A stretch of 64,000 nt of DNA from Polaribacter sp. Hel_I_88 (GTDB taxonomy: Bacteria; Bacteroidota; Bacteroidia; Flavobacteriales; Flavobacteriaceae): assembly GCF_000687935.1 (NCBI RefSeq), contig NZ_JHZZ01000001.1:3420001-3484000 (forward strand), in the 5' to 3' direction. The translations under genes were made by a program, and so were the position numbers. The notes beneath the pieces were generated by a model. That model worked only from the letters and a program-made list of their open reading frames with translations. It searched no databases and was not told where the DNA came from. Of the stretch, positions 1 through 64,000 are shown in pieces. Positions within the stretch are counted from its first letter, which is position 1; every line of letters begins with the position of its first letter.

Positions 1-1271
1 AAATACCTAACAGGTCTTATTTTTTTAATTAAAAAATCTTTTTCAACTCCTAGTTTTAACCATTCGTCTATTTGCTTTGATGTTAGTCCAAAATGAGTAA
101 CTATTTTCTCCTTATTTATTTCATTTTCTTTAAAAGAAATACATAGTTTATGAATAAAAATTTCGAAAAGTGTTGATTCATAAAAATTGATATCAATTTG
201 CTTTAGCTCTTGTTTTGAATCTGTTTTTTGTTGATCTTTATTTGATAAGGTTTTCTTAAAATCAATTCCTTTATCAAGCTGATCTTGATTATCATTTGAT
301 TCATTAAATAAATTACCCTGTTTCACCTCAATTGGGGTTTTAAATGACTTTACAACTAAGTCCTCTACGTTTATCTTTAAATCATCAGGAAGCCACTGTG
401 AACCCAACTTAACCACGGCCTCATTCCCTTTATTTTGTTTTTTATCTTGTGAATTAACAACCCACAATTGTACCCATTTATTTTTAATATTTTCTTTTGC
501 TCCTTCCCAAGTTCCTCCTTTTGTTTCTGCCTTAATAACTATTGTAGCATTAGAGGTACAATAAATTAATTTGTTTCTACCCATTGCATTACCAACATTG
601 AAGCCAGCCTCTGGATTATAAGGAGAAATTAATACAAGTCTATTATCAACAATACTTTCTCTATATATTTTGGATGAAGATTTTTTTAATAAGCTATCCG
701 CAAGTATTCCTAAAGCATAACCTTTTAAAGACAAAGCACCAACCATAGAGTGCTCATCTACACCTCTTGCACCTCCAGAAATCACACCACAATTTTGATT
801 TACAATTTGCTTAACAATATATTTAGTATTATCTATATCTTGAATTGATAAATTTCTAGAACCAACAATTCCTATATAATTTTTATTTAAAAGCTCTTTA
901 TTACCAACCCCAAAAAGAATTGGTGGGACACGATCTTTTAAATTGTTCTTTAAACTTTCAGGATATTCTTTATCCCCTCTATTAATTACCCAAATACCTG
1001 CCTTAGACCATTTTTCTAATTTAATAGCTAATGCCATTTTACGATCTAGCAATGCTATAATCCTATTTTTGTCAATAGATTTATCTTCCCAGTTCTTCAA
1101 AAGATTGTTTAAATCAATTGTTAATAGGTTTTCTGGTTTTAATTTATTTTCCTGCAACCAACGCACAAACCTATTCCATTCCAATAAAGCTAATGGCTTA
1201 TTCTTTTTATCTAAATCTTTTGAAAAATAAGATGTAAGTAGTAATATGGCTTTTGTTCTTTCTGAAATCAT
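1..1271 (-). CDS. DprA-like DNA-processing protein, 3' end outside window
   Basis: Open minus-strand frame from an ATG at 1271 to the window edge (423 codons visible, no stop). The middle carries the DprA/LOG Rossmann signature: GIVGSRNLS, then [11 protein letters not shown], then a late block ending [19 protein letters not shown]. This matches the family order of G-S/T-R, SGxAxGxD and RNR/E motifs. Canonical DprA loads RecA on incoming single strands during transformation. This copy has a long N-terminal helical region and a charged tail after about residue 320, so it need not be the competence protein. It starts one base after the stop of the RecQ-like gene, which implies co-translation with that helicase. 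I infer a role with the helicase in DNA surveillance; the fold is well supported, the role is not. Confidence 0.85.
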
Positions 1272-1272
1272 T

Positions 1273-4047
1273 CTATTCGCTTACTGATGTTGATGTTAAG
1301 GCAATAGGAATTACAATTCCTGAGCCAGCCTTTCTTAATAATGTTGCTGCTATGGTAAAAGTCCATCTAGAATCTACAGCATCATCAAACAAAAATACAG
1401 GTTTATTTGGAACATTACCATCTATTTGAAAAACACCATCTAAATTTTTACATTGATGATAACTATTCTCTTGCTCTTTTTGTGGACTTGTATCCTTTGC
1501 TTTTATTATTAAAGGAATAAAAGGAATTCCTAATTTTGCCGCTAATCTTTTAGCAAAATTTGGAACTAATAAAGGAGCTCTTAAAGATGGTATACAAGTT
1601 AACCATTCTGGTAAAGGATCAGGACGCCATCTTTTAATAATCATATCACACATTGCATCTACCAATTCATCTCTAAAATGACCTTGATGCTTATCATCTG
1701 CAACCATTTTACCCCAACCTGCATCACCCCACCTAGATAACACTTTTCCTTTTTCCGCTTGTAAATTTTTAGGTAAATTGCCTCTCCATTGATATTTTGG
1801 CAATGCATTTCTTGCTATTTGTTTTCTAGGTTCAATATCAAACTCAGAATGTTTTAAATATATAGAAGCTTTTAACACGTTACTTTGAGAGGCTGTATTT
1901 GGTAAAATATTTTCATTTAAACAATTTGCACAATGACCACAAGGTTTGACATTCTCATCATCTAATACATTTTGCAAAAATAGCATTAAACAATCTTTTG
2001 ATAGTATATAGTTTTGCACAATTTGCCACTCTAATAACCGTTGATTTGTTAATCTTGCAACCTTATCAGTATCCATGGAATAGTTAATGGCAGTTCTTTG
2101 CCATTGGGTACCAATTTTAACAATTGGTGAAGGAACCTCAACACTCAAGTATTTTATTGTTTTGGTAATCTGGCTATATTTTACATTTAAAAGTTCTTGT
2201 AATTTAGGTATAGACAAACCTTCGTGATCCTCAATAACTTCTAAAATTTTCTCTACTGTTTCTTCTGGAGGAAATGCTCCTTCTCTAAAATAGCGATGTA
2301 CATCCGCATCTTCTTGTCCTGATAATAAAATACCGTAAGCACTTTTTATTGCACGACCTGCACGACCAACTTGCTGGTAATAACCGATAATAGATCCTGG
2401 AGCCTGAAAGTGAATCACAAAATTTAAATCGGGTTTATCATATCCCATTCCTAAAGCAGTAGAAGCAACTAAAACTTTAATATCATTATTATACAAAGAA
2501 TCCTCTAAAAACTCCCTATATTCAGTTGAGCTATCAAAATTATCATGTTTAATATCTGAATAATAAGCAGCAGCATCAATATTGCAATCATTTAGCCATT
2601 GTGTAACAGTTCTAGCATCACGTTTTGTTAAAACATATACAATACCACTACCTGCCATATTAGGAATATTCTCTTTTAACCAAGCTAAACGTGATGCCTG
2701 GTCTTGCAACTTAATATTCTGTAGTTTTAAACTTGCTCTTGTTAATCCGCCTCTAATTGTTTTAATTCCTCCTAACTGTTCTTCAATATCATTTACTACT
2801 CTATCATTAGCTGTTGCTGTTGTTGCTAAAATTGGCATACCACTAGGCATCGCTTTTAAAATACCTACAATACGTCTATAGTCTGGTCTAAAATCATGAC
2901 CCCAATCTGAAATACAATGTGCTTCATCTACAACAAACAAACCAATTTTATCTGCAATTGGAAACAGAATTTCATCCATAAATCGATCATTAGCTAAACG
3001 TTCTGGTGAAATTAATAGAGTATCTATATTATTTTTTAAAACTTCATTTTGAATAGCTTTCCAATCATCAAAATTTGTTGAATTTATAGAAACGGCTTTA
3101 AGACCTAAACGTTCTGCTGCTTCAATTTGGTTACGCATTAAGGCTAATAATGGTGAAATAATTATAGTTGGTCCTCTACCTTGTTCTCTTAATATTTTGC
3201 TACTTATAAAATAAACTAAACTTTTACCCCAACCTGTTCGTTGAATAACTAACAATTTTTCTTTATTTATAGTAAGTTTTTCAATGGCTTCCCATTGACC
3301 TTCTCTAAATGTTGCAGTAGGCATATTTATTGACCTACGTAACATATTCAATGCTCTTTCTTTACTCATAGAAGTCTTTTTTGTAATAATCCTTTTTTTT
3401 GGTTTTTTTACTTTTTTTGAAACATCTTTTTGAACTGCTTTTTTTAAAGGCTTGGAGATATTTTTGTTCTCTTTATTTAATTGAACTATTTCTTTTTTTT
3501 CATTTATCTTAATTGGTTTTTTTAATCTTTCTAAATTACTTGAAAACTTTTCTGCTTCTAATTCTCTTAATTTTAATTTTTGCTCTTGCTGTTCAAAATA
3601 TGATAATTTTGCACCTTGCTTTTCGCACTTTTTCTCTGTAGTGGTTTTTATATTCTTTAAACTATTTCTTTCTTCTTCTTTAATTAATCTTTCTCTTTCA
3701 AGTTTTCTTCTTTTTAAGTTTTTTTCTTTTTGTTGTATTTTTCTTAATTTTAATTCTTCTATTCTTTTCTTTTTTAACGAGTAATCTAATGCTGCTTTAC
3801 TTTTTGAAAGCTCTTTTTCCTTTTCGTTTTTAGCCCTCCATTCTTGTAAATCTGCAACATTCTTCTCTTCTTTAGTTGGTTTCCTCAACTGAACATAATT
3901 TTCCTCTTTGGCTCTCTTTTTATCAATATTTTCTAATTCTTTATGAATTATTTCTTTTTGATTTTCTAATGAGTCAACACTTTTATTTTTTTTATCATCT
4001 TTTAGATTCTTTAATTTTTTTAGGATGTTAAATATATTTAGATTCAT
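1273..4047 (-). CDS. RecQ-type helicase fused to a ComF-like phosphoribosyltransferase
   Basis: 924 residues from the ATG at 4047; a TTG at 4077 would add ten residues. Residues 20-230 are extremely Lys/Glu rich and probably coiled coil, with no enzymatic motif. The helicase core follows: Walker A RTGWGKS near 270, DEAH near 374, motif [11 protein letters not shown] near 558, and a RecQ zinc cluster (CGHCANC) near 700. The last 110 residues resemble ComF-type PRTases, with [18 protein letters not shown] followed by a PRPP-loop-like [12 protein letters not shown]. RecQ enzymes are 3'-5' DNA helicases; RecQ-PRTase fusions exist in other phyla, as I recall. It lies 116 bp downstream of hsdS on the same strand and directly before the DprA-like gene, suggesting a defence-associated unit. 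Substrate and role are unknown. Confidence 0.88.
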
Positions 4048-4162
4048 TATTTCGAGAATTAGCTTTAAGATAAACAAACAAATGTTTGAAATAGAGACTT
4101 TTATAAATATCTTGTTATTATAACCTTGCTATTTTTTTAAATGTTGTTATCAACTACATTTT

Positions 4163-5887
4163 TTAGATTACCCCCTCAAAAACCTCCCGCAAAACACTCT
4201 GCATCATCATCTCACTATGCTCTTGGCTTTGTTCTACTTCTTGGGCTAAAGCATCACATAAACACATTAAAGCATTTACTTTTTCTACAATGGTTTTTTG
4301 TTCTTCTAGTGGTGGAAGTGAAATCAATAAGTCAGTGATATCTCCCATCTTCATATTAGGTTGTTGACTTTTTCCATCAAATTTTGATTTATAATAATTT
4401 AACACCTTGGGTGATTGTATAAATGAAAATATATAAGGATGATAAATTTCTTTTGTCATTGACCTAATTGATGCAACACGTTGATTTAATAAAGAGTTAT
4501 TATAAGCGGAAGGACAAATAGATATTTTCAAGCCATCTTTAATATATGGTCTTGTTAAAGCTAATATTAAATCTCCTTTTTTAATTAAATAATTAGGATG
4601 TAATTCATTAAAACCATCAGGTAAATAGTCATCAGTTTCGACAAAATTACGCACACCTGCATTTGTGATTTTAATACATTTTACTCCTCCTTTTTTATTA
4701 AAATCTCCACTTTTAAAACTAGCTCCAGCAATTATATCTGTAACAGTACCTAACCTACACCAAACCCAACCTTCAGGCAACTCATAAGGAATTTCATCTT
4801 TGGTAATTGGTGGTAAGGCTTTTTCCTTTTTTATTTTTTTGTCTGCAATAAGTTGTGCTTTCTCTTCTTGTATGCGCTTTAAGAGTTGGCTGGCATCTTC
4901 GGTATTAGGATTATTTGCTCGCCAATCTGCTGTGAGTTTTCCTTGTACTGCTAATTGTAAAACGGTTTCTCTTAATTTTTTAATGTTGGTGGTTTCATTA
5001 AAGAAACTTTTAAAATGGTCTTGTAAAAAAGTCCATTCTTGGTTTGCCTTATTGGCAGTGAGTTGGTGTAATGCAGACGTTACAAAATCTTCTTTTAAAC
5101 CAATACGCTCAACCGTTAATTGCTCTAATTGTGCTACTTCTTTAAAAAGGGTTTCTACTACTTTTACGATTTCTTTTTGTTCTTCTAGTGGTGGAAGACC
5201 AAAAACTTGAGTTCTTATTTTGACTCTAGATATATTTGGTTGTGCTCCACCTTCACCTTGATTGATAAAAGTATCTTTTAAACCTTTTAAAAGTAGATGC
5301 AAAAATAAACTAGTAATACAACTAAAAGGAGTACAAGCACAAACTGCCTGATTTGTTGTTCCTTTTACTTTTAATATTCCAGTTTTTCCAATAGTTGCTC
5401 CATACATAGCAATTAATACATCTCCAGGATTATTTAACCTAACAGATGTCTTTTCGAGAGCGAGTTCAGTAATTTTTTCCTTTGACTCATAATCCATAAC
5501 TGAATTATTAAGTTCTCCTGATTTAAACCAATTTATTTTTCCTCCATAAAATGATGAATTTGAACGTAAAGGGGTAGAACCAGCACCCCAATCACCAATT
5601 TCACCAAGTCTTACAGTTTCCCAATTATTAGGAAGGTTTGTAATTAATTCTTCCTTTTTAACTTTTGAAAGAAGTTTTTCTTTCTTAATTTTCTTCTCTT
5701 TAATTAAATTTTCTTTTTCAATTTTTATTTTCTTCAATAATTCAAAGGCAGGTTCAATATCCTTATTTTCTTCTCGCCAATTCGCAGTCAATTTCCCTTG
5801 TATTGCCAATTGTAAAATCAATCCTTTTAATTCTTTGGCATTTTTAGGACGAATGGTTAATTCTTTAAAGTGTTTTAGTAATTGCAT
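4163..5887 (-). CDS. hsdS: Type I restriction-modification specificity subunit HsdS
   Basis: 574 residues with the two-fold layout of HsdS. Each half begins with a conserved helix (LQLAIQGKLTANWR near residue 30, LQLAVQGKLTADWR near 310), then a Lys-rich coiled-coil spacer, then a variable target recognition domain (roughly 90-225 and 370-520). The segment LPPLEEQKxIV appears after both domains. HsdS picks the bipartite DNA target and holds HsdM and HsdR. Length is slightly above the usual 400-450 because both spacers are long. It follows hsdM on the same strand after a 61-bp gap holding a small palindrome. No frameshift is seen, so the system looks intact; the recognition sequence cannot be predicted from this. 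Confidence 0.95.
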   Translation of the reverse strand: MQLLKHFKELTIRPKNAKELKGLILQLAIQGKLTANWREENKDIEPAFELLKKIKIEKENLIKEKKIKKEKLLSKVKKEELITNLPNNWETVRLGEIGDWGAGSTPLRSNSSFYGGKINWFKSGELNNSVMDYESKEKITELALEKTSVRLNNPGDVLIAMYGATIGKTGILKVKGTTNQAVCACTPFSCITSLFLHLLLKGLKDTFINQGEGGAQPNISRVKIRTQVFGLPPLEEQKEIVKVVETLFKEVAQLEQLTVERIGLKEDFVTSALHQLTANKANQEWTFLQDHFKSFFNETTNIKKLRETVLQLAVQGKLTADWRANNPNTEDASQLLKRIQEEKAQLIADKKIKKEKALPPITKDEIPYELPEGWVWCRLGTVTDIIAGASFKSGDFNKKGGVKCIKITNAGVRNFVETDDYLPDGFNELHPNYLIKKGDLILALTRPYIKDGLKISICPSAYNNSLLNQRVASIRSMTKEIYHPYIFSFIQSPKVLNYYKSKFDGKSQQPNMKMGDITDLLISLPPLEEQKTIVEKVNALMCLCDALAQEVEQSQEHSEMMMQSVLREVFEGVI

Positions 5888-5904
5888 AGTATGTGATTGC
5901 CTTT

Positions 5905-5934
5905 ATGAGATGTCTCGACTGCGCTCGACATGAC
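5905..5934. repeat. Short palindromic element in the hsdM-hsdS gap
   Basis: A 30-bp GC-richer stretch with TGTCTCGAC and GCTCGACATGACA half-sites, partly self-complementary, sits between hsdM and hsdS. Elements of the form TCTCGACTGCGCTCGA are common dispersed repeats in flavobacterial genomes, from memory. It is unlike its AT-rich surroundings and may be an mRNA hairpin within the operon. Confidence 0.5.
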
Positions 5935-5948
5935 AATTAGAACTTTGA

Positions 5949-7379
5949 TTATTTTAAAGCTTCGGTTAATACATTGATTATTTCGTCTTGTATGCTAGAA
6001 ATTTTTTGTTCCGTAATTCTAAATTTTTCTAAAATTACTTCTGGGTTTTCTAACGTATCAGCTTCTTGGTGTGGGTTTTTAATATCAAGGTTGTAATTAC
6101 GTTTTTTAATATCTTCAATAGATACTTTCCAAGCGTATGCGTTCTCTTCCCTATTATTCCACCATTTTTTTTCTACATCAAACTCTTTAATATGAATCGG
6201 TTTGGTTTTGTTGTAGCTTTTTGCTCCTTTTGGGTATTGGTGTTCGTAATACCAAACTTCTTTGGTTGGTGTGCCTTTTTCAAAAAATAACAAGTTGGTT
6301 TTAATACCTGTGTATGGATTAAATACACCATTTGGTAAACGTACAATGGTATGTAGGTTACATTTGTCTAACAACTCTTCTTTTAGCCGTGTTTTCATGC
6401 CTTCGCCAAACAAGGTACCATCTGGTAATACAATAGCACAACGACCGTTATTTTTTAAGAGCTTCATAATTAAAGCTAAAAATAAATCGGCGGTTTCTTT
6501 GGTTCTGAATTTTTTAGGAAAATTGGTTTCTGTACCATCTTCTTCTACACCACCAAAAGGCGGATTAGACAAAATAATATCTAACTTGTCTTTGGCGCCC
6601 CAATCTGCATAGGGTTTGCTTAGTAAATTGTCTCTGCGAACTGCTGGCAAATCGAAACCGTGCAACATTAAATTGGTCGTACACAGCAAATGTGGCAATG
6701 GTTTTTTCTCGATACCTCTTATAGATTTTTGTAATATTTCTCTGTCTTTATGATCTTTTACTTGGTTTCGCATAAAATCGATACTACAGGTTAAAAAGCC
6801 TCCGGTACCCGATGCAGGATCTAAAATACTTTCGCCCAATTGTGGGTTGATCATATCTACCATAAACTGTGTTACGGCTCTTGGTGTGTAATATTCACCA
6901 GATGAACCTGCAGATTGTAAATCTTTTAAAATAGTTTCGTAAATATCATTAAACACATGACTTTCTTTTGAGTTGTTAAAGTCAATCTCGTTAATCACGT
7001 TAATTACTTGACGAAACAAAGTTCCGTTTTTCATGAAATTATACGTATCATCAAAAACAGAACGTATTATTTTAGCTTGCGGACTTATGGTAATGTCTAA
7101 TTCTTTTAAGGCAGGAAAAAGCTCGTTTTCTATAAACTCCATTAAAGCATCGCCTGTTAAACCCTCATCGTCAGCTGCCCAATTTTGCCATTTTAAGTGT
7201 TCTGGAATTGGCGATTGATAATCGTCTATGGTAATTTCCCATTCTTCTTCTTTATCCGCAAATATTTTCATAAACAGCATCCACACCATTTGTGAGATCC
7301 GTTGTGCATCTCCATCTACACCTGTGTCTTTGCGCATAATATCGCGTATACTTTTTATGTTGGTTGTTATGTTACTCAT
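5949..7379 (-). CDS. hsdM: Type I restriction-modification methyltransferase HsdM
   Basis: 476 residues. An N-terminal helical HsdM_N domain (about 1-130) precedes the N6-adenine methyltransferase domain. The SAM-binding motif DPASGTGGF is near residue 184 after GEYYTPRAV, and the catalytic motif NPPF is near 270. HsdM methylates adenine in the HsdS target and protects the chromosome; with HsdR and HsdS it forms the restriction complex. The start ATG shares one base with the hsdR stop (TAATG), indicating translational coupling. Length and motifs match the family, with no sign of decay. Confidence 0.97.
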   Translation of the reverse strand: MSNITTNIKSIRDIMRKDTGVDGDAQRISQMVWMLFMKIFADKEEEWEITIDDYQSPIPEHLKWQNWAADDEGLTGDALMEFIENELFPALKELDITISPQAKIIRSVFDDTYNFMKNGTLFRQVINVINEIDFNNSKESHVFNDIYETILKDLQSAGSSGEYYTPRAVTQFMVDMINPQLGESILDPASGTGGFLTCSIDFMRNQVKDHKDREILQKSIRGIEKKPLPHLLCTTNLMLHGFDLPAVRRDNLLSKPYADWGAKDKLDIILSNPPFGGVEEDGTETNFPKKFRTKETADLFLALIMKLLKNNGRCAIVLPDGTLFGEGMKTRLKEELLDKCNLHTIVRLPNGVFNPYTGIKTNLLFFEKGTPTKEVWYYEHQYPKGAKSYNKTKPIHIKEFDVEKKWWNNREENAYAWKVSIEDIKKRNYNLDIKNPHQEADTLENPEVILEKFRITEQKISSIQDEIINVLTEALK

Positions 7380-9748
7380 TAAGCTATATTGTATATTTCG
7401 TTTTCTAAATCTTTTATGGCTTGGTCAAAATCTTTCTTTTTACCAAAGGCTCTTACCAATTCAACAGGCGTTCCCATTTCTGTAAGCGGTTTTACTTTTA
7501 GTATTGCTCCTTGTTCTATAGAGGCAATGCCTTCTTTTTCGTATTTATCTAGCAGACTATAAAGTACTCTTTGTGCAGTAGCACTATACTTTGCAAAGTA
7601 ATTACGTTTTCGCACATTGTTTGCTCTTTCTTGTCTTGTTAATGGTGGTTGGTCATAAGCAATATGGCAAATTAAGTCGAATGCATCTAAATCTTGTCCA
7701 ACTTCTTCACGCAAGGCTTCTAGCAATACTCCATGTTCTGCCAACTCTTGTATGAGTTCTTCTTTCTTTTCAGAAGTATTCCATTTTTGGATAAAATCAT
7801 CTAAGGAAGCAAACTCTTTTTCAATATTTTTTTTGGAATATTCTTTTAAAGACTCTGTGATTAATTTGCCATCTTTTCCATAATATTGAACACGTTCATT
7901 AACTACGGTAACAGGAATTTGATTTACATAATACTTTCTAACAGTTTCTTCATCTTCATCAATATCAATATTGGGTTGCGTTGGTCTAAAGCCTCCTAAA
8001 CTTTTAGCTGACAAATCCTCTTGTTGGTCTTCAATTTCTTCGTCTGGCGGAATTACAGATTCCTCAATAGTCGGTTCGTAAATCTGAACAGGGTCTCCAT
8101 CAAAATCAGGTCTTGCAAAAATATTAGTGGCTTTTCTAAAGTCCATAATCGTAAAAAACACTTTTCCTTCTGCTTCTCTAATACGTGTTCCTCTACCAAT
8201 AATTTGTTTGAACTCGGTAACTGAATTGATATTTGATTCCAATACAATCAATTTTACCATTTTGGTATCAATACCTGTGGTTAGCATTTTTGATGTTGTG
8301 GCAATAACAGGAAATCGTTCTTCTACATCCGTAAAATTATCAAGTTCTTGTTTGCCTACTTCATCATCGCCAGTAATTTTAACACAGTAATTCCAGTGAT
8401 TTGCAACAAGATCTGCATTTTCATTAATTAATGCTTGTCGCATTCTATTGGCATGATCTATATCTACACAAAACACAATGGTTTTTGCATAACGATCTGT
8501 AGCTTTTAAATATTCGGTAATTTTTTTAGCGATTAATGCAGTACGTTCATCAATTGCTAAAGTTTTATCGTAATCTTTTAAATTGTAAATTCTATCTTCA
8601 ACCTCATTTCCATATTTATCTACCAAACCTGCTGTTGGTCGCCAACCTTCATCTACATTTGTGGAAATTCGGACTACTTTATACGGAGCTAAAAAACCAT
8701 CGTCAATTCCTTGTTTTAAAGAATACGTATACACAGGATCTCCAAAGTATTCCATATTAGAAACATCTTTTGTTTCCTTTGGTGTTGCTGTTAAGCCAAT
8801 TTGGGTTGCAGTCGTAAAATAATCCAAAACTGCCCTCCATGCAGAAGCCTCTGATGCAGAACCTCTATGGCATTCATCAATAACAATTAAATCAAAAAAA
8901 TCTGGACTAAACTCTTTATAGGCATTTTTATCTTCGTCTGTAGACGTTAATCCCTGATACAAGGCAAAATATATTTGATATGATTTATCAATCTTTCGGT
9001 TTTTAATGATATGCATAATATCATTACCAAAAGGAGAGAAATCGCCGTTTTTAGTTTGCGTTAATAATGCATTTCTATCAGCTAAAAATAAAATACGTTT
9101 TTTAATACCTGTTTTCCATAAGCGCCAAATAATATTAAAAGCGGTATAGGTTTTTCCTGTACCTGTTGCCATGACCAAGATAATTTTGTCTTGTCCTTTA
9201 GCGACTGCTTCTACAGTTCTGTTTACAGCATTTTGTTGATAGTATCTTGGTGTCATTCCACTATCATCCGCGTAATACTCTTTTTCTACAATCTCTTGTG
9301 CTTCTGGCGTTTCAATTTGAGTATACTTTAAATATTTTTTCCACAAGGTTTCAGGTGATGGAAAATGATTTAAAGAAAGTTCTTTTTCTAATTCGTTTGA
9401 TGTAGTTGTTTTATCATGAAACACAAAAGAATCTCCATTGGAAGTAAATACAAATGGAATTTGAAGAATCTCAGAATATTCTAAGGCTTGTTGCATACCA
9501 TGTCCAACAGGCTTTTTATTGTCTTTAGCTTCAATAATGGCAATAGGAATGTTGGATTTGTAATACAAAATATAATCTGCTCTTTTACTTTTACCTCTAG
9601 TGTACATTTTACCTTGTACAATGATTCTACCATCCGTAAAAGAAACTTCTTCTCTTACTTGAGTTCTCATATTCCAACCTGCTTTTTGTAAGGCAGGGTT
9701 TATAAATTTGGTGCAAATATCTCTTTCAGAAAGGTTTTTCTTATTCAT
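7379..9748 (-). CDS. hsdR: Type I restriction endonuclease subunit HsdR
   Basis: 789 residues. The N-terminal PD-(D/E)xK-type nuclease is seen as RADYILYY then IAIIEAKD near residue 71. The SF2 translocase has Walker A ATGTGKT near 192, motif II DECH near 289, motif III LTATP, and motif VI QIIGRGTRIRE. The C-terminal third is the EcoEI-type helical region. HsdR translocates DNA and cuts when complexes collide. It is the first gene of the minus-strand restriction operon; its promoter must lie in the repeat-bearing region above 9749. All catalytic motifs are present, so restriction activity is expected. Confidence 0.97.
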   Translation of the reverse strand: MNKKNLSERDICTKFINPALQKAGWNMRTQVREEVSFTDGRIIVQGKMYTRGKSKRADYILYYKSNIPIAIIEAKDNKKPVGHGMQQALEYSEILQIPFVFTSNGDSFVFHDKTTTSNELEKELSLNHFPSPETLWKKYLKYTQIETPEAQEIVEKEYYADDSGMTPRYYQQNAVNRTVEAVAKGQDKIILVMATGTGKTYTAFNIIWRLWKTGIKKRILFLADRNALLTQTKNGDFSPFGNDIMHIIKNRKIDKSYQIYFALYQGLTSTDEDKNAYKEFSPDFFDLIVIDECHRGSASEASAWRAVLDYFTTATQIGLTATPKETKDVSNMEYFGDPVYTYSLKQGIDDGFLAPYKVVRISTNVDEGWRPTAGLVDKYGNEVEDRIYNLKDYDKTLAIDERTALIAKKITEYLKATDRYAKTIVFCVDIDHANRMRQALINENADLVANHWNYCVKITGDDEVGKQELDNFTDVEERFPVIATTSKMLTTGIDTKMVKLIVLESNINSVTEFKQIIGRGTRIREAEGKVFFTIMDFRKATNIFARPDFDGDPVQIYEPTIEESVIPPDEEIEDQQEDLSAKSLGGFRPTQPNIDIDEDEETVRKYYVNQIPVTVVNERVQYYGKDGKLITESLKEYSKKNIEKEFASLDDFIQKWNTSEKKEELIQELAEHGVLLEALREEVGQDLDAFDLICHIAYDQPPLTRQERANNVRKRNYFAKYSATAQRVLYSLLDKYEKEGIASIEQGAILKVKPLTEMGTPVELVRAFGKKKDFDQAIKDLENEIYNIA

Positions 9749-9937
9749 AACAATATGATTGGTGGTAATTTTTCTTTTTCAACCTTAAAAGTAAGTATTT
9801 TTAATAAATACTAAAGAAAAATAACAAGCAAATGCATTATTAAGATACACGATTACCTTTTTTTATGATATTCACAAAAGCAAAAGAAGTGTTTTGTATG
9901 CTATAATTATTTTAATGGATTATCATAAATAGCTGGT

Positions 9938-10000
9938 TGTGAGACCTATCTTCTGTTGAAATGTCAAAACTGGGTGGCTGCATTAGAATTACACTACTGG
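9938..10000. repeat. 63-bp direct repeat, copy 1
   Basis: Begins TGTGAGACCTATCTTC and ends ACACTACTGG. It aligns without gaps over 63 bp to 10032-10094, with scattered substitutions. The inner part (TGTTGAAATGTCAAAA) resembles the dispersed GTCGAAATGACA elements seen in flavobacteria. It lies upstream of hsdR in a stretch of about 750 bp with no gene. Confidence 0.6.
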
Positions 10001-10031
10001 CTCTTTTAATAAAAACTTTGTATATATTGTG

Positions 10032-10094
10032 TGTGAGATTTCTCCTTTGTCGAAATGACAAAATTGGGTGGAAATATTGGAATGACACAACTGG
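10032..10094. repeat. 63-bp direct repeat, copy 2
   Basis: Begins TGTGAGATTTCTCC and ends ACACAACTGG, the same length as the copy at 9938-10000. A shorter third trace, GGCACAACTG, follows at about 10110. The spacing of 94 bp between starts suggests local tandem duplication of an older dispersed element. No ORF crosses it. Confidence 0.6.
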
Positions 10095-10250
10095 TTGGTA
10101 GCATTAACATGGCACAACTGAAAGTTCTATATGTACTATCTACCTAAAAATTTCTACAAAAATCAATCCTACTTCCCTCCTAATGCGCTCCTAGTCTCCT
10201 CCGAGTTTTCTCCCAAAAACGTCCATTTTTTAAAAATACACCCCTAGCCC

Positions 10251-10285
10251 ACTCGAAGAAAACCCGAATAAGACTCGAAGAAAAC
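10251..10285. repeat. Pair of 13-bp direct repeats before the 10-bp array
   Basis: ACTCGAAGAAAAC occurs at 10251-10263 and again at 10273-10285, a 22-bp step. It lies directly before the 10-bp periodic array and may be part of the same leader of the DUF6266 gene. Function unknown. Confidence 0.5.
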
Positions 10286-10305
10286 AACCCAAAATGTTCG
10301 TTTTT

Positions 10306-10435
10306 GTGTCATTGTGTGTCAAGGTGTGCCAAGGTGTTTCAGGATGTTTCATCTTGTGTCATGCTGTGTCAGGCTGTGTCAAACTGTGTCAATTCGTTTC
10401 AGAAGGTTTCAATACGTGTCAACCTGTGTCAAGTG
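10306..10435. repeat. 13-unit direct repeat with exact 10-bp period (GTGTCA)
   Basis: GT(G/T)TC or one-base variants recur at 10306, 10316, 10326 and so on to 10426 with no spacing error; the next base is A in every unit. The other four bases of each unit vary (often ending in T). The array is G/T rich on the plus strand, against an AT-rich background, and ends 64 bp before the DUF6266 start. A 10-bp step places every conserved pentamer on about the same face of the helix, so a cooperative binding site or an intrinsically curved or single-strand-prone leader is plausible. The overlapping plus-strand ORF is only a by-product. Confidence 0.85.
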
Positions 10436-10498
10436 TTTGTTTGTTAGATTTTTAGCACTTAGCTTTGACCATTATAAACCATTAAAAACATATACATT

Positions 10499-11140
10499 AT
10501 GGCAACATTTGAAAAAGGCATACTTGGCGGATTTTCTGGCAAAGTAGGCAACGTAGTAGGCTCTCGATGGAGAGGTAAAAATGTAATGCGTAGTTTACCT
10601 CAGCGTGGTAACTACACACCTTCTGACAAACAAGAAGAGCAGCGCGAAAAATTTAAAACCGTAATTGGTTTTTTAAGTCCGCTGACAGACATTTTAAATC
10701 TCTATTTTGGGAAAACACAGGGCGATAAATCGCGTTATAATTTGGCAACTTCTTATCATTTAAAAAATGCGGTTGAAAGTACACCTTTGGGCATGGCCAT
10801 GGAATATGCCAAAGTATTGATTAGTAAAGGCGATTTACGAGGTATTGATGGCGGTACTGTTGCTGCAGCTGCAGCGCAAGTCCTTAATTTTACGTGGCAA
10901 GACAATAGTGGCCAAGGAAAAGCAACTGCCACAGATATGTTTATGGTAGTGGTATATGCACCCGATTTAGGGATGTATTACACCAATGTAGCCGTAGCTA
11001 CCAGAGATGCTTCCTCAGCAAGTGTTACTTTGCCCAATTATATGGCAAGTTTTGAAGTAGAGGTTTGGGCTTCTTTTAGCAAGCCTTCAACCAATTATGC
11101 AGCAAATAGTACCTATTTAGGTGCGGTTACTGTATTGTAA
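10499..11140 (+). CDS. DUF6266 family protein
   Basis: 213 residues from ATG at 10499. The N terminus, GILGGFSGKVGNVVGSRWRG then KNVMRSLPQR, is the hallmark of DUF6266, a family I know only from Bacteroidota and without assigned function. There is no signal peptide or membrane segment; the second half is rich in Ala, Thr and Val with likely beta structure. Base composition is clearly more GC-rich than neighbouring genes, which suggests transfer or separate history. The gene is isolated: hsdR runs away upstream and a small HTH gene faces it downstream. Directly upstream lies the 13-unit 10-bp repeat, which may control it. Confidence 0.85.
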   Translation: MATFEKGILGGFSGKVGNVVGSRWRGKNVMRSLPQRGNYTPSDKQEEQREKFKTVIGFLSPLTDILNLYFGKTQGDKSRYNLATSYHLKNAVESTPLGMAMEYAKVLISKGDLRGIDGGTVAAAAAQVLNFTWQDNSGQGKATATDMFMVVVYAPDLGMYYTNVAVATRDASSASVTLPNYMASFEVEVWASFSKPSTNYAANSTYLGAVTVL

Positions 11141-11432
11141 TAGTAGGCGTTTTTACAACGCATGCTATCCACAGGCTTTTAAAAAGCGTGTTTGCGTACC
11201 ACATGAAGATGTATTGCGTTAGCACGTTTTTGGTATGTTTACGATTGTGGTTATCCACTTTTTAACACAGTAAAATACGCCAACCATTGTCAAAAAGAAC
11301 CATTGCTACAAGTACATTACCTGCAGCAATATTCTTTTAAAAATACACATAGCTCCTTTGTTTGTTTGGTATGTTAAGGTTGATTTCTTAAGAGAAACCT
11401 CCATGGAATACCTGCTATAAAAACACATTGCG

Positions 11433-11693
11433 TTACTCCTTATTAAAGTTGCGGATGCTTTTTAAGAGTAGCATTTTATTCAATAAGCTTTTTGGAAACA
11501 TAGGGCTACAGCCTATTTTAACATCTATAATTTGGTGAGTTTTCCTGAGCCGAAACAGGGTGCTTCTACTAATGTTTAGATGTTTTAAGACTTCTTCTGT
11601 AGTAAGCCATTCTTCGTTTTTGATTAATTTTGCATCAATCTTTACATCTTTGTAAATGGATGTTGGTTTGGGTTGTTTTTTCTTTTTTTTCAT
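11433..11693 (-). CDS. Small helix-turn-helix (excisionase-type) DNA-binding protein
   Basis: 86 residues: a Lys-rich N terminus, then EEWLTTEEVLKHLNISRSTL, the winged-helix entry typical of MerR/excisionase-like HTH_17 proteins, then FRLRKTHQIIDVKIG forming the recognition helix and wing. Such proteins act as recombination directionality factors or small regulators on mobile elements. No integrase is nearby, so it could be a remnant of an element. Its 3' end faces the DUF6266 gene across 290 bp in which I see no gene or clear signal. Confidence 0.75.
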   Translation of the reverse strand: MKKKKKQPKPTSIYKDVKIDAKLIKNEEWLTTEEVLKHLNISRSTLFRLRKTHQIIDVKIGCSPMFPKSLLNKMLLLKSIRNFNKE

Positions 11694-11867
11694 ACTAGCT
11701 TTTTTTTAAGTTACATATATCTCTAACATAGAGTATATTACCTGCAATATAGTCATTTTTTTGTAACATGGTTTTTGGGAAGCTGGTTTGACTTTTTTAA
11801 TATGGTATTTGGATGTGCTTACTCTTGTGTGGGGGTGCTTTGTACTTCGTAATGATGGGTGTTGTTT

Positions 11868-12053
11868 TTTTTTCTTTGTTCTTTTCCATTGATGAAAAGA
11901 ACCAAAAATCTAGACTTATTTTAATTTTCTTGAATTCTACAAGCTATTACACTATCGTGTCCAGACCGTTCCACTACGTTGCACTCTTTGGACACTTAGC
12001 CGTTTCATACCTTTTGAATTGCTACGAAAATTAAAAATATGTCGGGTTGAGAT
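11868..12053. repeat. R2 element, copy a
   Basis: About 185 bp. A hairpin GTTCTTTTC/GAAAAGAAC (11878-11902, 7-nt loop CATTGAT) is followed by AAAATCTAGACTTATTTTAA, then a second inverted pair GTGTCCA/TGGACAC (11957-11995) and the tail TTTGAATTGCTACGAAAATT. Nearly the same sequence recurs at 12358, 14346 and 17611. Confidence 0.85.
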
Positions 12054-12357
12054 TGTAACTAAGCTTTTTACCTCTTAATTTTTTAAATACTCGTCATTGC
12101 GAGGCTTTTTTAGCCGCGGCAATCTGTTGGTGGTTACTTTCTGGTGTTTGTGTGGTTAACTGGGTGTGCTTACTGTTGTGTGCTTACTCGTGCGTAGGGT
12201 TGTTTCGTACCTCGCAATGACAGGCGTTATTATAAATTTAATAATGTTTTTAACAAAACTACCTGGATGCTCGTCATTGCGAGGCTTTTTCAGCCGCGGC
12301 AATCTGTTGGTTGTTACTTTCTGCTGTTTGTGTGGTTGATTGGTTTTGGTATACTTT

Positions 12358-12545
12358 TTTCTTTGTTCTTTTCCATTGATGAAAAGAACCAAAAATCTAG
12401 ACTTATTTTAATTTGCTTGAATTCTACAAGCTATTACACTACCGTGTCCAGACCGTTCCACTGCGTTGCACTCTTTGGACACTTAGCCGTTTCATACCTT
12501 TTGAATTACTACGAAAATTAAAAGTATGTCGGGTTGAGATTTAGA
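12358..12545. repeat. R2 element, copy b (inside an R1 unit)
   Basis: Same order of parts as copy a. It is preceded by an R1 left half (from 12269) and followed by a short R1 right end (AGCAATGACGGGC near 12561), so it appears inserted in, or to have replaced, the middle of an R1 unit. Confidence 0.85.
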
Positions 12546-13524
12546 TTATATAAACTTTACAGCAATGACGGGCTTTATTATAAATTCAATAATGTTTTTA
12601 ACAAAACTACCTGGATAATCGTCATTGCGAGGCTTTTTTAGCCGCGGCAATCTGTTGGTGGTTACTTTCTGGTGTTTGTGTGGTTGATTGGGTGTGCTTA
12701 CTGTTGTGTGCTTACTCTTGCGTGGGGTTGCTTCGTACCTCGCAATGACGGGCGTCGTTTTCACTAACAATAGCTTTTACTAACAAAAATAATTAAATAC
12801 TCGTCATTGCGAGGCTTTTTCAGCCGCGGCAATCTGTTGGTGGTTACTTTCTGGTGTTTGTGTGTTTGACTGGGGGTAGTTAACTAGGTGTGATTACTGT
12901 TGGTTGCTTACTCTTGCGCTTCTTTTTACAACATAGGCACATAGGGTATATCGTTTCTTATAAGGCGTTATTATAAATTCAATAATGTTTTTAACAAAAC
13001 TACCTGAATACTCCTCATTGTAAGGCTTTTTTAGCCGCGGCAATCTGTTAGTGGTTACTTTCTGGTGTTTGTGTGTTTTACTGGGTGTACTCACTGTTGT
13101 GTGCTTACTCTTGCATGGGATTGCCACGTCGTACCTCCTCGCAATGACAGATTCGGGTGGAGTTAGCAATGTGTGCTTACTCCCTCGTGGGGTTGCTTCG
13201 TACCTCGCAATGACGGCGTCGTTTTCACTAACAATAGCTTTTCCTTACAAAACTTCTTGAATACTCGTCATTGCGAGGCTTTTTCAGCCGTGGCAATCTG
13301 TTGGTTGTTACTTTCTGGTGTTTGTATGGTTCACTGTGTGTGCTTACTGTTGTGTAAATACTCTTGTGTAAGTTTGCCGCTTTTGCTTCATATTCTCGCA
13401 ACAGGCTACACCTCCTTGCGATAACAGATTCAAGTAAAATTAAATAAAGTTGATAATGGTATTAAAACAAAAGGGAAATTGTAAATATATAAAATGGCAG
13501 TAGTTATTAAGAAAAGGTACCTAG

Positions 13525-13606
13525 TGGGGAGAGCAGGATTCGAACCTGCGAAGACGTAGTCAACGGAGTTACAGTCCGTCCTCGTTGGCCGCTTGAGTAT
13601 CTCCCC
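13525..13606 (-). tRNA. tRNA-Tyr (GTA)
   Basis: Read on the minus strand, an acceptor stem GGGGAGA (13606-13600) pairs with TCTCCCC (13532-13526) with discriminator A. The anticodon loop holds CTGTAACTC between arms ACGGA and TCCGT, giving anticodon GTA. The T arm GCAGG-TTCGAATC-CTGC is perfect. A long variable arm makes it a type II tRNA of 82 nt, as expected for bacterial tRNA-Tyr. CCA is not encoded. It stands alone between R1 repeats; 13607-13890 holds no gene and presumably its promoter. Confidence 0.97.
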
Positions 13607-13890
13607 TTTGGTAAATATATAATGTTTATGAACGTACCTTTTTTTATACCTTTTTTGTTTTTATCAGACCAATATTGGGCTTTATAATTACAACTTCTTG
13701 ATTATGAACTAAATGATTTCGTTCCTTAAAATCCGTTGGTCTTTGTGATAAAAAACATTCTTTTTCTCAAAAAGGTTTGCGAATATACAAAGTTTTTAGA
13801 AATGTCCTAAACATCATAAAATTATTTTTTAGTTTTTTTCCGATGCTTTATGTAAGCATTTGTGTACTAGTTACTAACAAAAAAACTTAA

Positions 13891-14588
13891 ATACTTGTCA
13901 TTGCAAGGCTTTATTAGTTAAAGTAATATGTTTGGTAAAAGCTTTTTGCTGTTTGTGTGTTTAACTGGGTGTGCTCACTGTTGTTTGTTTACTCAAACGT
14001 GGGGTTGCTTCGTACCTCGCAATGACGAGCGTAGACTTTACTAACATTGAATTTCACTAACAAAACTACCTGAATACTTGTCATTGCGAGGCTTTTTTTA
14101 GCCGCGGCAATCTGTTGGTAAAGGCTTTCTGCTGTTTGTGTGGTATACTGGGTGTGCTTACTGTTGTTTGCTTACTCAAACGTGGGTTTGCTTCGTACCT
14201 CGCAATGACGAGCGTAGACTTTACTAACATTGAATTTCACTAACAAAACTACCTGAATACTCGTCATTGCAAGGCTTTTTCAGCCGCGGCAATCTGTTAG
14301 TTGTTAAATTCTGGTGTTTGTGTGTTTTACTGGGTGTGGTTTACTTTTTTCTTTGTTCTTTTCCATTGATGAAAAGAACCAAAAATCTAGACTTATTTTA
14401 ATTTTCTTGAATTCTACAAGCTATTACACTATCGTGTCCAGACCGTTACACTGCGTTTCACTCTTTGGACACTTAGCCGTTTCATACCTTTTGAATTGCT
14501 ACGAAAATTAAAAGTATGTCGGGTTTAAGATTTAGATTAAAGTTTGCCATATTTGCTTCGTATTCTCGCAACAGGCTACACCTTCTCG
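13891..14588. repeat. R1 repeat block 2
   Basis: Three R1 units start near 13891, 14075 and 14257, steps of 184 and 182 bp. The spacer TTTACTAACATTGAATTTC between consecutive units is conserved, so this is a true tandem array, not scattered insertions. The third unit is split by R2 copy c; its right half resumes near 14542 with TTGCTTCGTATTCTCGCAAC, a variant also seen at 13385. Confidence 0.88.
14346..14533. repeat. R2 element, copy c (inside an R1 unit)
   Basis: Same hairpin GTTCTTTTC/GAAAAGAAC and GTGTCCA/TGGACAC pair as copies a and b, with a few substitutions in the second loop. An R1 left half precedes it and an R1 right half follows. Confidence 0.85.
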
Positions 14589-14712
14589 CAATAAAGGTTG
14601 TTATTATAAATTCAACAATGTTTTTTAACGATACTTCCTCTAAAATTTATCGCTAATCTAAAAATACTACTGCCCATATTTTAATCTTTAGCTATCATTA
14701 AAAAAACAGCAT

Positions 14713-15144
14713 TCAACTCAATGTCTCTTCAATAATTTGACGATAATTATATTGAATACCTTTTGTAACTTTTGATTTGTCTTGATCAAATCCTGCTTCG
14801 GCTATTGAAAACATTTCAGAATTTTGCCCTCTTAAGTTTTTATCGCTCCATAGTATAATTTCTGTGATCATTGGTGCTAAAGCTATTCCCTTTTCTGTTA
14901 ACAAATAAATGTTTTCTTTTTGGTTGTTGGGTAATTTCTGTTTTGTAAGCAATTCGTTTGCTTCCAACCACTTTAATCTTGACGATAATATACCAGGCGC
15001 TATTTTTTCAGGAGATATGGAAAAATCCTTAAAAGTCTTCTTTCCTTGAAGCAACATATCTCTTATGATGAGTAAAGACCATTTATCACCCACAATATCT
15101 AACGTAGAAGCAATTGGACAACCTGATCTAAAAATATTTGACAT
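14713..15144 (-). CDS. HxlR family transcriptional regulator
   Basis: 143 residues. The winged-helix HxlR signature is complete: CPIASTLDIVGDKWSLLIIR near residue 9, then ISPGIL-like SSRLKWLEANELL, with a basic wing. HxlR proteins are small repressors or activators, often sensing electrophiles or redox stress via the conserved N-terminal Cys (here Cys9). It is divergent from the SDR operon starting at 15224. Two matching 15-bp inverted half-site sequences lie in the 79-bp gap, pointing to control of both directions. Confidence 0.92.
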   Translation of the reverse strand: MSNIFRSGCPIASTLDIVGDKWSLLIIRDMLLQGKKTFKDFSISPEKIAPGILSSRLKWLEANELLTKQKLPNNQKENIYLLTEKGIALAPMITEIILWSDKNLRGQNSEMFSIAEAGFDQDKSKVTKGIQYNYRQIIEETLS

Positions 15145-15150
15145 TTTTTA

Positions 15151-15205
15151 CTATTGTTTTAGTAGTAATAAAATAATTTAATTACTTTTGCTACTGATTT
15201 AATAG
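15151..15205. promoter_or_regulatory. Divergent operator pair and promoter between hxlR-type and SDR genes
   Basis: CTATTGTTTTAGTAG (15151-15165) and CTACTGATTTAATAG (15191-15205) are the same partial palindrome in opposite orientations, consensus CTATT-N5-AGTAG, with 40 bp between starts. The second is flanked by longer arms TTTTGCTA/TAGCAAAA (15186-15210). It overlaps TACTTTTG (15183-15190), a match to the Bacteroidota -7 box TAnnTTTG for the SDR operon. Likely HxlR binding sites. Confidence 0.65.
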
Positions 15206-15223
15206 CAAAAATAATATTTTTAA

Positions 15224-15991
15224 ATGAAACAGTCGCAACAAATTGTACTTATAACTGGAGGTAGCTCAGGAATTGGACTTGCTCTCGCTAAAAAGTTTAT
15301 GGAAAACGACAATACTGTAATCATTACAGGTCGTAACTTGTCCAAATTGAAAGCGGTTCAAAAGGCCTTTCCAAAAATCCATATATATCAAAATGATGTG
15401 ACAAATGATATAGAAGTCAAAATATTAGATGACAATATTCAAGAAAAATTTGGGGGCATTGATATTTTGATCAACAATGCAGGAATCATGAATTTGGTAA
15501 ATGCAGGAAACGAAAACAATGACTTGCAAAAACAAATGCAAGAAATTGAAATCAACTACAATTCGCCAATTCGATTATTACATTACTTTTTACCACAACT
15601 TAAAACAAGTAACAACGCAGTTCTTGTAAATGTTTCTTCGGGTTTAGCCTACGTACCCTTTGCACAAGCACCTGTATATTCAGGAACAAAATCGGCCTTG
15701 CATTTTTGGACCAAAGGGATACGACCACAACTAAAACCTTATCAAATAAAAGTAGTTGAGCTTTTGCCTCCTGTTGTAGACACCCCAATTTTTGACAATA
15801 TTGGTGCTCCAGAAAAAAGCAATTTTAACCCCATGCCTCCTAAAAAATTAGCCAAGCTGTTTTGGAAAGATTTTATAAAAGGAAAAGAAAAAATGACACC
15901 TGGGCTTTCTAATCAACTAAAATTGATGAGCAGGCTGACACCAAAGTTTATTTTTAATCAAATGAATAAACAACCCATTCCTAAAATATAA
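15224..15991 (+). CDS. Short-chain dehydrogenase/reductase
   Basis: 255 residues with a classical SDR layout: cofactor loop TGGSSGIG at residues 9-16, INNAGIM near 84, catalytic Ser in VNVSSG, and YSGTKSAL giving the YxxxK pair. It resembles the DltE-like branch of oxidoreductases. It uses NAD(P)H on an unknown carbonyl or alcohol in the cytosol. First gene of a three-gene operon with two small membrane proteins (gaps of 4 and 23 bp) under the divergent HxlR regulator, which suggests an inducible detoxification role. Confidence 0.92.
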   Translation: MKQSQQIVLITGGSSGIGLALAKKFMENDNTVIITGRNLSKLKAVQKAFPKIHIYQNDVTNDIEVKILDDNIQEKFGGIDILINNAGIMNLVNAGNENNDLQKQMQEIEINYNSPIRLLHYFLPQLKTSNNAVLVNVSSGLAYVPFAQAPVYSGTKSALHFWTKGIRPQLKPYQIKVVELLPPVVDTPIFDNIGAPEKSNFNPMPPKKLAKLFWKDFIKGKEKMTPGLSNQLKLMSRLTPKFIFNQMNKQPIPKI

Positions 15992-15995
15992 AATA

Positions 15996-16457
15996 ATGAA
16001 AAATGCAATCTCAATCATCGCCATAATAGGTATTGGCGCATTTATAGGTAACATGCTTAACATCGGGTTAAGTCACGCCGTCTATTGGCAATCGCTTGAC
16101 CCAATAGCATTTATGGATTTTTTTGCAATTGACTTTCCTTTATTACTGGTTCCAACTGTGGTTACACTTATGCCTGCATGGTTAGGAACGCTGTTTGTAT
16201 TTTTAAAAAACGATAAAAAATCAGAAGGCAGAAAGTACTGGAGGCTTGCATTTTTAGCTTTGACACTTACTATTATTCAAACTTCAATTTATCATTTACC
16301 TATAAACTTAGATTTTGTAGCACAAAAATATGATGTTACAACAGCAACAAACAAACTCAACGGCTGGGTAATTTCTCATTGGATAAGAATTGGTATAGCC
16401 ATTATTTCGGGTGTTTATGCCATCAAAGGTTTTCAACAATCAACAATAAATCAATAA
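15996..16457 (+). CDS. Small membrane protein, DUF1772/anthrone-oxygenase-like
   Basis: 153 residues with about four hydrophobic helices (near 5-25, 45-68, 80-98 and 128-146). The features AVYWQSLDP, FMDFFAIDFPLL and the late SHWIRI resemble DUF1772, a family that includes fungal anthrone oxygenases and bacterial membrane proteins found next to redox genes. The family match is from motif impression only. It starts four bases after the SDR stop, so it is co-expressed with it. Confidence 0.6.
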   Translation: MKNAISIIAIIGIGAFIGNMLNIGLSHAVYWQSLDPIAFMDFFAIDFPLLLVPTVVTLMPAWLGTLFVFLKNDKKSEGRKYWRLAFLALTLTIIQTSIYHLPINLDFVAQKYDVTTATNKLNGWVISHWIRIGIAIISGVYAIKGFQQSTINQ

Positions 16458-16480
16458 TAAATCAATAATAAATTAACAAC

Positions 16481-16993
16481 ATGGACAATTTTACAATTTT
16501 TAATCTACAAACAGTTGCAGCATTATTAATGGCATTCTTTGCCTTACGATGGTTTGTATTACCAAAGGTTTCTCACTTACCTATAAAAGAAGCATTAATA
16601 CCCTTTGTTTTTATACAAGGAATAAGATATTTAGGAATGATGTTTATGGTTGATCATCAAATTTATGATGAATTCCCTAAGGATGTAGCATTTACAATTG
16701 GTGTTTGGGATTATAGCGTCGCAATTTTAGCACTGATAACCACTTATGCTCTGAAAGTCAAGTGGAAATTTGCCATACCCCTTGTTTGGGTTTTCAATAT
16801 TTGGGGATTTGCAGATTTAATGACTGCATTGCCTAGAGCTTCAGCACTTGAGTTTTATAATTATGATATTGGTGGTATATGGTGGATGTCAATCATTGTA
16901 GGTCCTATAACCATCATAAGCCATATCTACATATTTATCAGACTATTTAAAAACCTTAAAAAGAAAGAAGTAGATAAATACGCAACAAAATGA
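16481..16993 (+). CDS. Small five-helix membrane protein
   Basis: 170 residues, strongly hydrophobic, with helices near 8-25, 38-55, 70-90, 97-115 and 130-155 and a Lys-rich C-terminal tail that should be cytosolic. I do not recognise the family. It follows the DUF1772-like gene by 23 bp, with a duplicated AATCAATAATA just before, and ends the operon. Its role is probably tied to the SDR and HxlR genes. Confidence 0.75.
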   Translation: MDNFTIFNLQTVAALLMAFFALRWFVLPKVSHLPIKEALIPFVFIQGIRYLGMMFMVDHQIYDEFPKDVAFTIGVWDYSVAILALITTYALKVKWKFAIPLVWVFNIWGFADLMTALPRASALEFYNYDIGGIWWMSIIVGPITIISHIYIFIRLFKNLKKKEVDKYATK

Positions 16994-17039
16994 ATATGAC
17001 ACTACTTTTCGTTTCGTTTATGGCTCCTTTGGTTGCTGT

Positions 17040-18240
17040 TGCGTGCTTTATTAGGTGTTCTGAATCTTGCGTGGGTTTGCTTTTGCTTCGTATTTAGCAA
17101 TAGGCTATACCTTGTAATGACAGACGTAATCTTAAAAAAAACTTATCACTAACAAAACTACTTAAAGACTAGTTATTGCAAGGCTTTATTAGCCAAAGTA
17201 ATCTATTGGTGAAGGCTTTCTGCTGTTTATGTGTTTTACTGGGTGTGCTTACTGTTGTTTGCTTACTCAAACGTGGGTTTGCTTTGTACCTCGCAATGAC
17301 AAGCGTAGACTTTACAAACATTGAATTTCACTAACAAAACTACCTGAATACTTGTCATTGCAAGGCTTTTTTAGCCTCGGCAATCTGTTTGGTTAAAGCT
17401 TTTTGCTGTTTGTGTGTTTTACTGGGAGTGCTTACTGTTGGTTGCTTACTCAAACGTGGGTTTGCTTCGTACCTCGCAATGACGGGCGTAGACTATATTA
17501 GCATTGGATTTTCACTAACAAAACTATTTGGATACTCGTCATTGCGAGGCTTTTTCAGCCGCGGCAATCTGTTAGTTAAGGCTTTTTGCTGTTTGTCCAC
17601 TCTTTGTTATTTGCTTTATTCTTTTCTTTTTTCCATTGATGAAAAAAGAAACAAAAAAATCTAGACTTATTTTAATTTGCTTGAATTCTACAAGCTATTA
17701 CACTATCGTGTCCAGACCGTTCCACTGCGTTGCACTCTTTGGACACTTAGCCGTTTCATACCCTTTGAATTGCTACGAAAATTAAAAGTATGTCAGGTTG
17801 AGATTGTAACTAAGCTTTTTACCTCTTAACTTTTTTAAATACTCGTCATTGCAAGGCTTTTTCAGCCGTGGCAATCTGTTGGTTGTTACTTTCTGCTGTT
17901 TGTGTGTTTTACTGGGTTTGGTTGACTGGGTGTTCTCACTGTTGTGTGCTTACTCTTACGTGGGTTTGCTTCGTACCTCGCAATGACGGGCGTAGACTTT
18001 ACTAACATTGAATTTCACTAACAAAACTACCTGAATACTCGTCATTGCGAGGCTTTTTCAGCCGCGTCAATCTGTTGGTGAAGGCTTTCTGCTATTTGTG
18101 TGTTTGACTGGGTGTGCTTACAGTTGTATGGTTGCTCTTACGTGGGTTTGCTTCGTACCTCGCAATGACGGGCGCTAACAAAACTACCTATATACTCGAC
18201 ATTGCAAGGCTTTTTCAGCCTTGTCAATCTGTTGGTTAAA
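17040..18240. repeat. R1 repeat block 3
   Basis: R1 units start near 17166, 17348, 17532, 17839, 18033 and 18193, the last truncated, after a right-half-only copy at 17040-17131. Steps are 182, 184 and about 190 bp, again with the spacer TTTCACTAACAAAACTACCT. The TCATTGCGAGGC/CCTCGCAATGAC ends are conserved. The block fills the stretch between the SDR operon and the minus-strand gene at 18548; no gene is credible. Confidence 0.88.
17611..17811. repeat. R2 element, copy d, with altered hairpin arms
   Basis: Same element as copies a-c, but the first hairpin is TTTCTTTTTTC/GAAAAAAGAAA (17623-17651). Both arms are longer and the terminal G-C pair has become T-A, while the loop CATTGAT is unchanged. 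This coordinated change supports a real RNA or single-strand hairpin. It follows an R1 left half from 17532. Confidence 0.85.
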
Positions 18241-18402
18241 ATGTAGTGCTTAGTGTTGCTTGTACTTGTTTATTATGCATTTTTTTAAAACAAAACCAAT
18301 CTTTTAGGTACGTGTTTCGTTGACAGGCTTTTATTATGTATTAAAAACTTTATAATTATTTTACATGAACTTTATTAAAATAAAAAATGGTTTTAATAAT
18401 TT

Positions 18403-18525
18403 GTTTTAATAGTTTATTTTTATAAAAGTTAAGTAGCATTTATACACATTAAACTTCTGCAAATCTTGCAAAATTAGAAGCTAAATAGGATAAAAAATAC
18501 GTATATAAATAAGTTATAGCCAATG
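18403..18525. repeat. Cassette-type intergenic element S1
   Basis: About 120 bp downstream of the minus-strand gene at 18548. It aligns with 23362-23475: TTTTAATAG then TATTTTTATA, TTAAACTTCTGCA, AAATTAGAA and TAAATAGGA in the same order and spacing. The left TTTATTT and right AAATAGG segments can pair. Probably the second form of the intergenic elements that separate single genes up to 27.4 kb. Confidence 0.65.
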
Positions 18526-18547
18526 CAAAAAAAATATCTGCTCTTTT

Positions 18548-19180
18548 TTAAACACTTACAAAAGGCATTTGAAAATTAAATTTTTCATCCTCAACTTGAG
18601 ATAAAATAAAGTGAGCTAAATCGGCTCGACTGATTTTTGTACTTGCATTAACACCAACCCAGCCAACTCGATAACTCTCTGTCGCTTTATCATTTGTTAA
18701 TCTAGGACCTCTAACAATAGACCATTTTAAACCACTCTCTTTAAGCACTTCGTGATGTTTAATAGCATCATTTAAAACTTTTGGAACTGCAATTTTCATT
18801 ATTGTTCGTATCAATTTATCTGCAAATTTTGGCTTATCTTTTTCAGGAAACGGTAAACCACCACCTGAAAGGGATATTATCCTATTAACGTTTGCATCTT
18901 TCATTGCCTGCACAATATTTTTAGTTCCGTTAGTTTGTAGCCATTCAGGCGAACCCTTTACGTGACCAAACAGACTTACAACAATATCCGTACCTTCAAC
19001 GGCTTGTTTTACGTCATTTAAATTAAGAACATCACCTTTGTGAATTTTCAACTTTACGTTTTTTTGACTCATCTTTTCAGGACTTCTCACCAAGGCTTTT
19101 ACCTCAAATCCTTTTTCAAGAGCTAACTCTAAAAAACACTGTCCTGTTTGACCTGTGGCACCAAATAATGCTATTTTCAT
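18548..19180 (-). CDS. NAD(P)-binding protein of the atypical SDR/NmrA-like type
   Basis: 210 residues. The N-terminal Rossmann loop GATGQTGQ (residues 7-14) and the following VKALVRSPEKM are typical of NmrA-like or flavin-reductase-like atypical SDRs, as is SLSGGGLPFP later. There is no YxxxK pair, normal for this branch. It may bind NADP(H) as a sensor or reduce a small substrate. It overlaps the DsbA-like gene by four bases (ATGA), so both are made from one message running away from the HxlR gene at 19958. Confidence 0.88.
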   Translation of the reverse strand: MKIALFGATGQTGQCFLELALEKGFEVKALVRSPEKMSQKNVKLKIHKGDVLNLNDVKQAVEGTDIVVSLFGHVKGSPEWLQTNGTKNIVQAMKDANVNRIISLSGGGLPFPEKDKPKFADKLIRTIMKIAVPKVLNDAIKHHEVLKESGLKWSIVRGPRLTNDKATESYRVGWVGVNASTKISRADLAHFILSQVEDEKFNFQMPFVSV

Positions 19181-19878
19181 TTTATTGTATTTTTAATTCT
19201 TAAATAATTACTTTCTAATTGGCTCATTGGCATATACCCGCTACCAATTTTATGATATTTGCCTTCTACTTCTATGAATATGGTTGGAAATCCTGTTACA
19301 CCAAAAGTTGATGATTTTTCAAAGTCAGCTTCTGCCAATTTTCTATATTTAGGTTCTTTCATCTTTTCCACAAAATTGGCGGAATCTATCTCAAATTTTG
19401 AGGCAATCTTTCCATATCCTTGCAAGTCTTTTGGTTCTAGCCCATCATAATAGATTGCTTTTTGTAATTCAGCAGCAAACAAAACACTATTGCCTGTTGT
19501 ATCCGTTTCTTTAAATATGGACAATGCTATTGAGAGAGGTATTGAGGTGAAAATTGCACTACCTTCTTTAAGTGTTTTATCTAAAAAATCGCTACCAAAC
19601 TTTACGCCTGTTGCCTTTTCAACATCTTTGTATGCCCAACTTATATAACCAGCAACTTCACCAATTGCCCCTATTCTATCACCTGTTATCATTCCACCAG
19701 AAATAACCTCAAAGTCAAGACTGTCTTTGTACTTTTCTTGAAATTGAGTCATCACAGGTGAAAATCCATAGCACCAACCACACAAAGCATCATACACATA
19801 AACTATTTTCATATTTTTTTGAGATTTACAATTAAATGAACTTGCCATAAGTAAAGAGATGAACAGCAAATTTTTCAT
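19177..19878 (-). CDS. DsbA-family thioredoxin-fold protein, predicted lipoprotein
   Basis: 233 residues. The signal peptide ends in a possible lipobox (SSFNC, Cys17). The thioredoxin-fold active site is CGWC in VYDALCGWCYGF near residue 33, with a long helical insertion and a cis-Pro region GVTGFPTIF near 198. This resembles predicted protein-disulfide isomerases of the DsbA/FrnE type. Location is probably periplasmic or membrane-anchored; the substrate is unknown. Co-transcribed with the NAD(P)-binding gene and divergent from an HxlR regulator, which suits a thiol-stress response. Confidence 0.88.
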   Translation of the reverse strand: MKNLLFISLLMASSFNCKSQKNMKIVYVYDALCGWCYGFSPVMTQFQEKYKDSLDFEVISGGMITGDRIGAIGEVAGYISWAYKDVEKATGVKFGSDFLDKTLKEGSAIFTSIPLSIALSIFKETDTTGNSVLFAAELQKAIYYDGLEPKDLQGYGKIASKFEIDSANFVEKMKEPKYRKLAEADFEKSSTFGVTGFPTIFIEVEGKYHKIGSGYMPMSQLESNYLRIKNTIK

Positions 19879-19917
19879 ACTATCTTTTTTAGTATAGACA
19901 AATATATACTACTTTTA
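19877..19917. promoter_or_regulatory. Inverted repeats and promoter upstream of the second HxlR gene
   Basis: ATACTATCTTTTTTAGTAT (19877-19895, partly over the dsbA-like start) and AGTATAGACAAATATATACT (19891-19910) are overlapping inverted repeats. TACTTTTA (19910-19917) is one base from the -7 consensus TAnnTTTG for the plus-strand gene. Probable HxlR operators; they share TACTA/TAGTA half-sites with the operators at 15151-15205. Confidence 0.5.
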
Positions 19918-19957
19918 CTGTACATAATATTTACACGGTACTAACCTTTTTGTATGT

Positions 19958-20296
19958 ATGAAAAGAGAAAAACTAAAAATCACTGCCAGATGTCCCATTA
20001 AAACTACTACTGATTTAATTGGAGGGAAATGGAAATTACTTATTTTGTTTCAACTTGCTCTTGAACCATTAAGACCATCACAACTCAAACGCTTAATTCC
20101 AGATATAAGCGAGAAAATGTTGATACAAGAGTTAAAAGCACTTACCGATAGTAACTTAGTAATACGCAAAAACTTTGGCGAAATACCTCCTAGGGTTGAA
20201 TATGAGTTAACTTCAGTGGGTCATAAGATTATGCCACTTATTGATGAAATGAAAAACTTTGCTACTGAATATGAAAACGAATTATTTAACAGTTAA
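19958..20296 (+). CDS. HxlR family transcriptional regulator
   Basis: 112 residues. CPIKTTTDLIGGKWKLLILF near residue 12 and EKMLIQELKALTDSNLV are the HxlR helices, and PPRVEYELTSVG forms the wing. A single Cys12 in the usual sensing position is present. It is divergent from the DsbA-like and NAD(P)-binding operon across 79 bp, the same arrangement as the HxlR gene at 14713, and likely controls that operon. Confidence 0.93.
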   Translation: MKREKLKITARCPIKTTTDLIGGKWKLLILFQLALEPLRPSQLKRLIPDISEKMLIQELKALTDSNLVIRKNFGEIPPRVEYELTSVGHKIMPLIDEMKNFATEYENELFNS

Positions 20297-20310
20297 GAGT
20301 TAAAAACAAA

Positions 20311-20450
20311 GGCTATAACAATGTATATAAAAAATAGGCGAAATAGTAATGAATTTAAGGTTTTAGGCTCGTATCAAACTTGTACTTAACTGAAATTTTA
20401 GTGCTTCGAAATTGCCTATTTTTCATATACTAACCGTTACGCAATTCCAA
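20311..20450. repeat. Cassette-type intergenic element S2
   Basis: Inverted arms TATATAAAAAATAGGC (20324-20339) and GCCTATTTTTCATATA (20414-20429) match at 15 of 16 positions around a 74-nt centre. Outer ends are GGCTATAACAATG and ACTAACCGTTACGC. The layout (RYYYAAC-like left end, long imperfect stem, GTT-containing right end) is like integron attC sites. Confidence 0.65.
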
Positions 20451-20461
20451 AAAACTCAAAA

Positions 20462-20611
20462 ATGAAAAAAAAGGAAAAAAATAAAAAGAAAGATACGTCT
20501 AAATTATTTGATATAGATGGAATTGAAATTGTAAAGTCAAAACCATTTATCAATGTAAAAGTAAAAGAAAAGGGTTCTGATGATAAAATTGACTTCTCTG
20601 ACTTACTGTAA
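20462..20611 (+). CDS. Short Lys-rich protein, 49 residues
   Basis: ATG at 20462, TAA at 20609. The first dozen residues are almost all Lys and Glu; the rest (KLFDIDGIEIVKSKPFINVK then DKIDFSDLL) looks like an ordered acidic end. It directly follows element S2, in the position where each neighbouring unit has its gene. I recognise no family. The reading frame and position support a real small gene, but it could be chance. Confidence 0.45.
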   Translation: MKKKEKNKKKDTSKLFDIDGIEIVKSKPFINVKVKEKGSDDKIDFSDLL

Positions 20612-20734
20612 ATTTCAAAATTGGTTATAATAGACTAATCAACGCTCCTATTCTTTAGCTTATTAGTTTCAATATTCTGGTATAATTAAAAGCAACTAAA
20701 TTCTGAATTAGTTAAAAAAATATAGATCTAAATA

Positions 20735-20945
20735 ATAGTATCATCGTTCTGTATTCTGATAAAGACTATATTGTAGAAAATAAAATTTAGTTTTAACACA
20801 TGGATATAATTAAATTAATTTTAGACTATGAAATCTAAATAACATCAACCTACAGAAAATATTTGCTGGTGTAAAAAATTTGAAAACTTTAAAAGGTAAT
20901 GCTGCAAAGTATTTTTAATTCAGAATTAAAAAAAATAAAATTGTA
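20735..20945 (+). pseudogene. Decayed IS3-type transposase remnant
   Basis: In broken frames I read VLYSDKDYI (compare HSDRGSQY), and about 36 codons later ICWC-like and NAAKYFF then SELKK (compare NCWDNAVAESFF and LKTEL) of IS3-family orfB. The order and spacing agree with the DDE core, but stops and shifts abound and no inverted ends are seen. It lies in 20612-21073, where I see no intact gene. Confidence 0.45.
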
Positions 20946-21073
20946 GTTGATACATCATATAAGATACTAAAATTTAAAAATATAACTTGTGCTTCAATCA
21001 AAATTAATCGCTAATTTGCACATTACTAAACATATATATGAATTTATTTCTTATGATAACTAACTGCTAACAC

Positions 21074-22108
21074 ATGATAAAATTCTTTAGGAAAATTCGT
21101 CAAAAAATGCTGACTGAAAACAAATTCAGTAAATATTTTTTGTATGCTATTGGCGAAATTGTACTTGTGGTTATTGGTATATTAATTGCCTTGCAAATTA
21201 ACAACTGGAACGAACAAAAAAATAATGAAGAAAAAATTACAAATATTTTAAAAGAAATACAAAGTGATATTTTAATTGATTTAGAAACTTCTAATAAGGT
21301 TTTTGACTATCAAATATTAACAGATTCTATTTCAAAAAATATATTAAACAACAAATACACACTAGAAGATTTTAGAAATAACAATTTTCAATTTATAGGG
21401 TACAATTATCGAGATTTTACAACGACTTCTAACGGTTATGATAATCTAACAGTTAATTTAGATAATGTTCCAGAAAATTATAAACACTTGCTTCCAGAGG
21501 TTAAAAATTTGTACGTTAAACTCAAAACTACTATAGATGTATATAATGAAAAAATAAGAAGTACAGTGTATACAAATATTAATAATTTATCCAATTTTAA
21601 TTGGTATCAAGATTTTTTAAAAAATAAAGAAAATAAGGAACAAATTGACTTTTTTTTTAATGATGTTGCATATAAAAATCTTGTAGCCACGTATATGGGG
21701 TATAGAAGCAATATTTTTCAAATTAGTAATGAATATAGAGTAAAAGCTATAGACCTGTATTTAAAAATACATAAAGTAATTAACAGTACAATTGAAGTTC
21801 CTAAAATTGTTAATTATAAAAACAAATCTTCAAATAATTATATAGGGACTTATACATTAAAGGAAACTATAAATCCTTCTAGTATGTGGAATTCAAATAT
21901 AGATGTTGTTAAAAAAAACGATCAATTAGTAATTATAAACCCAATAGATGATTTTGATTTAAAGTTACTATCCTATACTAAAAACACTTTTTTTCTTGAT
22001 GAATTTTATGATGGAATAATACTATTTGATAGTCCAAAGAGTGGGCATTTGTATATATCTTATGCAGTTAACTCTTATGCAATTTATATAAAAACAGCAT
22101 CAAATTAG
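21074..22108 (+). CDS. DUF6090 family membrane-anchored protein (longer copy)
   Basis: 344 residues. The N terminus MIKFFRKIRQKMLTENKFSK is amphipathic and basic, followed by one membrane helix (about 21-43, ending IGILIALQINN) and a charged coiled-coil region. This head is the DUF6090 hallmark, common in flavobacteria with unknown role. The C-terminal 280 residues form an Asn/Tyr-rich probably periplasmic domain I do not recognise. A paralogue with almost the same head but a different body lies at 24838. It stands alone between intergenic elements. Confidence 0.85.
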   Translation: MIKFFRKIRQKMLTENKFSKYFLYAIGEIVLVVIGILIALQINNWNEQKNNEEKITNILKEIQSDILIDLETSNKVFDYQILTDSISKNILNNKYTLEDFRNNNFQFIGYNYRDFTTTSNGYDNLTVNLDNVPENYKHLLPEVKNLYVKLKTTIDVYNEKIRSTVYTNINNLSNFNWYQDFLKNKENKEQIDFFFNDVAYKNLVATYMGYRSNIFQISNEYRVKAIDLYLKIHKVINSTIEVPKIVNYKNKSSNNYIGTYTLKETINPSSMWNSNIDVVKKNDQLVIINPIDDFDLKLLSYTKNTFFLDEFYDGIILFDSPKSGHLYISYAVNSYAIYIKTASN

Positions 22109-22262
22109 CATTTTATATAAAAAAAGCAATTTGTAATAATATGCTGACAGAAACCTTTTTCCAAAAGTGCACATAGACTTTTTACCTTTAATTTAATTGC
22201 TTACTTTAGTAGTTGAGCATAGTATAAGGCATACATAACAATACTAGCATATACAAAAAGAG
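22109..22262. repeat. Possible cassette-type element S3 (weak)
   Basis: TTTTATATAAAAAAAGCAATTTG at the left and TTAATTGCTTACTTTAGTAGTTGAGC then ATAGTATAAGG at the right resemble the TATAA...GCAA / TTGC...TATAC arms of S6 and S8, but the match is poor. It fills the gap between the DUF6090 and DJ-1-like genes. Confidence 0.35.
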
Positions 22263-22268
22263 ATAAAA

Positions 22269-23033
22269 ATGATAAAAATGATAAAAAAATTAGGAATTAT
22301 AACATTAATCTTTGCTACTATTTTTACAAGTTGTAATACGGATACATCAAAACCTAATGTTGAAAACCCGGAGTTTACAAAAACTAAACAACCAACTGAT
22401 ACACTTACAAAACACCTAAAACCTTATAACCCAAAATTGCCAACAATAGGACTTTTGATGTATAATGGCGTTTTACAAAGCGAAGTAATTGCAACATCGG
22501 ATGTGTTTGCAAAACCAACTGAAGATGGAAAACAACTTTTTAACGTAATTTCTATAGCAGAAACTAAAAATCCAATAACAACCGAAGAAGGAATGCATTT
22601 TGTGCCTGATTACACGTTTAAAAATTGTCCAAAATTAACAGCTCTTTTTGTGCCAAGTGCTTACGATATGTACGCACAAGTTAATAACCCCAAGATTATT
22701 AATTTTATAATTGAAAAAAATAAGGAAACCAACTATATAGTAAGCAATTGTGCTGGAGCGCAATTAATTGGAAAATCAGGAATTGCAGACGGAAAAAAAA
22801 TAGTAACGTGGATTGGTGGTGGAGAACAGTTGCAAAAAGACTATCCAAATTTAAAAGTACAAGATGAACATGTAGTTACTTTTGTTGAAGATGGAAAATT
22901 CAGTTCATCAAATGGAAATTTGGCAAGCTATATTTCTGCATTAAATTTAGTAGAAAAAATGACCAGTTTAGAACATCGGAAATTTGTTGAAAGTTATTTA
23001 TATCTCGACCGACTTAAGAATTGGAAAGAATAA
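22269..23033 (+). CDS. DJ-1/PfpI-type lipoprotein
   Basis: 254 residues (a start nine bases later is equally possible). A signal peptide ends at a lipobox-type Cys (IFTSCNT). The class I glutamine-amidotransferase-like fold is seen as IGLLMYNGVLQSEV and SNCAGAQLIGKSGIADGKKI, where the Cys is the usual nucleophile-elbow residue, followed by EHVVTFVEDGKFSSS. Members include proteases, chaperones and deglycases; this exported version has no clear assignment. It is a lone gene between intergenic elements. 23034-23360 downstream holds nothing I can name. Confidence 0.85.
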   Translation: MIKMIKKLGIITLIFATIFTSCNTDTSKPNVENPEFTKTKQPTDTLTKHLKPYNPKLPTIGLLMYNGVLQSEVIATSDVFAKPTEDGKQLFNVISIAETKNPITTEEGMHFVPDYTFKNCPKLTALFVPSAYDMYAQVNNPKIINFIIEKNKETNYIVSNCAGAQLIGKSGIADGKKIVTWIGGGEQLQKDYPNLKVQDEHVVTFVEDGKFSSSNGNLASYISALNLVEKMTSLEHRKFVESYLYLDRLKNWKE

Positions 23034-23359
23034 ATACTGTTGTAAAATCAAGTAAAACTCATTAATAAAAGACTTCAGTATTTTTATAGTTATATAAACG
23101 CTGATTTTGCAATTGTAAAAAGCTAATTCAATAATTAATTACAAACTGCTACTAATTCGTTTTGTTAGTTTTACTTTAACTTGTAAAAGGTCTGCAATAA
23201 TCTTTACTAACAAACCATTTAAATAGAGTTCTTTTCAAAACTTTTTAAGTAAAAACAATTTATTAGTTAATTGTTTAATTTATACACCTATCTTATATAC
23301 TTATATAAAAATATTATTTTATACAAACTTAAATAAAATAAAAATGCACTTGATATTTT

Positions 23360-23479
23360 CTTTTAATAGCCTATTTTTATAGCAATTAAGTTGGGTATCT
23401 AAACACTAAACTTCTGCATATCCTGCTAAATTAGAATGTAAATAGGACAAAAGTTCCGTGTATAACTAAGTTGCCATTA
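23360..23479. repeat. Cassette-type intergenic element S4
   Basis: Aligns with S1 (18403-18525). CCTATTT near 23371 can pair with AAATAGG near 23440 around a centre with CTTCTGCATATCCTGC. It ends with GTTGCCATTA (23470-23479), the exact reverse complement of TAATGGCAAC (24300-24309) after the next gene. Confidence 0.7.
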
Positions 23480-23487
23480 ATTTGAGA

Positions 23488-24291
23488 ATGAAAAACCTAA
23501 CAATAATTTATCTTTTGATTTTAAGCTTTTCGGCTTGCAATTCACAACAGAAAAATAACTCGGAAAAAGACCAAGAAATGTTTAACTTATTTAAAAAGAA
23601 AAGCCAAAAGAAATCAGAAGTTCTTTCGCACGCAGATTACAACCAGATTTTTGACAATGACACAATCGAAGGAATGCCGATTTCAGTAATTGACATTGGA
23701 ATATTAAAAGTCCCAACAGGAAAAATAGTGGTGTGCGACCCACTTGTTACACCTGATATGAAACCACTATCTCAAGAAGTTAAAACTGGAGAATATCCTA
23801 TAAAGATTTATGAAGTTAAAACTGAAAATTCTGGAGACAGATATGCTATCGCAAAACTGGAATTTAATCAACAAAAAGCAATAAAATGGGTTTTAGCTGT
23901 AAGAAACGGAGAAGACATTAACGAATTGACTGACGAAGGAGATTTTTTCGGATTTCCTGTTGATGCTGGATTGGGTGGGTTTTTTGACATTCAAGCTGGA
24001 GTTGAATATTTGAAATTTCAAGACGACTTTATAAAGTCGAACCCAAATGGGAATATTTATGACGACTTTTTTGCAATGGAATTTAAGAAAAGTGCAAAAG
24101 ACCAAAATGACACAAACGATTATGGCAATTGGGTAAACTTTAAACTTCCAAATTCTGACTTAAATATTACAATGTTTCAATCAGGTTATGGAGATGGAAT
24201 GTATCCTGCATTTTGGGGAATTGATAAAAACGGAGAAATAACTTCATTGGTAATTGACTTTTTTGTTGTGCTTTTACCAGAAGATGATTAA
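23488..24291 (+). CDS. DUF4241 domain lipoprotein
   Basis: 267 residues from ATG at 23488 (a TTG two codons earlier is less likely). Signal peptide with lipobox LSFSAC. The body has VPTGKIVVCDPLV near 80, VDAGLGGFFD near 165 and GDGMYPAFWGIDKNGE near 243, which I recognise as DUF4241, a family often found among polymorphic-toxin immunity-like proteins and of unknown activity. It is bounded by perfect 10-bp inverted repeats at its own two ends, like an integron cassette. Confidence 0.8.
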   Translation: MKNLTIIYLLILSFSACNSQQKNNSEKDQEMFNLFKKKSQKKSEVLSHADYNQIFDNDTIEGMPISVIDIGILKVPTGKIVVCDPLVTPDMKPLSQEVKTGEYPIKIYEVKTENSGDRYAIAKLEFNQQKAIKWVLAVRNGEDINELTDEGDFFGFPVDAGLGGFFDIQAGVEYLKFQDDFIKSNPNGNIYDDFFAMEFKKSAKDQNDTNDYGNWVNFKLPNSDLNITMFQSGYGDGMYPAFWGIDKNGEITSLVIDFFVVLLPEDD

Positions 24292-24299
24292 TAAAAAAC

Positions 24300-24445
24300 T
24301 AATGGCAACACCGGTAATCGTTGCACAACCCTATAATTTATAAGTAATTAATGTTAAAACTCATAATTTTAGGCTTTTAATATTAATTTTAGGTATATAA
24401 ATCTAAATTTAAGTGGTCTTAAAACTGAGTAAATTATAGGTATAA
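24300..24445. repeat. Cassette-type intergenic element S5
   Basis: Starts TAATGGCAAC, complementary to the start of the preceding DUF4241 unit. The arms CCTATAATTTA (24330-24340) and TAAATTATAGG (24430-24440) are a perfect 11-bp inverted repeat. GTTGCACAACC at 24320 resembles the left end of S7. It is followed directly by a 5'-truncated gene. Confidence 0.7.
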
Positions 24446-24688
24446 AGAAGTTTTTATATAAATTGGGACGGAGTTTTAATCGGAGAACTTCTGAATAAAA
24501 TTGGATTTAATTTTGCGATGGATTATTTTGAATTCGATAATGGAGAATATGTAAACGATTATGTAGAAACATTGATTTCGGAAGATGACCCTGATATTTT
24601 TAGAGTAAAAAATAATTGGGGAAATTATAATAAAATTGCAAAAATAATAGACAAACGATGTGAAAAGTGGAATAAAAACTTGTGCTAA
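24446..24688 (+). pseudogene. 5'-truncated gene fragment
   Basis: An 81-codon open frame with no ATG until codon 22 reads INWDGVLIGELLNKIGFNF and later ISEDDPDIFRVKNNWGNY, ending TGC TAA at 24686. The sequence looks like the end of a soluble acidic protein; family not recognised. The missing 5' part coincides with the right arm of S5, suggesting deletion or recombination at the element boundary. The opposite-strand ORF is its shadow. Confidence 0.6.
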
Positions 24689-24820
24689 CAACGTATAAAA
24701 AAAATTGCTGGTAAAAGCCTATTTACGAAAATCCTCGCGGACTTTCTATCTGTGATTTATTTGCTAACTTTAGTGCTTAAACACGCAACTTTTCTTATAC
24801 AACAACGTTTTGCAACATTG
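24681..24820. repeat. Cassette-type intergenic element S6
   Basis: Left end GTGCTAACAACGTATAA, inner arms AAAATTGC / GCAACTTTT, right arm TTATAC then AACAAC, then GTTTTGCAACATTG. The centre has GAAAATCCTCGCGGACTTTC (a small hairpin) and CTGTGATTTATTTGCTAA then GTGCTTAAAC, which recur in S7 and S8. The unpaired AACAAC on one arm recalls extrahelical bases of attC sites. Confidence 0.75.
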
Positions 24821-24837
24821 TAACCAACCATTGAAAA

Positions 24838-25626
24838 ATGATAAAATTCTTTAGAAAAATTCGTCACAAATTGCTGACTGAAAATAAGTTCAGCAAATAT
24901 TTAATTTATGCAATTGGAGAAATTATCTTAGTTGTAATTGGAATTTTGATTGCTCTACAGATAAACAACATCAATGAAAAAAGTAAAAGTAGAGAGCGAG
25001 AAGTCAATTACCTGAAAAACCTAAAAGCTGATTTAGTCAGCGAAATTCCGAATAACGAATATTTTGCAACATATCGTTTCGACAAAGCCAGTGCTTGTGC
25101 ATCACTATTGAATGGTAAAGAACCAAATTCTATTAAAGACGTTCAAAATTATACAGACACATATGAAACTGTATTTGTATGGAATGAATATATTCCTAAC
25201 AACAACACATTTAAAGAATTATTGAGTTCTGGCAATCTTAGTCTGATTCAAAATGATTCTATTAAAAATGGGTTATTGGAACTTGAAAAACTCTACGCTG
25301 GAATATCAACAGGCGAACATCATATGCGAAGAGAATACGAATCGTATCTTTATGACCCACACGTAACTAAAGTTATGGCGCTTGGATTTTTTGATTTAAG
25401 TAAACCTTCATATGGATTTCCTGATAGATTAACAGCAGAAGCAATACCAGAAGAATTACATAAGAAAATGATTGACGATGCAAGATTGCAACATAATAAT
25501 GACTTATTTAAAAACGGGCTAAGACTTGCTCAAATGAATAATGGCTTTTTAGCAGGAATGCATAAAAATTTAGTTGAATATATTAAAGGCCTGACTGTGT
25601 TAATTGATAAAGAAATAAAAAAATAA
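24838..25626 (+). CDS. DUF6090 family membrane-anchored protein (shorter copy)
   Basis: 262 residues. The first 45 residues differ from the 21074 protein at only a few positions (MIKFFRKIRHKLLTENKFSK, then one membrane helix). The body after about residue 60 is different: a helical domain with EYIPNNNTFKELLSSGNLSL near 118, typical of many DUF6090 proteins. Topology should be short cytosolic N terminus and large periplasmic domain. It lies between elements S6 and S7 and has GTTGCA-containing complementary sequences at its two ends, as expected for a cassette. Confidence 0.88.
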   Translation: MIKFFRKIRHKLLTENKFSKYLIYAIGEIILVVIGILIALQINNINEKSKSREREVNYLKNLKADLVSEIPNNEYFATYRFDKASACASLLNGKEPNSIKDVQNYTDTYETVFVWNEYIPNNNTFKELLSSGNLSLIQNDSIKNGLLELEKLYAGISTGEHHMRREYESYLYDPHVTKVMALGFFDLSKPSYGFPDRLTAEAIPEELHKKMIDDARLQHNNDLFKNGLRLAQMNNGFLAGMHKNLVEYIKGLTVLIDKEIKK

Positions 25627-25750
25627 CGTTGCACAAGACCGTATATAATTTATTGCTTGCTTCTTGCCTACTTGCAAAAATTCTTGCGGATTTTCTTTAT
25701 CAGTAATTATTTATTAAATTAATGCTTTACCAAAAGTAATTGCTTTTTTT
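25625..25750. repeat. Cassette-type intergenic element S7, right arm lost
   Basis: Left end AACGTTGCACAAGACCGTATA and the shared centre (ACTTGCAAAAATTCTTGCGG, then TATTTATTAAATTAATGCTT) match S6 and S8. The right arm, expected to hold TATACGG and GTT, stops after TAATTGC and is replaced by the hairpin at 25746-25792. Confidence 0.7.
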
Positions 25751-25792
25751 CGTACTTCTGTTTTTCCGTTGGAAAAACAGAAGTACGAAAAA
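25746..25792. terminator. 22-bp perfect hairpin
   Basis: CGTACTTCTGTTTTTCC (25751-25767), loop GTT, then GGAAAAACAGAAGTACG (25771-25787), extended by TTTTT/AAAAA on the outside. A tail of A's follows on the plus strand, so on the minus strand it is a classic T-tailed terminator; on the plus strand there is no T run. It may instead be the footprint of a small inserted palindrome. Confidence 0.7.
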
Positions 25793-25835
25793 TCGAAACA
25801 TTTCAGGACTAGAAATTTACCAAAAAACGTGAAAA

Positions 25836-26297
25836 ATGAAAATAAAGAAAAGGAAAAAAATAGTTTTTATTGTTCTACTATTAATTTTTATTGGCATTTT
25901 TATACACCCTGAAAGAATAGTCTACGAGCCCAAAATTGAAGGGAAAGTATTAAATCTAAAAGGAAAACCAGTTGAAAATGCTATTGTTTCAAGAATTGAG
26001 GAAAAAAGTTGGAAAAATGAGGAATTCGGCTATTATGAATATGAGGAATTTATATCACAAACTGTAAAAACAGATAAAAACGGAAAATTTGAGTTAATTG
26101 AAAAATCAAGAATTGAATGGATTCATAATATGACTTTTCATTTACTTGTTGTGTTGTGTAACGCTGAATTTGAAGTTTCCAAAAGGGGTTTTGAAACATA
26201 TAGAACTGAATATGGAGAATTTGAGGAGCAAAATAAAAATCATAATGCTTGTAAAGGGATTGAATTTAAAGCAGAAATAATATTGAAAACACTATAG
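25836..26297 (+). CDS. Membrane-anchored carboxypeptidase-regulatory-like domain protein
   Basis: 153 residues. A very basic start (KIKKRKK) and one hydrophobic helix (8-24) anchor it; KIEGKVLNLKGKPVENAIV near 35 and TVKTDKNGKFELIEKS near 75 are the strands of a CarboxypepD_reg (prealbumin-like) fold. Such domains are beta-sandwich modules without catalysis, usually periplasmic. No enzymatic or TonB part is attached. It lies between S7 with its hairpin and S8. Confidence 0.72.
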   Translation: MKIKKRKKIVFIVLLLIFIGIFIHPERIVYEPKIEGKVLNLKGKPVENAIVSRIEEKSWKNEEFGYYEYEEFISQTVKTDKNGKFELIEKSRIEWIHNMTFHLLVVLCNAEFEVSKRGFETYRTEYGEFEEQNKNHNACKGIEFKAEIILKTL

Positions 26298-26432
26298 CTA
26301 ACAACATATAAAATTTATTGTTGTTTTTAGCTCACTTGCAAAAGTCCTAATGGACTTTTTATCTGTGATTTATTTGCTAAATTAGGTGCTTAAACCAAAC
26401 AACTTTCCATAATACAAAACCGTTGGTTTTTA
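26296..26432. repeat. Cassette-type intergenic element S8
   Basis: Left end AGCTAACAACATATAA, inner arms TTATTGTTG / CAAACAACTTT, right end ATAATACAAAACCGTTGG. The centre has AAAAGTCCTAATGGACTTTT (perfect 8-bp hairpin, 4-nt loop), then ATCTGTGATTTATTTGCTAA and GTGCTTAAAC as in S6. It starts within the stop region of the previous gene. Confidence 0.75.
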
Positions 26433-26461
26433 GTATATTGCTATCAATAAAACTTAAAATC

Positions 26462-27169
26462 ATGAAAAAAACAGTCTTATTAATTTGCATCTTTTTTTCT
26501 TATGGAATTAAAGCACAAAATATTGTTGGTGCTTGGGAAAGCTTTTCAACTTCTGAAAATGGAGACAAGCTTAAAACTGTAGTTATTTTTTCTAAAGACT
26601 ATCAAGTATTAACTACCTATAATGAAGCTACTGGAGAATTTATTCATACTAATGGTGGCTCATGGACATTAGAAGGAAATATCATGACTGAAAAAATAGA
26701 ATTTCATACAGATAATAATGAACTTGTTGGAAATAAAATTAGTTTTAAAGTAATTATTACGGATAATTCAATTGAAATTGTTGATAATGATATGAAATTT
26801 GATAGAATAGACGATGGAGAGCCTGGAAGCCTACAAGGTGCATGGTTAATGTCTGGAAGAATTAGAGATGGTATAACGCAATTACGTGATACAAGTAGAC
26901 CAAGAAAAACAATGAAAATTTTATCAGGAACTAGATTTCAATGGATTGCTTACAACACAGAAACCAAACAATTTATGGGTTGTGGTGGAGGAACCTACAC
27001 CACAAATAATAATACATATACTGAAAATATAGCGTTCTTTTCAAAAGACAATTCTAAAGTTGGGCTAAGTTTAGATTTTAATTATGAACTGATCAATGGA
27101 AAATGGCATCATTCAGGCAACTCAAGCAAAGGAGATCCTTTTTATGAAATTTGGAGTATCAGAGAGTAA
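26462..27169 (+). CDS. Secreted protein with a duplicated lipocalin-like module
   Basis: 235 residues from ATG at 26462, chosen because the signal peptide MKKTVLLICIFFSYGIKAQ begins there; an earlier in-frame ATG at 26423 lies within element S8. The mature protein is two related halves: GAWESFS, TGEFIHTNGGSWTLEGN, ELVG and GAWLMSG, TKQFMGCGGGTYTTNNN, KVG. Each half should be a small beta-barrel or sandwich. No catalytic motif. Probably periplasmic or outer-membrane associated; function unknown. Confidence 0.75.
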   Translation: MKKTVLLICIFFSYGIKAQNIVGAWESFSTSENGDKLKTVVIFSKDYQVLTTYNEATGEFIHTNGGSWTLEGNIMTEKIEFHTDNNELVGNKISFKVIITDNSIEIVDNDMKFDRIDDGEPGSLQGAWLMSGRIRDGITQLRDTSRPRKTMKILSGTRFQWIAYNTETKQFMGCGGGTYTTNNNTYTENIAFFSKDNSKVGLSLDFNYELINGKWHHSGNSSKGDPFYEIWSIRE

Positions 27170-27196
27170 ATTTTGACTTTTTCAAAAATTAACAAA

Positions 27197-27350
27197 AGGC
27201 TAACAAAACGCTTATAAAAAAACGTCCTAGATAAATTGAATACAAAAAAAATTGCTGCTACTAGCCTACTCTGCATGTAGTGATCCATTTTAAGTTTATT
27301 TGCTACTTTAAAAACACAAACTAGCACACGCAAATATTCTAAACCAAAAC
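27197..27350. repeat. Cassette-type intergenic element S9 (diverged)
   Basis: Left end GGCTAACAAAACGCTTATAA; centre GCCTACTCTGCATG and TTTATTTGCTAC then AAAAACACAAAC line up with the GCCTA...TTTATTTGCTAA...GCTTAAAC of S6-S8. The right arm is poor. Last recognisable element of the string. Confidence 0.55.
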
Positions 27351-27376
27351 TATTAAAAGCAAACTGTAAAAACAAA

Positions 27377-28177
27377 ATGAATACACTAAAAAAGGGGGAA
27401 TTTTACGGAAACCATTACCAAAAGTCTGCTTTTAAAAATTTAATTATTACCGATACTAAATACACACACAGTAAAGTTGATTGGCATACTCACGAAAACC
27501 CATATTTTACATATCTGTTGCAAGGAAAACTCTTTGAAGCTAACAAAAAAGAGTCTTATTATTTAAAGCCAGGAAGTTTACTATTTCATAATTGGCAAGA
27601 TGCTCATTACAACATAAAACCGCCTGAATTTACAAGAGGTTTTCATATTGAACTGAATAATAATTGGTTTTCAACTTTTGATATTCAACTAACAGATTTT
27701 GAAGGAAGTATGAATCTAAAAAGTCCGATACTAAAAAACTTAATGAATCAAATATTTATGGAAACTAAACTTAATGACCAATATTCAAACGTAAGTATTG
27801 AGAGTAGTTTAATTCAACTATTTAATTCGTTAACTACACCAAAAAGGAATAATTCCAAAAAGCCCTTTTGGGTAAACCAACTCAAAGAATTGTTAATTGA
27901 AGAGCAAGTAGACTATTCTTTACATAGTTTAAGTTCGCAATTAGAAATACATCCTGTTCACCTATCTAGAGAATTCAATCGGTATTTTGGAACAAGTCTT
28001 GGCAATTATATTCGTTTGATAAAGTTAAACAAGGCTATTTGTTTACTTGCTTCTAAAAAATACTCATTAACAGAGGTGTGTTATCAATGTGGTTTTTACG
28101 ACCAAAGTCATTTTATTACCAACTTTAAACGAATTTACAAAACAACTCCTTCAAAATTTTTGAAGAACCTATTGTAA
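27377..28177 (+). CDS. AraC family transcriptional regulator
   Basis: 266 residues. The N-terminal half is a cupin-type sensor (DWHTHENPYFTYLLQG near 37, LKPGSLLFHNW near 68). The C-terminal 100 residues hold the two AraC helix-turn-helix motifs: LSSQLEIHPVHLSREFNRYF near 195 and EVCYQCGFYDQSHFITNFKR near 235. Ligand unknown. The serine hydrolase gene follows 69 bp downstream on the same strand, a common pairing, so that gene may be its target. Confidence 0.93.
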   Translation: MNTLKKGEFYGNHYQKSAFKNLIITDTKYTHSKVDWHTHENPYFTYLLQGKLFEANKKESYYLKPGSLLFHNWQDAHYNIKPPEFTRGFHIELNNNWFSTFDIQLTDFEGSMNLKSPILKNLMNQIFMETKLNDQYSNVSIESSLIQLFNSLTTPKRNNSKKPFWVNQLKELLIEEQVDYSLHSLSSQLEIHPVHLSREFNRYFGTSLGNYIRLIKLNKAICLLASKKYSLTEVCYQCGFYDQSHFITNFKRIYKTTPSKFLKNLL

Positions 28178-28246
28178 TGTTAATTCTATACAATTTTAAG
28201 AAGTTTTTTAATTTCATCTTTGCAATTCATACAAATCAATCAAAAA

Positions 28247-29902
28247 ATGAAAATTAAAAACATCTTTGTGCTACTGTTTATTTTTTATTCATTGGGTATT
28301 TTCTCCCAAAATATGGAGGAATATACAAGTGGTTGGGAAGGAAAAATAGATAATACAAAAACCTTTAGCTTAAAGGTTGTTATAGAGAATTTAGGATTTA
28401 AAAATGCCAAATTCAAAATTTCTAACAAGCAACATATCATTGATTATTCTTTTGATGCTAAAAACACTTCAACATTAGCAATCCCTTTTGCTAAAAACTA
28501 CTCTTTTAAAGGTCAATTATCTACAAATGGCAAAGAGATTAATGGATTTATAAAATCTGGCATGCTGCTTTATCATATAAAACTAACGCAATCAAATAAC
28601 AATATTTTTACAGGAACTTGGAATTTATTAATGGTTGATGAATTAAAATCACTTCAACTTTATTTAAGTGTTGAAAATGGAGCTGGGAGTGATTTTGAAG
28701 CGTATCCTATTTTTGGCGATAATCGATTTACTGGAACTTGGTGTAGCAATTTTCAAAAAGAAAAAGACTTGATTTCGTTTACTGATTTTAAAACTGGGTT
28801 ACAGTTTAAAGGTACATTAATGACCCATAAAATTCAATTAGGCATCTATTTAGACAAGCATGAAATTACACAAATAGCCTTAAAAAAATCTACACAAGAG
28901 TGGCAAATTGGTGGTTTTACAAGTGACTACAAGAAGTCCGTTATTGAACTTTCCATAATGGAAAAATTCATCATCAAAGATTCCTTACCCAGCACACATG
29001 CTGTTGTAATTTCAAGGAAAGGAAAAATAATTTACGAGAATTATTTTGATGGTTATCATCCTAATATTCCACATGATATGAAATCCGCATCAAAAAGTAT
29101 TTCGTCTGCTATTGTTGGCATTGCAAAAGATAAATCGTTATTTACAAATACTAAGCAATCCATATTTAATTTTTTACCTACTGAATATCAACAATATAAA
29201 GACAGTTTAAAATCAACAATTGACATTCAGAGTCTTTTAACGATGAGTTCAGGATTAGATGCAGACGATTATACCAAAGAGAGAAAATCATTAGCATCAG
29301 AGAATAACTATCAACCAACTCGTGATTGGACAGCAACTGTGTTAAAAGCGCCAATGATACATAAACCAAACACAAAAGCTATGTATGGTTCAGCAAACCC
29401 GTATTTACTTGGAGTTGCAATAGATTCCATTGTTTCAGAATCCTTAGAATTGTTTATGGACAAATACCTTTTTCAAAAACTTGAAATATCAAATTATATA
29501 ATTCAAACAGATATAAAAGGCAACCCATATTTTGGAGGAGGAATGTATTTAACACCAAGAGCTATGCTAAAGTTTGGAGAACTTTATCTTCATCAAGGAA
29601 AATGGAAATCAAAACGTGTATTCTCTAAAAAGTGGGTTCAAGATTCATTTAAAAAGTATCGAAACTTAGAAAATGTTCCCGATAAAAATGGATATGGATA
29701 TTTATGGTGGCACAATACATATAAAGTAAACGGAAAAAATATTGCATCTGTTGAAGCTAGAGGAGCTGGAGGACAATATATTTTTGTAATTCCTAGTTTA
29801 AAAATAGTTACTGTAATTACATCTGGAAACTATAGAAATGGGAAAACACAACAACCTGAATTGATTTTTGAAACATACATTTTACCTTATCTTAAAAGTT
29901 AA
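28247..29902 (+). CDS. Exported beta-lactamase-family serine hydrolase
   Basis: 551 residues from ATG at 28247, which starts a clean signal peptide (KIKNIFVLLFIFYSLGIFSQ). Residues 25-220 form a beta-rich N-terminal domain. The class C beta-lactamase/PBP4*-like fold follows: SASK near 287 gives the SxxK nucleophile, YGSAN near 385 the YxN, and the late GAGGQYIF replaces KTG as in family VIII esterases. It probably hydrolyses peptides or esters in the periplasm rather than antibiotics. The AraC regulator precedes it. Confidence 0.88.
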   Translation: MKIKNIFVLLFIFYSLGIFSQNMEEYTSGWEGKIDNTKTFSLKVVIENLGFKNAKFKISNKQHIIDYSFDAKNTSTLAIPFAKNYSFKGQLSTNGKEINGFIKSGMLLYHIKLTQSNNNIFTGTWNLLMVDELKSLQLYLSVENGAGSDFEAYPIFGDNRFTGTWCSNFQKEKDLISFTDFKTGLQFKGTLMTHKIQLGIYLDKHEITQIALKKSTQEWQIGGFTSDYKKSVIELSIMEKFIIKDSLPSTHAVVISRKGKIIYENYFDGYHPNIPHDMKSASKSISSAIVGIAKDKSLFTNTKQSIFNFLPTEYQQYKDSLKSTIDIQSLLTMSSGLDADDYTKERKSLASENNYQPTRDWTATVLKAPMIHKPNTKAMYGSANPYLLGVAIDSIVSESLELFMDKYLFQKLEISNYIIQTDIKGNPYFGGGMYLTPRAMLKFGELYLHQGKWKSKRVFSKKWVQDSFKKYRNLENVPDKNGYGYLWWHNTYKVNGKNIASVEARGAGGQYIFVIPSLKIVTVITSGNYRNGKTQQPELIFETYILPYLKS

Positions 29903-29919
29903 ATGGAGTAACCATATTT

Positions 29920-30543
29920 TTAAGCAGTAATCAAATCAAAAGAAATTTTAATTCCTGTAATGACCATTCCAGTTCCGATAATGGCAATAATTAACCCCAT
30001 TATTTTTCCGATTACAGAAATCACGTTATTCCCAACAATTTTTACAATAAAATCGCTTGCTCTAAAGGTTAAGTAGGTTAAAATACTCATCAATCCAAAA
30101 ATAGCAATTACTAAAACAGTCTGAATTGTTTCTACGTTGGCAACAAAATTCATAGCTGTAACAATAGTTCCTGGACCTGCCAAAATAGGAATAGCCATTG
30201 GTGATACTGCAATATCTTCTTCAGTATCTACGCTATCTAAACTTTTTACGTTCGATTGTTTTGATTGTAGCATTTCAAAACCAATAAAGAATATTAAGAT
30301 TCCACCTGTAATTTTAAAAGCAGGAATACTAATGTTAAAAAGCTCAAAAATATATTTTCCTAACAAGACAAAAACAGTTACAATTATAAAAGCGATGATA
30401 TTTGCTCTTTTATTGATGTCTCTCTTTATTGTTTTGTCTAATCCTTGTGTTAAGGAAACAAAAACTGTCATGTTTGAAATTGGGTTCGTAATTGCAAAAA
30501 AGCCCGTAAACACTGTAATTGCAAACGTAATTAAATTATCCAT
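29920..30543 (-). CDS. MarC family (UPF0056) inner-membrane protein
   Basis: 207 residues, six predicted membrane helices. FFAITNPISNMTVFVSLTQG near residue 15 and the central SPMAIPILAGPGTIV are family signatures. MarC proteins were once linked to multiple antibiotic resistance, but that link was withdrawn; transport function is unproven. Its 3' end converges on the serine hydrolase with 17 bp between. Not in an operon. Confidence 0.93.
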   Translation of the reverse strand: MDNLITFAITVFTGFFAITNPISNMTVFVSLTQGLDKTIKRDINKRANIIAFIIVTVFVLLGKYIFELFNISIPAFKITGGILIFFIGFEMLQSKQSNVKSLDSVDTEEDIAVSPMAIPILAGPGTIVTAMNFVANVETIQTVLVIAIFGLMSILTYLTFRASDFIVKIVGNNVISVIGKIMGLIIAIIGTGMVITGIKISFDLITA

Positions 30544-30715
30544 TTTCCTTTAAAATTATGAGGTGCAAAAGAACAGAATTATTAAGTCTTTATCGCCTTT
30601 TTTATTACTTATTTTTGGTAAAAGATAAAGGTAATAAATTTTGTGAAGACTTTTTTATTCTTCTAGGTATCTACGTACTCATCCTTATAGCTTAAACTTT
30701 ACGTGTTTTTAAAAA

Positions 30716-31639
30716 CTACACTAAAATTGTAGTTCCTGTGCTGGTTTTATGATCTTTTTCATCAAAATAAAAATCAATTCTACCTAGATTAATGCCATAA
30801 GCTCCTACTTGATTCACTAGTACATTTTTATCGTCTAAATTCTTCACTAAGGTAGGTTTTGGCAAAAAAGTATGGGTATGACCTCCAATAATTAAGTCGA
30901 TATTTTTAGTACTTTTTGCTAGGTTTAAATCGGATATTTGAGCCGTGTTTTTTCTATAATGATAACCTAAATGCGATAAACAAATAATTAAATCGCAATG
31001 TTCTTCATTTTTCAGTTGGTTTGTAATGTCTTGCGTAATTTCAATAGGATCTAAATATGCAGTTTCTTTATACATTTTTTTACTCACCAAACCTTCTAAC
31101 TCAATTCCCAAACCAAAAATCCCTATTTTAATTCCGTCTTTTACCATAATTTTATAAGGTTTTACATGCGTATCCAACACTGTATTTGTAAAATCGTAAT
31201 TGGCAGAAACAAAATCAAATTTTGCATGAGGCAATTGTTTGTATAAACCTTCAATAGCGTTGTCAAAATCATGATTCCCAATTGTAGCAACATCATACTT
31301 AAGCATGCTCATCAATTTAAACTCCAGTTCGCCACCAAAATAATTAAAATAAGGCGTTCCTTGAAAAATATCACCAGCATCTAATAACAAGGTATTGCTG
31401 TTTTCTTTGCGAATTTGTTCAATTAAAGTCGCCCTTCTTGCTACTCCACCTTTATTTGCATTTCGATGATGGTTGGGTTTAAAAGGCTCTATTTGACTGT
31501 GCGTATCATTTGTGTGTAAAATAGTGATATGACGTTTTTGTTTCGCTGCAAATGATGGTAAAGTTAAACCACCAACCATCGCTAATGCAGATGCGCCTCC
31601 AAGTTGTTTTAAAAAATTTCTTCTTCTCATCTTATTCAA
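30716..31639 (-). CDS. Tat-exported metallophosphoesterase (UshA N-terminal domain)
   Basis: 307 residues. A twin-arginine signal (RRRNFLKQL) is followed by a hydrophobic stretch. The calcineurin-like metal ligands are all seen: HTNDTHSQ near 40, DAGDIFQG near 82, GNHDFD near 117, SHLGYH near 220, and GGHTHTF near 252. It matches the catalytic half of 5'-nucleotidases such as UshA but lacks their C-terminal domain, which is encoded by the overlapping upstream gene. Role: periplasmic nucleotide or phosphoester hydrolysis. Confidence 0.92.
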   Translation of the reverse strand: MNKMRRRNFLKQLGGASALAMVGGLTLPSFAAKQKRHITILHTNDTHSQIEPFKPNHHRNANKGGVARRATLIEQIRKENSNTLLLDAGDIFQGTPYFNYFGGELEFKLMSMLKYDVATIGNHDFDNAIEGLYKQLPHAKFDFVSANYDFTNTVLDTHVKPYKIMVKDGIKIGIFGLGIELEGLVSKKMYKETAYLDPIEITQDITNQLKNEEHCDLIICLSHLGYHYRKNTAQISDLNLAKSTKNIDLIIGGHTHTFLPKPTLVKNLDDKNVLVNQVGAYGINLGRIDFYFDEKDHKTSTGTTILV

Positions 31640-32378
31640 TTTTTACACGATTATCAATAGCAACTTGCAACGTATCCATTTTTTCAAAATAATCGATTAC
31701 TGCATCTCTTACTTTATAGTTTAGGTTTGTTAATTGCTTTGGATTTTTAAAGAAATCCATACCATCGCCACCTGTTTGTAAATAATCGGAGGTTAAGACG
31801 TTGTATATTTTGTTGCTATCAAACTTTTTGCCACCAATTTTTAAATCGTACCCATTTTCTGTAATCAATAATGCTATATTTTTAGATAAAGGATGTGCAC
31901 TTTGATTGCGAATAAAATACTGGATTAATTCGTCAATTTTATCACCAGTTAACGTAACCACCACAAGTTCATTATCAAAAGGCATTAATTTAAAAGCGCT
32001 TTCTTTGGTTACATTTCCCTGTGCAATAGATGCTCGCAAACCACCACTATTAAACATGGCAAAATCGATAGTATTTGTAGTGGTTTTTGTAAAAAGTGGA
32101 TTTGCCATTTCAACCGACAAATCTGCTACTAAATTGCCTAAAGTACTTTGTAATTGTGTGCTTTGTTTTGTTAAATCAATGGCTGAGTAGGTTAAAACTC
32201 GTTCCATTTCGCCAACTAATTTTTCTTTATAAGGCGAAATTACGTTTTCAATTGTTGGAGAGGCCACAAGTGTACTGTCAACAACAATATTTTTTGCAGT
32301 AATTTTTGTTAGTGATTGCTCAGTCTTTTTACAAGAAGCTACAACAAGAAATAGACAAATAAAATAGATGGGTTTCAT
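31632..32378 (-). CDS. Lipoprotein with 5'-nucleotidase C-terminal domain
   Basis: 248 residues from ATG at 32378, where a lipoprotein signal (LFLVVASC) begins; the longer open frame upstream is untypical. The body matches the 5_nucleotid_C domain: LGNLVADLSVEMA near 95, MFNSGGLRASIAQGNVT near 120, and DFFKNP-like YLQTGGDGMDFF near 200. This domain binds the nucleoside in UshA. It overlaps the metallophosphoesterase start by 8 bp, so the two halves of the enzyme are made together as separate chains. Confidence 0.9.
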   Translation of the reverse strand: MKPIYFICLFLVVASCKKTEQSLTKITAKNIVVDSTLVASPTIENVISPYKEKLVGEMERVLTYSAIDLTKQSTQLQSTLGNLVADLSVEMANPLFTKTTTNTIDFAMFNSGGLRASIAQGNVTKESAFKLMPFDNELVVVTLTGDKIDELIQYFIRNQSAHPLSKNIALLITENGYDLKIGGKKFDSNKIYNVLTSDYLQTGGDGMDFFKNPKQLTNLNYKVRDAVIDYFEKMDTLQVAIDNRVKIE

Positions 32379-32656
32379 GAATTTGTTTTGATGGCTAAAA
32401 ATAAAAAAATAAACGAAATGGTGATGCTTCTTTCTGTAAAACCTTTCAAGATAAAAAGACTTCAAATTCAAAAGTGGTATGATACTATTTAAGTCAAATA
32501 AAAAAGAAAGTATATTAAGATATTCCCATCTTTAATGCTATAAATATTCATTATTTAAATAACTTATTTTGTTTTTTTTTGAAATATGAACCACCAATTT
32601 TTTATAATGCCTTTATTTTTTTGATAGTTAGGTATATTATAACTATTTTAGATTTC

Positions 32657-32664
32657 TATATTTG
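32657..32664 (+). promoter_or_regulatory. Likely -7 promoter box of the histidine kinase gene
   Basis: TATATTTG fits TAnnTTTG and lies 13 bp before the ATG at 32677, implying a very short leader. No good -33 TTTG is seen. The rest of 32379-32656 between the two divergent genes shows nothing else. Confidence 0.4.
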
Positions 32665-32676
32665 TCCCCTCAATTA

Positions 32677-34695
32677 ATGAAACTTTATAAAAACGCTATT
32701 TTTTTAGTCATCTTTCTGTTTTCAATTCAAGCTACTTTTAGTTTAGAGTTCGAAACAGCTCAGCAACCTTCCATAGAAATTACTACTGAGCAATTTCAAC
32801 ATAACAAAACAATTAAACTAGACCAACATTGGGAATTTTATTGGAAGGACTTTATAAATCCAGGAAATTTTAATCATCCTAAAGTTTTTGATAGTGTGTC
32901 CCTTACTTCTTGGACAAACTATAAAGATACTAATAACAAACCTTTGCCTTCTTTTGGCTATGCAACATATCGTTTACTGTTCTCCATTCCAAAAGGGAGA
33001 CCTAGCACTTCTTTATACATTCCATTAATTACGGCTTCTTCTAAAATATGGATAAATGGAGTTTTTATCTTAGAAACTGGACAAGTTGGCACTTCCAAAT
33101 CAAAAACTTTGCATAGAAGTTTTACAAAAATAATTCCCTTAGACAGCCAAGAAACCAATTTTGAAGTGGTAATACAAGTTGCCAACTTTTATCATAAAAA
33201 AGGCGGAATAACAACCCCCATACTTTTAGGAACTACAGACCAACTTTTTCAAAAAAAATCGTTACAAATCATGACAGACATGATTAGTATAGGTAGTTTT
33301 TCTTTTATTGGTATTTTATTTTTAGTTTTCTATTTGTTGTATTGGAGCAAAGACCAAGCAGTATTGTACTTTTCGATTCTATGCATTTGCATGGCTTACC
33401 ATACTTTAAATGAAAGATACGCACCACTTGCCATAGTTTTTAGTAAACTTAGCTGGGTTTTCCTTGTAAAACTAGAATATATTTCAAGTTATTTAGCAGG
33501 ACTATTTGCCAGTTTATTTTTTGCCATAATTTTAAAAGAATTTACACATTCTTGGTACAAAAAAACGATGATAACAATAATTTCTATTTTAGTATTTCTA
33601 GTGCTAGTATTGCCTTCCCCTTATTTTACGCAACTAATTGTGCCTTTTTTTATATGTATGTTGCTAAACATAGTTTATGTAATTTTTATAAGCATTCAAG
33701 CCATTTTAGCCAAAAGCGCTATTTCAAGGTTGCTTATATTTACAATTATAGCATGTGCAATTACATTCTCTGGTCATATCTTATTTTTTATGAAAGAAAA
33801 TGAATTAGCATTAATCTATATAAAGTTTGCCTATATTATTGTCTTTTTGCTTATTTCAATGCTGATGTTACATCGTTTTTCTAATTCTTTTCGTCAGTTA
33901 GCTTTAGCAAATGCTTTTGTTTTAGAGCAAAAAAGAGAAATATCACAAAAATCTGATGAAATTTCAAAGGCAAATTTAAAGTTAGAAGAAAATTTAAATC
34001 AACTAAAAGCTAAAATTACTGAATTAGACGATTTTAACCATATTGTTTCTCATGATTTAAAAACGCCCTTAATTTCGGTGTACTCTTTAGCTTCTTTTAT
34101 TGAGGAAGATTTAAAAGATAATTTAAACGCTAGCACAAAAAGTCATATTGTAATGATGAAAGACGTTGTTTCTAAAATGGAAGCTTCTATAAACGGACTT
34201 TTAGCCTACTCTAAAGTTACAATCACCAAAAAAGTAAAAAGTAATTTTTTACTAAATGATTTATTAAAAAAAATAACCAACTCTGTAGATCCTCAGCATA
34301 AAAACATCATTCATTTGCCTAAAAATAATATTGAAATTTTTGCCAGTGAAATTGAGTTAGAACATGTTTTTCAAAATTTAATTACCAATGCAATCAAATA
34401 TAATAATAAAGAAAAAGCAATCATAATTATTGCAGCAGCAAAGGAAAAAACAAACTATGTGTTTTCTGTACAAGATAATGGTCCTGGGATTCCAGAAGAA
34501 TATCATTCCAAAATATTTGATATTTTTAGTCAGTTAGATACAGATGAAAAAGATTTAAAAAGCACAGGTATTGGTTTGGCAATCGTAAAAAAAATAGTCC
34601 ATAAAAATCAAGGGCAACTTACTGTTACCTCTAAAGAAAATAATGGCCTAAAAATTGAATTTACTATAGCAATATCGCCAAAAACAAACAGCTAA
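32677..34695 (+). CDS. 7TMR-DISM sensor histidine kinase
   Basis: 672 residues from ATG at 32677. A signal peptide (to about 22), a periplasmic beta-sandwich 7TMR-DISMED2 domain (about 40-175), seven membrane helices (about 190-395), a coiled coil (about 410-455), then the kinase: H-box SHDLKTPL near 457, N-box NLITNAIKYN near 567, DNGPGIPEEY near 601 and STGIGLAIVKK near 629. DISM receptors sense carbohydrates or other periplasmic ligands. No response regulator is adjacent, so the partner is elsewhere. Confidence 0.93.
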   Translation: MKLYKNAIFLVIFLFSIQATFSLEFETAQQPSIEITTEQFQHNKTIKLDQHWEFYWKDFINPGNFNHPKVFDSVSLTSWTNYKDTNNKPLPSFGYATYRLLFSIPKGRPSTSLYIPLITASSKIWINGVFILETGQVGTSKSKTLHRSFTKIIPLDSQETNFEVVIQVANFYHKKGGITTPILLGTTDQLFQKKSLQIMTDMISIGSFSFIGILFLVFYLLYWSKDQAVLYFSILCICMAYHTLNERYAPLAIVFSKLSWVFLVKLEYISSYLAGLFASLFFAIILKEFTHSWYKKTMITIISILVFLVLVLPSPYFTQLIVPFFICMLLNIVYVIFISIQAILAKSAISRLLIFTIIACAITFSGHILFFMKENELALIYIKFAYIIVFLLISMLMLHRFSNSFRQLALANAFVLEQKREISQKSDEISKANLKLEENLNQLKAKITELDDFNHIVSHDLKTPLISVYSLASFIEEDLKDNLNASTKSHIVMMKDVVSKMEASINGLLAYSKVTITKKVKSNFLLNDLLKKITNSVDPQHKNIIHLPKNNIEIFASEIELEHVFQNLITNAIKYNNKEKAIIIIAAAKEKTNYVFSVQDNGPGIPEEYHSKIFDIFSQLDTDEKDLKSTGIGLAIVKKIVHKNQGQLTVTSKENNGLKIEFTIAISPKTNS

Positions 34696-34723
34696 TGTTA
34701 TTAATTTATATACAATAATGTGT

Positions 34724-37261
34724 CTAAACTTCTTTCCTCAACACCTCTAATGGCGGACTTTGTAAAACTGATTTTAAGTTGCTTAAACCAATCACCACTA
34801 CTAAAATTGTAATAGCTGGCAAAAACACTAAAAACGGAATTCCTGAAGGAATAAAAGGTTCTTGAAAGATAAATACTGCTAACAATTGACTGCCCACTAA
34901 AGACAATAAAATTCCTGTTAAACTACCCAAAACTCCTAAATACACATATTCTAAAGCCGTAATTTGTAAAATTTGTTTGCTTTTTGCGCCTAAAGTTCTT
35001 AACAATACACTTTCTTTTATGCGTTGGTATTTGCTGTTTCTCACAGATCCAATCAACACAATAAAACCAGTTAAAATGCTAAAAAATGCCATAAAATTGA
35101 TAATCCAAGAGATTTTATCCAAAATATCTTCAACAATGGTAAAAACTTGACGTAAATCTAAAATAGTTACGTTTGGAAAGTTTTTGACCAAATCTCTTTG
35201 CAATGCAGCAGAACTTTCTTCAGTAGGTGCATAGGTTGAAATTACATTAAACTGTGGTGCTTTTTCTAAAACCCCTTCTGGAAATAAAATCAAAAAATTG
35301 ACTTGCATGCTTGTCCAATCTACTTTTCTGATACTGCCAACTGTAGTTTCCATCAAAACACCTTGAATGTTAAAAACAACATTATCGCCTATTTTTAAAT
35401 TGGCGTCTTCAGCTAAATTGTCTGCTATTGACACTTTTATTGGTTGACCTGCTACTGCTTTGCCAATAAATTCGCCCTCTAACAATTCTTCTGTTTCAGA
35501 TAATTTATTTCTGTACGTAACTCGAAACTCACGATTTAGCATCCACCTGCGCATATTTACAGTTGAATCATTTCGGATTTCATTGGCAGTCTTTCCGCGA
35601 ATACTTTCCATTCTCATGGTAATAATAGGAATGTTATCAATCACTTCTAACCCTTTACTTTCAAAGTTTTGTACAAGCTGTTTTTCTTGACTGCTTTGCA
35701 CATCCATTAAAATAATATTTGCGTCGGTCTTTTTATTTTCAAGTGATGTTTTTGCGAGTAAAATATCTTTGGTAAAATACAACGTACTAATTAAAAAAGT
35801 TCCTAAACCAATTGCCAAAACCAACACCATAGTTTGGTTGTTGGGTCTGAATAAATTTAATAAACTTTGTCTGCTTGTAAAGCCCCAAGAAGTTGGAAAA
35901 AACTTCTTAATTAATTTAATAGATAGACTGGCAATACCAGCCATAATTGCAAAAGTTATAAATATACCAATGGTAAAAACAAGACCATTAACAGCACTTT
36001 TTAACATCCAAAAAGAGAATAAAAAAATAAAAATTGAAATGGCTAAAAACACTAGTATTCTTGCTTTTTTAGGTTTTTGCTGATTTTCTTCCTGTCCCCT
36101 CAACACTTCTAAAGGTGAAACATACCAAGTACCTAAAAGTGGTAATAATGCAAATAAAACCGACATTAAAATCCCCAATACAATTCCTAATACAATAGGT
36201 TGAAAAGAAATAGAAACATCCACACTAAAAGGCAAAAACTCTTGTAAAATATAAGGGAAAAGATACTGTAAACTGGTTCCAATTACAGCACCAATAATAC
36301 CACCAATCAACCCAATTCCTATTATTTGAATTAAATAAATTAAAAAGGATTGTTTTCTTGAAGCGCCTAAACATTTTAAAACTGCAACGTTTCTCAATTT
36401 TTCTTTGATGTAGATATGCACAGAACTTGCAATACCAATACAACCTAATAATAAAGCAATAAATGCAACCAAATTCAAAAATCGCCCAACATTATCATAT
36501 CTTCTTCCTAAACGTTCGCTTGTGCTTGTATGCGTGTCTAAATCTGCATTTTCAGCATCTAAAATTGGATCTATTTTTGCATCTAATGCCTCTAAATCGA
36601 TTGTGATATTTTTAAAAAAGTATTGATATTCTTTTCTACTTCCTAATTGCAACAATTCTGTTTGTTCTAAAAACCGAAATGGAATTAAAACTTGTGGTGC
36701 TACAGAAGATGAAATTGCAGTACTTCCAGGAATGGATTTTAAGGCACCAATAATTGGGAATGTTACTTTTCCTAATTTTATAGAATCGCCAGGATTTAAG
36801 TTATACTGCAATAACAAAGTGGCATCTACCAAAGCACCACCTAATTCTTGATAGTTTTTCCCTGCATTTGCTGGAACTGTTGTTAAATCGCCATAAAAAG
36901 GAAAAGTACCTTCCAAAGCTCTAACTTTTACCAATTTTGTGCCCTCATTTTTAGGAAAAGCAGCCATGGATACAAAATTGACTTCAGAAGCATTTGCACC
37001 TAAAGAATCTATAATTTTTTGTACTTTTTCTGATGGTTTTTGTCGACTATCAATAATAAAATCAGCACCCATTAAGGATTTTGATTGTTTTTTGATATTG
37101 TCTTTTAAATTATCGCTAAAGAGTTGAATGGAAACTACAGCTGCTATTCCTAAAATAATAGACGCCATAAAAAGCATCAATCTAGAAAGGCTTGCTTTCC
37201 CATCTCTCCAAGCCATTTTTAAGAGCCAGTTAAAATTTAGGTTTGTGTTTTGCTTGCTCAT
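34724..37261 (-). CDS. FtsX/YbbP-like ABC transporter permease
   Basis: 845 residues. One N-terminal helix (about 25-45), a periplasmic MacB-like domain, an FtsX domain with three helices (about 255-385), a paired helix region (about 405-455), a second periplasmic domain, and a last FtsX domain (about 715-840) ending LEVLRKEV. SPLEVLRGQ after the first FtsX domain repeats this ending, showing internal duplication. It matches YbbP-like permeases of the MacB superfamily, which act by mechanotransmission on lipids or proteins. The start overlaps the ATPase stop by one base (TAATG). Confidence 0.92.
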   Translation of the reverse strand: MSKQNTNLNFNWLLKMAWRDGKASLSRLMLFMASIILGIAAVVSIQLFSDNLKDNIKKQSKSLMGADFIIDSRQKPSEKVQKIIDSLGANASEVNFVSMAAFPKNEGTKLVKVRALEGTFPFYGDLTTVPANAGKNYQELGGALVDATLLLQYNLNPGDSIKLGKVTFPIIGALKSIPGSTAISSSVAPQVLIPFRFLEQTELLQLGSRKEYQYFFKNITIDLEALDAKIDPILDAENADLDTHTSTSERLGRRYDNVGRFLNLVAFIALLLGCIGIASSVHIYIKEKLRNVAVLKCLGASRKQSFLIYLIQIIGIGLIGGIIGAVIGTSLQYLFPYILQEFLPFSVDVSISFQPIVLGIVLGILMSVLFALLPLLGTWYVSPLEVLRGQEENQQKPKKARILVFLAISIFIFLFSFWMLKSAVNGLVFTIGIFITFAIMAGIASLSIKLIKKFFPTSWGFTSRQSLLNLFRPNNQTMVLVLAIGLGTFLISTLYFTKDILLAKTSLENKKTDANIILMDVQSSQEKQLVQNFESKGLEVIDNIPIITMRMESIRGKTANEIRNDSTVNMRRWMLNREFRVTYRNKLSETEELLEGEFIGKAVAGQPIKVSIADNLAEDANLKIGDNVVFNIQGVLMETTVGSIRKVDWTSMQVNFLILFPEGVLEKAPQFNVISTYAPTEESSAALQRDLVKNFPNVTILDLRQVFTIVEDILDKISWIINFMAFFSILTGFIVLIGSVRNSKYQRIKESVLLRTLGAKSKQILQITALEYVYLGVLGSLTGILLSLVGSQLLAVFIFQEPFIPSGIPFLVFLPAITILVVVIGLSNLKSVLQSPPLEVLRKEV

Positions 37262-37950
37262 TAAATGTTGGCTGTTTTTTCGTTCGAAATTATCTTTCCT
37301 CCTTTTAAGCGTAAAATTTGCTGTGTTCTGTTTGCCAATTCTAAATCGTGTGTAATAATTACCAAAGTTGTACCAGCTTCTTTGTTTAATTCAAACAACA
37401 ATTGAATTACTTTTTCGCCAGTTTCTTCGTCTAAATTTCCTGTAGGTTCATCAGCAAATAAAATAGCAGGTTTGTTAGAAAACGCTCTAGCCAAAGCAAC
37501 TCTTTGTTGTTCTCCTCCTGATAATTGTGTTGGATAGTGATGCAATCGATCTGCCAAGCCTACTTTAGTCAATAATTCTGTGCCAAATTTTGCAGCATTT
37601 TTATCACCTTGTAATTCCAAAGGCACAATTACATTTTCTAAGGCTGTTAACGTTGGTAACAATTGAAAGTTTTGAAAAATAAAACCAACTTCTTTATTTC
37701 GTAAAGCTGCTCTTTCATCTTCATTTAAGTTTTCTAAAGAAGTGCCACATAATTCAATAGAGCCAGCTGTTGGATAATCTAAACCTGCACACAAGCCTAA
37801 AAGAGTTGTTTTACCACTTCCTGAAGGACCAACAATTGAAAAAATACTTCCTTTTTCTACCTCAAAAGAAATATTGCTAATTACTGTTAATTTTTTAGAA
37901 CCACTTGTATAAGTTTTCTCTAAATCATTAATCTTTAATATATTTGACAT
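37261..37950 (-). CDS. ABC transporter ATP-binding protein, YbbA/LolD-like
   Basis: 229 residues, complete ABC ATPase: Walker [10 protein letters not shown] near 40, Q-loop [17 protein letters not shown] near 90, signature [15 protein letters not shown] near 143, Walker [13 protein letters not shown] near 165, and H-loop ITHD near 200. It energises the downstream permease. The pair is divergent from a TesA-like esterase gene, the same trio as tesA-ybbA-ybbP of E. coli, which supports this assignment over LolD. Confidence 0.96.
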
Positions 37951-38049
37951 TAAAAGTTTTTTAAATAAAAATGAGCCTTTTTAGTTTTTCTAAAAGGTTT
38001 GTAAATAAAATTATAATTCCAATAAAAACAGGAATCTAAACAAAATAAG

Positions 38050-38796
38050 ATGAAATTGAAAATTAATCAATTGCCTTTATATAACCATCGTAGAATTAAA
38101 AATATTTTCTTAAAATTATGTTATTTTTCTATGTTGATATTCTTGTTTTCTTGCAAAACAGAAGCACCTAAAAACATAACAAATTCATCCGAAGAAACCC
38201 AAAAAGAAACAACTAATATTAAAGCTATTGATACAAAAACATCAACAAAAAAAATCGTTTTTTTTGGTGATAGTTTAACTGCTGGTTATGGTTTGGATGA
38301 TGTTGAAGATGCCTTTCCTGGCATTATTCAAAGTAAAATTGATAGTTTAAATTTGCCATACAAAGTGGTAAACTCTGGTATTTCTGGAGAAACTACTGCA
38401 GGTGGAAAAAATAGAATTGAGTGGGTTTTGAATGATAAACCAGACATTTTTATCCTTGAATTAGGTGCCAATGATGGTTTACGAGGTGTAGCTTTAAAAG
38501 AAACCAAAAGTAATTTACAATTTATTATAAATACTATTAAAGAAAAATATCCAACAACAAAAATTGTATTGGCTGGTATGCAAATTCCACCCAATATGGG
38601 CCAAGAATATGCTACTGAATTCCAGAGTATTTTTCCGACTTTGGCAACAAAAAACGAGGTGGCTTTAATTCCCTTTTTATTAGAAGATGTTGGTGGTATC
38701 AGCGAATTGAATCAATCAGATGGCATTCATCCTACTAAAAAAGGACATACTATTTTAGCTAACAATGTTTGGGAAGTATTAAAACCATTATTATAA
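38050..38796 (+). CDS. TesA-like GDSL arylesterase, predicted lipoprotein
   Basis: 248 residues. Signal with lipobox LFLFSC. SGNH-hydrolase blocks: FFGDSLTAGYGL near 76 (nucleophile Ser), GISGETTAGG near 115, LGANDGLRG near 142, and DGIHPTKKGH near 228 with the catalytic Asp and His. This is the arylesterase/thioesterase I group, acting on acyl esters in the periplasm. Divergent from the YbbA/YbbP genes and 19 bp before an antiporter. Confidence 0.94.
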   Translation: MKLKINQLPLYNHRRIKNIFLKLCYFSMLIFLFSCKTEAPKNITNSSEETQKETTNIKAIDTKTSTKKIVFFGDSLTAGYGLDDVEDAFPGIIQSKIDSLNLPYKVVNSGISGETTAGGKNRIEWVLNDKPDIFILELGANDGLRGVALKETKSNLQFIINTIKEKYPTTKIVLAGMQIPPNMGQEYATEFQSIFPTLATKNEVALIPFLLEDVGGISELNQSDGIHPTKKGHTILANNVWEVLKPLL

Positions 38797-38815
38797 ATTA
38801 TTTTTAGCATACAAT

Positions 38816-40063
38816 ATGGACGCTTATTTTGTTATTTTATTAATTGTTGGTTTAACATCGCTTTTTGCAAGTTTTTCTCCAATTATTTTAAAACGATTTA
38901 AAATAAGTTTTACCATTCCATTACTTTTTTTAGGAGCAGTTTTATATCACTTAAATGCACCTTTACCTTGGCCAGATCCTGTTTGGAATGAAAATTTAAC
39001 CATCCACTTTTCTGAACTTGTGGTTATTATTAGCTTAATGGTTGCAGGATTAAAAATTGGGTTGAATTACTCTTGGAAAGAATGGCGAAATCCTTTACGA
39101 CTATTAGGCATTACAATGCCTTTATTTATGGTTGTCGTCTTTTTATGTTCCTATTATATATTCCATTTTGATGGAGCCATGTCTTTGTTATTAGCTGCTG
39201 TTTTAGCCCCAACAGATCCTGCTTTGGCTTCAGAAATTCAATTGAATAAAAAACAGTCGGTTTCTTCTAAAAATTTAGGAGTCCAATATAACCTTACAGC
39301 AGAAGCTGGCTTAAATGATGGTTTGGCTTTTCCGTTTATTTTTTTAGCTATTCTTTGGTCTAAAAACGGATCTTTAGGCACTGACCAATGGCAAGAATGG
39401 ATTACTTTCTACTTACTTTATAAAGTAATTGTAGGTGTTTTAGTAGGGATTGTTATCGGTTTTTTATATAGTTATTTTACTAAAAAATTATCAAACGATA
39501 ATGAACGAAAAATTCATCAAGCTTTCGTAGCAATTTCCTTAACCTTAATTTCTTATGGGTTGGCAGAAATATTAAATTCCTATGGATTTTTAAGTGTCTT
39601 TTTTGCGGGTTTATTTGCCCATTATCATCAGCACAGAAAAAAAATACCTACTGAAAGCGAACCTAGTTTAGGTTTTATAGATAACATCGAAAAATTTCTT
39701 ATTATTTTTTGGATGATTTTCTTTGGAGGCTCAGTAATGGCTGGTATTTTAGACTTTATTACTACAGCAAGTTTACTTTTTTGCTTTGGTTTGGTGTTGA
39801 TTTTAAGACCACTTTTAGGATATATCAGTTTTTACAAAGCCAATTTAACTCCAAAGAAAAAGCTAGCCATTTCTTTTTTTGGCATTCGTGGAATTGGTTC
39901 TGTATTTTATTTATCATATGCCATTAAACACGGTAATTTTGAAGACGCTAACCAATTATATTCCATTGTTGCTTTGGTTATTTTAATATCTGTTATTTTA
40001 CATGGATTTACAGCCAAAAGAATGCTAAATGCTTTTAAGAATTCTGAACAACAAAACTCGTAG
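38816..40063 (+). CDS. Sodium/proton antiporter (NhaP-type CPA1)
   Basis: 415 residues with about 12 membrane helices. LAPTDPALASEIQL near 132 and AEAGLNDGLAFPFIF near 160 (the ND ion-binding pair) are hallmarks of the CPA1 exchanger family; FFGIRGIGSVFYL near 365 is another conserved helix. It exchanges Na+ or K+ for H+ across the inner membrane. Follows the TesA-like gene by 19 bp, so probably co-transcribed. No regulatory cytosolic tail. Confidence 0.94.
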   Translation: MDAYFVILLIVGLTSLFASFSPIILKRFKISFTIPLLFLGAVLYHLNAPLPWPDPVWNENLTIHFSELVVIISLMVAGLKIGLNYSWKEWRNPLRLLGITMPLFMVVVFLCSYYIFHFDGAMSLLLAAVLAPTDPALASEIQLNKKQSVSSKNLGVQYNLTAEAGLNDGLAFPFIFLAILWSKNGSLGTDQWQEWITFYLLYKVIVGVLVGIVIGFLYSYFTKKLSNDNERKIHQAFVAISLTLISYGLAEILNSYGFLSVFFAGLFAHYHQHRKKIPTESEPSLGFIDNIEKFLIIFWMIFFGGSVMAGILDFITTASLLFCFGLVLILRPLLGYISFYKANLTPKKKLAISFFGIRGIGSVFYLSYAIKHGNFEDANQLYSIVALVILISVILHGFTAKRMLNAFKNSEQQNS

Positions 40064-40215
40064 TTTATAAACCATTCTTTAATCATCAGCTATAAAAAAC
40101 ACCACTAAATGTATCTTTATACTCTTTATTTTACAATGTAATCAGCAAAAAAAACTTGGAATTGTGACTAGATATATTTATGGATAGCTTTAGGGGCTAT
40201 TTTAAAATAAAACAG

Positions 40216-41712
40216 TTACTTTCCATTTTCTTCTTCCTCTTTATTCTCATTAGAAATAAACTGTTTGTAGTGTCGAAATCTTTCAAAGATTTGTTCTACA
40301 TAAATAAAAGGTTCAGTACCTCTAACATATCCATATTTAATAAAATCTTTATTATAGTTTTTAGGAAAACGTAAAGCAAGCAACATTTTATCTACATTAT
40401 CCTCCCAAACTAATGGATTTAACTGGTTATAATCTGCAAAACGTTGTGCATCTCTTACATGTCCATAACCACAATTAAAAGAAGCTAGTGTAAATTTGAT
40501 TCTATCAATTTCGTCAGGGATATCTGTAAAGCGATCATAAATTTGATTTAAATATGTTGTTCCCCCTCTAATACTTTGCACAGGATCTGTACTATCCGTA
40601 ATTCCTAAATCTTGGGCAGTAGGTGGCATTATTTGCATTAAGCCTTTTGCACCAGCCCAAGACTTTGCATTCGGATCAAATTTAGATTCTTGATAAATTT
40701 GAGATGCCAACAATCGCCAATCCCAGCCTAGTTTTTTTGTATATTCTTTGATTAAAGCGTCGTATTCACTAATTTGATTATTTTTTAAACTATAATAATC
40801 ACTTTTTACTCTTCGTTTAAAGAATCTTTGATTTTCAAAATACTTGTTATAAATAACAAAATAGTCTGTAATTTTTCTTTCTGAAGTAATCCATTTGTTG
40901 ATTATTTCTCTAAAGTTTTTAGATTTTTTGCGGGTAACCCAAGCAATTCGTTGGTCAAAAGAAATGGGAACATCTATCTTTAAAATTGGATTACTTGATG
41001 CATTTATTTTCGCTAAATTTTCATCTGCAATAGTATATTTGATATCACCACTCACAACCATATCAATAATTTCTCCTGTAGATAGTTTACTATCCAAGGT
41101 ATCTATATAAATTTCTCCTCCTAACTCATTTGATAGACTTACAATTCGCTCAAAATAAGAAGAGTTTTTACGAATAGAAACCGTATCTCCAAGCAGATCC
41201 ATTGGGTCGTCGATAACCGATTTTTGCAGTGTGCTCCAGGAAAGGGTTCTAAAATTATCAGGTTTTTTTTGTACTAAAACTTGCTTTGTTAAGTACAAAT
41301 AATCGGTAAAAGCAACTTCCCATTTTCGTTGATTGGTAATTGTCATACCATGTGCAATTAAATCCACATCGCCTTTATTTAACACTTCAAATTGAGCGTC
41401 TAGATTATCAGAAACAATAATTTCTAACTTTAAATCTAAATGATTTGCAAGTCTTTGTAACATCTCATATTCGAAACCCATAGGTTGTCCTTTGTACAAA
41501 AAGTAGCTTGTACTGCTATATACCACTAAAGCTTTCAGAATTCCGTCTTCTTTGATGTCTTTTAAATCTCGGTCAGAAGAGTTTTCAACGATAGCATTAT
41601 AAGCTGCTAAATTATCATCAATTTTTGATTTGCTTGTGTCCTTACATGAACTTAAATTCAAAGCAACACATAGAAGAAAAAATAAAATAGTTTTATATTT
41701 ATTCATAAACAT
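40216..41712 (-). CDS. MltF-like lytic transglycosylase, lipoprotein
   Basis: 498 residues; lipobox LNLSSC (a start two codons later is possible). Residues 60-310 form an extracellular solute-binding family 3 domain (LVVYSSTSYFLYKGQPMGFE near 65). The SLT domain follows: ASQIYQESKFDPNA near 345 with catalytic Glu, AKGLMQIMP near 363, and NCGYGHVRDA near 420. MltF-type enzymes cut peptidoglycan glycan strands and are tuned by the binding domain. Single gene with its own promoter region. Confidence 0.94.
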   Translation of the reverse strand: MFMNKYKTILFFLLCVALNLSSCKDTSKSKIDDNLAAYNAIVENSSDRDLKDIKEDGILKALVVYSSTSYFLYKGQPMGFEYEMLQRLANHLDLKLEIIVSDNLDAQFEVLNKGDVDLIAHGMTITNQRKWEVAFTDYLYLTKQVLVQKKPDNFRTLSWSTLQKSVIDDPMDLLGDTVSIRKNSSYFERIVSLSNELGGEIYIDTLDSKLSTGEIIDMVVSGDIKYTIADENLAKINASSNPILKIDVPISFDQRIAWVTRKKSKNFREIINKWITSERKITDYFVIYNKYFENQRFFKRRVKSDYYSLKNNQISEYDALIKEYTKKLGWDWRLLASQIYQESKFDPNAKSWAGAKGLMQIMPPTAQDLGITDSTDPVQSIRGGTTYLNQIYDRFTDIPDEIDRIKFTLASFNCGYGHVRDAQRFADYNQLNPLVWEDNVDKMLLALRFPKNYNKDFIKYGYVRGTEPFIYVEQIFERFRHYKQFISNENKEEEENGK

Positions 41713-41890
41713 TTAAATATAAGGATATTATCTTAAACACTAAAATATAATTAGCCTCAAGTATATATTTACTTCATTTATTTTTAAGTGTTCTTTTTTT
41801 TATCTTTTTTGAAATATGCTTTTACAATGCAAAAAACACCTTTTTTATAACTAGGAAAGTTTAAAAAGAATGATGAATTTATTTTAATTG

Positions 41891-41898
41891 TATCTTTG
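41891..41898 (+). promoter_or_regulatory. -7 promoter box of the DEAD-like/thiE-like/mscS operon
   Basis: TATCTTTG is an exact fit to TAnnTTTG and lies 50 bp before the ATG at 41948. The -33 region is not convincing. Confidence 0.5.
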
Positions 41899-41947
41899 TA
41901 CCCATTATTTAATATCCTTAATTTTAATCCGTATTTCTATAATTTCC

Positions 41948-42559
41948 ATGTCTTTTAAAAAATTACATCCAGCCATAAAAGAAAAGTTAGCATCTCTAGA
42001 AATTAGTACTCCTAAGCTATTTCAAAGTAAAAGTATTCCTGTGATAAAAAGTGGTGCCAATGTTTTTTGTATTGCACCAGAAAATAGCGGAAAAACAACA
42101 ACTTTAATCCTTACAACCTTACAAAAATTAAAATGTGAAGAAGTTGGAGTTGCACCAAGAGCTGTAGTTTTAGTAGAAAATAATGACAAAGCATTACAAT
42201 TGTTTGATACTTTTGAGCTTTATACTAAAAGAACTTCTTTACGCTTGTACGTTGCTGACGAAAAACAACATATCGATTTGCTAAAATCAGAAATATTTGA
42301 AGGTGTAGATATTTTAATTGCAACTCCTAAAATAATGAATAAGTTGCTGTTATTGGAAGGTTTAAATACCACACAATTAAAAATATTTTCTATTGATGAT
42401 GCCGATTTTTTAACCAAAAATACATCAACATCAGACTTGATGTTAATTACACAGAGCATTCATAAATGTCAATTTGTAATGTATGCAGAAAAAATGCACC
42501 CATCATTGCAACGTTTTGAAGACTATTTTATGCCTTTTGCAAAAACAGTGTCAATTTAA
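41948..42559 (+). CDS. Single-domain DEAD-box-like ATPase
   Basis: 203 residues from ATG at 41948 (upstream in-frame ATG at 41888 is within the promoter). It has Walker A-like APENSGKTTTL near 42, TPKIMNKL near 118 (motif Ib position), and IDDADFL near 140 in place of DEAD. There is no second RecA-like domain: the protein ends at what would be motif III (QFVMYAEKM). Full helicases need both domains, so it is unlikely to unwind RNA alone; it may regulate or partner another protein. Followed 30 bp later by a ThiE-like gene. Confidence 0.82.
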   Translation: MSFKKLHPAIKEKLASLEISTPKLFQSKSIPVIKSGANVFCIAPENSGKTTTLILTTLQKLKCEEVGVAPRAVVLVENNDKALQLFDTFELYTKRTSLRLYVADEKQHIDLLKSEIFEGVDILIATPKIMNKLLLLEGLNTTQLKIFSIDDADFLTKNTSTSDLMLITQSIHKCQFVMYAEKMHPSLQRFEDYFMPFAKTVSI

Positions 42560-42589
42560 CTATTTATAAATTATTAAAAATCAATCCAT

Positions 42590-43228
42590 TTGATTCCAAA
42601 ATTACATTACATCTCTGAAGGAAATTCTCCAAAAGAAGTTTTAGAAAATATACAAAAAGCGTGTACTTCTGGTATTGAAGTTGTGCAGTTAAAATTAGAA
42701 AATGTTTCTGAAAAGAAATTTCTAAAATTAGCCAATGATGTAAAAAAAATTACAAATCATTATCAAACTAGGCTCATTATTAACAAGTATTATAAAATTG
42801 CTAAAGAAATAAAGGCAGATGGTGTTCATTTAGAAGCAAACCACTCCTGCCCTATTGACGCTAGAAAATATGTGTACACTTGGCAAATTATAGGGGGTAC
42901 AGCAAACACTTTAAAAGATTGTGAGACTTTACTAAAAAAACAAGTGGATTATATTTTGTTGTCTCCATTTAAAAATTCGGAAGCAACAGATAATTCACCA
43001 AAAGTTTTAGGTTTAAATGGTTATAGCTTAATTACAGAAGCCTTAAACACAGCAACCCCAATTTTAGGTTTTGGAGAAATAACCACAAATGATGTTCCAG
43101 CTATTTTAGAAGCCGGAATTTCTGGAGTTGCAGTTTCCGAAGAAATCACCAAAAATTTTGATGTCATCAAAACGTTCAATCAACTTTTAAACGCATCTTC
43201 TACGGAAGAAAAAAGGCATACTTTTTAA
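42590..43228 (+). CDS. Thiamine phosphate synthase/TenI-like protein, active site altered
   Basis: 212 residues from a TTG start (no ATG is available). The TIM-barrel follows ThiE: VVQLKLENVSEKKF, RLIINKYYKIA, ADGVHLEANHS, IIGGTANT, VDYILLSPF. Several usual ThiE residues differ (NDR is NKY, HLGQ-D is HLEANH, QLRxK is QLKLE), so diphosphate and Mg2+ binding may be lost. It could be a TenI-like or divergent enzyme. Second gene of an operon with the DEAD-like and MscS genes, not with other thiamine genes. Confidence 0.8.
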   Translation: MIPKLHYISEGNSPKEVLENIQKACTSGIEVVQLKLENVSEKKFLKLANDVKKITNHYQTRLIINKYYKIAKEIKADGVHLEANHSCPIDARKYVYTWQIIGGTANTLKDCETLLKKQVDYILLSPFKNSEATDNSPKVLGLNGYSLITEALNTATPILGFGEITTNDVPAILEAGISGVAVSEEITKNFDVIKTFNQLLNASSTEEKRHTF

Positions 43229-43248
43229 AGCTTAGAAAAAACAAACCT

Positions 43249-44538
43249 ATGGAATTTGAGAATTTATTATACAATTATTTACTAGAAACAGGTCTCAGTG
43301 AAGCATCTGCTAAGTATTTAAATATGGTAATTTTATTATCAGCTACCATATTTGCTGCTTTTTTAGTTCACTTTATTATTAGAAGAATTTTATTGTCTTT
43401 TTTTACGGGTCTTTCTTCAAAGACAAAAACCAATTTTGATGATTTACTTTTAAAAAATAAAGCACCCAAGAATATTGCGCATATTATTCCCTTAATATTT
43501 ACGTTAAAATTTATTCCCTTTATTTTTAAAGATTTCCCTTATTTTGAAAACTTTGTTCAGAAAGGCTTTCAAGTGTTCACCATTATTCTTGTGCTGTGGA
43601 TTGTTAGAAGTCTTTTAAATACTATAAAAGATTATTTAAAAACGTTACCCAATTTAAAAGATAAACCTATAGATAGTTATATTCAGGTTTTTATGATTTT
43701 TGCTTGGGCTATTGGTATTTTATCTGCCTTTGCTATTATTACAGGAATCGAATTTATTAAATTTATTACGACCATTGGTGCAGCTTCTGCAGTAATTATT
43801 TTAATTTTTAAAGACACCATTTTAGGGTTTGTAGCCAGCATTCAAGTTTCTATAAATGATATGGTTCGAATTGGAGATTGGATTACCTTCGAAAAATATG
43901 GTGCAGATGGAGATGTGATTGAGATTAATTTATCGACAGTAAAAGTGCAAAATTTCGATATGACAATTACCACAATTCCAACCTATGCTTTAATTGCTGA
44001 CTCGTTTAAAAATTGGCGTGGAATGACAGATTCTGGTGGACGAAGAATTAAAAGATCATTAAATATTAAGTTAGATAGTATTCATTATATTACGAGTGAA
44101 GAGTTAGATTCGTTCAAAAAAATTCAATCTATTGCAACCTATTTAGAAACTCGTCAAAAAGATATTGACGCTTTTAACCAAAAAAACAACATCAACAAAG
44201 AGCTTCTTTTAAATGGAAGAAATATGACCAATATTGGTGTTTTTAGAAAATATATAGAAACGTATATCGAACATCATTCTGGAACCAATAAAGAAATGAT
44301 GATTATGGTGCGTCAATTAGCTCCAGAAACCCAAGGAATTCCCTTAGAAATTTATGCTTTTAGTAGTGATAAACGTTGGCAAAACTACGAGTATATTATG
44401 GCTGATATTTTTGATCATGTTATTGCAGCAGTTCCTTATTTTAATTTAGAAATTTTTGAATTGCCAAGTAATTCTAGCTTTGTGCACAGAAATAAGGAAG
44501 GAGAAATTACAGATCAAATCAATTTGAAAGAAGAATAG
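43249..44538 (+). CDS. MscS-family mechanosensitive channel
   Basis: 429 residues. Four to five N-terminal helices; the pore helix ends in IGAASAVIILIFKDTILGFV near 180, then the MscS beta domain VSINDMVRIGDWITF near 200 and the cytosolic vestibule. This architecture fits the YbdG-like branch (SIDPYI..RRIKRS-like block and large C-terminal domain). It opens under membrane tension or modulates osmotic response. Third gene of the operon, 20 bp after the ThiE-like gene. Confidence 0.94.
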   Translation: MEFENLLYNYLLETGLSEASAKYLNMVILLSATIFAAFLVHFIIRRILLSFFTGLSSKTKTNFDDLLLKNKAPKNIAHIIPLIFTLKFIPFIFKDFPYFENFVQKGFQVFTIILVLWIVRSLLNTIKDYLKTLPNLKDKPIDSYIQVFMIFAWAIGILSAFAIITGIEFIKFITTIGAASAVIILIFKDTILGFVASIQVSINDMVRIGDWITFEKYGADGDVIEINLSTVKVQNFDMTITTIPTYALIADSFKNWRGMTDSGGRRIKRSLNIKLDSIHYITSEELDSFKKIQSIATYLETRQKDIDAFNQKNNINKELLLNGRNMTNIGVFRKYIETYIEHHSGTNKEMMIMVRQLAPETQGIPLEIYAFSSDKRWQNYEYIMADIFDHVIAAVPYFNLEIFELPSNSSFVHRNKEGEITDQINLKEE

Positions 44539-44672
44539 CCTGTATTAAAAGCCTAATGTTTTTTTTAAATTTTCTTCGGATAAAAACCAAAAAAAATAAA
44601 GAAAAAGTTTTAGCAATAAACTAAAGTTTTATCAAGCTTACCCAATCGTAAAAAAGTATCTTCGCGCGCATT

Positions 44673-45572
44673 ATGTGGATGTATTTAGGATTATTATCGG
44701 CGCTTTTTTTAGGCTTACATAGTTTATGTAAAAAGCACGCAGTTCAAGGTAATGAAGTTTTACCAGTACTTTTAGGAACGTTATTAGCAGGTTTTGTTGT
44801 ATTTATTCCCTTTTTTATTGGCTCAATTTACAATCCTGAGTATTTTCAAGAAATTGGTTTTTATATTACTCCTATTGCTATAAAAACGCATGGTTTTATC
44901 TTTGTAAAATCTATGATTATGACAGGTTCTTGGGTTTTGGCGTATGCTGCTTTAAAACACTTACCAATAACAATTGTAACTCCAATTCGTTCTGCAGGTC
45001 CTTTTTTTACTTTTATTGGTGCAATATTAATATATGATGAAAATCCGAAGTTTTTACAATGGATTGGTTTTTTCTTAATTATATTTTCTGTTTTATTATA
45101 CTCTAAAATTGGTAAAAAAGAAGGTATTAATTTTAAAAAGAATAAATGGATTTTTGCCATTATTGGTGCTACATTTTTAGGAGCTTCTAGTGGTTTGTAT
45201 GATAAGTTTTTGATTCAGAATTTAACGTTGAATCCACAAACTTTACAATTTTGGTTTTGCTTCTATACAATTCTTATTTTGCTCATTATTTTATCGATTA
45301 CATGGTTTCCAAAGAAAGAAAAACGGGCAGCTTTTAAATTTCGTTGGACAATTATTGCAGTTGGAGTTTTGCTACAAACAGCAGATTATTTCTATTTTAA
45401 AGCCTTACAAGATCCTGATGCGTTGATTATGCTTTTATCAGCCATTAAAAGAAGTCAGATTTTAATTGCGGTTGTTATTGGTGGTTTGCTATTTAAGGAA
45501 CACAATAAACGTAAAAAATTGATTCCTTTGTTGGGAATTTTAATAGGAGTTTTTCTGATTTTGTATTCTTAA
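44673..45572 (+). CDS. EamA family (DMT superfamily) transporter
   Basis: 299 residues with ten predicted helices in two EamA repeats: the first ends near GAILIYDENPKFLQWIGF (about 122), the second near VVIGGLLFKEHNKRKKLIPL (about 270). Such proteins export or import metabolites; the substrate cannot be told. TATCTTCG 12 bp before the ATG may be part of its promoter. Stands alone. Confidence 0.92.
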   Translation: MWMYLGLLSALFLGLHSLCKKHAVQGNEVLPVLLGTLLAGFVVFIPFFIGSIYNPEYFQEIGFYITPIAIKTHGFIFVKSMIMTGSWVLAYAALKHLPITIVTPIRSAGPFFTFIGAILIYDENPKFLQWIGFFLIIFSVLLYSKIGKKEGINFKKNKWIFAIIGATFLGASSGLYDKFLIQNLTLNPQTLQFWFCFYTILILLIILSITWFPKKEKRAAFKFRWTIIAVGVLLQTADYFYFKALQDPDALIMLLSAIKRSQILIAVVIGGLLFKEHNKRKKLIPLLGILIGVFLILYS

Positions 45573-45769
45573 ATAAAATTAATTTTTACACTTAAGTTTC
45601 AATTTTTAGCCTTTTTGAAATTCTTCTTAGCTTTAAGAATACACTTTATATTTAAAAGACTAGCAATCATCAAATTCCTTATATAATTTCTTCTCATCTA
45701 TTACTTTATACGATTTAAGATAATTTAAGTAATAAAAATCAAATTAATAAAGTTCTGTTAAATAAAAAG

Positions 45770-45796
45770 AATGAACGTTCATTTTAATTATCTTTA
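45770..45796 (+). promoter_or_regulatory. TetR operator overlapping promoter
   Basis: AATGAACGTTCATT (45770-45783) is a perfect 14-bp palindrome placed just before TATCTTTA (45789-45796), one base off the -7 box. It ends 31 bp before the TetR-family start, as expected for autoregulation. Confidence 0.7.
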
Positions 45797-45813
45797 CATC
45801 AGATTTAAAAAAA

Positions 45814-46404
45814 ATGGCACAACTACAAAAGAGTATCGCAAAAAGAAACGCACTTATAGAAGCTACCATTAAGCTTGTAAATAATAGTGGATTTCATGCA
45901 ACCCCAATGAGTAAAATTGCAAAAATGGCGAATGTTTCACCTGCCACTATTTACTTATATTTTGAGAACAAACAAGATTTGGTGAACAAAACCTACATTC
46001 AAGTAAAAGAAGCTTATACAAAATATGCTTTTGAAACTTATTCCACAGAAATGTCGGTTGAAGAAGGTTTTGAAAATATTTGGAAAAGAATTGCCAATTT
46101 TAAATTAAAGGAAGTTAAAAACGCGTTGTTTTTAGCACAATGTGACAATTCTCCCATTATTGATGAAGCTAGCAGAGAAGAAGGAATTAAGCATTTACAA
46201 CCTTTGTTAACTCTTTGGGAAAGAGGTAAAAAAGAAGGAATTATAAAACCAATTTCAGATTATTTATTATACGCGTATGCTATCAATCCTTTATCATTTT
46301 TAATGATCAATCAAAAAAAGGGCGTTTTTCAATTAGATAACTCGCATATAAATGATGCCTATATCTGTGCTTGGAATAGTATAAGTATTCAACAAAAATC
46401 CTAG
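45814..46404 (+). CDS. TetR/AcrR family transcriptional regulator
   Basis: 196 residues. N-terminal HTH: ALIEATIKLVNNSGFHATPM then ANVSPATIYLYFENKQDLVN (recognition helix around residue 45). The C-terminal helical ligand domain is unassigned. The adjacent 14-bp palindrome suggests self-repression. The PfpI-type gene 93 bp downstream in the same direction is a likely target. Confidence 0.94.
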   Translation: MAQLQKSIAKRNALIEATIKLVNNSGFHATPMSKIAKMANVSPATIYLYFENKQDLVNKTYIQVKEAYTKYAFETYSTEMSVEEGFENIWKRIANFKLKEVKNALFLAQCDNSPIIDEASREEGIKHLQPLLTLWERGKKEGIIKPISDYLLYAYAINPLSFLMINQKKGVFQLDNSHINDAYICAWNSISIQQKS

Positions 46405-46497
46405 CTTAAAAAAGAAAAATAGAATTATTAGAAAAAGTAAGTAAACTAATTTTAAAATTAATTTAACAGTATAAATAGAAATCTTAAAATAAATAAC

Positions 46498-47175
46498 ATG
46501 AACATATTATTCGTATTAACATCACATGATCAATTAGGAGAAACTGGAAAGAAAACTGGTTTTTGGGTAGAAGAATTTGCAGCACCTTATTATACGTTGT
46601 TAGATAAAGGCGCAAAAATTACATTGGCAACTCCAAAAGGTGGAAAAGCACCAATTGATCCAAGTAGTGATACAGAAGATGCAAGCACAGAAGACACAAA
46701 ACGCTTTGATAATGATGCACATGCGCAAGATTTAATTAACAATACGCATAAACTTGCAGAAATGAATCCTACAGATTTTGATGCAGTTTTTTATCCAGGA
46801 GGTCATGGACCTTTATGGGATTTGGCAAACGATGCGCATTCTATTACTCTAATAGAAACTTTTAATAAATTAGGGAAACCAGTTTCTTTTGTTTGTCATG
46901 CTCCTGCAGCTTTAAAGTCAGTTAAAGGCACAAATGGAGAATCGATTGTAAAGGGTAAAAACGTTACTGGTTTTACAAATAGCGAAGAAAAAGCTGTTGG
47001 TTTGGTTGATGTTGTTCCGTTTTTGGTAGAAGATATGCTACAAGAAAATGGAGGGCAGTATTCTAAAAAAGAAGATTGGGCAGAACATGCTGTAAAAGAT
47101 GGAAATTTAATTACAGGTCAGAATCCAGCTTCTTCAAAATTAGTAGCAGAAATGTTATTTGAATCTTTACAATAA
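46498..47175 (+). CDS. DJ-1/PfpI-type class I glutamine amidotransferase-like protein
   Basis: 225 residues, cytosolic. FYPGGHGPLWDLAND near 98 and FVCHAPAAL near 131 (nucleophile Cys) with TGQNPASS near 205 are typical of the Hsp31/YDR533C branch, which includes glyoxalase III and chaperone-like enzymes. Full length, all key residues present. Probably detoxifies reactive carbonyls. Downstream of a TetR gene and ended by a clear terminator. Confidence 0.92.
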   Translation: MNILFVLTSHDQLGETGKKTGFWVEEFAAPYYTLLDKGAKITLATPKGGKAPIDPSSDTEDASTEDTKRFDNDAHAQDLINNTHKLAEMNPTDFDAVFYPGGHGPLWDLANDAHSITLIETFNKLGKPVSFVCHAPAALKSVKGTNGESIVKGKNVTGFTNSEEKAVGLVDVVPFLVEDMLQENGGQYSKKEDWAEHAVKDGNLITGQNPASSKLVAEMLFESLQ

Positions 47176-47201
47176 GCACATAATTAATTTAATTTAAAGA
47201 C

Positions 47202-47233
47202 AAAGCCTATAAGAATTTATGGGCTTTTCTTTT
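47202..47233 (+). terminator. Terminator after the PfpI-type gene
   Basis: AAAGCCTATAA / TTATGGGCTTT (47202-47212 and 47217-47227, one G-U pair, loop GAAT) followed by TCTTTTG. Good rho-independent form. Confidence 0.8.
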
Positions 47234-47254
47234 GCTAATTTTTTAATATTCCTG

Positions 47255-47268
47255 TTGATTATCATCAA
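47255..47268 (+). promoter_or_regulatory. FNR-type box upstream of the Crp/Fnr gene
   Basis: TTGATTATCATCAA equals the E. coli FNR consensus TTGAT-N4-ATCAA with no mismatch; one more pair (G/C) extends it to 16 bp. The likely -7 box TATCTTAG is at 47288-47295, putting the site near -40, an activator or autoregulator position. Confidence 0.6.
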
Positions 47269-47319
47269 CAAAAATTAAACAAAACCTTATCTTAGCAGTA
47301 CAAAAAAAGATTTTTAAAC

Positions 47320-47889
47320 TTGGAACAAATAAAAGCGTATTTAGATAAAATTGCCACAATTTCTCAGGAAGATTGGAACTTTTTTACCTCTAAATTACAA
47401 AGAGATATAATTCCTAAAAAAACAATTTTCTTAAAAATAAATGAAATAGAAAACCGTATTTCGTTTATAGAATCTGGTGTTGTGCGTTTGTTTATTCCGA
47501 AAGAAAATCCTGAAAAAGAAATTACATTTGGGTTTAGTTTTCAAAACCAATTTATAAGTGCTTATGATTCTTTTTTAAGACAAAAACCTTCTTTGTATCA
47601 ATTACAAACCTTAACAGAAACCTCTCTTTTAAGTATTACATATGCAGATTTGCAAGAGGTGTATCAAAAAACTCAAATCGGGAATTTAATTGGAAGATTA
47701 ACAGCAGAACGCCTTTTTTTAATCAAATCTAAAAGAGAGCAAAATTTGTTAAATCTATCAGCAGAAGAACGCTACATGAACTTATTTAAAGAAAGACCCG
47801 AACTTATAAAAGTAATTCCTTTAAAATATATCAGTTCTTATATTGGTGTAACTGCACAAGCTCTAAGTAGAATCCGCAAACGTGTTTAA
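47320..47889 (+). CDS. Crp/Fnr family regulator without cysteines
   Basis: 189 residues from a TTG start; no ATG lies nearby. Cyclic-nucleotide-binding-type beta barrel (IENRISFIESGVVRLFIP near 45) and C-terminal HTH (LKYISSYIGVTAQALSRIRK). It has no Cys, so an oxygen-sensing FeS cluster of the FNR kind is excluded, and the sensor site lacks the usual cAMP Arg-Ser pair. A perfect TTGAT-N4-ATCAA site lies 52 bp upstream. The desaturase gene follows on the same strand. Confidence 0.9.
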   Translation: MEQIKAYLDKIATISQEDWNFFTSKLQRDIIPKKTIFLKINEIENRISFIESGVVRLFIPKENPEKEITFGFSFQNQFISAYDSFLRQKPSLYQLQTLTETSLLSITYADLQEVYQKTQIGNLIGRLTAERLFLIKSKREQNLLNLSAEERYMNLFKERPELIKVIPLKYISSYIGVTAQALSRIRKRV

Positions 47890-47903
47890 TTGATTTAGGT
47901 TCA

Positions 47904-47934
47904 TTGTTTACTCCTATTTATCAATTTATCTTTG
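47904..47934 (+). promoter_or_regulatory. Promoter of the desaturase gene
   Basis: TTG at 47904-47906 and TATCTTTG at 47927-47934, an exact TAnnTTTG -7 box, 13 bp before the ATG. Spacing is close to the Bacteroidota norm. Confidence 0.6.
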
Positions 47935-47946
47935 CACAAAAAATAA

Positions 47947-48687
47947 ATGACAATAATTATTTTTGTATTGATTCTTTGGTATGGAGGCTTATTTTTCCAA
48001 TCCTTCTTTTTACATAGATATGCTGCACATCAAGTGTTTACAATGTCTAAATTTACAGAACGCATCACTTTTATTTTAACGTGGATTTTTCAAGGCTCTA
48101 GCTATTTAAGTGCTTATGGTTATGGTATTATGCACAGAATGCATCATGCGTATACAGACACAGAAAAAGATCCTCATTCACCTTCTTTTGATGATAATTT
48201 ATTTGCAATGATGTGGAAAACAAAAACCATTTATCAAGATATAAACGATCAAAAAATTGAGGTAGATCAAAAATTCACCAAAAATGTTCCTCAATGGAAA
48301 TCTTTTGATGCTTTTGCTAGTTCTCGTTTTTCAAGATTGCTTTGGATTGCTTTTTATGTGCTATTTTTCGCATATTTTACCACAGCTTTATGGCAATGGA
48401 TTTTATTACCAGTTGCACTTTTAATGGCACCAATTCATGGCGTTATTATCAATTGGTTTGGACATATTTATGGGTATGTAAACTTCAAAATGAAAAACAC
48501 GAGTAAAAACCTTTTTCATTTCGATTTTTTAATGATGGGCGAAGGCTATCATAACAATCATCATAAACACGCAACAAGTGCAAATTTTGGTGTAAAATGG
48601 CACGAAATTGATGTTACGTATTTGATTATAAGAGTTTTAGACTTCTTTAAAATTATTAAATTGAAAGCAATTCCTGTAAAAAGATAA
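47947..48687 (+). CDS. Acyl-CoA/acyl-lipid delta-9-type fatty acid desaturase
   Basis: 246 residues, four membrane helices. Three His boxes: HRYAAH near 24, HRMHHAY near 63, and HNNHH near 200 (EGYHNNHHKHAT). These bind the di-iron centre that inserts a cis double bond into acyl chains, lowering membrane melting point, useful in cold seawater. Length is short but normal for bacterial members. It has its own promoter. Confidence 0.94.
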   Translation: MTIIIFVLILWYGGLFFQSFFLHRYAAHQVFTMSKFTERITFILTWIFQGSSYLSAYGYGIMHRMHHAYTDTEKDPHSPSFDDNLFAMMWKTKTIYQDINDQKIEVDQKFTKNVPQWKSFDAFASSRFSRLLWIAFYVLFFAYFTTALWQWILLPVALLMAPIHGVIINWFGHIYGYVNFKMKNTSKNLFHFDFLMMGEGYHNNHHKHATSANFGVKWHEIDVTYLIIRVLDFFKIIKLKAIPVKR

Positions 48688-48735
48688 TACAATTTAGCTT
48701 TAATTATTTGAAATTAAAATTATTATGAAATAAAA

Positions 48736-48828
48736 GCCACGAATTCACGAATTATAATTTTTTTTTAAAAAATTTTTATTTTATTAGTGTGAAAATTCAA
48801 AGGATTTTAAAATTCGTGCATTCGTGGC
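48736..48828. repeat. Element with 18-bp inverted ends (GCCACGAATTCACGAATT)
   Basis: GCCACGAATTCACGAATT (48736-48753) and AATTCGTGCATTCGTGGC (48811-48828) are complementary at 17 of 18 positions, around 57 nt of A/T. Each arm itself holds a repeated ACGAATT. I recall similar sequences dispersed in Bacteroidota genomes. It lies after the desaturase. Confidence 0.7.
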
Positions 48829-48917
48829 AAAAATTAATATGTAATAAATACTGAAATTGTATAAAATATATGCAAATTACTTAAATTCAAGTTCAATTTA
48901 TTTTATCAACGACTAAT

Positions 48918-48955
48918 AAAAACCACTATAATCTCTAAGAATATAGTGGTTTTTT
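48918..48955. terminator. Bidirectional terminator before the zinc peptidase stop
   Basis: AAAAACCACTATA / TATAGTGGTTTTT hairpin with T runs on both strands, 21 bp beyond the stop of the minus-strand gene. Confidence 0.75.
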
Positions 48956-48975
48956 GTTTTTTGAGACAAAAAAAA

Positions 48976-50025
48976 TTAGCTTCTTTTTGTCAATAACAGT
49001 TTATGTATAAAGCGTAATTTTTCGATAATTGCTGGCGAAATTACAAAAGGATAAATATCAGGAATTCCCATGGCTCTGTTCATACTATTTACCGCGAACG
49101 ATAATGGAACACAGGTTTCTATAATTTTGTCGAAATTTTCGATGGTATAAGGATCAAAAGAAATACTTGTTTTAAAATCATCATTATCTTCAATAGAATT
49201 TACACTTAATTTAAAGAAATAACCAGTTTCAACCATATCCATAATATGCAAATAATGTGCCCAAGTTTCTGCCCAATCTTCCCAAGGATGAGAAGTTGCA
49301 TACTCACTTATAAACTCTTTTTGCCAATCTTTTGGGGTGTCAGTTTTGTAATAGGTTTGTAAAGCTTTCGCATAATCTTGCGATTCGTTGCCAAAAATAG
49401 TTCTGTATTCTGCTAAAGTATCAGGATTATCTCTTATCAATCGATCCCAAAAATAATGCCCAACTTCGTGCCTTAAATGTCCAACCAACGTTCTGTAGGG
49501 TTCTTTTAATTGTTTTCGAGCTTTTTCTCTTAAAACCGAATTTCCTTCACGAATTAAAATCGTAATTACACCATTGGCATGACCTGTCATTAATTTTGGG
49601 TTACTTTTGTTGGATACAAAATCGAAACACAAACCAATATCATCATGATCCATTTTATTTGGTAAAGGCAAACCTATTTTTTGCAATTGATAAATTAAAC
49701 GATGTTTTGCGATTTCCATGTGCGTCCAATTTTCAAAATTATCAGCATCAGCAAGTTTAGGAATCGTTCTATTTAATTGGCAAGCAGAACAAAACTCTTC
49801 AGGAGAATCTTTTTCTAAAACCCAGTTACAAACATTGTATTCTTTATTTTTACAAAACTTATATGCTATACCTTCTCTATCAGAAATAAGGGTGTCATTT
49901 TCAAAATTGAACGTAAGCATTTTACGATCTTCAGCTCTATACCCTGTTAAATGTCCACAATTATCACACTCAACATTTTCAAAATAAATGGAGGTTTTAC
50001 AATTACCACACTGAAAAATTTTCAT
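48976..50025 (-). CDS. Zinc-ribbon metallopeptidase (DUF2248-like)
   Basis: 349 residues. An N-terminal zinc ribbon (CGNCKTSIYFENVECDNC, residues 6-23) and a second CxxC at FCSACQLN near 79 precede a metallopeptidase core with LRHEVGHYFWD near 184 (HExxH) and a later Glu in EDWAETWAHYLH near 250. This fits the putative zinc-binding peptidase family; it is cytosolic with no signal. Substrate unknown. Single gene with terminator just downstream. Confidence 0.9.
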   Translation of the reverse strand: MKIFQCGNCKTSIYFENVECDNCGHLTGYRAEDRKMLTFNFENDTLISDREGIAYKFCKNKEYNVCNWVLEKDSPEEFCSACQLNRTIPKLADADNFENWTHMEIAKHRLIYQLQKIGLPLPNKMDHDDIGLCFDFVSNKSNPKLMTGHANGVITILIREGNSVLREKARKQLKEPYRTLVGHLRHEVGHYFWDRLIRDNPDTLAEYRTIFGNESQDYAKALQTYYKTDTPKDWQKEFISEYATSHPWEDWAETWAHYLHIMDMVETGYFFKLSVNSIEDNDDFKTSISFDPYTIENFDKIIETCVPLSFAVNSMNRAMGIPDIYPFVISPAIIEKLRFIHKLLLTKRS

Positions 50026-50189
50026 AAGTATTATACGAATTAATAATCGGTAAAATTAGTCTAATTTAAACGACAAAATTATCATACTAGAGAATATTTA
50101 GGATAAGTTTTATGGAGAGATTCTTTTAAGTAATTATATATTTTGTAACTTGTTATGGTATTAAATAATCATTTAAAAAAAAGCATTTT

Positions 50190-50540
50190 TTGGATTTACT
50201 TACTGTATTAACCTGGTTTTCTAGTTTGGCCTTTGTAATTTTTGGAGTAAACTGTTTCTATTCTAAATTTATTATTCTAGAATTTGAAAGATATGGTTTG
50301 CCAACATTTAGAAAATTAACAGGAGTTTTGCAGATTATAGGAGCTATTGGTTCTATAATTGGTCTTTATTTTTATCCTATTTTACTATTATTAGCATCAT
50401 TAGGATTGTTTATTTTAATGACTGCAGGATTTGTAGTAAGGATAAAAATTAAAGACAATTTTTTTAAATCTTCACCATCATTTACATTTGCTGCGATTAA
50501 TTTATTTATCGCTATTAAAACCTTTTACAAATTTTTCTAA
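50190..50540 (+). CDS. DoxX-like small membrane protein
   Basis: 116 residues from a TTG start, four helices. FERYGLPTFRKLTGVLQIIG near 32 is the DoxX-like signature. DoxX proteins are proposed quinone- or thiosulfate-related membrane subunits; the role of such short forms is unknown. It converges on a paralogue with stops overlapping by two bases. Confidence 0.85.
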   Translation: MDLLTVLTWFSSLAFVIFGVNCFYSKFIILEFERYGLPTFRKLTGVLQIIGAIGSIIGLYFYPILLLLASLGLFILMTAGFVVRIKIKDNFFKSSPSFTFAAINLFIAIKTFYKFF

Positions 50541-50917
50541 TAATAAGAAAAGTAAGCTATAATTAGGTTCATCATCATAAACAGAAAAGCAGGAAACGAT
50601 TTAAACAAAGGATCTTTAACTTTAATGTGCATTATAATTGAACCCAATAAAAGTGCTGCCAGACCTAAACTTGCTGTTAAAGTTAAATATTCAATTGTAA
50701 TAGAAGCTAACAATAATATCGCTAAACTTACTTTAAGAAATCCTATAAAATAACAGAATACTTTCGATAAACCATAATAGTTGAATTCCTCAATAATTGT
50801 TCGTGTATTTCCACCTCTCCATCTGGTGGTTTTTTTAGGTTGAATTAACCAAACATTTAAAATGCTTACAGAAACAATAATTTTTAATGCAATAAGTATA
50901 TAATCTATTGTGCTCAT
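50537..50917 (-). CDS. DoxX-like small membrane protein
   Basis: 126 residues, four helices. FNYYGLSKVFCYFIGFLKVS near 45 matches the FERYGL block of the convergent gene. The insertion TTRWRGGNTRTIIEEF near 30 is typical of the longer DoxX-like form in flavobacteria. The two genes are distant paralogues tail to tail, and their end regions (KVKDPLFKSFPAF, KIKDNFFKSSPSF) are clearly related. Confidence 0.85.
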   Translation of the reverse strand: MSTIDYILIALKIIVSVSILNVWLIQPKKTTRWRGGNTRTIIEEFNYYGLSKVFCYFIGFLKVSLAILLLASITIEYLTLTASLGLAALLLGSIIMHIKVKDPLFKSFPAFLFMMMNLIIAYFSYY

Positions 50918-51023
50918 ATTTTTATTTTATGCTTAATTACTAAAATATAAAAAATAATTCAATTTTAATTACAATACGTATGCATTTATCCTATTTAAAT
51001 CAATTTTAGACTAATATATACGT

Positions 51024-52559
51024 TTACCAATCTATTGGAAAATAATCTTTCAAGAATTTTCCTGACCAATGTTTCCCTGTATTAATACCATCAATTAAAG
51101 GATCCATAACTCTTGCAGCGCCATCAACAATATCTAAAGGAGGTTGAAAATCGTGTACTTCTACTTTCTTTTTTGATAGTTCAGCAGGATCTTCATCTGT
51201 AACCCAACCAGTATCCACAGCATTCATATAAATTCCTTTTTTAGCAAAGGTTGCAGATGATGTGTGTGTTAACATATTCAACGCTGCTTTTGCCATATTT
51301 GTATGTGGATGCCTATCTTCTTTTTTAAAGCGATGAAACTTTCCTTCCATGGCAGAAACGTTAATAATGTGTTTTTTACCAGTGTTTTCTTTCATCATTA
51401 TGTTTGATAATCGATTGCACAACACAAAAGGAGCAACTGCATTTACTAGCTGAACTTCCACCATTTCTGTAGTTTCAATTTCACCTAATTTTAAACGCCA
51501 GCTGTTTGTTTTACGTAAATCTACCTGCTGTAAATCTGCATCTAATTTTCCTTCAGGAAAAACTTCTGCAGTTTGCAAAGAATTATCAAAACTATAAGGA
51601 ATTTGAGATAGTTCAGCCGAATTTCTCAAGCCAATTCCTGGTTCTGGTCCATGCCAAGTAACAGGTAGTACATTATTTTTCTTTGTTTTGTTTGATGAAA
51701 CACTCAAATCTGAAATCTCCTGCAAACACTCTTCATGATTTTCTAATAATCTTTGTGCTAGTTTTGGCAATTCAGTAATTGGTTTCTTTTCATTATCCAT
51801 TAAATGATGATAAAAACCTGAAGGTCTTCTTACAGTTTGTGCAGCATTGTTGATGAGAATATCTAACCTATCATATTTTTGCTCAATATAATTACAGAAA
51901 ATTTCAACACTTGGTATATGTCTTAAATCCAAGCCATGAATATGCAAACGATGACTCCAATCTTTGTAATCTTCTTCTTTAGCAAAACGAATGGCAGAAT
52001 CTGCTGGAAAACGTGTGGTTGCAATAACTGTGGCTCCTGAACGTAAAGCCATTAAGGTAATATGATAGCCAATTTTTAAACGAGAACCAGTTATCACAGC
52101 AACTTGCCCTTTTAAGTCCGTTGTTTGAAAACGTTTTGCGTAGTTTAAATCTCCACATTCTGTACACATGGTATCATAAAAATGATGCAATTTTGCGTAC
52201 ACAGTTTTACAAACGTAGCAGTTTCTTGGCGATTCTAATTCTGGAGTATCTTCAGGAATTGCAGTTGGCGCTAGTAATTTAGGTGCCACAAATAAGGCTG
52301 CTTCTCTTGCAGAACGAATTCCTGTAGATTTTCGGGCATGTTTATCGCTTTCAATTTGCTTACGTTTTGCTGCCTTTTTAGCATCTTTTCTTCTTCGTTG
52401 AAATTCATCACGATTTGGTCTAGACAATTCGCCTGCCACTTTTAATAAAGCAACTCTTTGTGCTTCTGGCAATTCAAAAAGCTGATTGGTATCATCCAAC
52501 AAACTTTGTATTGTTTCAATACAATTGGTAATTGCTGGATTGTTTTTTTTATCACTCAT
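51024..52559 (-). CDS. Atypical SDR with N-terminal zinc-ribbon-like extension
   Basis: 511 residues from ATG at 52559. A helical basic N-terminal part (residues 20-100), then CYVCKTV...CTEC near 118-140 as a likely zinc-binding site, then an SDR domain: [12 protein letters not shown] near 156, LINNAAQT near 240, and NVSAMEGKF near 405. The usual YxxxK is TNMAK near 424, so the catalytic Tyr is Thr. SDRs are about 250 residues; this is twice that, with a long insert (260-385). It may be a non-catalytic or altered NAD(P)-binding protein. Confidence 0.87.
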
Positions 52560-52630
52560 AATAATGGTAAAACGAATTTTACTGATGATTCTATACAAGT
52601 TCTCGATACAATTATGCAAAAAAGCATAAT

Positions 52631-52725
52631 CACTCGAACTGACAATGTGAATATTTCTTTTAAACTATTACTTTATGTCACTTCGAGTGAAATCCTTTTT
52701 TCAAGAATTTTGTATCGAGAAGTTT
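52631..52725. repeat. Inverted repeat element between SDR and helicase genes
   Basis: CACTCGAACTGACA (52631-52644) is complementary at 13 of 14 positions to TGTCACTTCGAGTG (52676-52689). A second sequence TATCGAGAAGTTTTT follows at 52712. Such CTTCGAG/ATCGAGAAG elements are frequent in flavobacteria, from memory. Confidence 0.6.
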
Positions 52726-52729
52726 TTAA

Positions 52730-54070
52730 TTATTTTCTCTTCTTCTTTTTAACAACTGCTACTTTAGCTATTTTTGAATTTGCATTGGCTACATAATCTG
52801 CTAATACTTTTTCTATCAATTCTTCTTTTGTTAAATGATGAAAAACAGTTCGTACTTTTCGTTTAAAATCTTCAGAAACTGTTTTATTTGGTTTTGTTTT
52901 AAAAATCTTTTTTGCCCACAATAAACCATTGTTTTCTTCAATACTTTCTGCATCTGCTTTTTTGTACGCATTAAAAGTGATGCCCAATTCTTTTTCAAAA
53001 TCAGCAATATCAACAGCTTCTTCTTGTTGAATAATGGTTAAAGAAAAACCCTTTGCTCCTGCTCTAGCTGTTCGTCCACTTCTATGTACATACGCATCAT
53101 ACGTATCTGGCAAATGATAATTTACAACATATTCAATTTCTTTTACATCAATTCCTCTTGCAGCTAAATCTGTTGCCACTAAAATATCAATATGTCCTTC
53201 TCTGAATTGCCCCATAATTCTGTCACGAATTCCTTGGGTTAAACTTCCATGAATTGCGCCAGATGAAAATTTATTAATCGCTAAATTCTTTGCTAATTTA
53301 TTAACTGCCGCTTTTGTTTTACAGAATATAATGCCTCTTTTTCCTTCTTTGGTATTTAAAAAATGTAATAACACCTCTAATTTTTCAATCGGTTCTACTA
53401 TTACATATTGATGTTCAATTCCTTGATGACCAATAGTTTTCATATCAGCTTCAATCTGAACAACTTCTTTAGCCATATAATTATTCACCAATTGCCTGAT
53501 AGCTCCAGACATGGTTGCTGTGAATAATAAAGTTCTCCTTTTTTTCGGAATTTCTGTAATGATAGCATCCAATCCTTCTTTTAAAGCACTCACCATTTCA
53601 TCAGCTTCATCTAAAATAAAATAGGAAATATTTTTTATATTGATAGCTTCTCTGCTAACTAAATCCGCCAATCTTCCTGGAGTTGCTACTACAATATGTG
53701 TGGTTTCTTTTAAACGCTCAATTTGAGGTTTTATAGGAATACCACCACAAACAACTGCGATTGAAATTTCTGGAGAATGTTTTGCAAAAGATGCTAAATT
53801 TGTATGAATTTGTTGCCCCAATTCTCTTGTTGGCGCTAAAATTACTGCTTGTATGTTGGTGTTTTTTGTATCAATCAATTGCAATAAAGGCAAACCAAAA
53901 GCAGCGGTTTTACCAGTTCCTGTTTTTGCTAAGGCAACAACATCTGCTGTTTTATCAAGAATAACAGGAATTACTTTTTTTTGAATATCTGTAGGTTCAG
54001 TAATATTTAAATCAACTAAACTTTGTTGTATTTTTTGATTAATTCCTAAGTCAGAAAACTTTTTAGACAT
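52730..54070 (-). CDS. DEAD-box RNA helicase
   Basis: 446 residues. Q motif (FSDLGINQKIQQSL near 5), Walker A AKTGTGKTA near 49, PTRELG near 80, DEAD in LDEADEM near 153, LLFTATMS near 183 (TAT in place of SAT), and HRSGRTARAG near 330. A short basic tail ends in KKKKRK, which should hold RNA. RhlE/DbpA-like group; probable ribosome assembly or cold-response role. Separate gene. Confidence 0.95.
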   Translation of the reverse strand: MSKKFSDLGINQKIQQSLVDLNITEPTDIQKKVIPVILDKTADVVALAKTGTGKTAAFGLPLLQLIDTKNTNIQAVILAPTRELGQQIHTNLASFAKHSPEISIAVVCGGIPIKPQIERLKETTHIVVATPGRLADLVSREAINIKNISYFILDEADEMVSALKEGLDAIITEIPKKRRTLLFTATMSGAIRQLVNNYMAKEVVQIEADMKTIGHQGIEHQYVIVEPIEKLEVLLHFLNTKEGKRGIIFCKTKAAVNKLAKNLAINKFSSGAIHGSLTQGIRDRIMGQFREGHIDILVATDLAARGIDVKEIEYVVNYHLPDTYDAYVHRSGRTARAGAKGFSLTIIQQEEAVDIADFEKELGITFNAYKKADAESIEENNGLLWAKKIFKTKPNKTVSEDFKRKVRTVFHHLTKEELIEKVLADYVANANSKIAKVAVVKKKKRK

Positions 54071-54353
54071 ATTTTAATTTTGGGCAAAGATAAAGACACT
54101 TTTAAAAGAAAACTTACTAAATGGTTTATAATTCTAATGAATGTTGACTTCTTTATGCTCAAATTTAAATTTTGAATTTAAAGACTATAATTTTTGCTGA
54201 TTAATTTTAAAAATTTAATTAAAAAATCAATTCAAATTACAAACTTTATTTTTTTCTATTCAAAAATATTTTATGAATTTATAATTATAAGTATTATTTT
54301 TAATAAACTAAATGGCACAGATTTTGAGCGATATTAAACTTACTATCCAACTT

Positions 54354-55985
54354 ATGAAACATAAAATATTATTCCTTTTTCTTTTTATTCCCTCTATATT
54401 TTTAGCACAATCAAACTTAGATTCCAATCTTAAAACCATTTCAGGTTTTGTTTCTTTCAAGAACAAAAAACTACCGAATGTAAATATTTTTGTAGAAAAT
54501 TCCACCAAATTTGCAGTCACAGATTCTATTGGTTTTTATGCTGTAAAAGCAAAAGTAGGCGATTTTTTAAACTTTAATTTTGTTGGATTAGAAGATGTAG
54601 AAATTCTGATAGAAGACGTTACAAGTACCCTAAATATTGAAATGAGAGAACAAAAAGGCATCTCTTTTTCACGTTCTTATGATGATTTAAAATTAGGTGG
54701 AACAACAATTGGAGATTATTTTGAAGGTCCTTTAAAAGTAGTTATCAATGGTAAAGAATTAAATCCTGATGAAACATCATTAACAAGAGCTATTGCAGAA
54801 AAAGTTCCAAGTTTATTAGTGAAAATAAATGATTTTGGAGAAGAAATTATATATCAAAGAGGAAAAGAATTGAATGGGCCACCTGTTTGGGTTTTCGATG
54901 AAGTTTTATACGATTTACCAATTCCTGTTTTTATAAATGAAGTAGAAAATATTTTGGTGATTAATACAGAAGCTAAATTAATTATTCAAGTGAATACCAC
55001 TATAAATTATAGAACTGTTTCAGGTATCGATTTTGATAGTTATTATTTTATTGAAGACGATTTTTATCAAAATGATGCCATTGCTTACAAGAGGTTAAAA
55101 GTGGGAGAACCTGAGTTTTTAAATAAATATAAAGGGAGATTTGATGACAAAGAAGCATTAAGTATTTACCAAGAAACATATAAAGAAGAACACAATTTTG
55201 CGAACTATCATTTAAGCATTTTTGAGCATTTTAAAAATGAAAAATATAACAAAAATACGTTGTTAAAAGTGCTGGCTGATTTTGAGGAATTTTCTAACAA
55301 TCCAGAAGATTTAAAAGCAATTGCTTATAAATATCAAGAATTAAATGAAAATGAAAAAGCGCTTGAAGTTTATAAAAAAATCCTGAAACTAAGGCCAGAT
55401 TATAGTCAATCTTACAGAGATGTTGCCAATGTTTTATTAGATTTAAAAGAGTACCCTCAAGCTTGGAAAGCCTATCAGTATTATTTACATAACGATTTTA
55501 ATATTGAAGACGATGATATTGGAGAAATCTTAATATCAGAAATAATTGCCACTGAAAATAATAGTGGAAATGAAAATTCTACTCAAGGAATTAAAGTTGA
55601 CAGTCCTACTAAAAATACAGAAAGTGACATAAGAGTTGTTTTTGAATGGAATACTTCTGAAGCTGAGTTTATTCTCGAATTTGTAAATCCAAATAAATTC
55701 CCTTTTAGTATTGAGAATTCAACACACGTTAATAATGATTTAATTATTGATCAAAAAGAAAAAGGATATACCTCTAAAGAAATTTTTATTGATGATTTAC
55801 AAAATGGAAATTGGTTGGTAAACTTAACGTATTTAGGAAACAAACACTACAAACCAACTGTTTTTAAAGTAACAACGTATTACAATTGGGGTAGAGAAAA
55901 TCAACGAAAAGATATACATGTTTTTGATTTAATGATAACAGATAAAAAAATAGAATTGTTAAAATTGAATAAAAGATCATTTTAA
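54354..55985 (+). CDS. Exported protein with carboxypeptidase-regulatory, plug-like and TPR parts
   Basis: 543 residues from ATG at 54354, where a signal peptide (KHKILFLFLFIPSIFLAQ) begins. Residues 25-95 are a CarboxypepD_reg domain (TISGFVSFKNKKLPNVNIFV, FAVTDSIGFYAVKAKVGDFL). About 105-215 resembles a TonB plug (AIAEKVPSLLVKINDFGEEI). Residues 320-400 are TPR-like helices (ENEKALEVYKKILKLRPDYS), then a beta-rich end. There is no beta barrel, so it is not a transporter. Probably a periplasmic scaffold; role unknown. Confidence 0.8.
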   Translation: MKHKILFLFLFIPSIFLAQSNLDSNLKTISGFVSFKNKKLPNVNIFVENSTKFAVTDSIGFYAVKAKVGDFLNFNFVGLEDVEILIEDVTSTLNIEMREQKGISFSRSYDDLKLGGTTIGDYFEGPLKVVINGKELNPDETSLTRAIAEKVPSLLVKINDFGEEIIYQRGKELNGPPVWVFDEVLYDLPIPVFINEVENILVINTEAKLIIQVNTTINYRTVSGIDFDSYYFIEDDFYQNDAIAYKRLKVGEPEFLNKYKGRFDDKEALSIYQETYKEEHNFANYHLSIFEHFKNEKYNKNTLLKVLADFEEFSNNPEDLKAIAYKYQELNENEKALEVYKKILKLRPDYSQSYRDVANVLLDLKEYPQAWKAYQYYLHNDFNIEDDDIGEILISEIIATENNSGNENSTQGIKVDSPTKNTESDIRVVFEWNTSEAEFILEFVNPNKFPFSIENSTHVNNDLIIDQKEKGYTSKEIFIDDLQNGNWLVNLTYLGNKHYKPTVFKVTTYYNWGRENQRKDIHVFDLMITDKKIELLKLNKRSF

Positions 55986-55986
55986 A

Positions 55987-56430
55987 TTATTGTCTATCAA
56001 CTTTAAAACAAATTCCTTCTACATAAATTTTGTTTTCTGTAAATTCTACTTTATCAATTGAATTTATGGAATAAAACAATTTACCAACTAAAGATGTTCC
56101 TATAATTGCGTGGAGTATTTCATATTGATGATAGATTATTAAGTTAGCCAATAAAGATAAATTGCTACTGAAAAGTTGTTTTAGAGTTGGTCTTCCAGCA
56201 TTTTTATAGGCTATTAATACTTCTAAATCTAAGCAATCATCTTCTATTATTTCGTCTTTACGAAAAGAAGAAAACTGGTTCGAAAATTTTGTGATAAAAG
56301 TCTCGATGGTAATTTCTAAAGAATATTTTAATTGCTCCTCACCTGCCCACCTTTGCATTTGTCCATAATTAAATTCTGGAACTGTAAATAAAGAAGTATC
56401 CGTTTTTTTATTCTTTAAGCTTATTTTCAT
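55987..56430 (-). CDS. Hypothetical cytosolic protein
   Basis: 147 residues, no signal peptide or membrane helix. Starts with a basic KISLKNKK, then a Trp-containing QRWAGEEQLKYSLEITIETF and mostly alpha structure. I do not recognise the family. It ends one base after the plus-strand TPR gene and begins after the hairpins that follow priA; a full-length frame with typical composition supports a real gene. Confidence 0.7.
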   Translation of the reverse strand: MKISLKNKKTDTSLFTVPEFNYGQMQRWAGEEQLKYSLEITIETFITKFSNQFSSFRKDEIIEDDCLDLEVLIAYKNAGRPTLKQLFSSNLSLLANLIIYHQYEILHAIIGTSLVGKLFYSINSIDKVEFTENKIYVEGICFKVDRQ

Positions 56431-56689
56431 TTTATAAATGTATTCAATATTTTATGAAGTAGATACATTTGAATATGGGGATTGTTTTAAAGTTTATAAG
56501 AAAATGTTTTTTTAAGGTTTATTTTTAAAAAAATCATCATGAATAAAATATGAAAACTTCGTAAACTATAAATTACTGGAAAGCACTAAAAGATTCCGAT
56601 AAAATCCTGTATTTGTTCATTTTACCAATTTTTATTCGTCTTTAAAACTTCTTAAAATTGTGTTTTACTAAAATTTATCGTTCTAAAAG

Positions 56690-56760
56690 ATCCCGATAAA
56701 AATCGGGATTAGTTCAACTTGCAAATTTTAATATGTTGCTTCGCAACTTATTAAAATTTG
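56690..56760 (-). terminator. Double hairpin downstream of priA
   Basis: CAAATTTTAATA / TATTAAAATTTG (56722-56733, 56749-56760) encloses GTTGC-TTC-GCAAC; a second perfect hairpin ATCCCGAT-AAAA-ATCGGGAT lies at 56690-56709 and is followed on the minus strand by CTTTT. Together they probably terminate priA. 56431-56689 holds a degenerate GATTCCGATAAAATCC copy and nothing else. Confidence 0.65.
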
Positions 56761-56767
56761 AGTTTCA

Positions 56768-59209
56768 CTAATAATTATCAACATCAATAATAAACCTGAT
56801 AGGTCTAAAATCTTTTACAGCTTCAAATGTATTTCTGATTTTAGTTACTTGATTTTTGGTGTTTGCTAAACTTTGTTTTGGTGGAATTTTAATGACAATA
56901 TTTTTTATATATTGATTTCGAATTCTAGAAACTGCAGGAGCTGTTGGACCTAAAACATGTTCTCCAAAAGAATTATACAACGCTTTAAATAACCAATTTA
57001 CTCCTGTATCAACTTTATTAAAATCTCTATGTTTTAAGGTGATTTTTATGGTTCTAAAATAAGGTGGATATTTGTATTGCCAGCGTTCTTGCAGCTGCTC
57101 TTTATACATTTCTGCATAATTTGTAGTCGAAACCTGTTGCAAAATTTTATGATAAGGATTGTAGGTTTGAATTGCCACATTTCCTTGTTTTTTACTTCTT
57201 CCTGCTCTTCCAGAAACTTGCACCATCATTTGGTAGGCTCTTTCATGAGCTCTAAAATCAGGAAAATTTAACATGGTATCCGCATTTAAAATCCCCACTA
57301 AAGAAACATTTTCAAAATCTAATCCTTTAGAGAGCATTTGTGTACCTACCAAAATATCGATTTCTCTGGCTTCAAAAGCACCAATTATTTTTTGATAACC
57401 AAATTTACCACGAGTCGTGTCTAAATCCATTCTACCAATTTTAAAATCGGGAAATAATGCTTTTAATTCTAATTCAATTTGCTCCGTTCCAAAACCTTTG
57501 GTATCTAAAGTATTGCTACCACAAGCTGCACAACTGTTTGGCATTGCACGTAGATAATTACAATAATGGCAACGTAATTCGTTTTTAAATTTATGATAGG
57601 TTAAAGAAACATCACAATTTGGGCATTGAGGAGCAACTCCACAAGTTTTACACTCAACCACAGGCGAATATCCTCGTCTGTTTTGAAACAGAATTATTTG
57701 CTCTTTTTCATCTAAAGCTTCTTGAATTAATTTAAGCATTCTATCAGAAAAATGACCTTTCATTTCCTTTTTTCTGTGCTTTTCTTTTACATCAATCAAC
57801 TCAATTTTTGGAAGTTGCACATTTCCAAAACGCCTATTTAACTCCACAAAACCATATTTGTTTTGTTGTGCATTAAAATAACTTTCTAAAGAAGGAGTTG
57901 CAGAACCTAATAGAATTTTTGCGTTGTGTAATTTTGATAAAACAATGGCGGAATCTCGTGCATTATATCTTGGAGAGGGCTCAAACTGTTTGTAAGAAGT
58001 TTCATGTTCCTCATCAACAACAATTAAACCTAAATTATTAAATGGTAAAAATATAGACGATCTTGCTCCTAAAATTATCTGTGCTTTGCTCTTGTTTTCT
58101 AAAACATTGTTCCAAACTTCTACTCTTTCGTTCATAGAATATTTAGAGTGAAATACCGAAATTTGATCACCAAAATAAACTTGCAAACGTGTTATTATTT
58201 GCGTTGTTAAGGCAATTTCTGGCAATAAAAAAAGCACTTGTTTTCCAGCATCTAAAACCTCTTGAATTAACTTTGTATACACTTCAGTTTTACCAGAACT
58301 TGTAATTCCATGCAAAAGTGTTACATCATTTTTAGCAAACGTTTCTTTGATTTCTGTTAAAGCAGTTTGCTGAAATTCGTTGAGTTGTTTTAAATCGTTT
58401 GTATCGCCTTTAAAGTTTATTCGATCTGTTTGAATTTCATAAAACTCAAAGATATTTTTATCAACCAAAGATTTTAAAATTGATGAAGAAACATTTGCTT
58501 TCGTTGCTAATTCTTTAGCTTTTATTGGTTTTTTTGTGGTTGATAATTGAAAAAAAGTTAATACTGCATCTCGTTGTTTCTTTGCTCTAGAAAGTTCTTC
58601 TAACAGCGCATTTAAAGAATCATCTGAAGCATAAGAAGCATGCAAACGAACGTATTTTACTAATTTTGGTTTGTACTGTTCGTAAATTTGCTCTTTAATA
58701 TAAATAGCAGATTTTTTTATCAACTCATTGACTGTTGGCATTACTTTTTTCTTACCAAGAATATCTACAACTTGATGAATTGTTAATTGAGATTGATGTT
58801 GCAACGCTTCAAAAATCAAAAATTCGTCGTCTTCTAAAATATCTTCGTTACTAAAAGCTTCGTTTTTATAAACAATTGTTTCGCTTTCCAATAAAAAAGC
58901 AGAGGGTAAAGAGGCTCTAAAAACATCACCCAAAGAACACATATAATAGGTAGAAATCCACTGCCAATGTTTTAATTGAATAGGATTTACCAGTGGCTGT
59001 TCATCTAAAATTTGATGAATTTCTTTGGCTTCGTATAAAGTTGGTGCGTTTTCATGTATTTTAAAAACCAGCCCTGTAAACATTTTAGTTTTACCAAAGG
59101 AAACTGCAACACGCATGCCTTCTTTTAGAAAGTTTGCTTCTTCATTGGTAACAGAATACGTAAAAGTTTTCTGAATAGGTATGGGTAATATGACGTCTAT
59201 ATAATGCAA
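56768..59209 (-). CDS. priA: Primosomal protein N', replication restart helicase
   Basis: 813 residues, full length. N-terminal 3'-end-binding domain, winged helix, then SF2 helicase: Walker A GITSSGKT near 298, DEEH in VVDEEHETSYKQF near 395, and GRAGRSKKQGNVAIQTYNP near 660. The zinc cluster CKTCGVAPQCPNCDVS and CHYCN...CAACG near 515-555 is complete. PriA recognises stalled forks and reloads DnaB. No unusual residues seen. Confidence 0.97.
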   Translation of the reverse strand: MHYIDVILPIPIQKTFTYSVTNEEANFLKEGMRVAVSFGKTKMFTGLVFKIHENAPTLYEAKEIHQILDEQPLVNPIQLKHWQWISTYYMCSLGDVFRASLPSAFLLESETIVYKNEAFSNEDILEDDEFLIFEALQHQSQLTIHQVVDILGKKKVMPTVNELIKKSAIYIKEQIYEQYKPKLVKYVRLHASYASDDSLNALLEELSRAKKQRDAVLTFFQLSTTKKPIKAKELATKANVSSSILKSLVDKNIFEFYEIQTDRINFKGDTNDLKQLNEFQQTALTEIKETFAKNDVTLLHGITSSGKTEVYTKLIQEVLDAGKQVLFLLPEIALTTQIITRLQVYFGDQISVFHSKYSMNERVEVWNNVLENKSKAQIILGARSSIFLPFNNLGLIVVDEEHETSYKQFEPSPRYNARDSAIVLSKLHNAKILLGSATPSLESYFNAQQNKYGFVELNRRFGNVQLPKIELIDVKEKHRKKEMKGHFSDRMLKLIQEALDEKEQIILFQNRRGYSPVVECKTCGVAPQCPNCDVSLTYHKFKNELRCHYCNYLRAMPNSCAACGSNTLDTKGFGTEQIELELKALFPDFKIGRMDLDTTRGKFGYQKIIGAFEAREIDILVGTQMLSKGLDFENVSLVGILNADTMLNFPDFRAHERAYQMMVQVSGRAGRSKKQGNVAIQTYNPYHKILQQVSTTNYAEMYKEQLQERWQYKYPPYFRTIKITLKHRDFNKVDTGVNWLFKALYNSFGEHVLGPTAPAVSRIRNQYIKNIVIKIPPKQSLANTKNQVTKIRNTFEAVKDFRPIRFIIDVDNY

Positions 59210-59334
59210 AAACTAAATATAATTAAGTATCAAATTTAATATTTTAAATGATGTGTTTATCATTAAAAATAGTTTAATTATAGAATGCTTATAACAAAGC
59301 AATTACAACTTTTTTTTTGTTAAATAATTATTAA

Positions 59335-59368
59335 TTTGAAATAAATCGAAAAAAAAACAGTAATTTTG
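59335..59368 (+). promoter_or_regulatory. Promoter of the alpha/beta-hydrolase-like pair
   Basis: TTTG at 59335-59338 and TAATTTTG at 59361-59368, both exact matches to the Bacteroidota -33 and -7 boxes with 26 bp between starts. The ATG is 27 bp after the -7 box. Confidence 0.65.
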
Positions 59369-59395
59369 AGTATATAAATTTAATTCCCCCAAGAA

Positions 59396-60301
59396 ATGAC
59401 TTCAACAGAATGGAAAAGTTATGGCAAACTTATAAAAGTTAAAAACAATAACTTATTTGTCATAGATACTGGAGATATATTCTCTAATAAAGAAACTCTA
59501 GTAATTATTAACGGATTCCCAACTACGTCTTATGATTATCACAAAATAATTCCTTTTTTAAGCGATTATTATAGAGTGATAATTCACGATCATTTTGGCT
59601 TTGGCTTTTCAGATTTACCTGATACTTTTTGTTATTCTTTAATAGACCAAGCAAATGTTTGTATAGAATTATGGAAAACATTAAAACTAAAAAGATTTAC
59701 CATATTATCTGACGGTTTTGGAACTAATATTGCTAAAGAAATTTTATACAGAAAAAATTCTCATTTAATTCCTTTTGACATTCAGAAACTCCTTGTTTGT
59801 AATAGTTCAAACTATGAAAAGTATATGGATATTAATACCATCTCTGCTCTTATTAAAAATAATAAATTAATAAAGTATAAAGAGATTATTATGAATTATA
59901 AAGAGCAACTTTTTTATGAAGGCTCTAATGATTATGATAAATATAAAGATAAATCTAAAATTAAGGAGATTTGGACAAGGTTTAATAGCAAACAAGGTCA
60001 AAAAGATATCTTAGTGCTTTGTTCTTATAACGAAGAAAGTTTTTTATACTGTCATAGATGGTTGCATGCTATTAAAGAAACAAAAATTCCAGTTAAAATA
60101 TTTTGGCGAAAAGATAATCTTGAAAATCTAAAAAATATTTTATTGTACGTGGCATCTAATACACATAATAATGTTGAAATTGTTGAAAACTCAAAATGTT
60201 ATGTATTAGAAACCAATGCTATGCAATGGATAACGATGGTTCTTAAAGAAATGGACAAAAATGTTTACAACCATTTAAAAACCCTCCAAACAATCTATTA
60301 A
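59396..60301 (+). CDS. Alpha/beta-hydrolase-fold protein lacking the nucleophile
   Basis: 301 residues. VIINGFPTTSYDYHKIIPFL near 41 (oxyanion-hole region) and VIIHDHFGFGFSDLP near 65 place it with the haloalkane-dehalogenase/MEST group. The nucleophile elbow HDYG of that group reads SDGFGTN near 109, giving Gly where Asp or Ser should be, and the C-terminal His motif is absent. It is therefore probably not a hydrolase. Five bases separate it from a paralogue, with one promoter for both. Confidence 0.85.
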   Translation: MTSTEWKSYGKLIKVKNNNLFVIDTGDIFSNKETLVIINGFPTTSYDYHKIIPFLSDYYRVIIHDHFGFGFSDLPDTFCYSLIDQANVCIELWKTLKLKRFTILSDGFGTNIAKEILYRKNSHLIPFDIQKLLVCNSSNYEKYMDINTISALIKNNKLIKYKEIIMNYKEQLFYEGSNDYDKYKDKSKIKEIWTRFNSKQGQKDILVLCSYNEESFLYCHRWLHAIKETKIPVKIFWRKDNLENLKNILLYVASNTHNNVEIVENSKCYVLETNAMQWITMVLKEMDKNVYNHLKTLQTIY

Positions 60302-60306
60302 TACAA

Positions 60307-61170
60307 ATGAATTTTTTAAATTGGAGTAGTTTACATCAAAAGAAAACAGTTTTAGGGCTACAAATATCGTATATAGATACAGGAGAATTTGAAAAAGAAA
60401 CCATATTAATAATTTCTGGTTATGGATCTAGTTCTTATGATTATCATAAAATAATTAACGATTTAAAAGAAAACTATAGAGTAATTATACCAGATTTAGT
60501 TGGTTTTGGCTTATCGTCAAAACCAACTAAATTTTATTTTTCTATGGTAAATCAAGCAGAAGTTTTAATAAATCTTTTGGCTGCTTTAAAGGTCGATAAG
60601 TTATCTATAGTTACACAAGGTTTTGGTTCTAGTATCATGTGCGAAGTATTAAACATCATAGAAACCAATTCAATTAATATTCATATAAAAAATATTTTTT
60701 TACTTAATGTAAGTTTATATTTAGAAGCTAATCTTAACATCGAAAAACAAGAAGAATTTGCGAAATTAGTTTCGTCGATATTTTTAAAAATGTCTAGCTC
60801 TTATGGGCTGTATAAAAAATATATTTTACAACATTTTTACGATCCAACTGCAGTTAGTGAAGCCACTTTAGTAACTTCTTGGGAATTATTAAAACATAAT
60901 GATGGCTTAAAAACGTTTAATTTTGCAAGTTATTGGTCTTCAGAAATTCAAAATTCATCTTTAAGATGGTTAAGAGTTCTAAAGAATTTAGACGCTAATG
61001 TATATTTTATACTAGGAGATTTTGATCCATACAGTCAATATTCAGAATTAGAAAACACACAAAAAATACTTAAAACTAAGGATACCTATATGATTCATGA
61101 TTGTGGTTATTTTGTAAGTTTAGAAAAACCTAAAGAACTTGTAGAAACTATCAAAAAAATTATGATGTAA
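60307..61170 (+). CDS. Alpha/beta-hydrolase-fold protein lacking nucleophile and catalytic His
   Basis: 287 residues, paralogue of the preceding gene (SGYGSSSYDYHKIINDL near 38, IPDLVGFGLSSKP near 63). The elbow reads TQGFGSSI near 104 (Gly for the nucleophile); the acid loop GDFDPYSQY near 238 remains, but the last motif is DCGYFVSLEKPKE where DCGHF is expected. Substrate binding may persist without chemistry. Second gene of the pair, closed by a terminator. Confidence 0.87.
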   Translation: MNFLNWSSLHQKKTVLGLQISYIDTGEFEKETILIISGYGSSSYDYHKIINDLKENYRVIIPDLVGFGLSSKPTKFYFSMVNQAEVLINLLAALKVDKLSIVTQGFGSSIMCEVLNIIETNSINIHIKNIFLLNVSLYLEANLNIEKQEEFAKLVSSIFLKMSSSYGLYKKYILQHFYDPTAVSEATLVTSWELLKHNDGLKTFNFASYWSSEIQNSSLRWLRVLKNLDANVYFILGDFDPYSQYSELENTQKILKTKDTYMIHDCGYFVSLEKPKELVETIKKIMM

Positions 61171-61210
61171 CTTATATTTATTGCCTTATAAGATGTTTCT
61201 TTAAAACTAT

Positions 61211-61247
61211 AATTCCCATGATTTTTAACTAAAATTATGGGAATTTT
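61211..61247 (+). terminator. Terminator after the hydrolase-like pair
   Basis: AATTCCCATGATTTTTA / TAAAATTATGGGAATT with one mismatch, followed by a T run; 41 bp after the stop. 61248-61499 is A/T-rich with no gene seen. Confidence 0.8.
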
Positions 61248-61499
61248 TAATTATTATTCTTCTGAATTTTAAATTGAATTAATTATTATTTTTTTAAAAG
61301 CAATTGTTAAAAAAACTTATCTTGTTAACCAAATAAACCAAACTTAAATTGATATTTTTAAGCTTTAAAATTGAATTATAGTTGATAGTTTGGATAAATT
61401 TATTACAAGGCAAAATATGAATGTCATAGATAATTTAATTTATTGATTTTCAAAAATTCAATAAAAAACCATTGAGAAATTAATTAAGAACTATAGAAT

Positions 61500-62129
61500 T
61501 TGATACGCTACAAAAAAATTAGAGGTCATAAAAGAATTTGGAAAGATATAGATCTTTGGGTTGCTCAAAACAAAGTATTAGATATTGATTATTTAAAAAA
61601 TAAACAAAGAGATTATATAAAAGTTTGGATTCCACCATTTGGTAATATTGCTGTTTTAAATACTGAATTTACCCCACCAAAAGGAAAAACTAGAAACAAA
61701 ATTATAAACGGAATTTTTGAAATTTACAAGCATTGGAAAATGCAATTAGACGAATTAGGAGAACTTTATTACCTTAAAATTTGGTACTTCCCAAAAGATG
61801 TGTCTAAATGCCAAGTAGTCTGTGCCATTGGCGATTTTACTACATTTTATGAGGTAACATTTTTTAAACCCAAAAAAGAAAAACCTTTTCCTGAAAATAG
61901 TAGAAATTTAAATTGGAGTTATCGAATTCAAGAACATCATATTACCAAAGATGATATACAAGAACCAGATGATTTTTATTCTGAAAAAGATTATTTAGAT
62001 CATAAAAAATGGATTGACAAAAAGATGAAAGATTCAAAAACCAGAATTTCGGAACATAAAGATGCCTCAGGAACAACCACAACCTACTACTCTATCAAAG
62101 AATATGATGTCTGGTTAGGTGGAAATTAA
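61500..62129 (+). CDS. Hypothetical protein with a Lys/Asp-rich end
   Basis: 209 residues from a TTG start (no ATG upstream in frame near enough). No signal peptide or membrane helix. KVWIPPFGNIAVLNTEFTPP near 41 and YLKIWYFPKDVSKCQVVCAI near 91 look like beta strands; the tail from about 160 is charged and helical. I do not recognise the family. Separated from the hydrolase-like pair by a terminator, so expressed independently. Confidence 0.7.
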   Translation: MIRYKKIRGHKRIWKDIDLWVAQNKVLDIDYLKNKQRDYIKVWIPPFGNIAVLNTEFTPPKGKTRNKIINGIFEIYKHWKMQLDELGELYYLKIWYFPKDVSKCQVVCAIGDFTTFYEVTFFKPKKEKPFPENSRNLNWSYRIQEHHITKDDIQEPDDFYSEKDYLDHKKWIDKKMKDSKTRISEHKDASGTTTTYYSIKEYDVWLGGN

Positions 62130-62277
62130 TTTGAAAATTTTAAATCTTAAAAATATATGATAAATAGAAAAAATGAGATTTAAATAAAACTACAAACAAG
62201 AAGTTTGTTGTTTTGAAATATTATAATTCAATAAGATTAATAAAGATTTTAGCGCTACTAATAATTTTAGTTTTAAA

Positions 62278-62619
62278 ATGAATTCACTAAAAAGAGTATT
62301 AAATTGCTTACGATTCAACAAAAAAAGGAATAAAATTGTAAAAAACGATGTTTTTGAGATTCCTTTTAATGAATGCAGTACAACTGCTATTCAAATTCCT
62401 GACATACAAAATAAAACCTTTACTATTTCTAAATGGTTTGTAAAAGTTGGCGATTATATTGATAAAAATCAACTTATTTGTGAACTTGAAAGCAACTCGA
62501 TTACTTTAGAGTTTGAAAGTTTACATGCTGGAAAATTGGTCTTTATAACACAATCAAAAGAAAAATTAAAAGCTGGAGATTTAATTTGTAAGATTGAGAA
62601 AATGACAAAAATTAAATAA
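62278..62619 (+). CDS. Biotinyl/lipoyl-like domain without attachment Lys
   Basis: 113 residues. After a basic N terminus, residues 45-108 follow a lipoyl/biotinyl hammerhead: FTISKWFVKVGDYIDKNQLI, ELESNSITLEFES, GKLVFI, LKAGDLICKIE. In E2 lipoyl domains the turn is ETDKA; here it is ESNSI, with no Lys at the modification site. It is a stand-alone domain with no enzyme next to it. Either a structural adaptor or a decayed carrier. Terminator follows. Confidence 0.82.
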   Translation: MNSLKRVLNCLRFNKKRNKIVKNDVFEIPFNECSTTAIQIPDIQNKTFTISKWFVKVGDYIDKNQLICELESNSITLEFESLHAGKLVFITQSKEKLKAGDLICKIEKMTKIK

Positions 62620-62663
62620 TATTTTTTTAATTTAACTTATAATTTATCCTTTTAAAAACAGAG

Positions 62664-62700
62664 AAATAGGAATTAAAAATTTGTAATTCCTATTTTATAT
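62664..62700 (+). terminator. Terminator after the lipoyl-like gene
   Basis: AAATAGGAATTA / TAATTCCTATTT perfect 12-bp stem (62664-62675, 62684-62695), 8-nt loop, then TTATAT. The remaining 62701-62996 shows no gene. Confidence 0.75.
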
Positions 62701-62996
62701 TTAGATTATCTATAATAAAAGTTATTATATTTTATGCTGTAAACAATTAGGAAAAAGAAATATTTATCAATTATATTTTATCAATCTTCCAAGCTTCTTT
62801 GTTTAGTCAAACCATAAAACAAAAGGATTCTCTAATCAATAAAATGTGTCTTGATTTAAAATATAACAAAATAGACTATTTAATTAAATACTTATAAAAA
62901 AACTTAATTCTACATTACTTTGAAATAGTAAGTTTTTAAAAAGAGTACTCCATCCTCATCAATTACCTTAACTTTGCAGACTAATTGCAGAACACG

Positions 62997-64000
62997 TTGA
63001 AAAACAAATTTATAGAATTAAGACAATTTCTAAAAAAAACTGATTTCGATAGAGGAATTAAATTGGGCATCGCTATTGCAATTCCTTTTGCAATCTTATA
63101 TTTTTTGGGCTATACTGTATTTGCACCAGCAATTGCTGTGGGTGTACTTTTAAATTCTTCTGGAGATATTCCTGGAAGTAAAAAGCGTAAAATTAATGCT
63201 ATTCTTATTAGTATTGCTTTAACAACTGTGATTACTGCAACCATCTTATTTTTAAAGCCTTTTTTACCTTTTCTTTTATTTGCACTTGTGCTAATTTCAT
63301 TTTTAGTTTCCATTATTGCTGTGTATGGTTTTAGAGCGTCTTTAGTTTCTTTTTCTGGATTATTAGCTATGGTTATTTCTTTTGCAGTTCAAAAAGAAAC
63401 AACACAAGACATTTTTATCCAAGTTGCTTTTACTGCAATTGGTGGTTTTTGGTATTTAATTGTATCGCTTATAATTCAGCAATTGGCTCCAAAAAGGGAA
63501 CAAAATCAATTATTAGCAGATACACTTTCTCTTTTAGGATCATATTTAAAATTGAGAGCAAAATTATTGACAAAGAAAACTAAGAGAGATATAATATTTA
63601 AAGAAAAATTGGCGCTCCAAATTCAGATTAATGAGAAGCACGAAGTTTTAAGAGAAATATTATTAACTGCTAGAAAACGATCTGGAAGAAATCGTTTTGA
63701 AGAAAAACAGTTGCTTATTTTAGTTTCTACGATTAAAATATTCGAACTTATAGAAGCAGAACATTTAGATTATAATTTGATTGATGAAATTTTTGGAGAT
63801 CGTAAAAACTACTTAGAAGCTTCAAAAAATTTGAATAAAATTATGGGAAACCATCTGATTCTATTATCAGATTTATTACTTCAAAATAAAAAAATACCAA
63901 ATAAAGAACCCTTATTAATTGCCTTATCAAAAGCAAACGACTCCATTTTAAATTATATTGATACTTTTAAATTACCTGAAGCAAGAGAAGGAGCATTAAT
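62997..64000 (+). CDS. FUSC-type inner-membrane protein, 3' end outside window
   Basis: 334 codons visible from a TTG at 62997 (another TTG at 62985 is possible), open to the edge. Pairs of helices in the first 155 residues (IKLGIAIAIPFAILYFLGY near 22, ASLVSFSGLLAMVISF near 115) are followed by a cytosolic helical domain (LAPKREQNQLLADTLSLLG near 164). This fits the YccS/FUSC family of aromatic-acid or unknown efflux proteins. The opposite-strand ORF is a shadow. Confidence 0.8.
   Translation, partial: MKNKFIELRQFLKKTDFDRGIKLGIAIAIPFAILYFLGYTVFAPAIAVGVLLNSSGDIPGSKKRKINAILISIALTTVITATILFLKPFLPFLLFALVLISFLVSIIAVYGFRASLVSFSGLLAMVISFAVQKETTQDIFIQVAFTAIGGFWYLIVSLIIQQLAPKREQNQLLADTLSLLGSYLKLRAKLLTKKTKRDIIFKEKLALQIQINEKHEVLREILLTARKRSGRNRFEEKQLLILVSTIKIFELIEAEHLDYNLIDEIFGDRKNYLEASKNLNKIMGNHLILLSDLLLQNKKIPNKEPLLIALSKANDSILNYIDTFKLPEAREGAL

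Follow-up and report, generated by a model that had tools for sequence, protein, structure and literature searches.

In the genome of Polaribacter sp. Hel_I_88 a gene of the DUF6266 family is preceded by a row of short motifs spaced exactly 10 bp apart, and this arrangement raises the question of what the motifs do in front of the gene and which protein, if any, occupies them. The window (the whole stretch of 64,000 nucleotides that was analysed) holds the array at positions 10306–10435 of the forward strand, in the form of 13 units of GT(G/T)(T/C)CA-N4. The hexamers start at 10306, 10316 and so on up to 10426, with a step of exactly 10 and zero phase slip. A first-pass annotation of this DNA had reported the hexamer GT(G/T)TCA every 10 bp, thirteen times; this is confirmed, with the strict form present in 12 of the 13 units and GTGCCA in the third. 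Hexamer positions 1, 2, 5 and 6 (G, T, C and A) are invariant in all 13 units, whereas all four spacer positions vary, the last one being T in 9 of 13. The view that the constraint lies on the hexamer core and its 10-bp phase, leaving the spacers free, is thereby borne out. Strict hexamers form a longest run of 10 and GT(G/T)(T/C)CA hexamers one of 13, whereas no more than 2 hexamers of the latter type followed one another when the 64-kb window was resampled 40 times with a second-order Markov model. The best self-match segment at lag 10 scores 57, a value that does not exceed 19 in the resampled sequences, and 10 is the best of all lags from 5 to 60 in the window. Across the 4.0-Mb genome, three successive GTKTCAN4 units give eight overlapping matches, all inside this array, while the reversed-pattern control gives none.

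The gene behind the array (10499–11140, forward strand, 213 residues) is a DUF6266 gene, as annotated (PF19781, 138.1 bits, gathering cut-off 23.4). Its AlphaFold2 model, searched with Foldseek, comprises a Gly-rich N-terminus of low confidence, two helices and a C-terminal FnIII/Ig-like domain, a predicted fold that does not identify a function. The idea of a phage, plasmid or known-defence gene was rejected for DUF6266 on the searches made: tblastn gives no match in phage and plasmid collections, viral contigs contain one relative with 35% identity, the best PHROG match has an E-value of 0.25, and PADLOC matches neither DUF6266 nor the small HTH protein described below. In the open-licence PMC literature no mention of DUF6266, no description of 10-bp tandem arrays upstream of genes in Flavobacteriaceae and no paper on Polaribacter intergenic repeats was found. 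A genome scan finds 30 relatives in named contigs, the best 81% identical and most of them in Flavobacteriaceae (Wenyingzhuangia, Polaribacter and others), and searches with the PF19781 profile are positive for 28 of the 120 family genomes and for 17 of the 58 genus genomes. Once identical proteins and the fragment L059 had been set aside, 79 DUF6266 loci, some with truncated genes, were left, which fall into the window's clade (48) and a second clade (31). In the window's clade the upstream DNA repeats the same layout, with a conserved block to the left (the left block), a 10-bp array and a short promoter region. The array unit differs by locus (GTGTCA, GGTCA, GGGACA, GGTCCA or TGCA-type), with CA at a constant position in the slot. 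The first-pass annotation had named a lack of arrays before other DUF6266 genes as a refutation of its proposal; arrays of like register are found there, so that its proposal survives for the window's clade, but it does not extend to the second clade, where 0 of 31 loci score as an array.

The second clade has features of its own. In 15 of its 31 loci (e.g. L039, L042 and L050), at least two GCAA-like motifs stand exactly 10 bp apart before DUF6266, possibly a short version of a like arrangement. As for the gene upstream, the tests made at three loci (L042, L050 and L068) identify it as DUF6943; an assignment as RteC proved wrong. Identical DUF6266 proteins occur in L042, L043, L044, L098 and L099, that is, in five genomes of four genera, which points to recent transfer or shared contamination.

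In the window the left block occupies 10190–10311 (forward strand; profile match 86.9 bits, E 2.2e-24). It is an inverted repeat of ~11-bp units around a conserved core, AAAACGTCCATTTTTTAAAAATACA, and matches its own reverse complement with 40 bits. The right arm (10251–10285, forward strand) consists of three direct 11-bp copies, ACTCGAAGAAA / ACCCGAATAAG / ACTCGAAGAAA, which are detected by Tandem Repeats Finder (period 11, 3.2 copies) and aligned in 36 loci. A left block with the conserved A/T core is present in 45 of the 48 loci of the window's clade, and its start coincides with the start of the homology block in blastn comparisons between loci. Conservation runs from ~10190 to the DUF6266 stop and again from ~11470, the second block reaching 11761–11776 in nine loci (L009, L010, L012, L013, L014, L110, L113, L116 and L118) and ending earlier in the others. 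Its right edge lies in the region upstream of a convergent HTH gene (11694–11767, reverse strand), which contains a short palindrome, CTCTA..TAGAG, noted by eye. The module found across Flavobacteriaceae combines the left block and its 10-bp array with a promoter of the Bacteroidota type, DUF6266 and, in convergent orientation, a small HTH_17 gene. Outside the homology blocks the flanks match in repeats only, apart from hsdR, ~2.3 kb upstream, which is shared by L031 and L033. The surroundings in the window are themselves repetitive: a 63-bp repeat in two diverged, 76% identical copies (9938–10000 and 10032–10094) lies just upstream of the element, and dense repeats at 11800–14700 and 17146–17596 have related stretches in relatives; 183-bp tandem units at 13873–14338 and 17146–17596 contain TTGCAAGGCTTTTTTAGCC...GGCAATCTG.

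The array ends at 10435, directly before the first base of a TTTG box (10436–10439, forward strand), whose first base lies exactly 10 bp beyond that of the last hexamer. The sequence TAGCTTTG, of the form TAnnTTTG, follows 20 bp further on (10460–10467, forward strand). Both boxes of a Bacteroidota sigma-A promoter are therefore found in the window as TTTG-N20-TAGCTTTG, at -33 and -7 of a predicted transcription start near 10472. For F. psychrophilum, PMC9723704 places TAnnTTTG at -12 to -5. For Bacteroides, PMC7366714 gives a TTTG near -33 whose spacing varies; it also describes the -33 box as not found globally in Flavobacterium johnsoniae, a point that weighs against the reading preferred below. 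The register was assessed in 41 of the 48 loci of the window's clade, the window's own included; outside this set are L018, L034 and L038, which have no left block, and L065, L066, L067 and L115, which have a left block but no array or another one. Promoters were searched as TTTG-N(19–21)-TAnnTTTG in the 100 bp before the start codon, without use of the array. In 76% of the 41 loci the promoter score lies above the 95th percentile obtained with shuffled sequence, and the spacer is 20 bp in 37 of 41, although scoring included no spacer preference.

Relative to the TTTG of these promoters, the triplet TCA is counted 305 times in phase 0, compared with 18, 8, 5, 4, 4, 3, 1, 1 and 0 times in the nine other phases. 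Among 16 representatives with less than 75% identity the numbers are 102 in phase 0 and 0–10 elsewhere, and control triplets are low in all phases (TGA 0–9; ACT, the reversed triplet, 0–10). The in-phase frequencies at -10, -20 and so on to -130 lie between 0.41 and 0.78, and the register does not drift. A measure that ignores the array agrees with this: the distance from the 11-bp repeats of the left block to the ATG is periodic at 9.9–10.0 bp (R 0.66, p ~1e-8, a p-value inflated by the relatedness of the loci) in 43 of 45 loci, no repeats being found in L026 and L067. For other periods, the full set of 43 distances gives R of 0.38 at 9, 0.47 at 10.5, 0.33 at 11 and 0.45 at 12. Reduced to 28 distinct values, the distances give p 5e-4 at a period of 10.0 and 0.17 at 10.5, with R of 0.52 at 10, 0.14 at 9 and 0.35 at 12. 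It is evident that the array is real, conserved across relatives and locked to a predicted promoter.

The phase lock of TCA to TTTG, together with the 10.0-bp periodicity, places the array in the DNA upstream of a predicted promoter, and it is thus neither a leader RNA nor a set of decayed long repeats. Decay from a longer unit had been named in the first-pass annotation as the case against its own proposal. Tandem Repeats Finder does score periods of 20 and 30 bp for the array, as such an origin would allow, but both are multiples of 10, the best period in the window is 10, and loci of different genera keep one phase relative to the promoter. The alternative suggestion of a structured G/T leader is not supported, given the position upstream of the promoter, and the RNA reading was rejected on structural grounds as well: the RNAalifold consensus of 36 left blocks contains 0 pairs, and Rfam returns no family, only two sub-threshold microRNA models. 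Because the promoter-locked register is kept across the 16 diverged representatives, a functionless array, either as decayed tandem copies of a longer unit or as a repeated leader RNA, is highly improbable. The suggestion of cooperative protein binding along one face of the DNA fares better in its first half. Cooperative protein binding to DNA is the best reading of the array, but 'one face' holds just approximately, because the period is 10.0 bp and that of relaxed B-DNA 10.5 bp, so that 13 units would drift around the helix by about half a turn.

The proposed binder of the array is the product of the convergent gene at 11433–11693 (reverse strand), a protein of 86 residues assigned by profile and fold matches to the HTH_17 class (excisionase/BldC-like). 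It scores 26.0 bits against HTH_17 (PF12728), just below the gathering cut-off of 27, which two orthologues exceed with 41.7 and 45.6 bits. An HTH_17 gene lies convergently downstream of DUF6266 in 36 of the 48 loci of the window's clade and in none of the 31 of the other clade, most of which carry ~1.5 kb downstream. An HTH_17 gene is next door to 23 of 28 strong arrays, and three of the five remaining ones (L117, L120 and L121) are additional copies whose genome carries the HTH gene at another place. Among solved structures the HTH profile is matched best by BldC (6ama, E 0.0016). The AlphaFold2 model contains one wHTH (mean pLDDT 83); its best PDB matches include 6ama and 6amk, with BldC-smeA as the best fold match (Foldseek probability 1.00, with a weak E of 0.02) and RdfS also listed. 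As in BldC, the predicted fold consists of one MerR-like wHTH domain and includes neither a dimerisation nor an effector domain. Excisionase models match the protein below their cut-offs and excisionase PHROGs match it weakly. The NCBIfam HTH model of MAD1, the regulator of the methylation-associated defence system MADS, also matches far below its cut-off of 80, with 17 bits for the window's protein and 32–33 for two orthologues. MADS and the present element both sit near type I-like restriction genes, but DUF6266 is not known to occur in MADS.

Two groups of characterised proteins indicate how a protein with such a BldC-like predicted fold might occupy the array. PMC5859096 describes BldC as binding direct repeats of 9 bp in the form of head-to-tail multimers, four of them on smeA, one helical turn apart. 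Likewise, PMC11963761 describes RdfS of ICEMlSymR7A as forming superhelical filaments and controlling promoters, and groups it with the wHTH excisionases lambda Xis and P2 Cox as HTH_17-class proteins whose head-to-tail superhelical filaments regulate promoters and excision. The BldC matches and the head-to-tail or filamentous binding of BldC and RdfS make the HTH protein the likely occupant of the array. The likeness to the Streptomyces protein at its whiI and smeA-sffA operators would comprise both the small MerR-like wHTH-only protein and a directional head-to-tail binding to direct repeats that vary in number and lie roughly one helical turn from each other. The differences are also clear. 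BldC sites are 9 bp long, two to four in number and AT-rich, whereas the units here are 10 bp long, have an NCA core and end on the -33 box; the longest arrays have 13–20 occupied slots, a rough count that runs past the left block in some loci (e.g. L014, L021 and L089). Since the period is 10.0 and not the 9 bp of a BldC site per protomer, the claim made here concerns a BldC-like mode of action and not membership of the family. The wHTH excisionases, for their part, serve an integrase and an att site, and no integrase gene is present in the homology block of this element. No paper on an excisionase with direct repeats and cooperative head-to-tail activation of transcription was found in the open-licence PMC literature.

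The most likely mechanism is therefore a BldC-like nucleoprotein filament controlling DUF6266; the reading of the array as a promoter-proximal operator on which a filament of an HTH_17-class wHTH protein switches the DUF6266 promoter has a probability of roughly 0.55. The small wHTH protein, most likely the convergent protein itself, would bind the units head to tail and probably cooperatively, with one protomer per 10 bp. The filament would start at the left block, reach the -33 box and switch the predicted promoter, which is presumably in use. Since the array adjoins the core promoter and leaves it uncovered, activation would be more probable than repression. A single case agrees with the convergent protein as the binder: in G405, which has no HTH of the element's type, the DUF6266 copy L115 has a left block and no array, and a solo array comprises 4 units, against 6 in its orthologue in G397.

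Several observations do not fit easily with the convergent protein as the binder. In an HTH alignment search of 34 genomes, the element-type HTH is found with at least 78 bits in 18, nothing scores between 51.4 and 78, and other HTH_17 paralogues at 21–51 bits are common. In two of the 18 (G040 and G180) the matched stretch holds a stop codon. Copies of block plus array also exist in four genomes without an HTH of this type (G024, G110, G162 and G319). Three of these (G110, G162 and G319) have arrays but no DUF6266 at all; G024 gives no match in the search for the element-type HTH, yet carries two solo arrays with 13 in-phase units. In such genomes either another protein binds or the arrays are leftovers or copies of a mobile repeat. 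Furthermore, HTH_17 genes lie upstream of DUF6266 in 10 of the 31 loci of the clade without the array, and G442 has one element-type HTH and three copies (L112, L117 and L121) with near-identical left blocks and different array units (GGGTCA, GGTCCA and ATGTCA; GGGTCAATTA, GGTCCACAGA and ATGTCAAGTA), which seem to have been replaced faster than their flanks. Residues of the recognition helix track the array unit loosely across loci: most GTGTCA arrays are accompanied by an S-R-S helix, and three clear GG-type arrays by a helix of the non-R kind. A specificity code between helix and unit was rejected, as L013 breaks the rule and ancestry confounds the comparison.

A different binder in the same promoter-proximal role, be it a host regulator, another HTH_17 paralogue or DUF6266 itself, would account for the arrays in genomes without the element-type HTH and would have candidates in the common paralogues. 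The N-terminus of DUF6266 is conserved and has several Lys/Arg positions in a 41-sequence alignment. Nevertheless, such a binder is unlikely: the HTH_17 gene is the only other gene in most array loci (36 of 48), and hsd genes, the next commonest neighbours, occur in 6 or 7 of 21 regions. DUF6266 as a DNA-binder is not favoured, as the confident part of its model is FnIII/Ig-like and contains no recognised DNA-binding fold.

In addition, arrays are found apart from DUF6266. In 397 genomes of the family, (GTGTCAN4)3 occurs at 15 distinct sites, 7 of which precede DUF6266 and 8 of which do not. The link to DUF6266 on which the first-pass annotation focused thus holds for many arrays but is not exclusive. 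At 36 places outside the known DUF6266 loci, chosen by hand with a sequence-only profile of the left block and including some weak matches, four or more in-phase units are present at 17 and no more than three at the other 19, in a count made without a control; L253 and L254 belong to both these 36 places and the 15 array sites. A relaxed search for two TCA units plus promoter in the 397 genomes yields 18 matches, spread over 17 genomes, of which we judge about half to be chance; with reversed-control matches in 6 genomes, it is too loose for counting. Beside one solo array (L136:11001–11756, G180), a 251-residue protein shows, by eye, a DUF6266-like N-terminal pattern, GIIKLKGTIGDISFY..., and has no Pfam match. 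Dispersed intergenic hairpins that resemble the left block by eye and lack an array (L221–L224 and L226 in G115, L234 in G024) constitute a REP-like repeat family.

These copies allow the left block and array to be read as the protein-binding end of a dispersed, possibly mobile repeat, with promoter control as a secondary matter. DUF6266 and HTH_17 would then form a gene-bearing version and the solo copies gene-less derivatives, like the MITEs of transposons. Besides the solo copies just described, signs of turnover are consistent with this. G442 has four DUF6266 copies, two of them truncated, and L247 is a copy with an in-frame stop by eye. One solo array lies in an intergenic region shared by G397 and G405; the marker gene of this site is present in 54 of 58 genomes, and of 30 relatives examined the other 28 have no left block within 700 bp of the end of this gene. 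Moreover, 10 of 66 DUF6266 places lie within 10 kb of HsdM, against 0.58 expected for uniform placement with contig breaks ignored, two genomes giving two each. The window itself carries, to the left of the element (1273–9748), a PsyrT-like DEAD helicase (PADLOC 1049 bits) and a complete type I set of hsdS, hsdM and hsdR. This nearness to HsdM and the hsd genes of the window suggest defence-island traffic.

The marks expected of a mobile element are, however, scarce. The homology block contains no transposase and, according to blastn between loci, no third gene. An IS-type integrase gene (rve) lies nearby in only 4 of 21 regions (L127, L129, L133 and L139), and no precise empty site, target-site duplication or recombinase was found at the sites compared. 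The inverted repeat is confined to the left end of the element, and the left-block profile detects no inverted copy at the right end, either in the 20-kb regions or in the window; L125 has a second, direct copy of the left block ~0.9 kb downstream. Finally, the solo copies mostly lack a promoter, the clearest in-register exceptions being L254 and L255, with L085 and L091 (where an oxidoreductase-like gene, by eye, follows the array) as further cases, whereas the gene-bearing copies keep the promoter in register. A repeat in which promoter control is secondary is accordingly rather doubtful, and the filament-controlled operator is preferred. More tentatively, one may think of a portable regulatory element of Flavobacteriaceae: the filament might nucleate on the inverted 11-bp block and grow in exact 10-bp steps as far as the -33 box, array length might set the output of the promoter, and the element might move, or be copied, among defence islands. 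Arrays without genes would then be left behind in some places, and in one (G245) the element stands directly before another gene (oxidoreductase-like by eye), with a register-matched promoter.

Plasmid parC/ParR systems also use protein-binding iteron arrays of direct repeats at about one helical turn, but the array described here is chromosomal and locked to a predicted promoter. Few bacterial operators are known in which twelve or more similar sites keep perfect register with a contact site of RNA polymerase. What sets this arrangement apart from known operators of its kind is its 10.0-bp lattice, the number of its sites and the lock to the -33 box. Should the array be coated by a BldC-like protein, the loci would constitute a natural length-graded series of up to ~20 units (a rough count) across species, which would show how filament length tunes a promoter. 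The array also provides an experimental handle on DUF6266, a family enriched near type I restriction genes.
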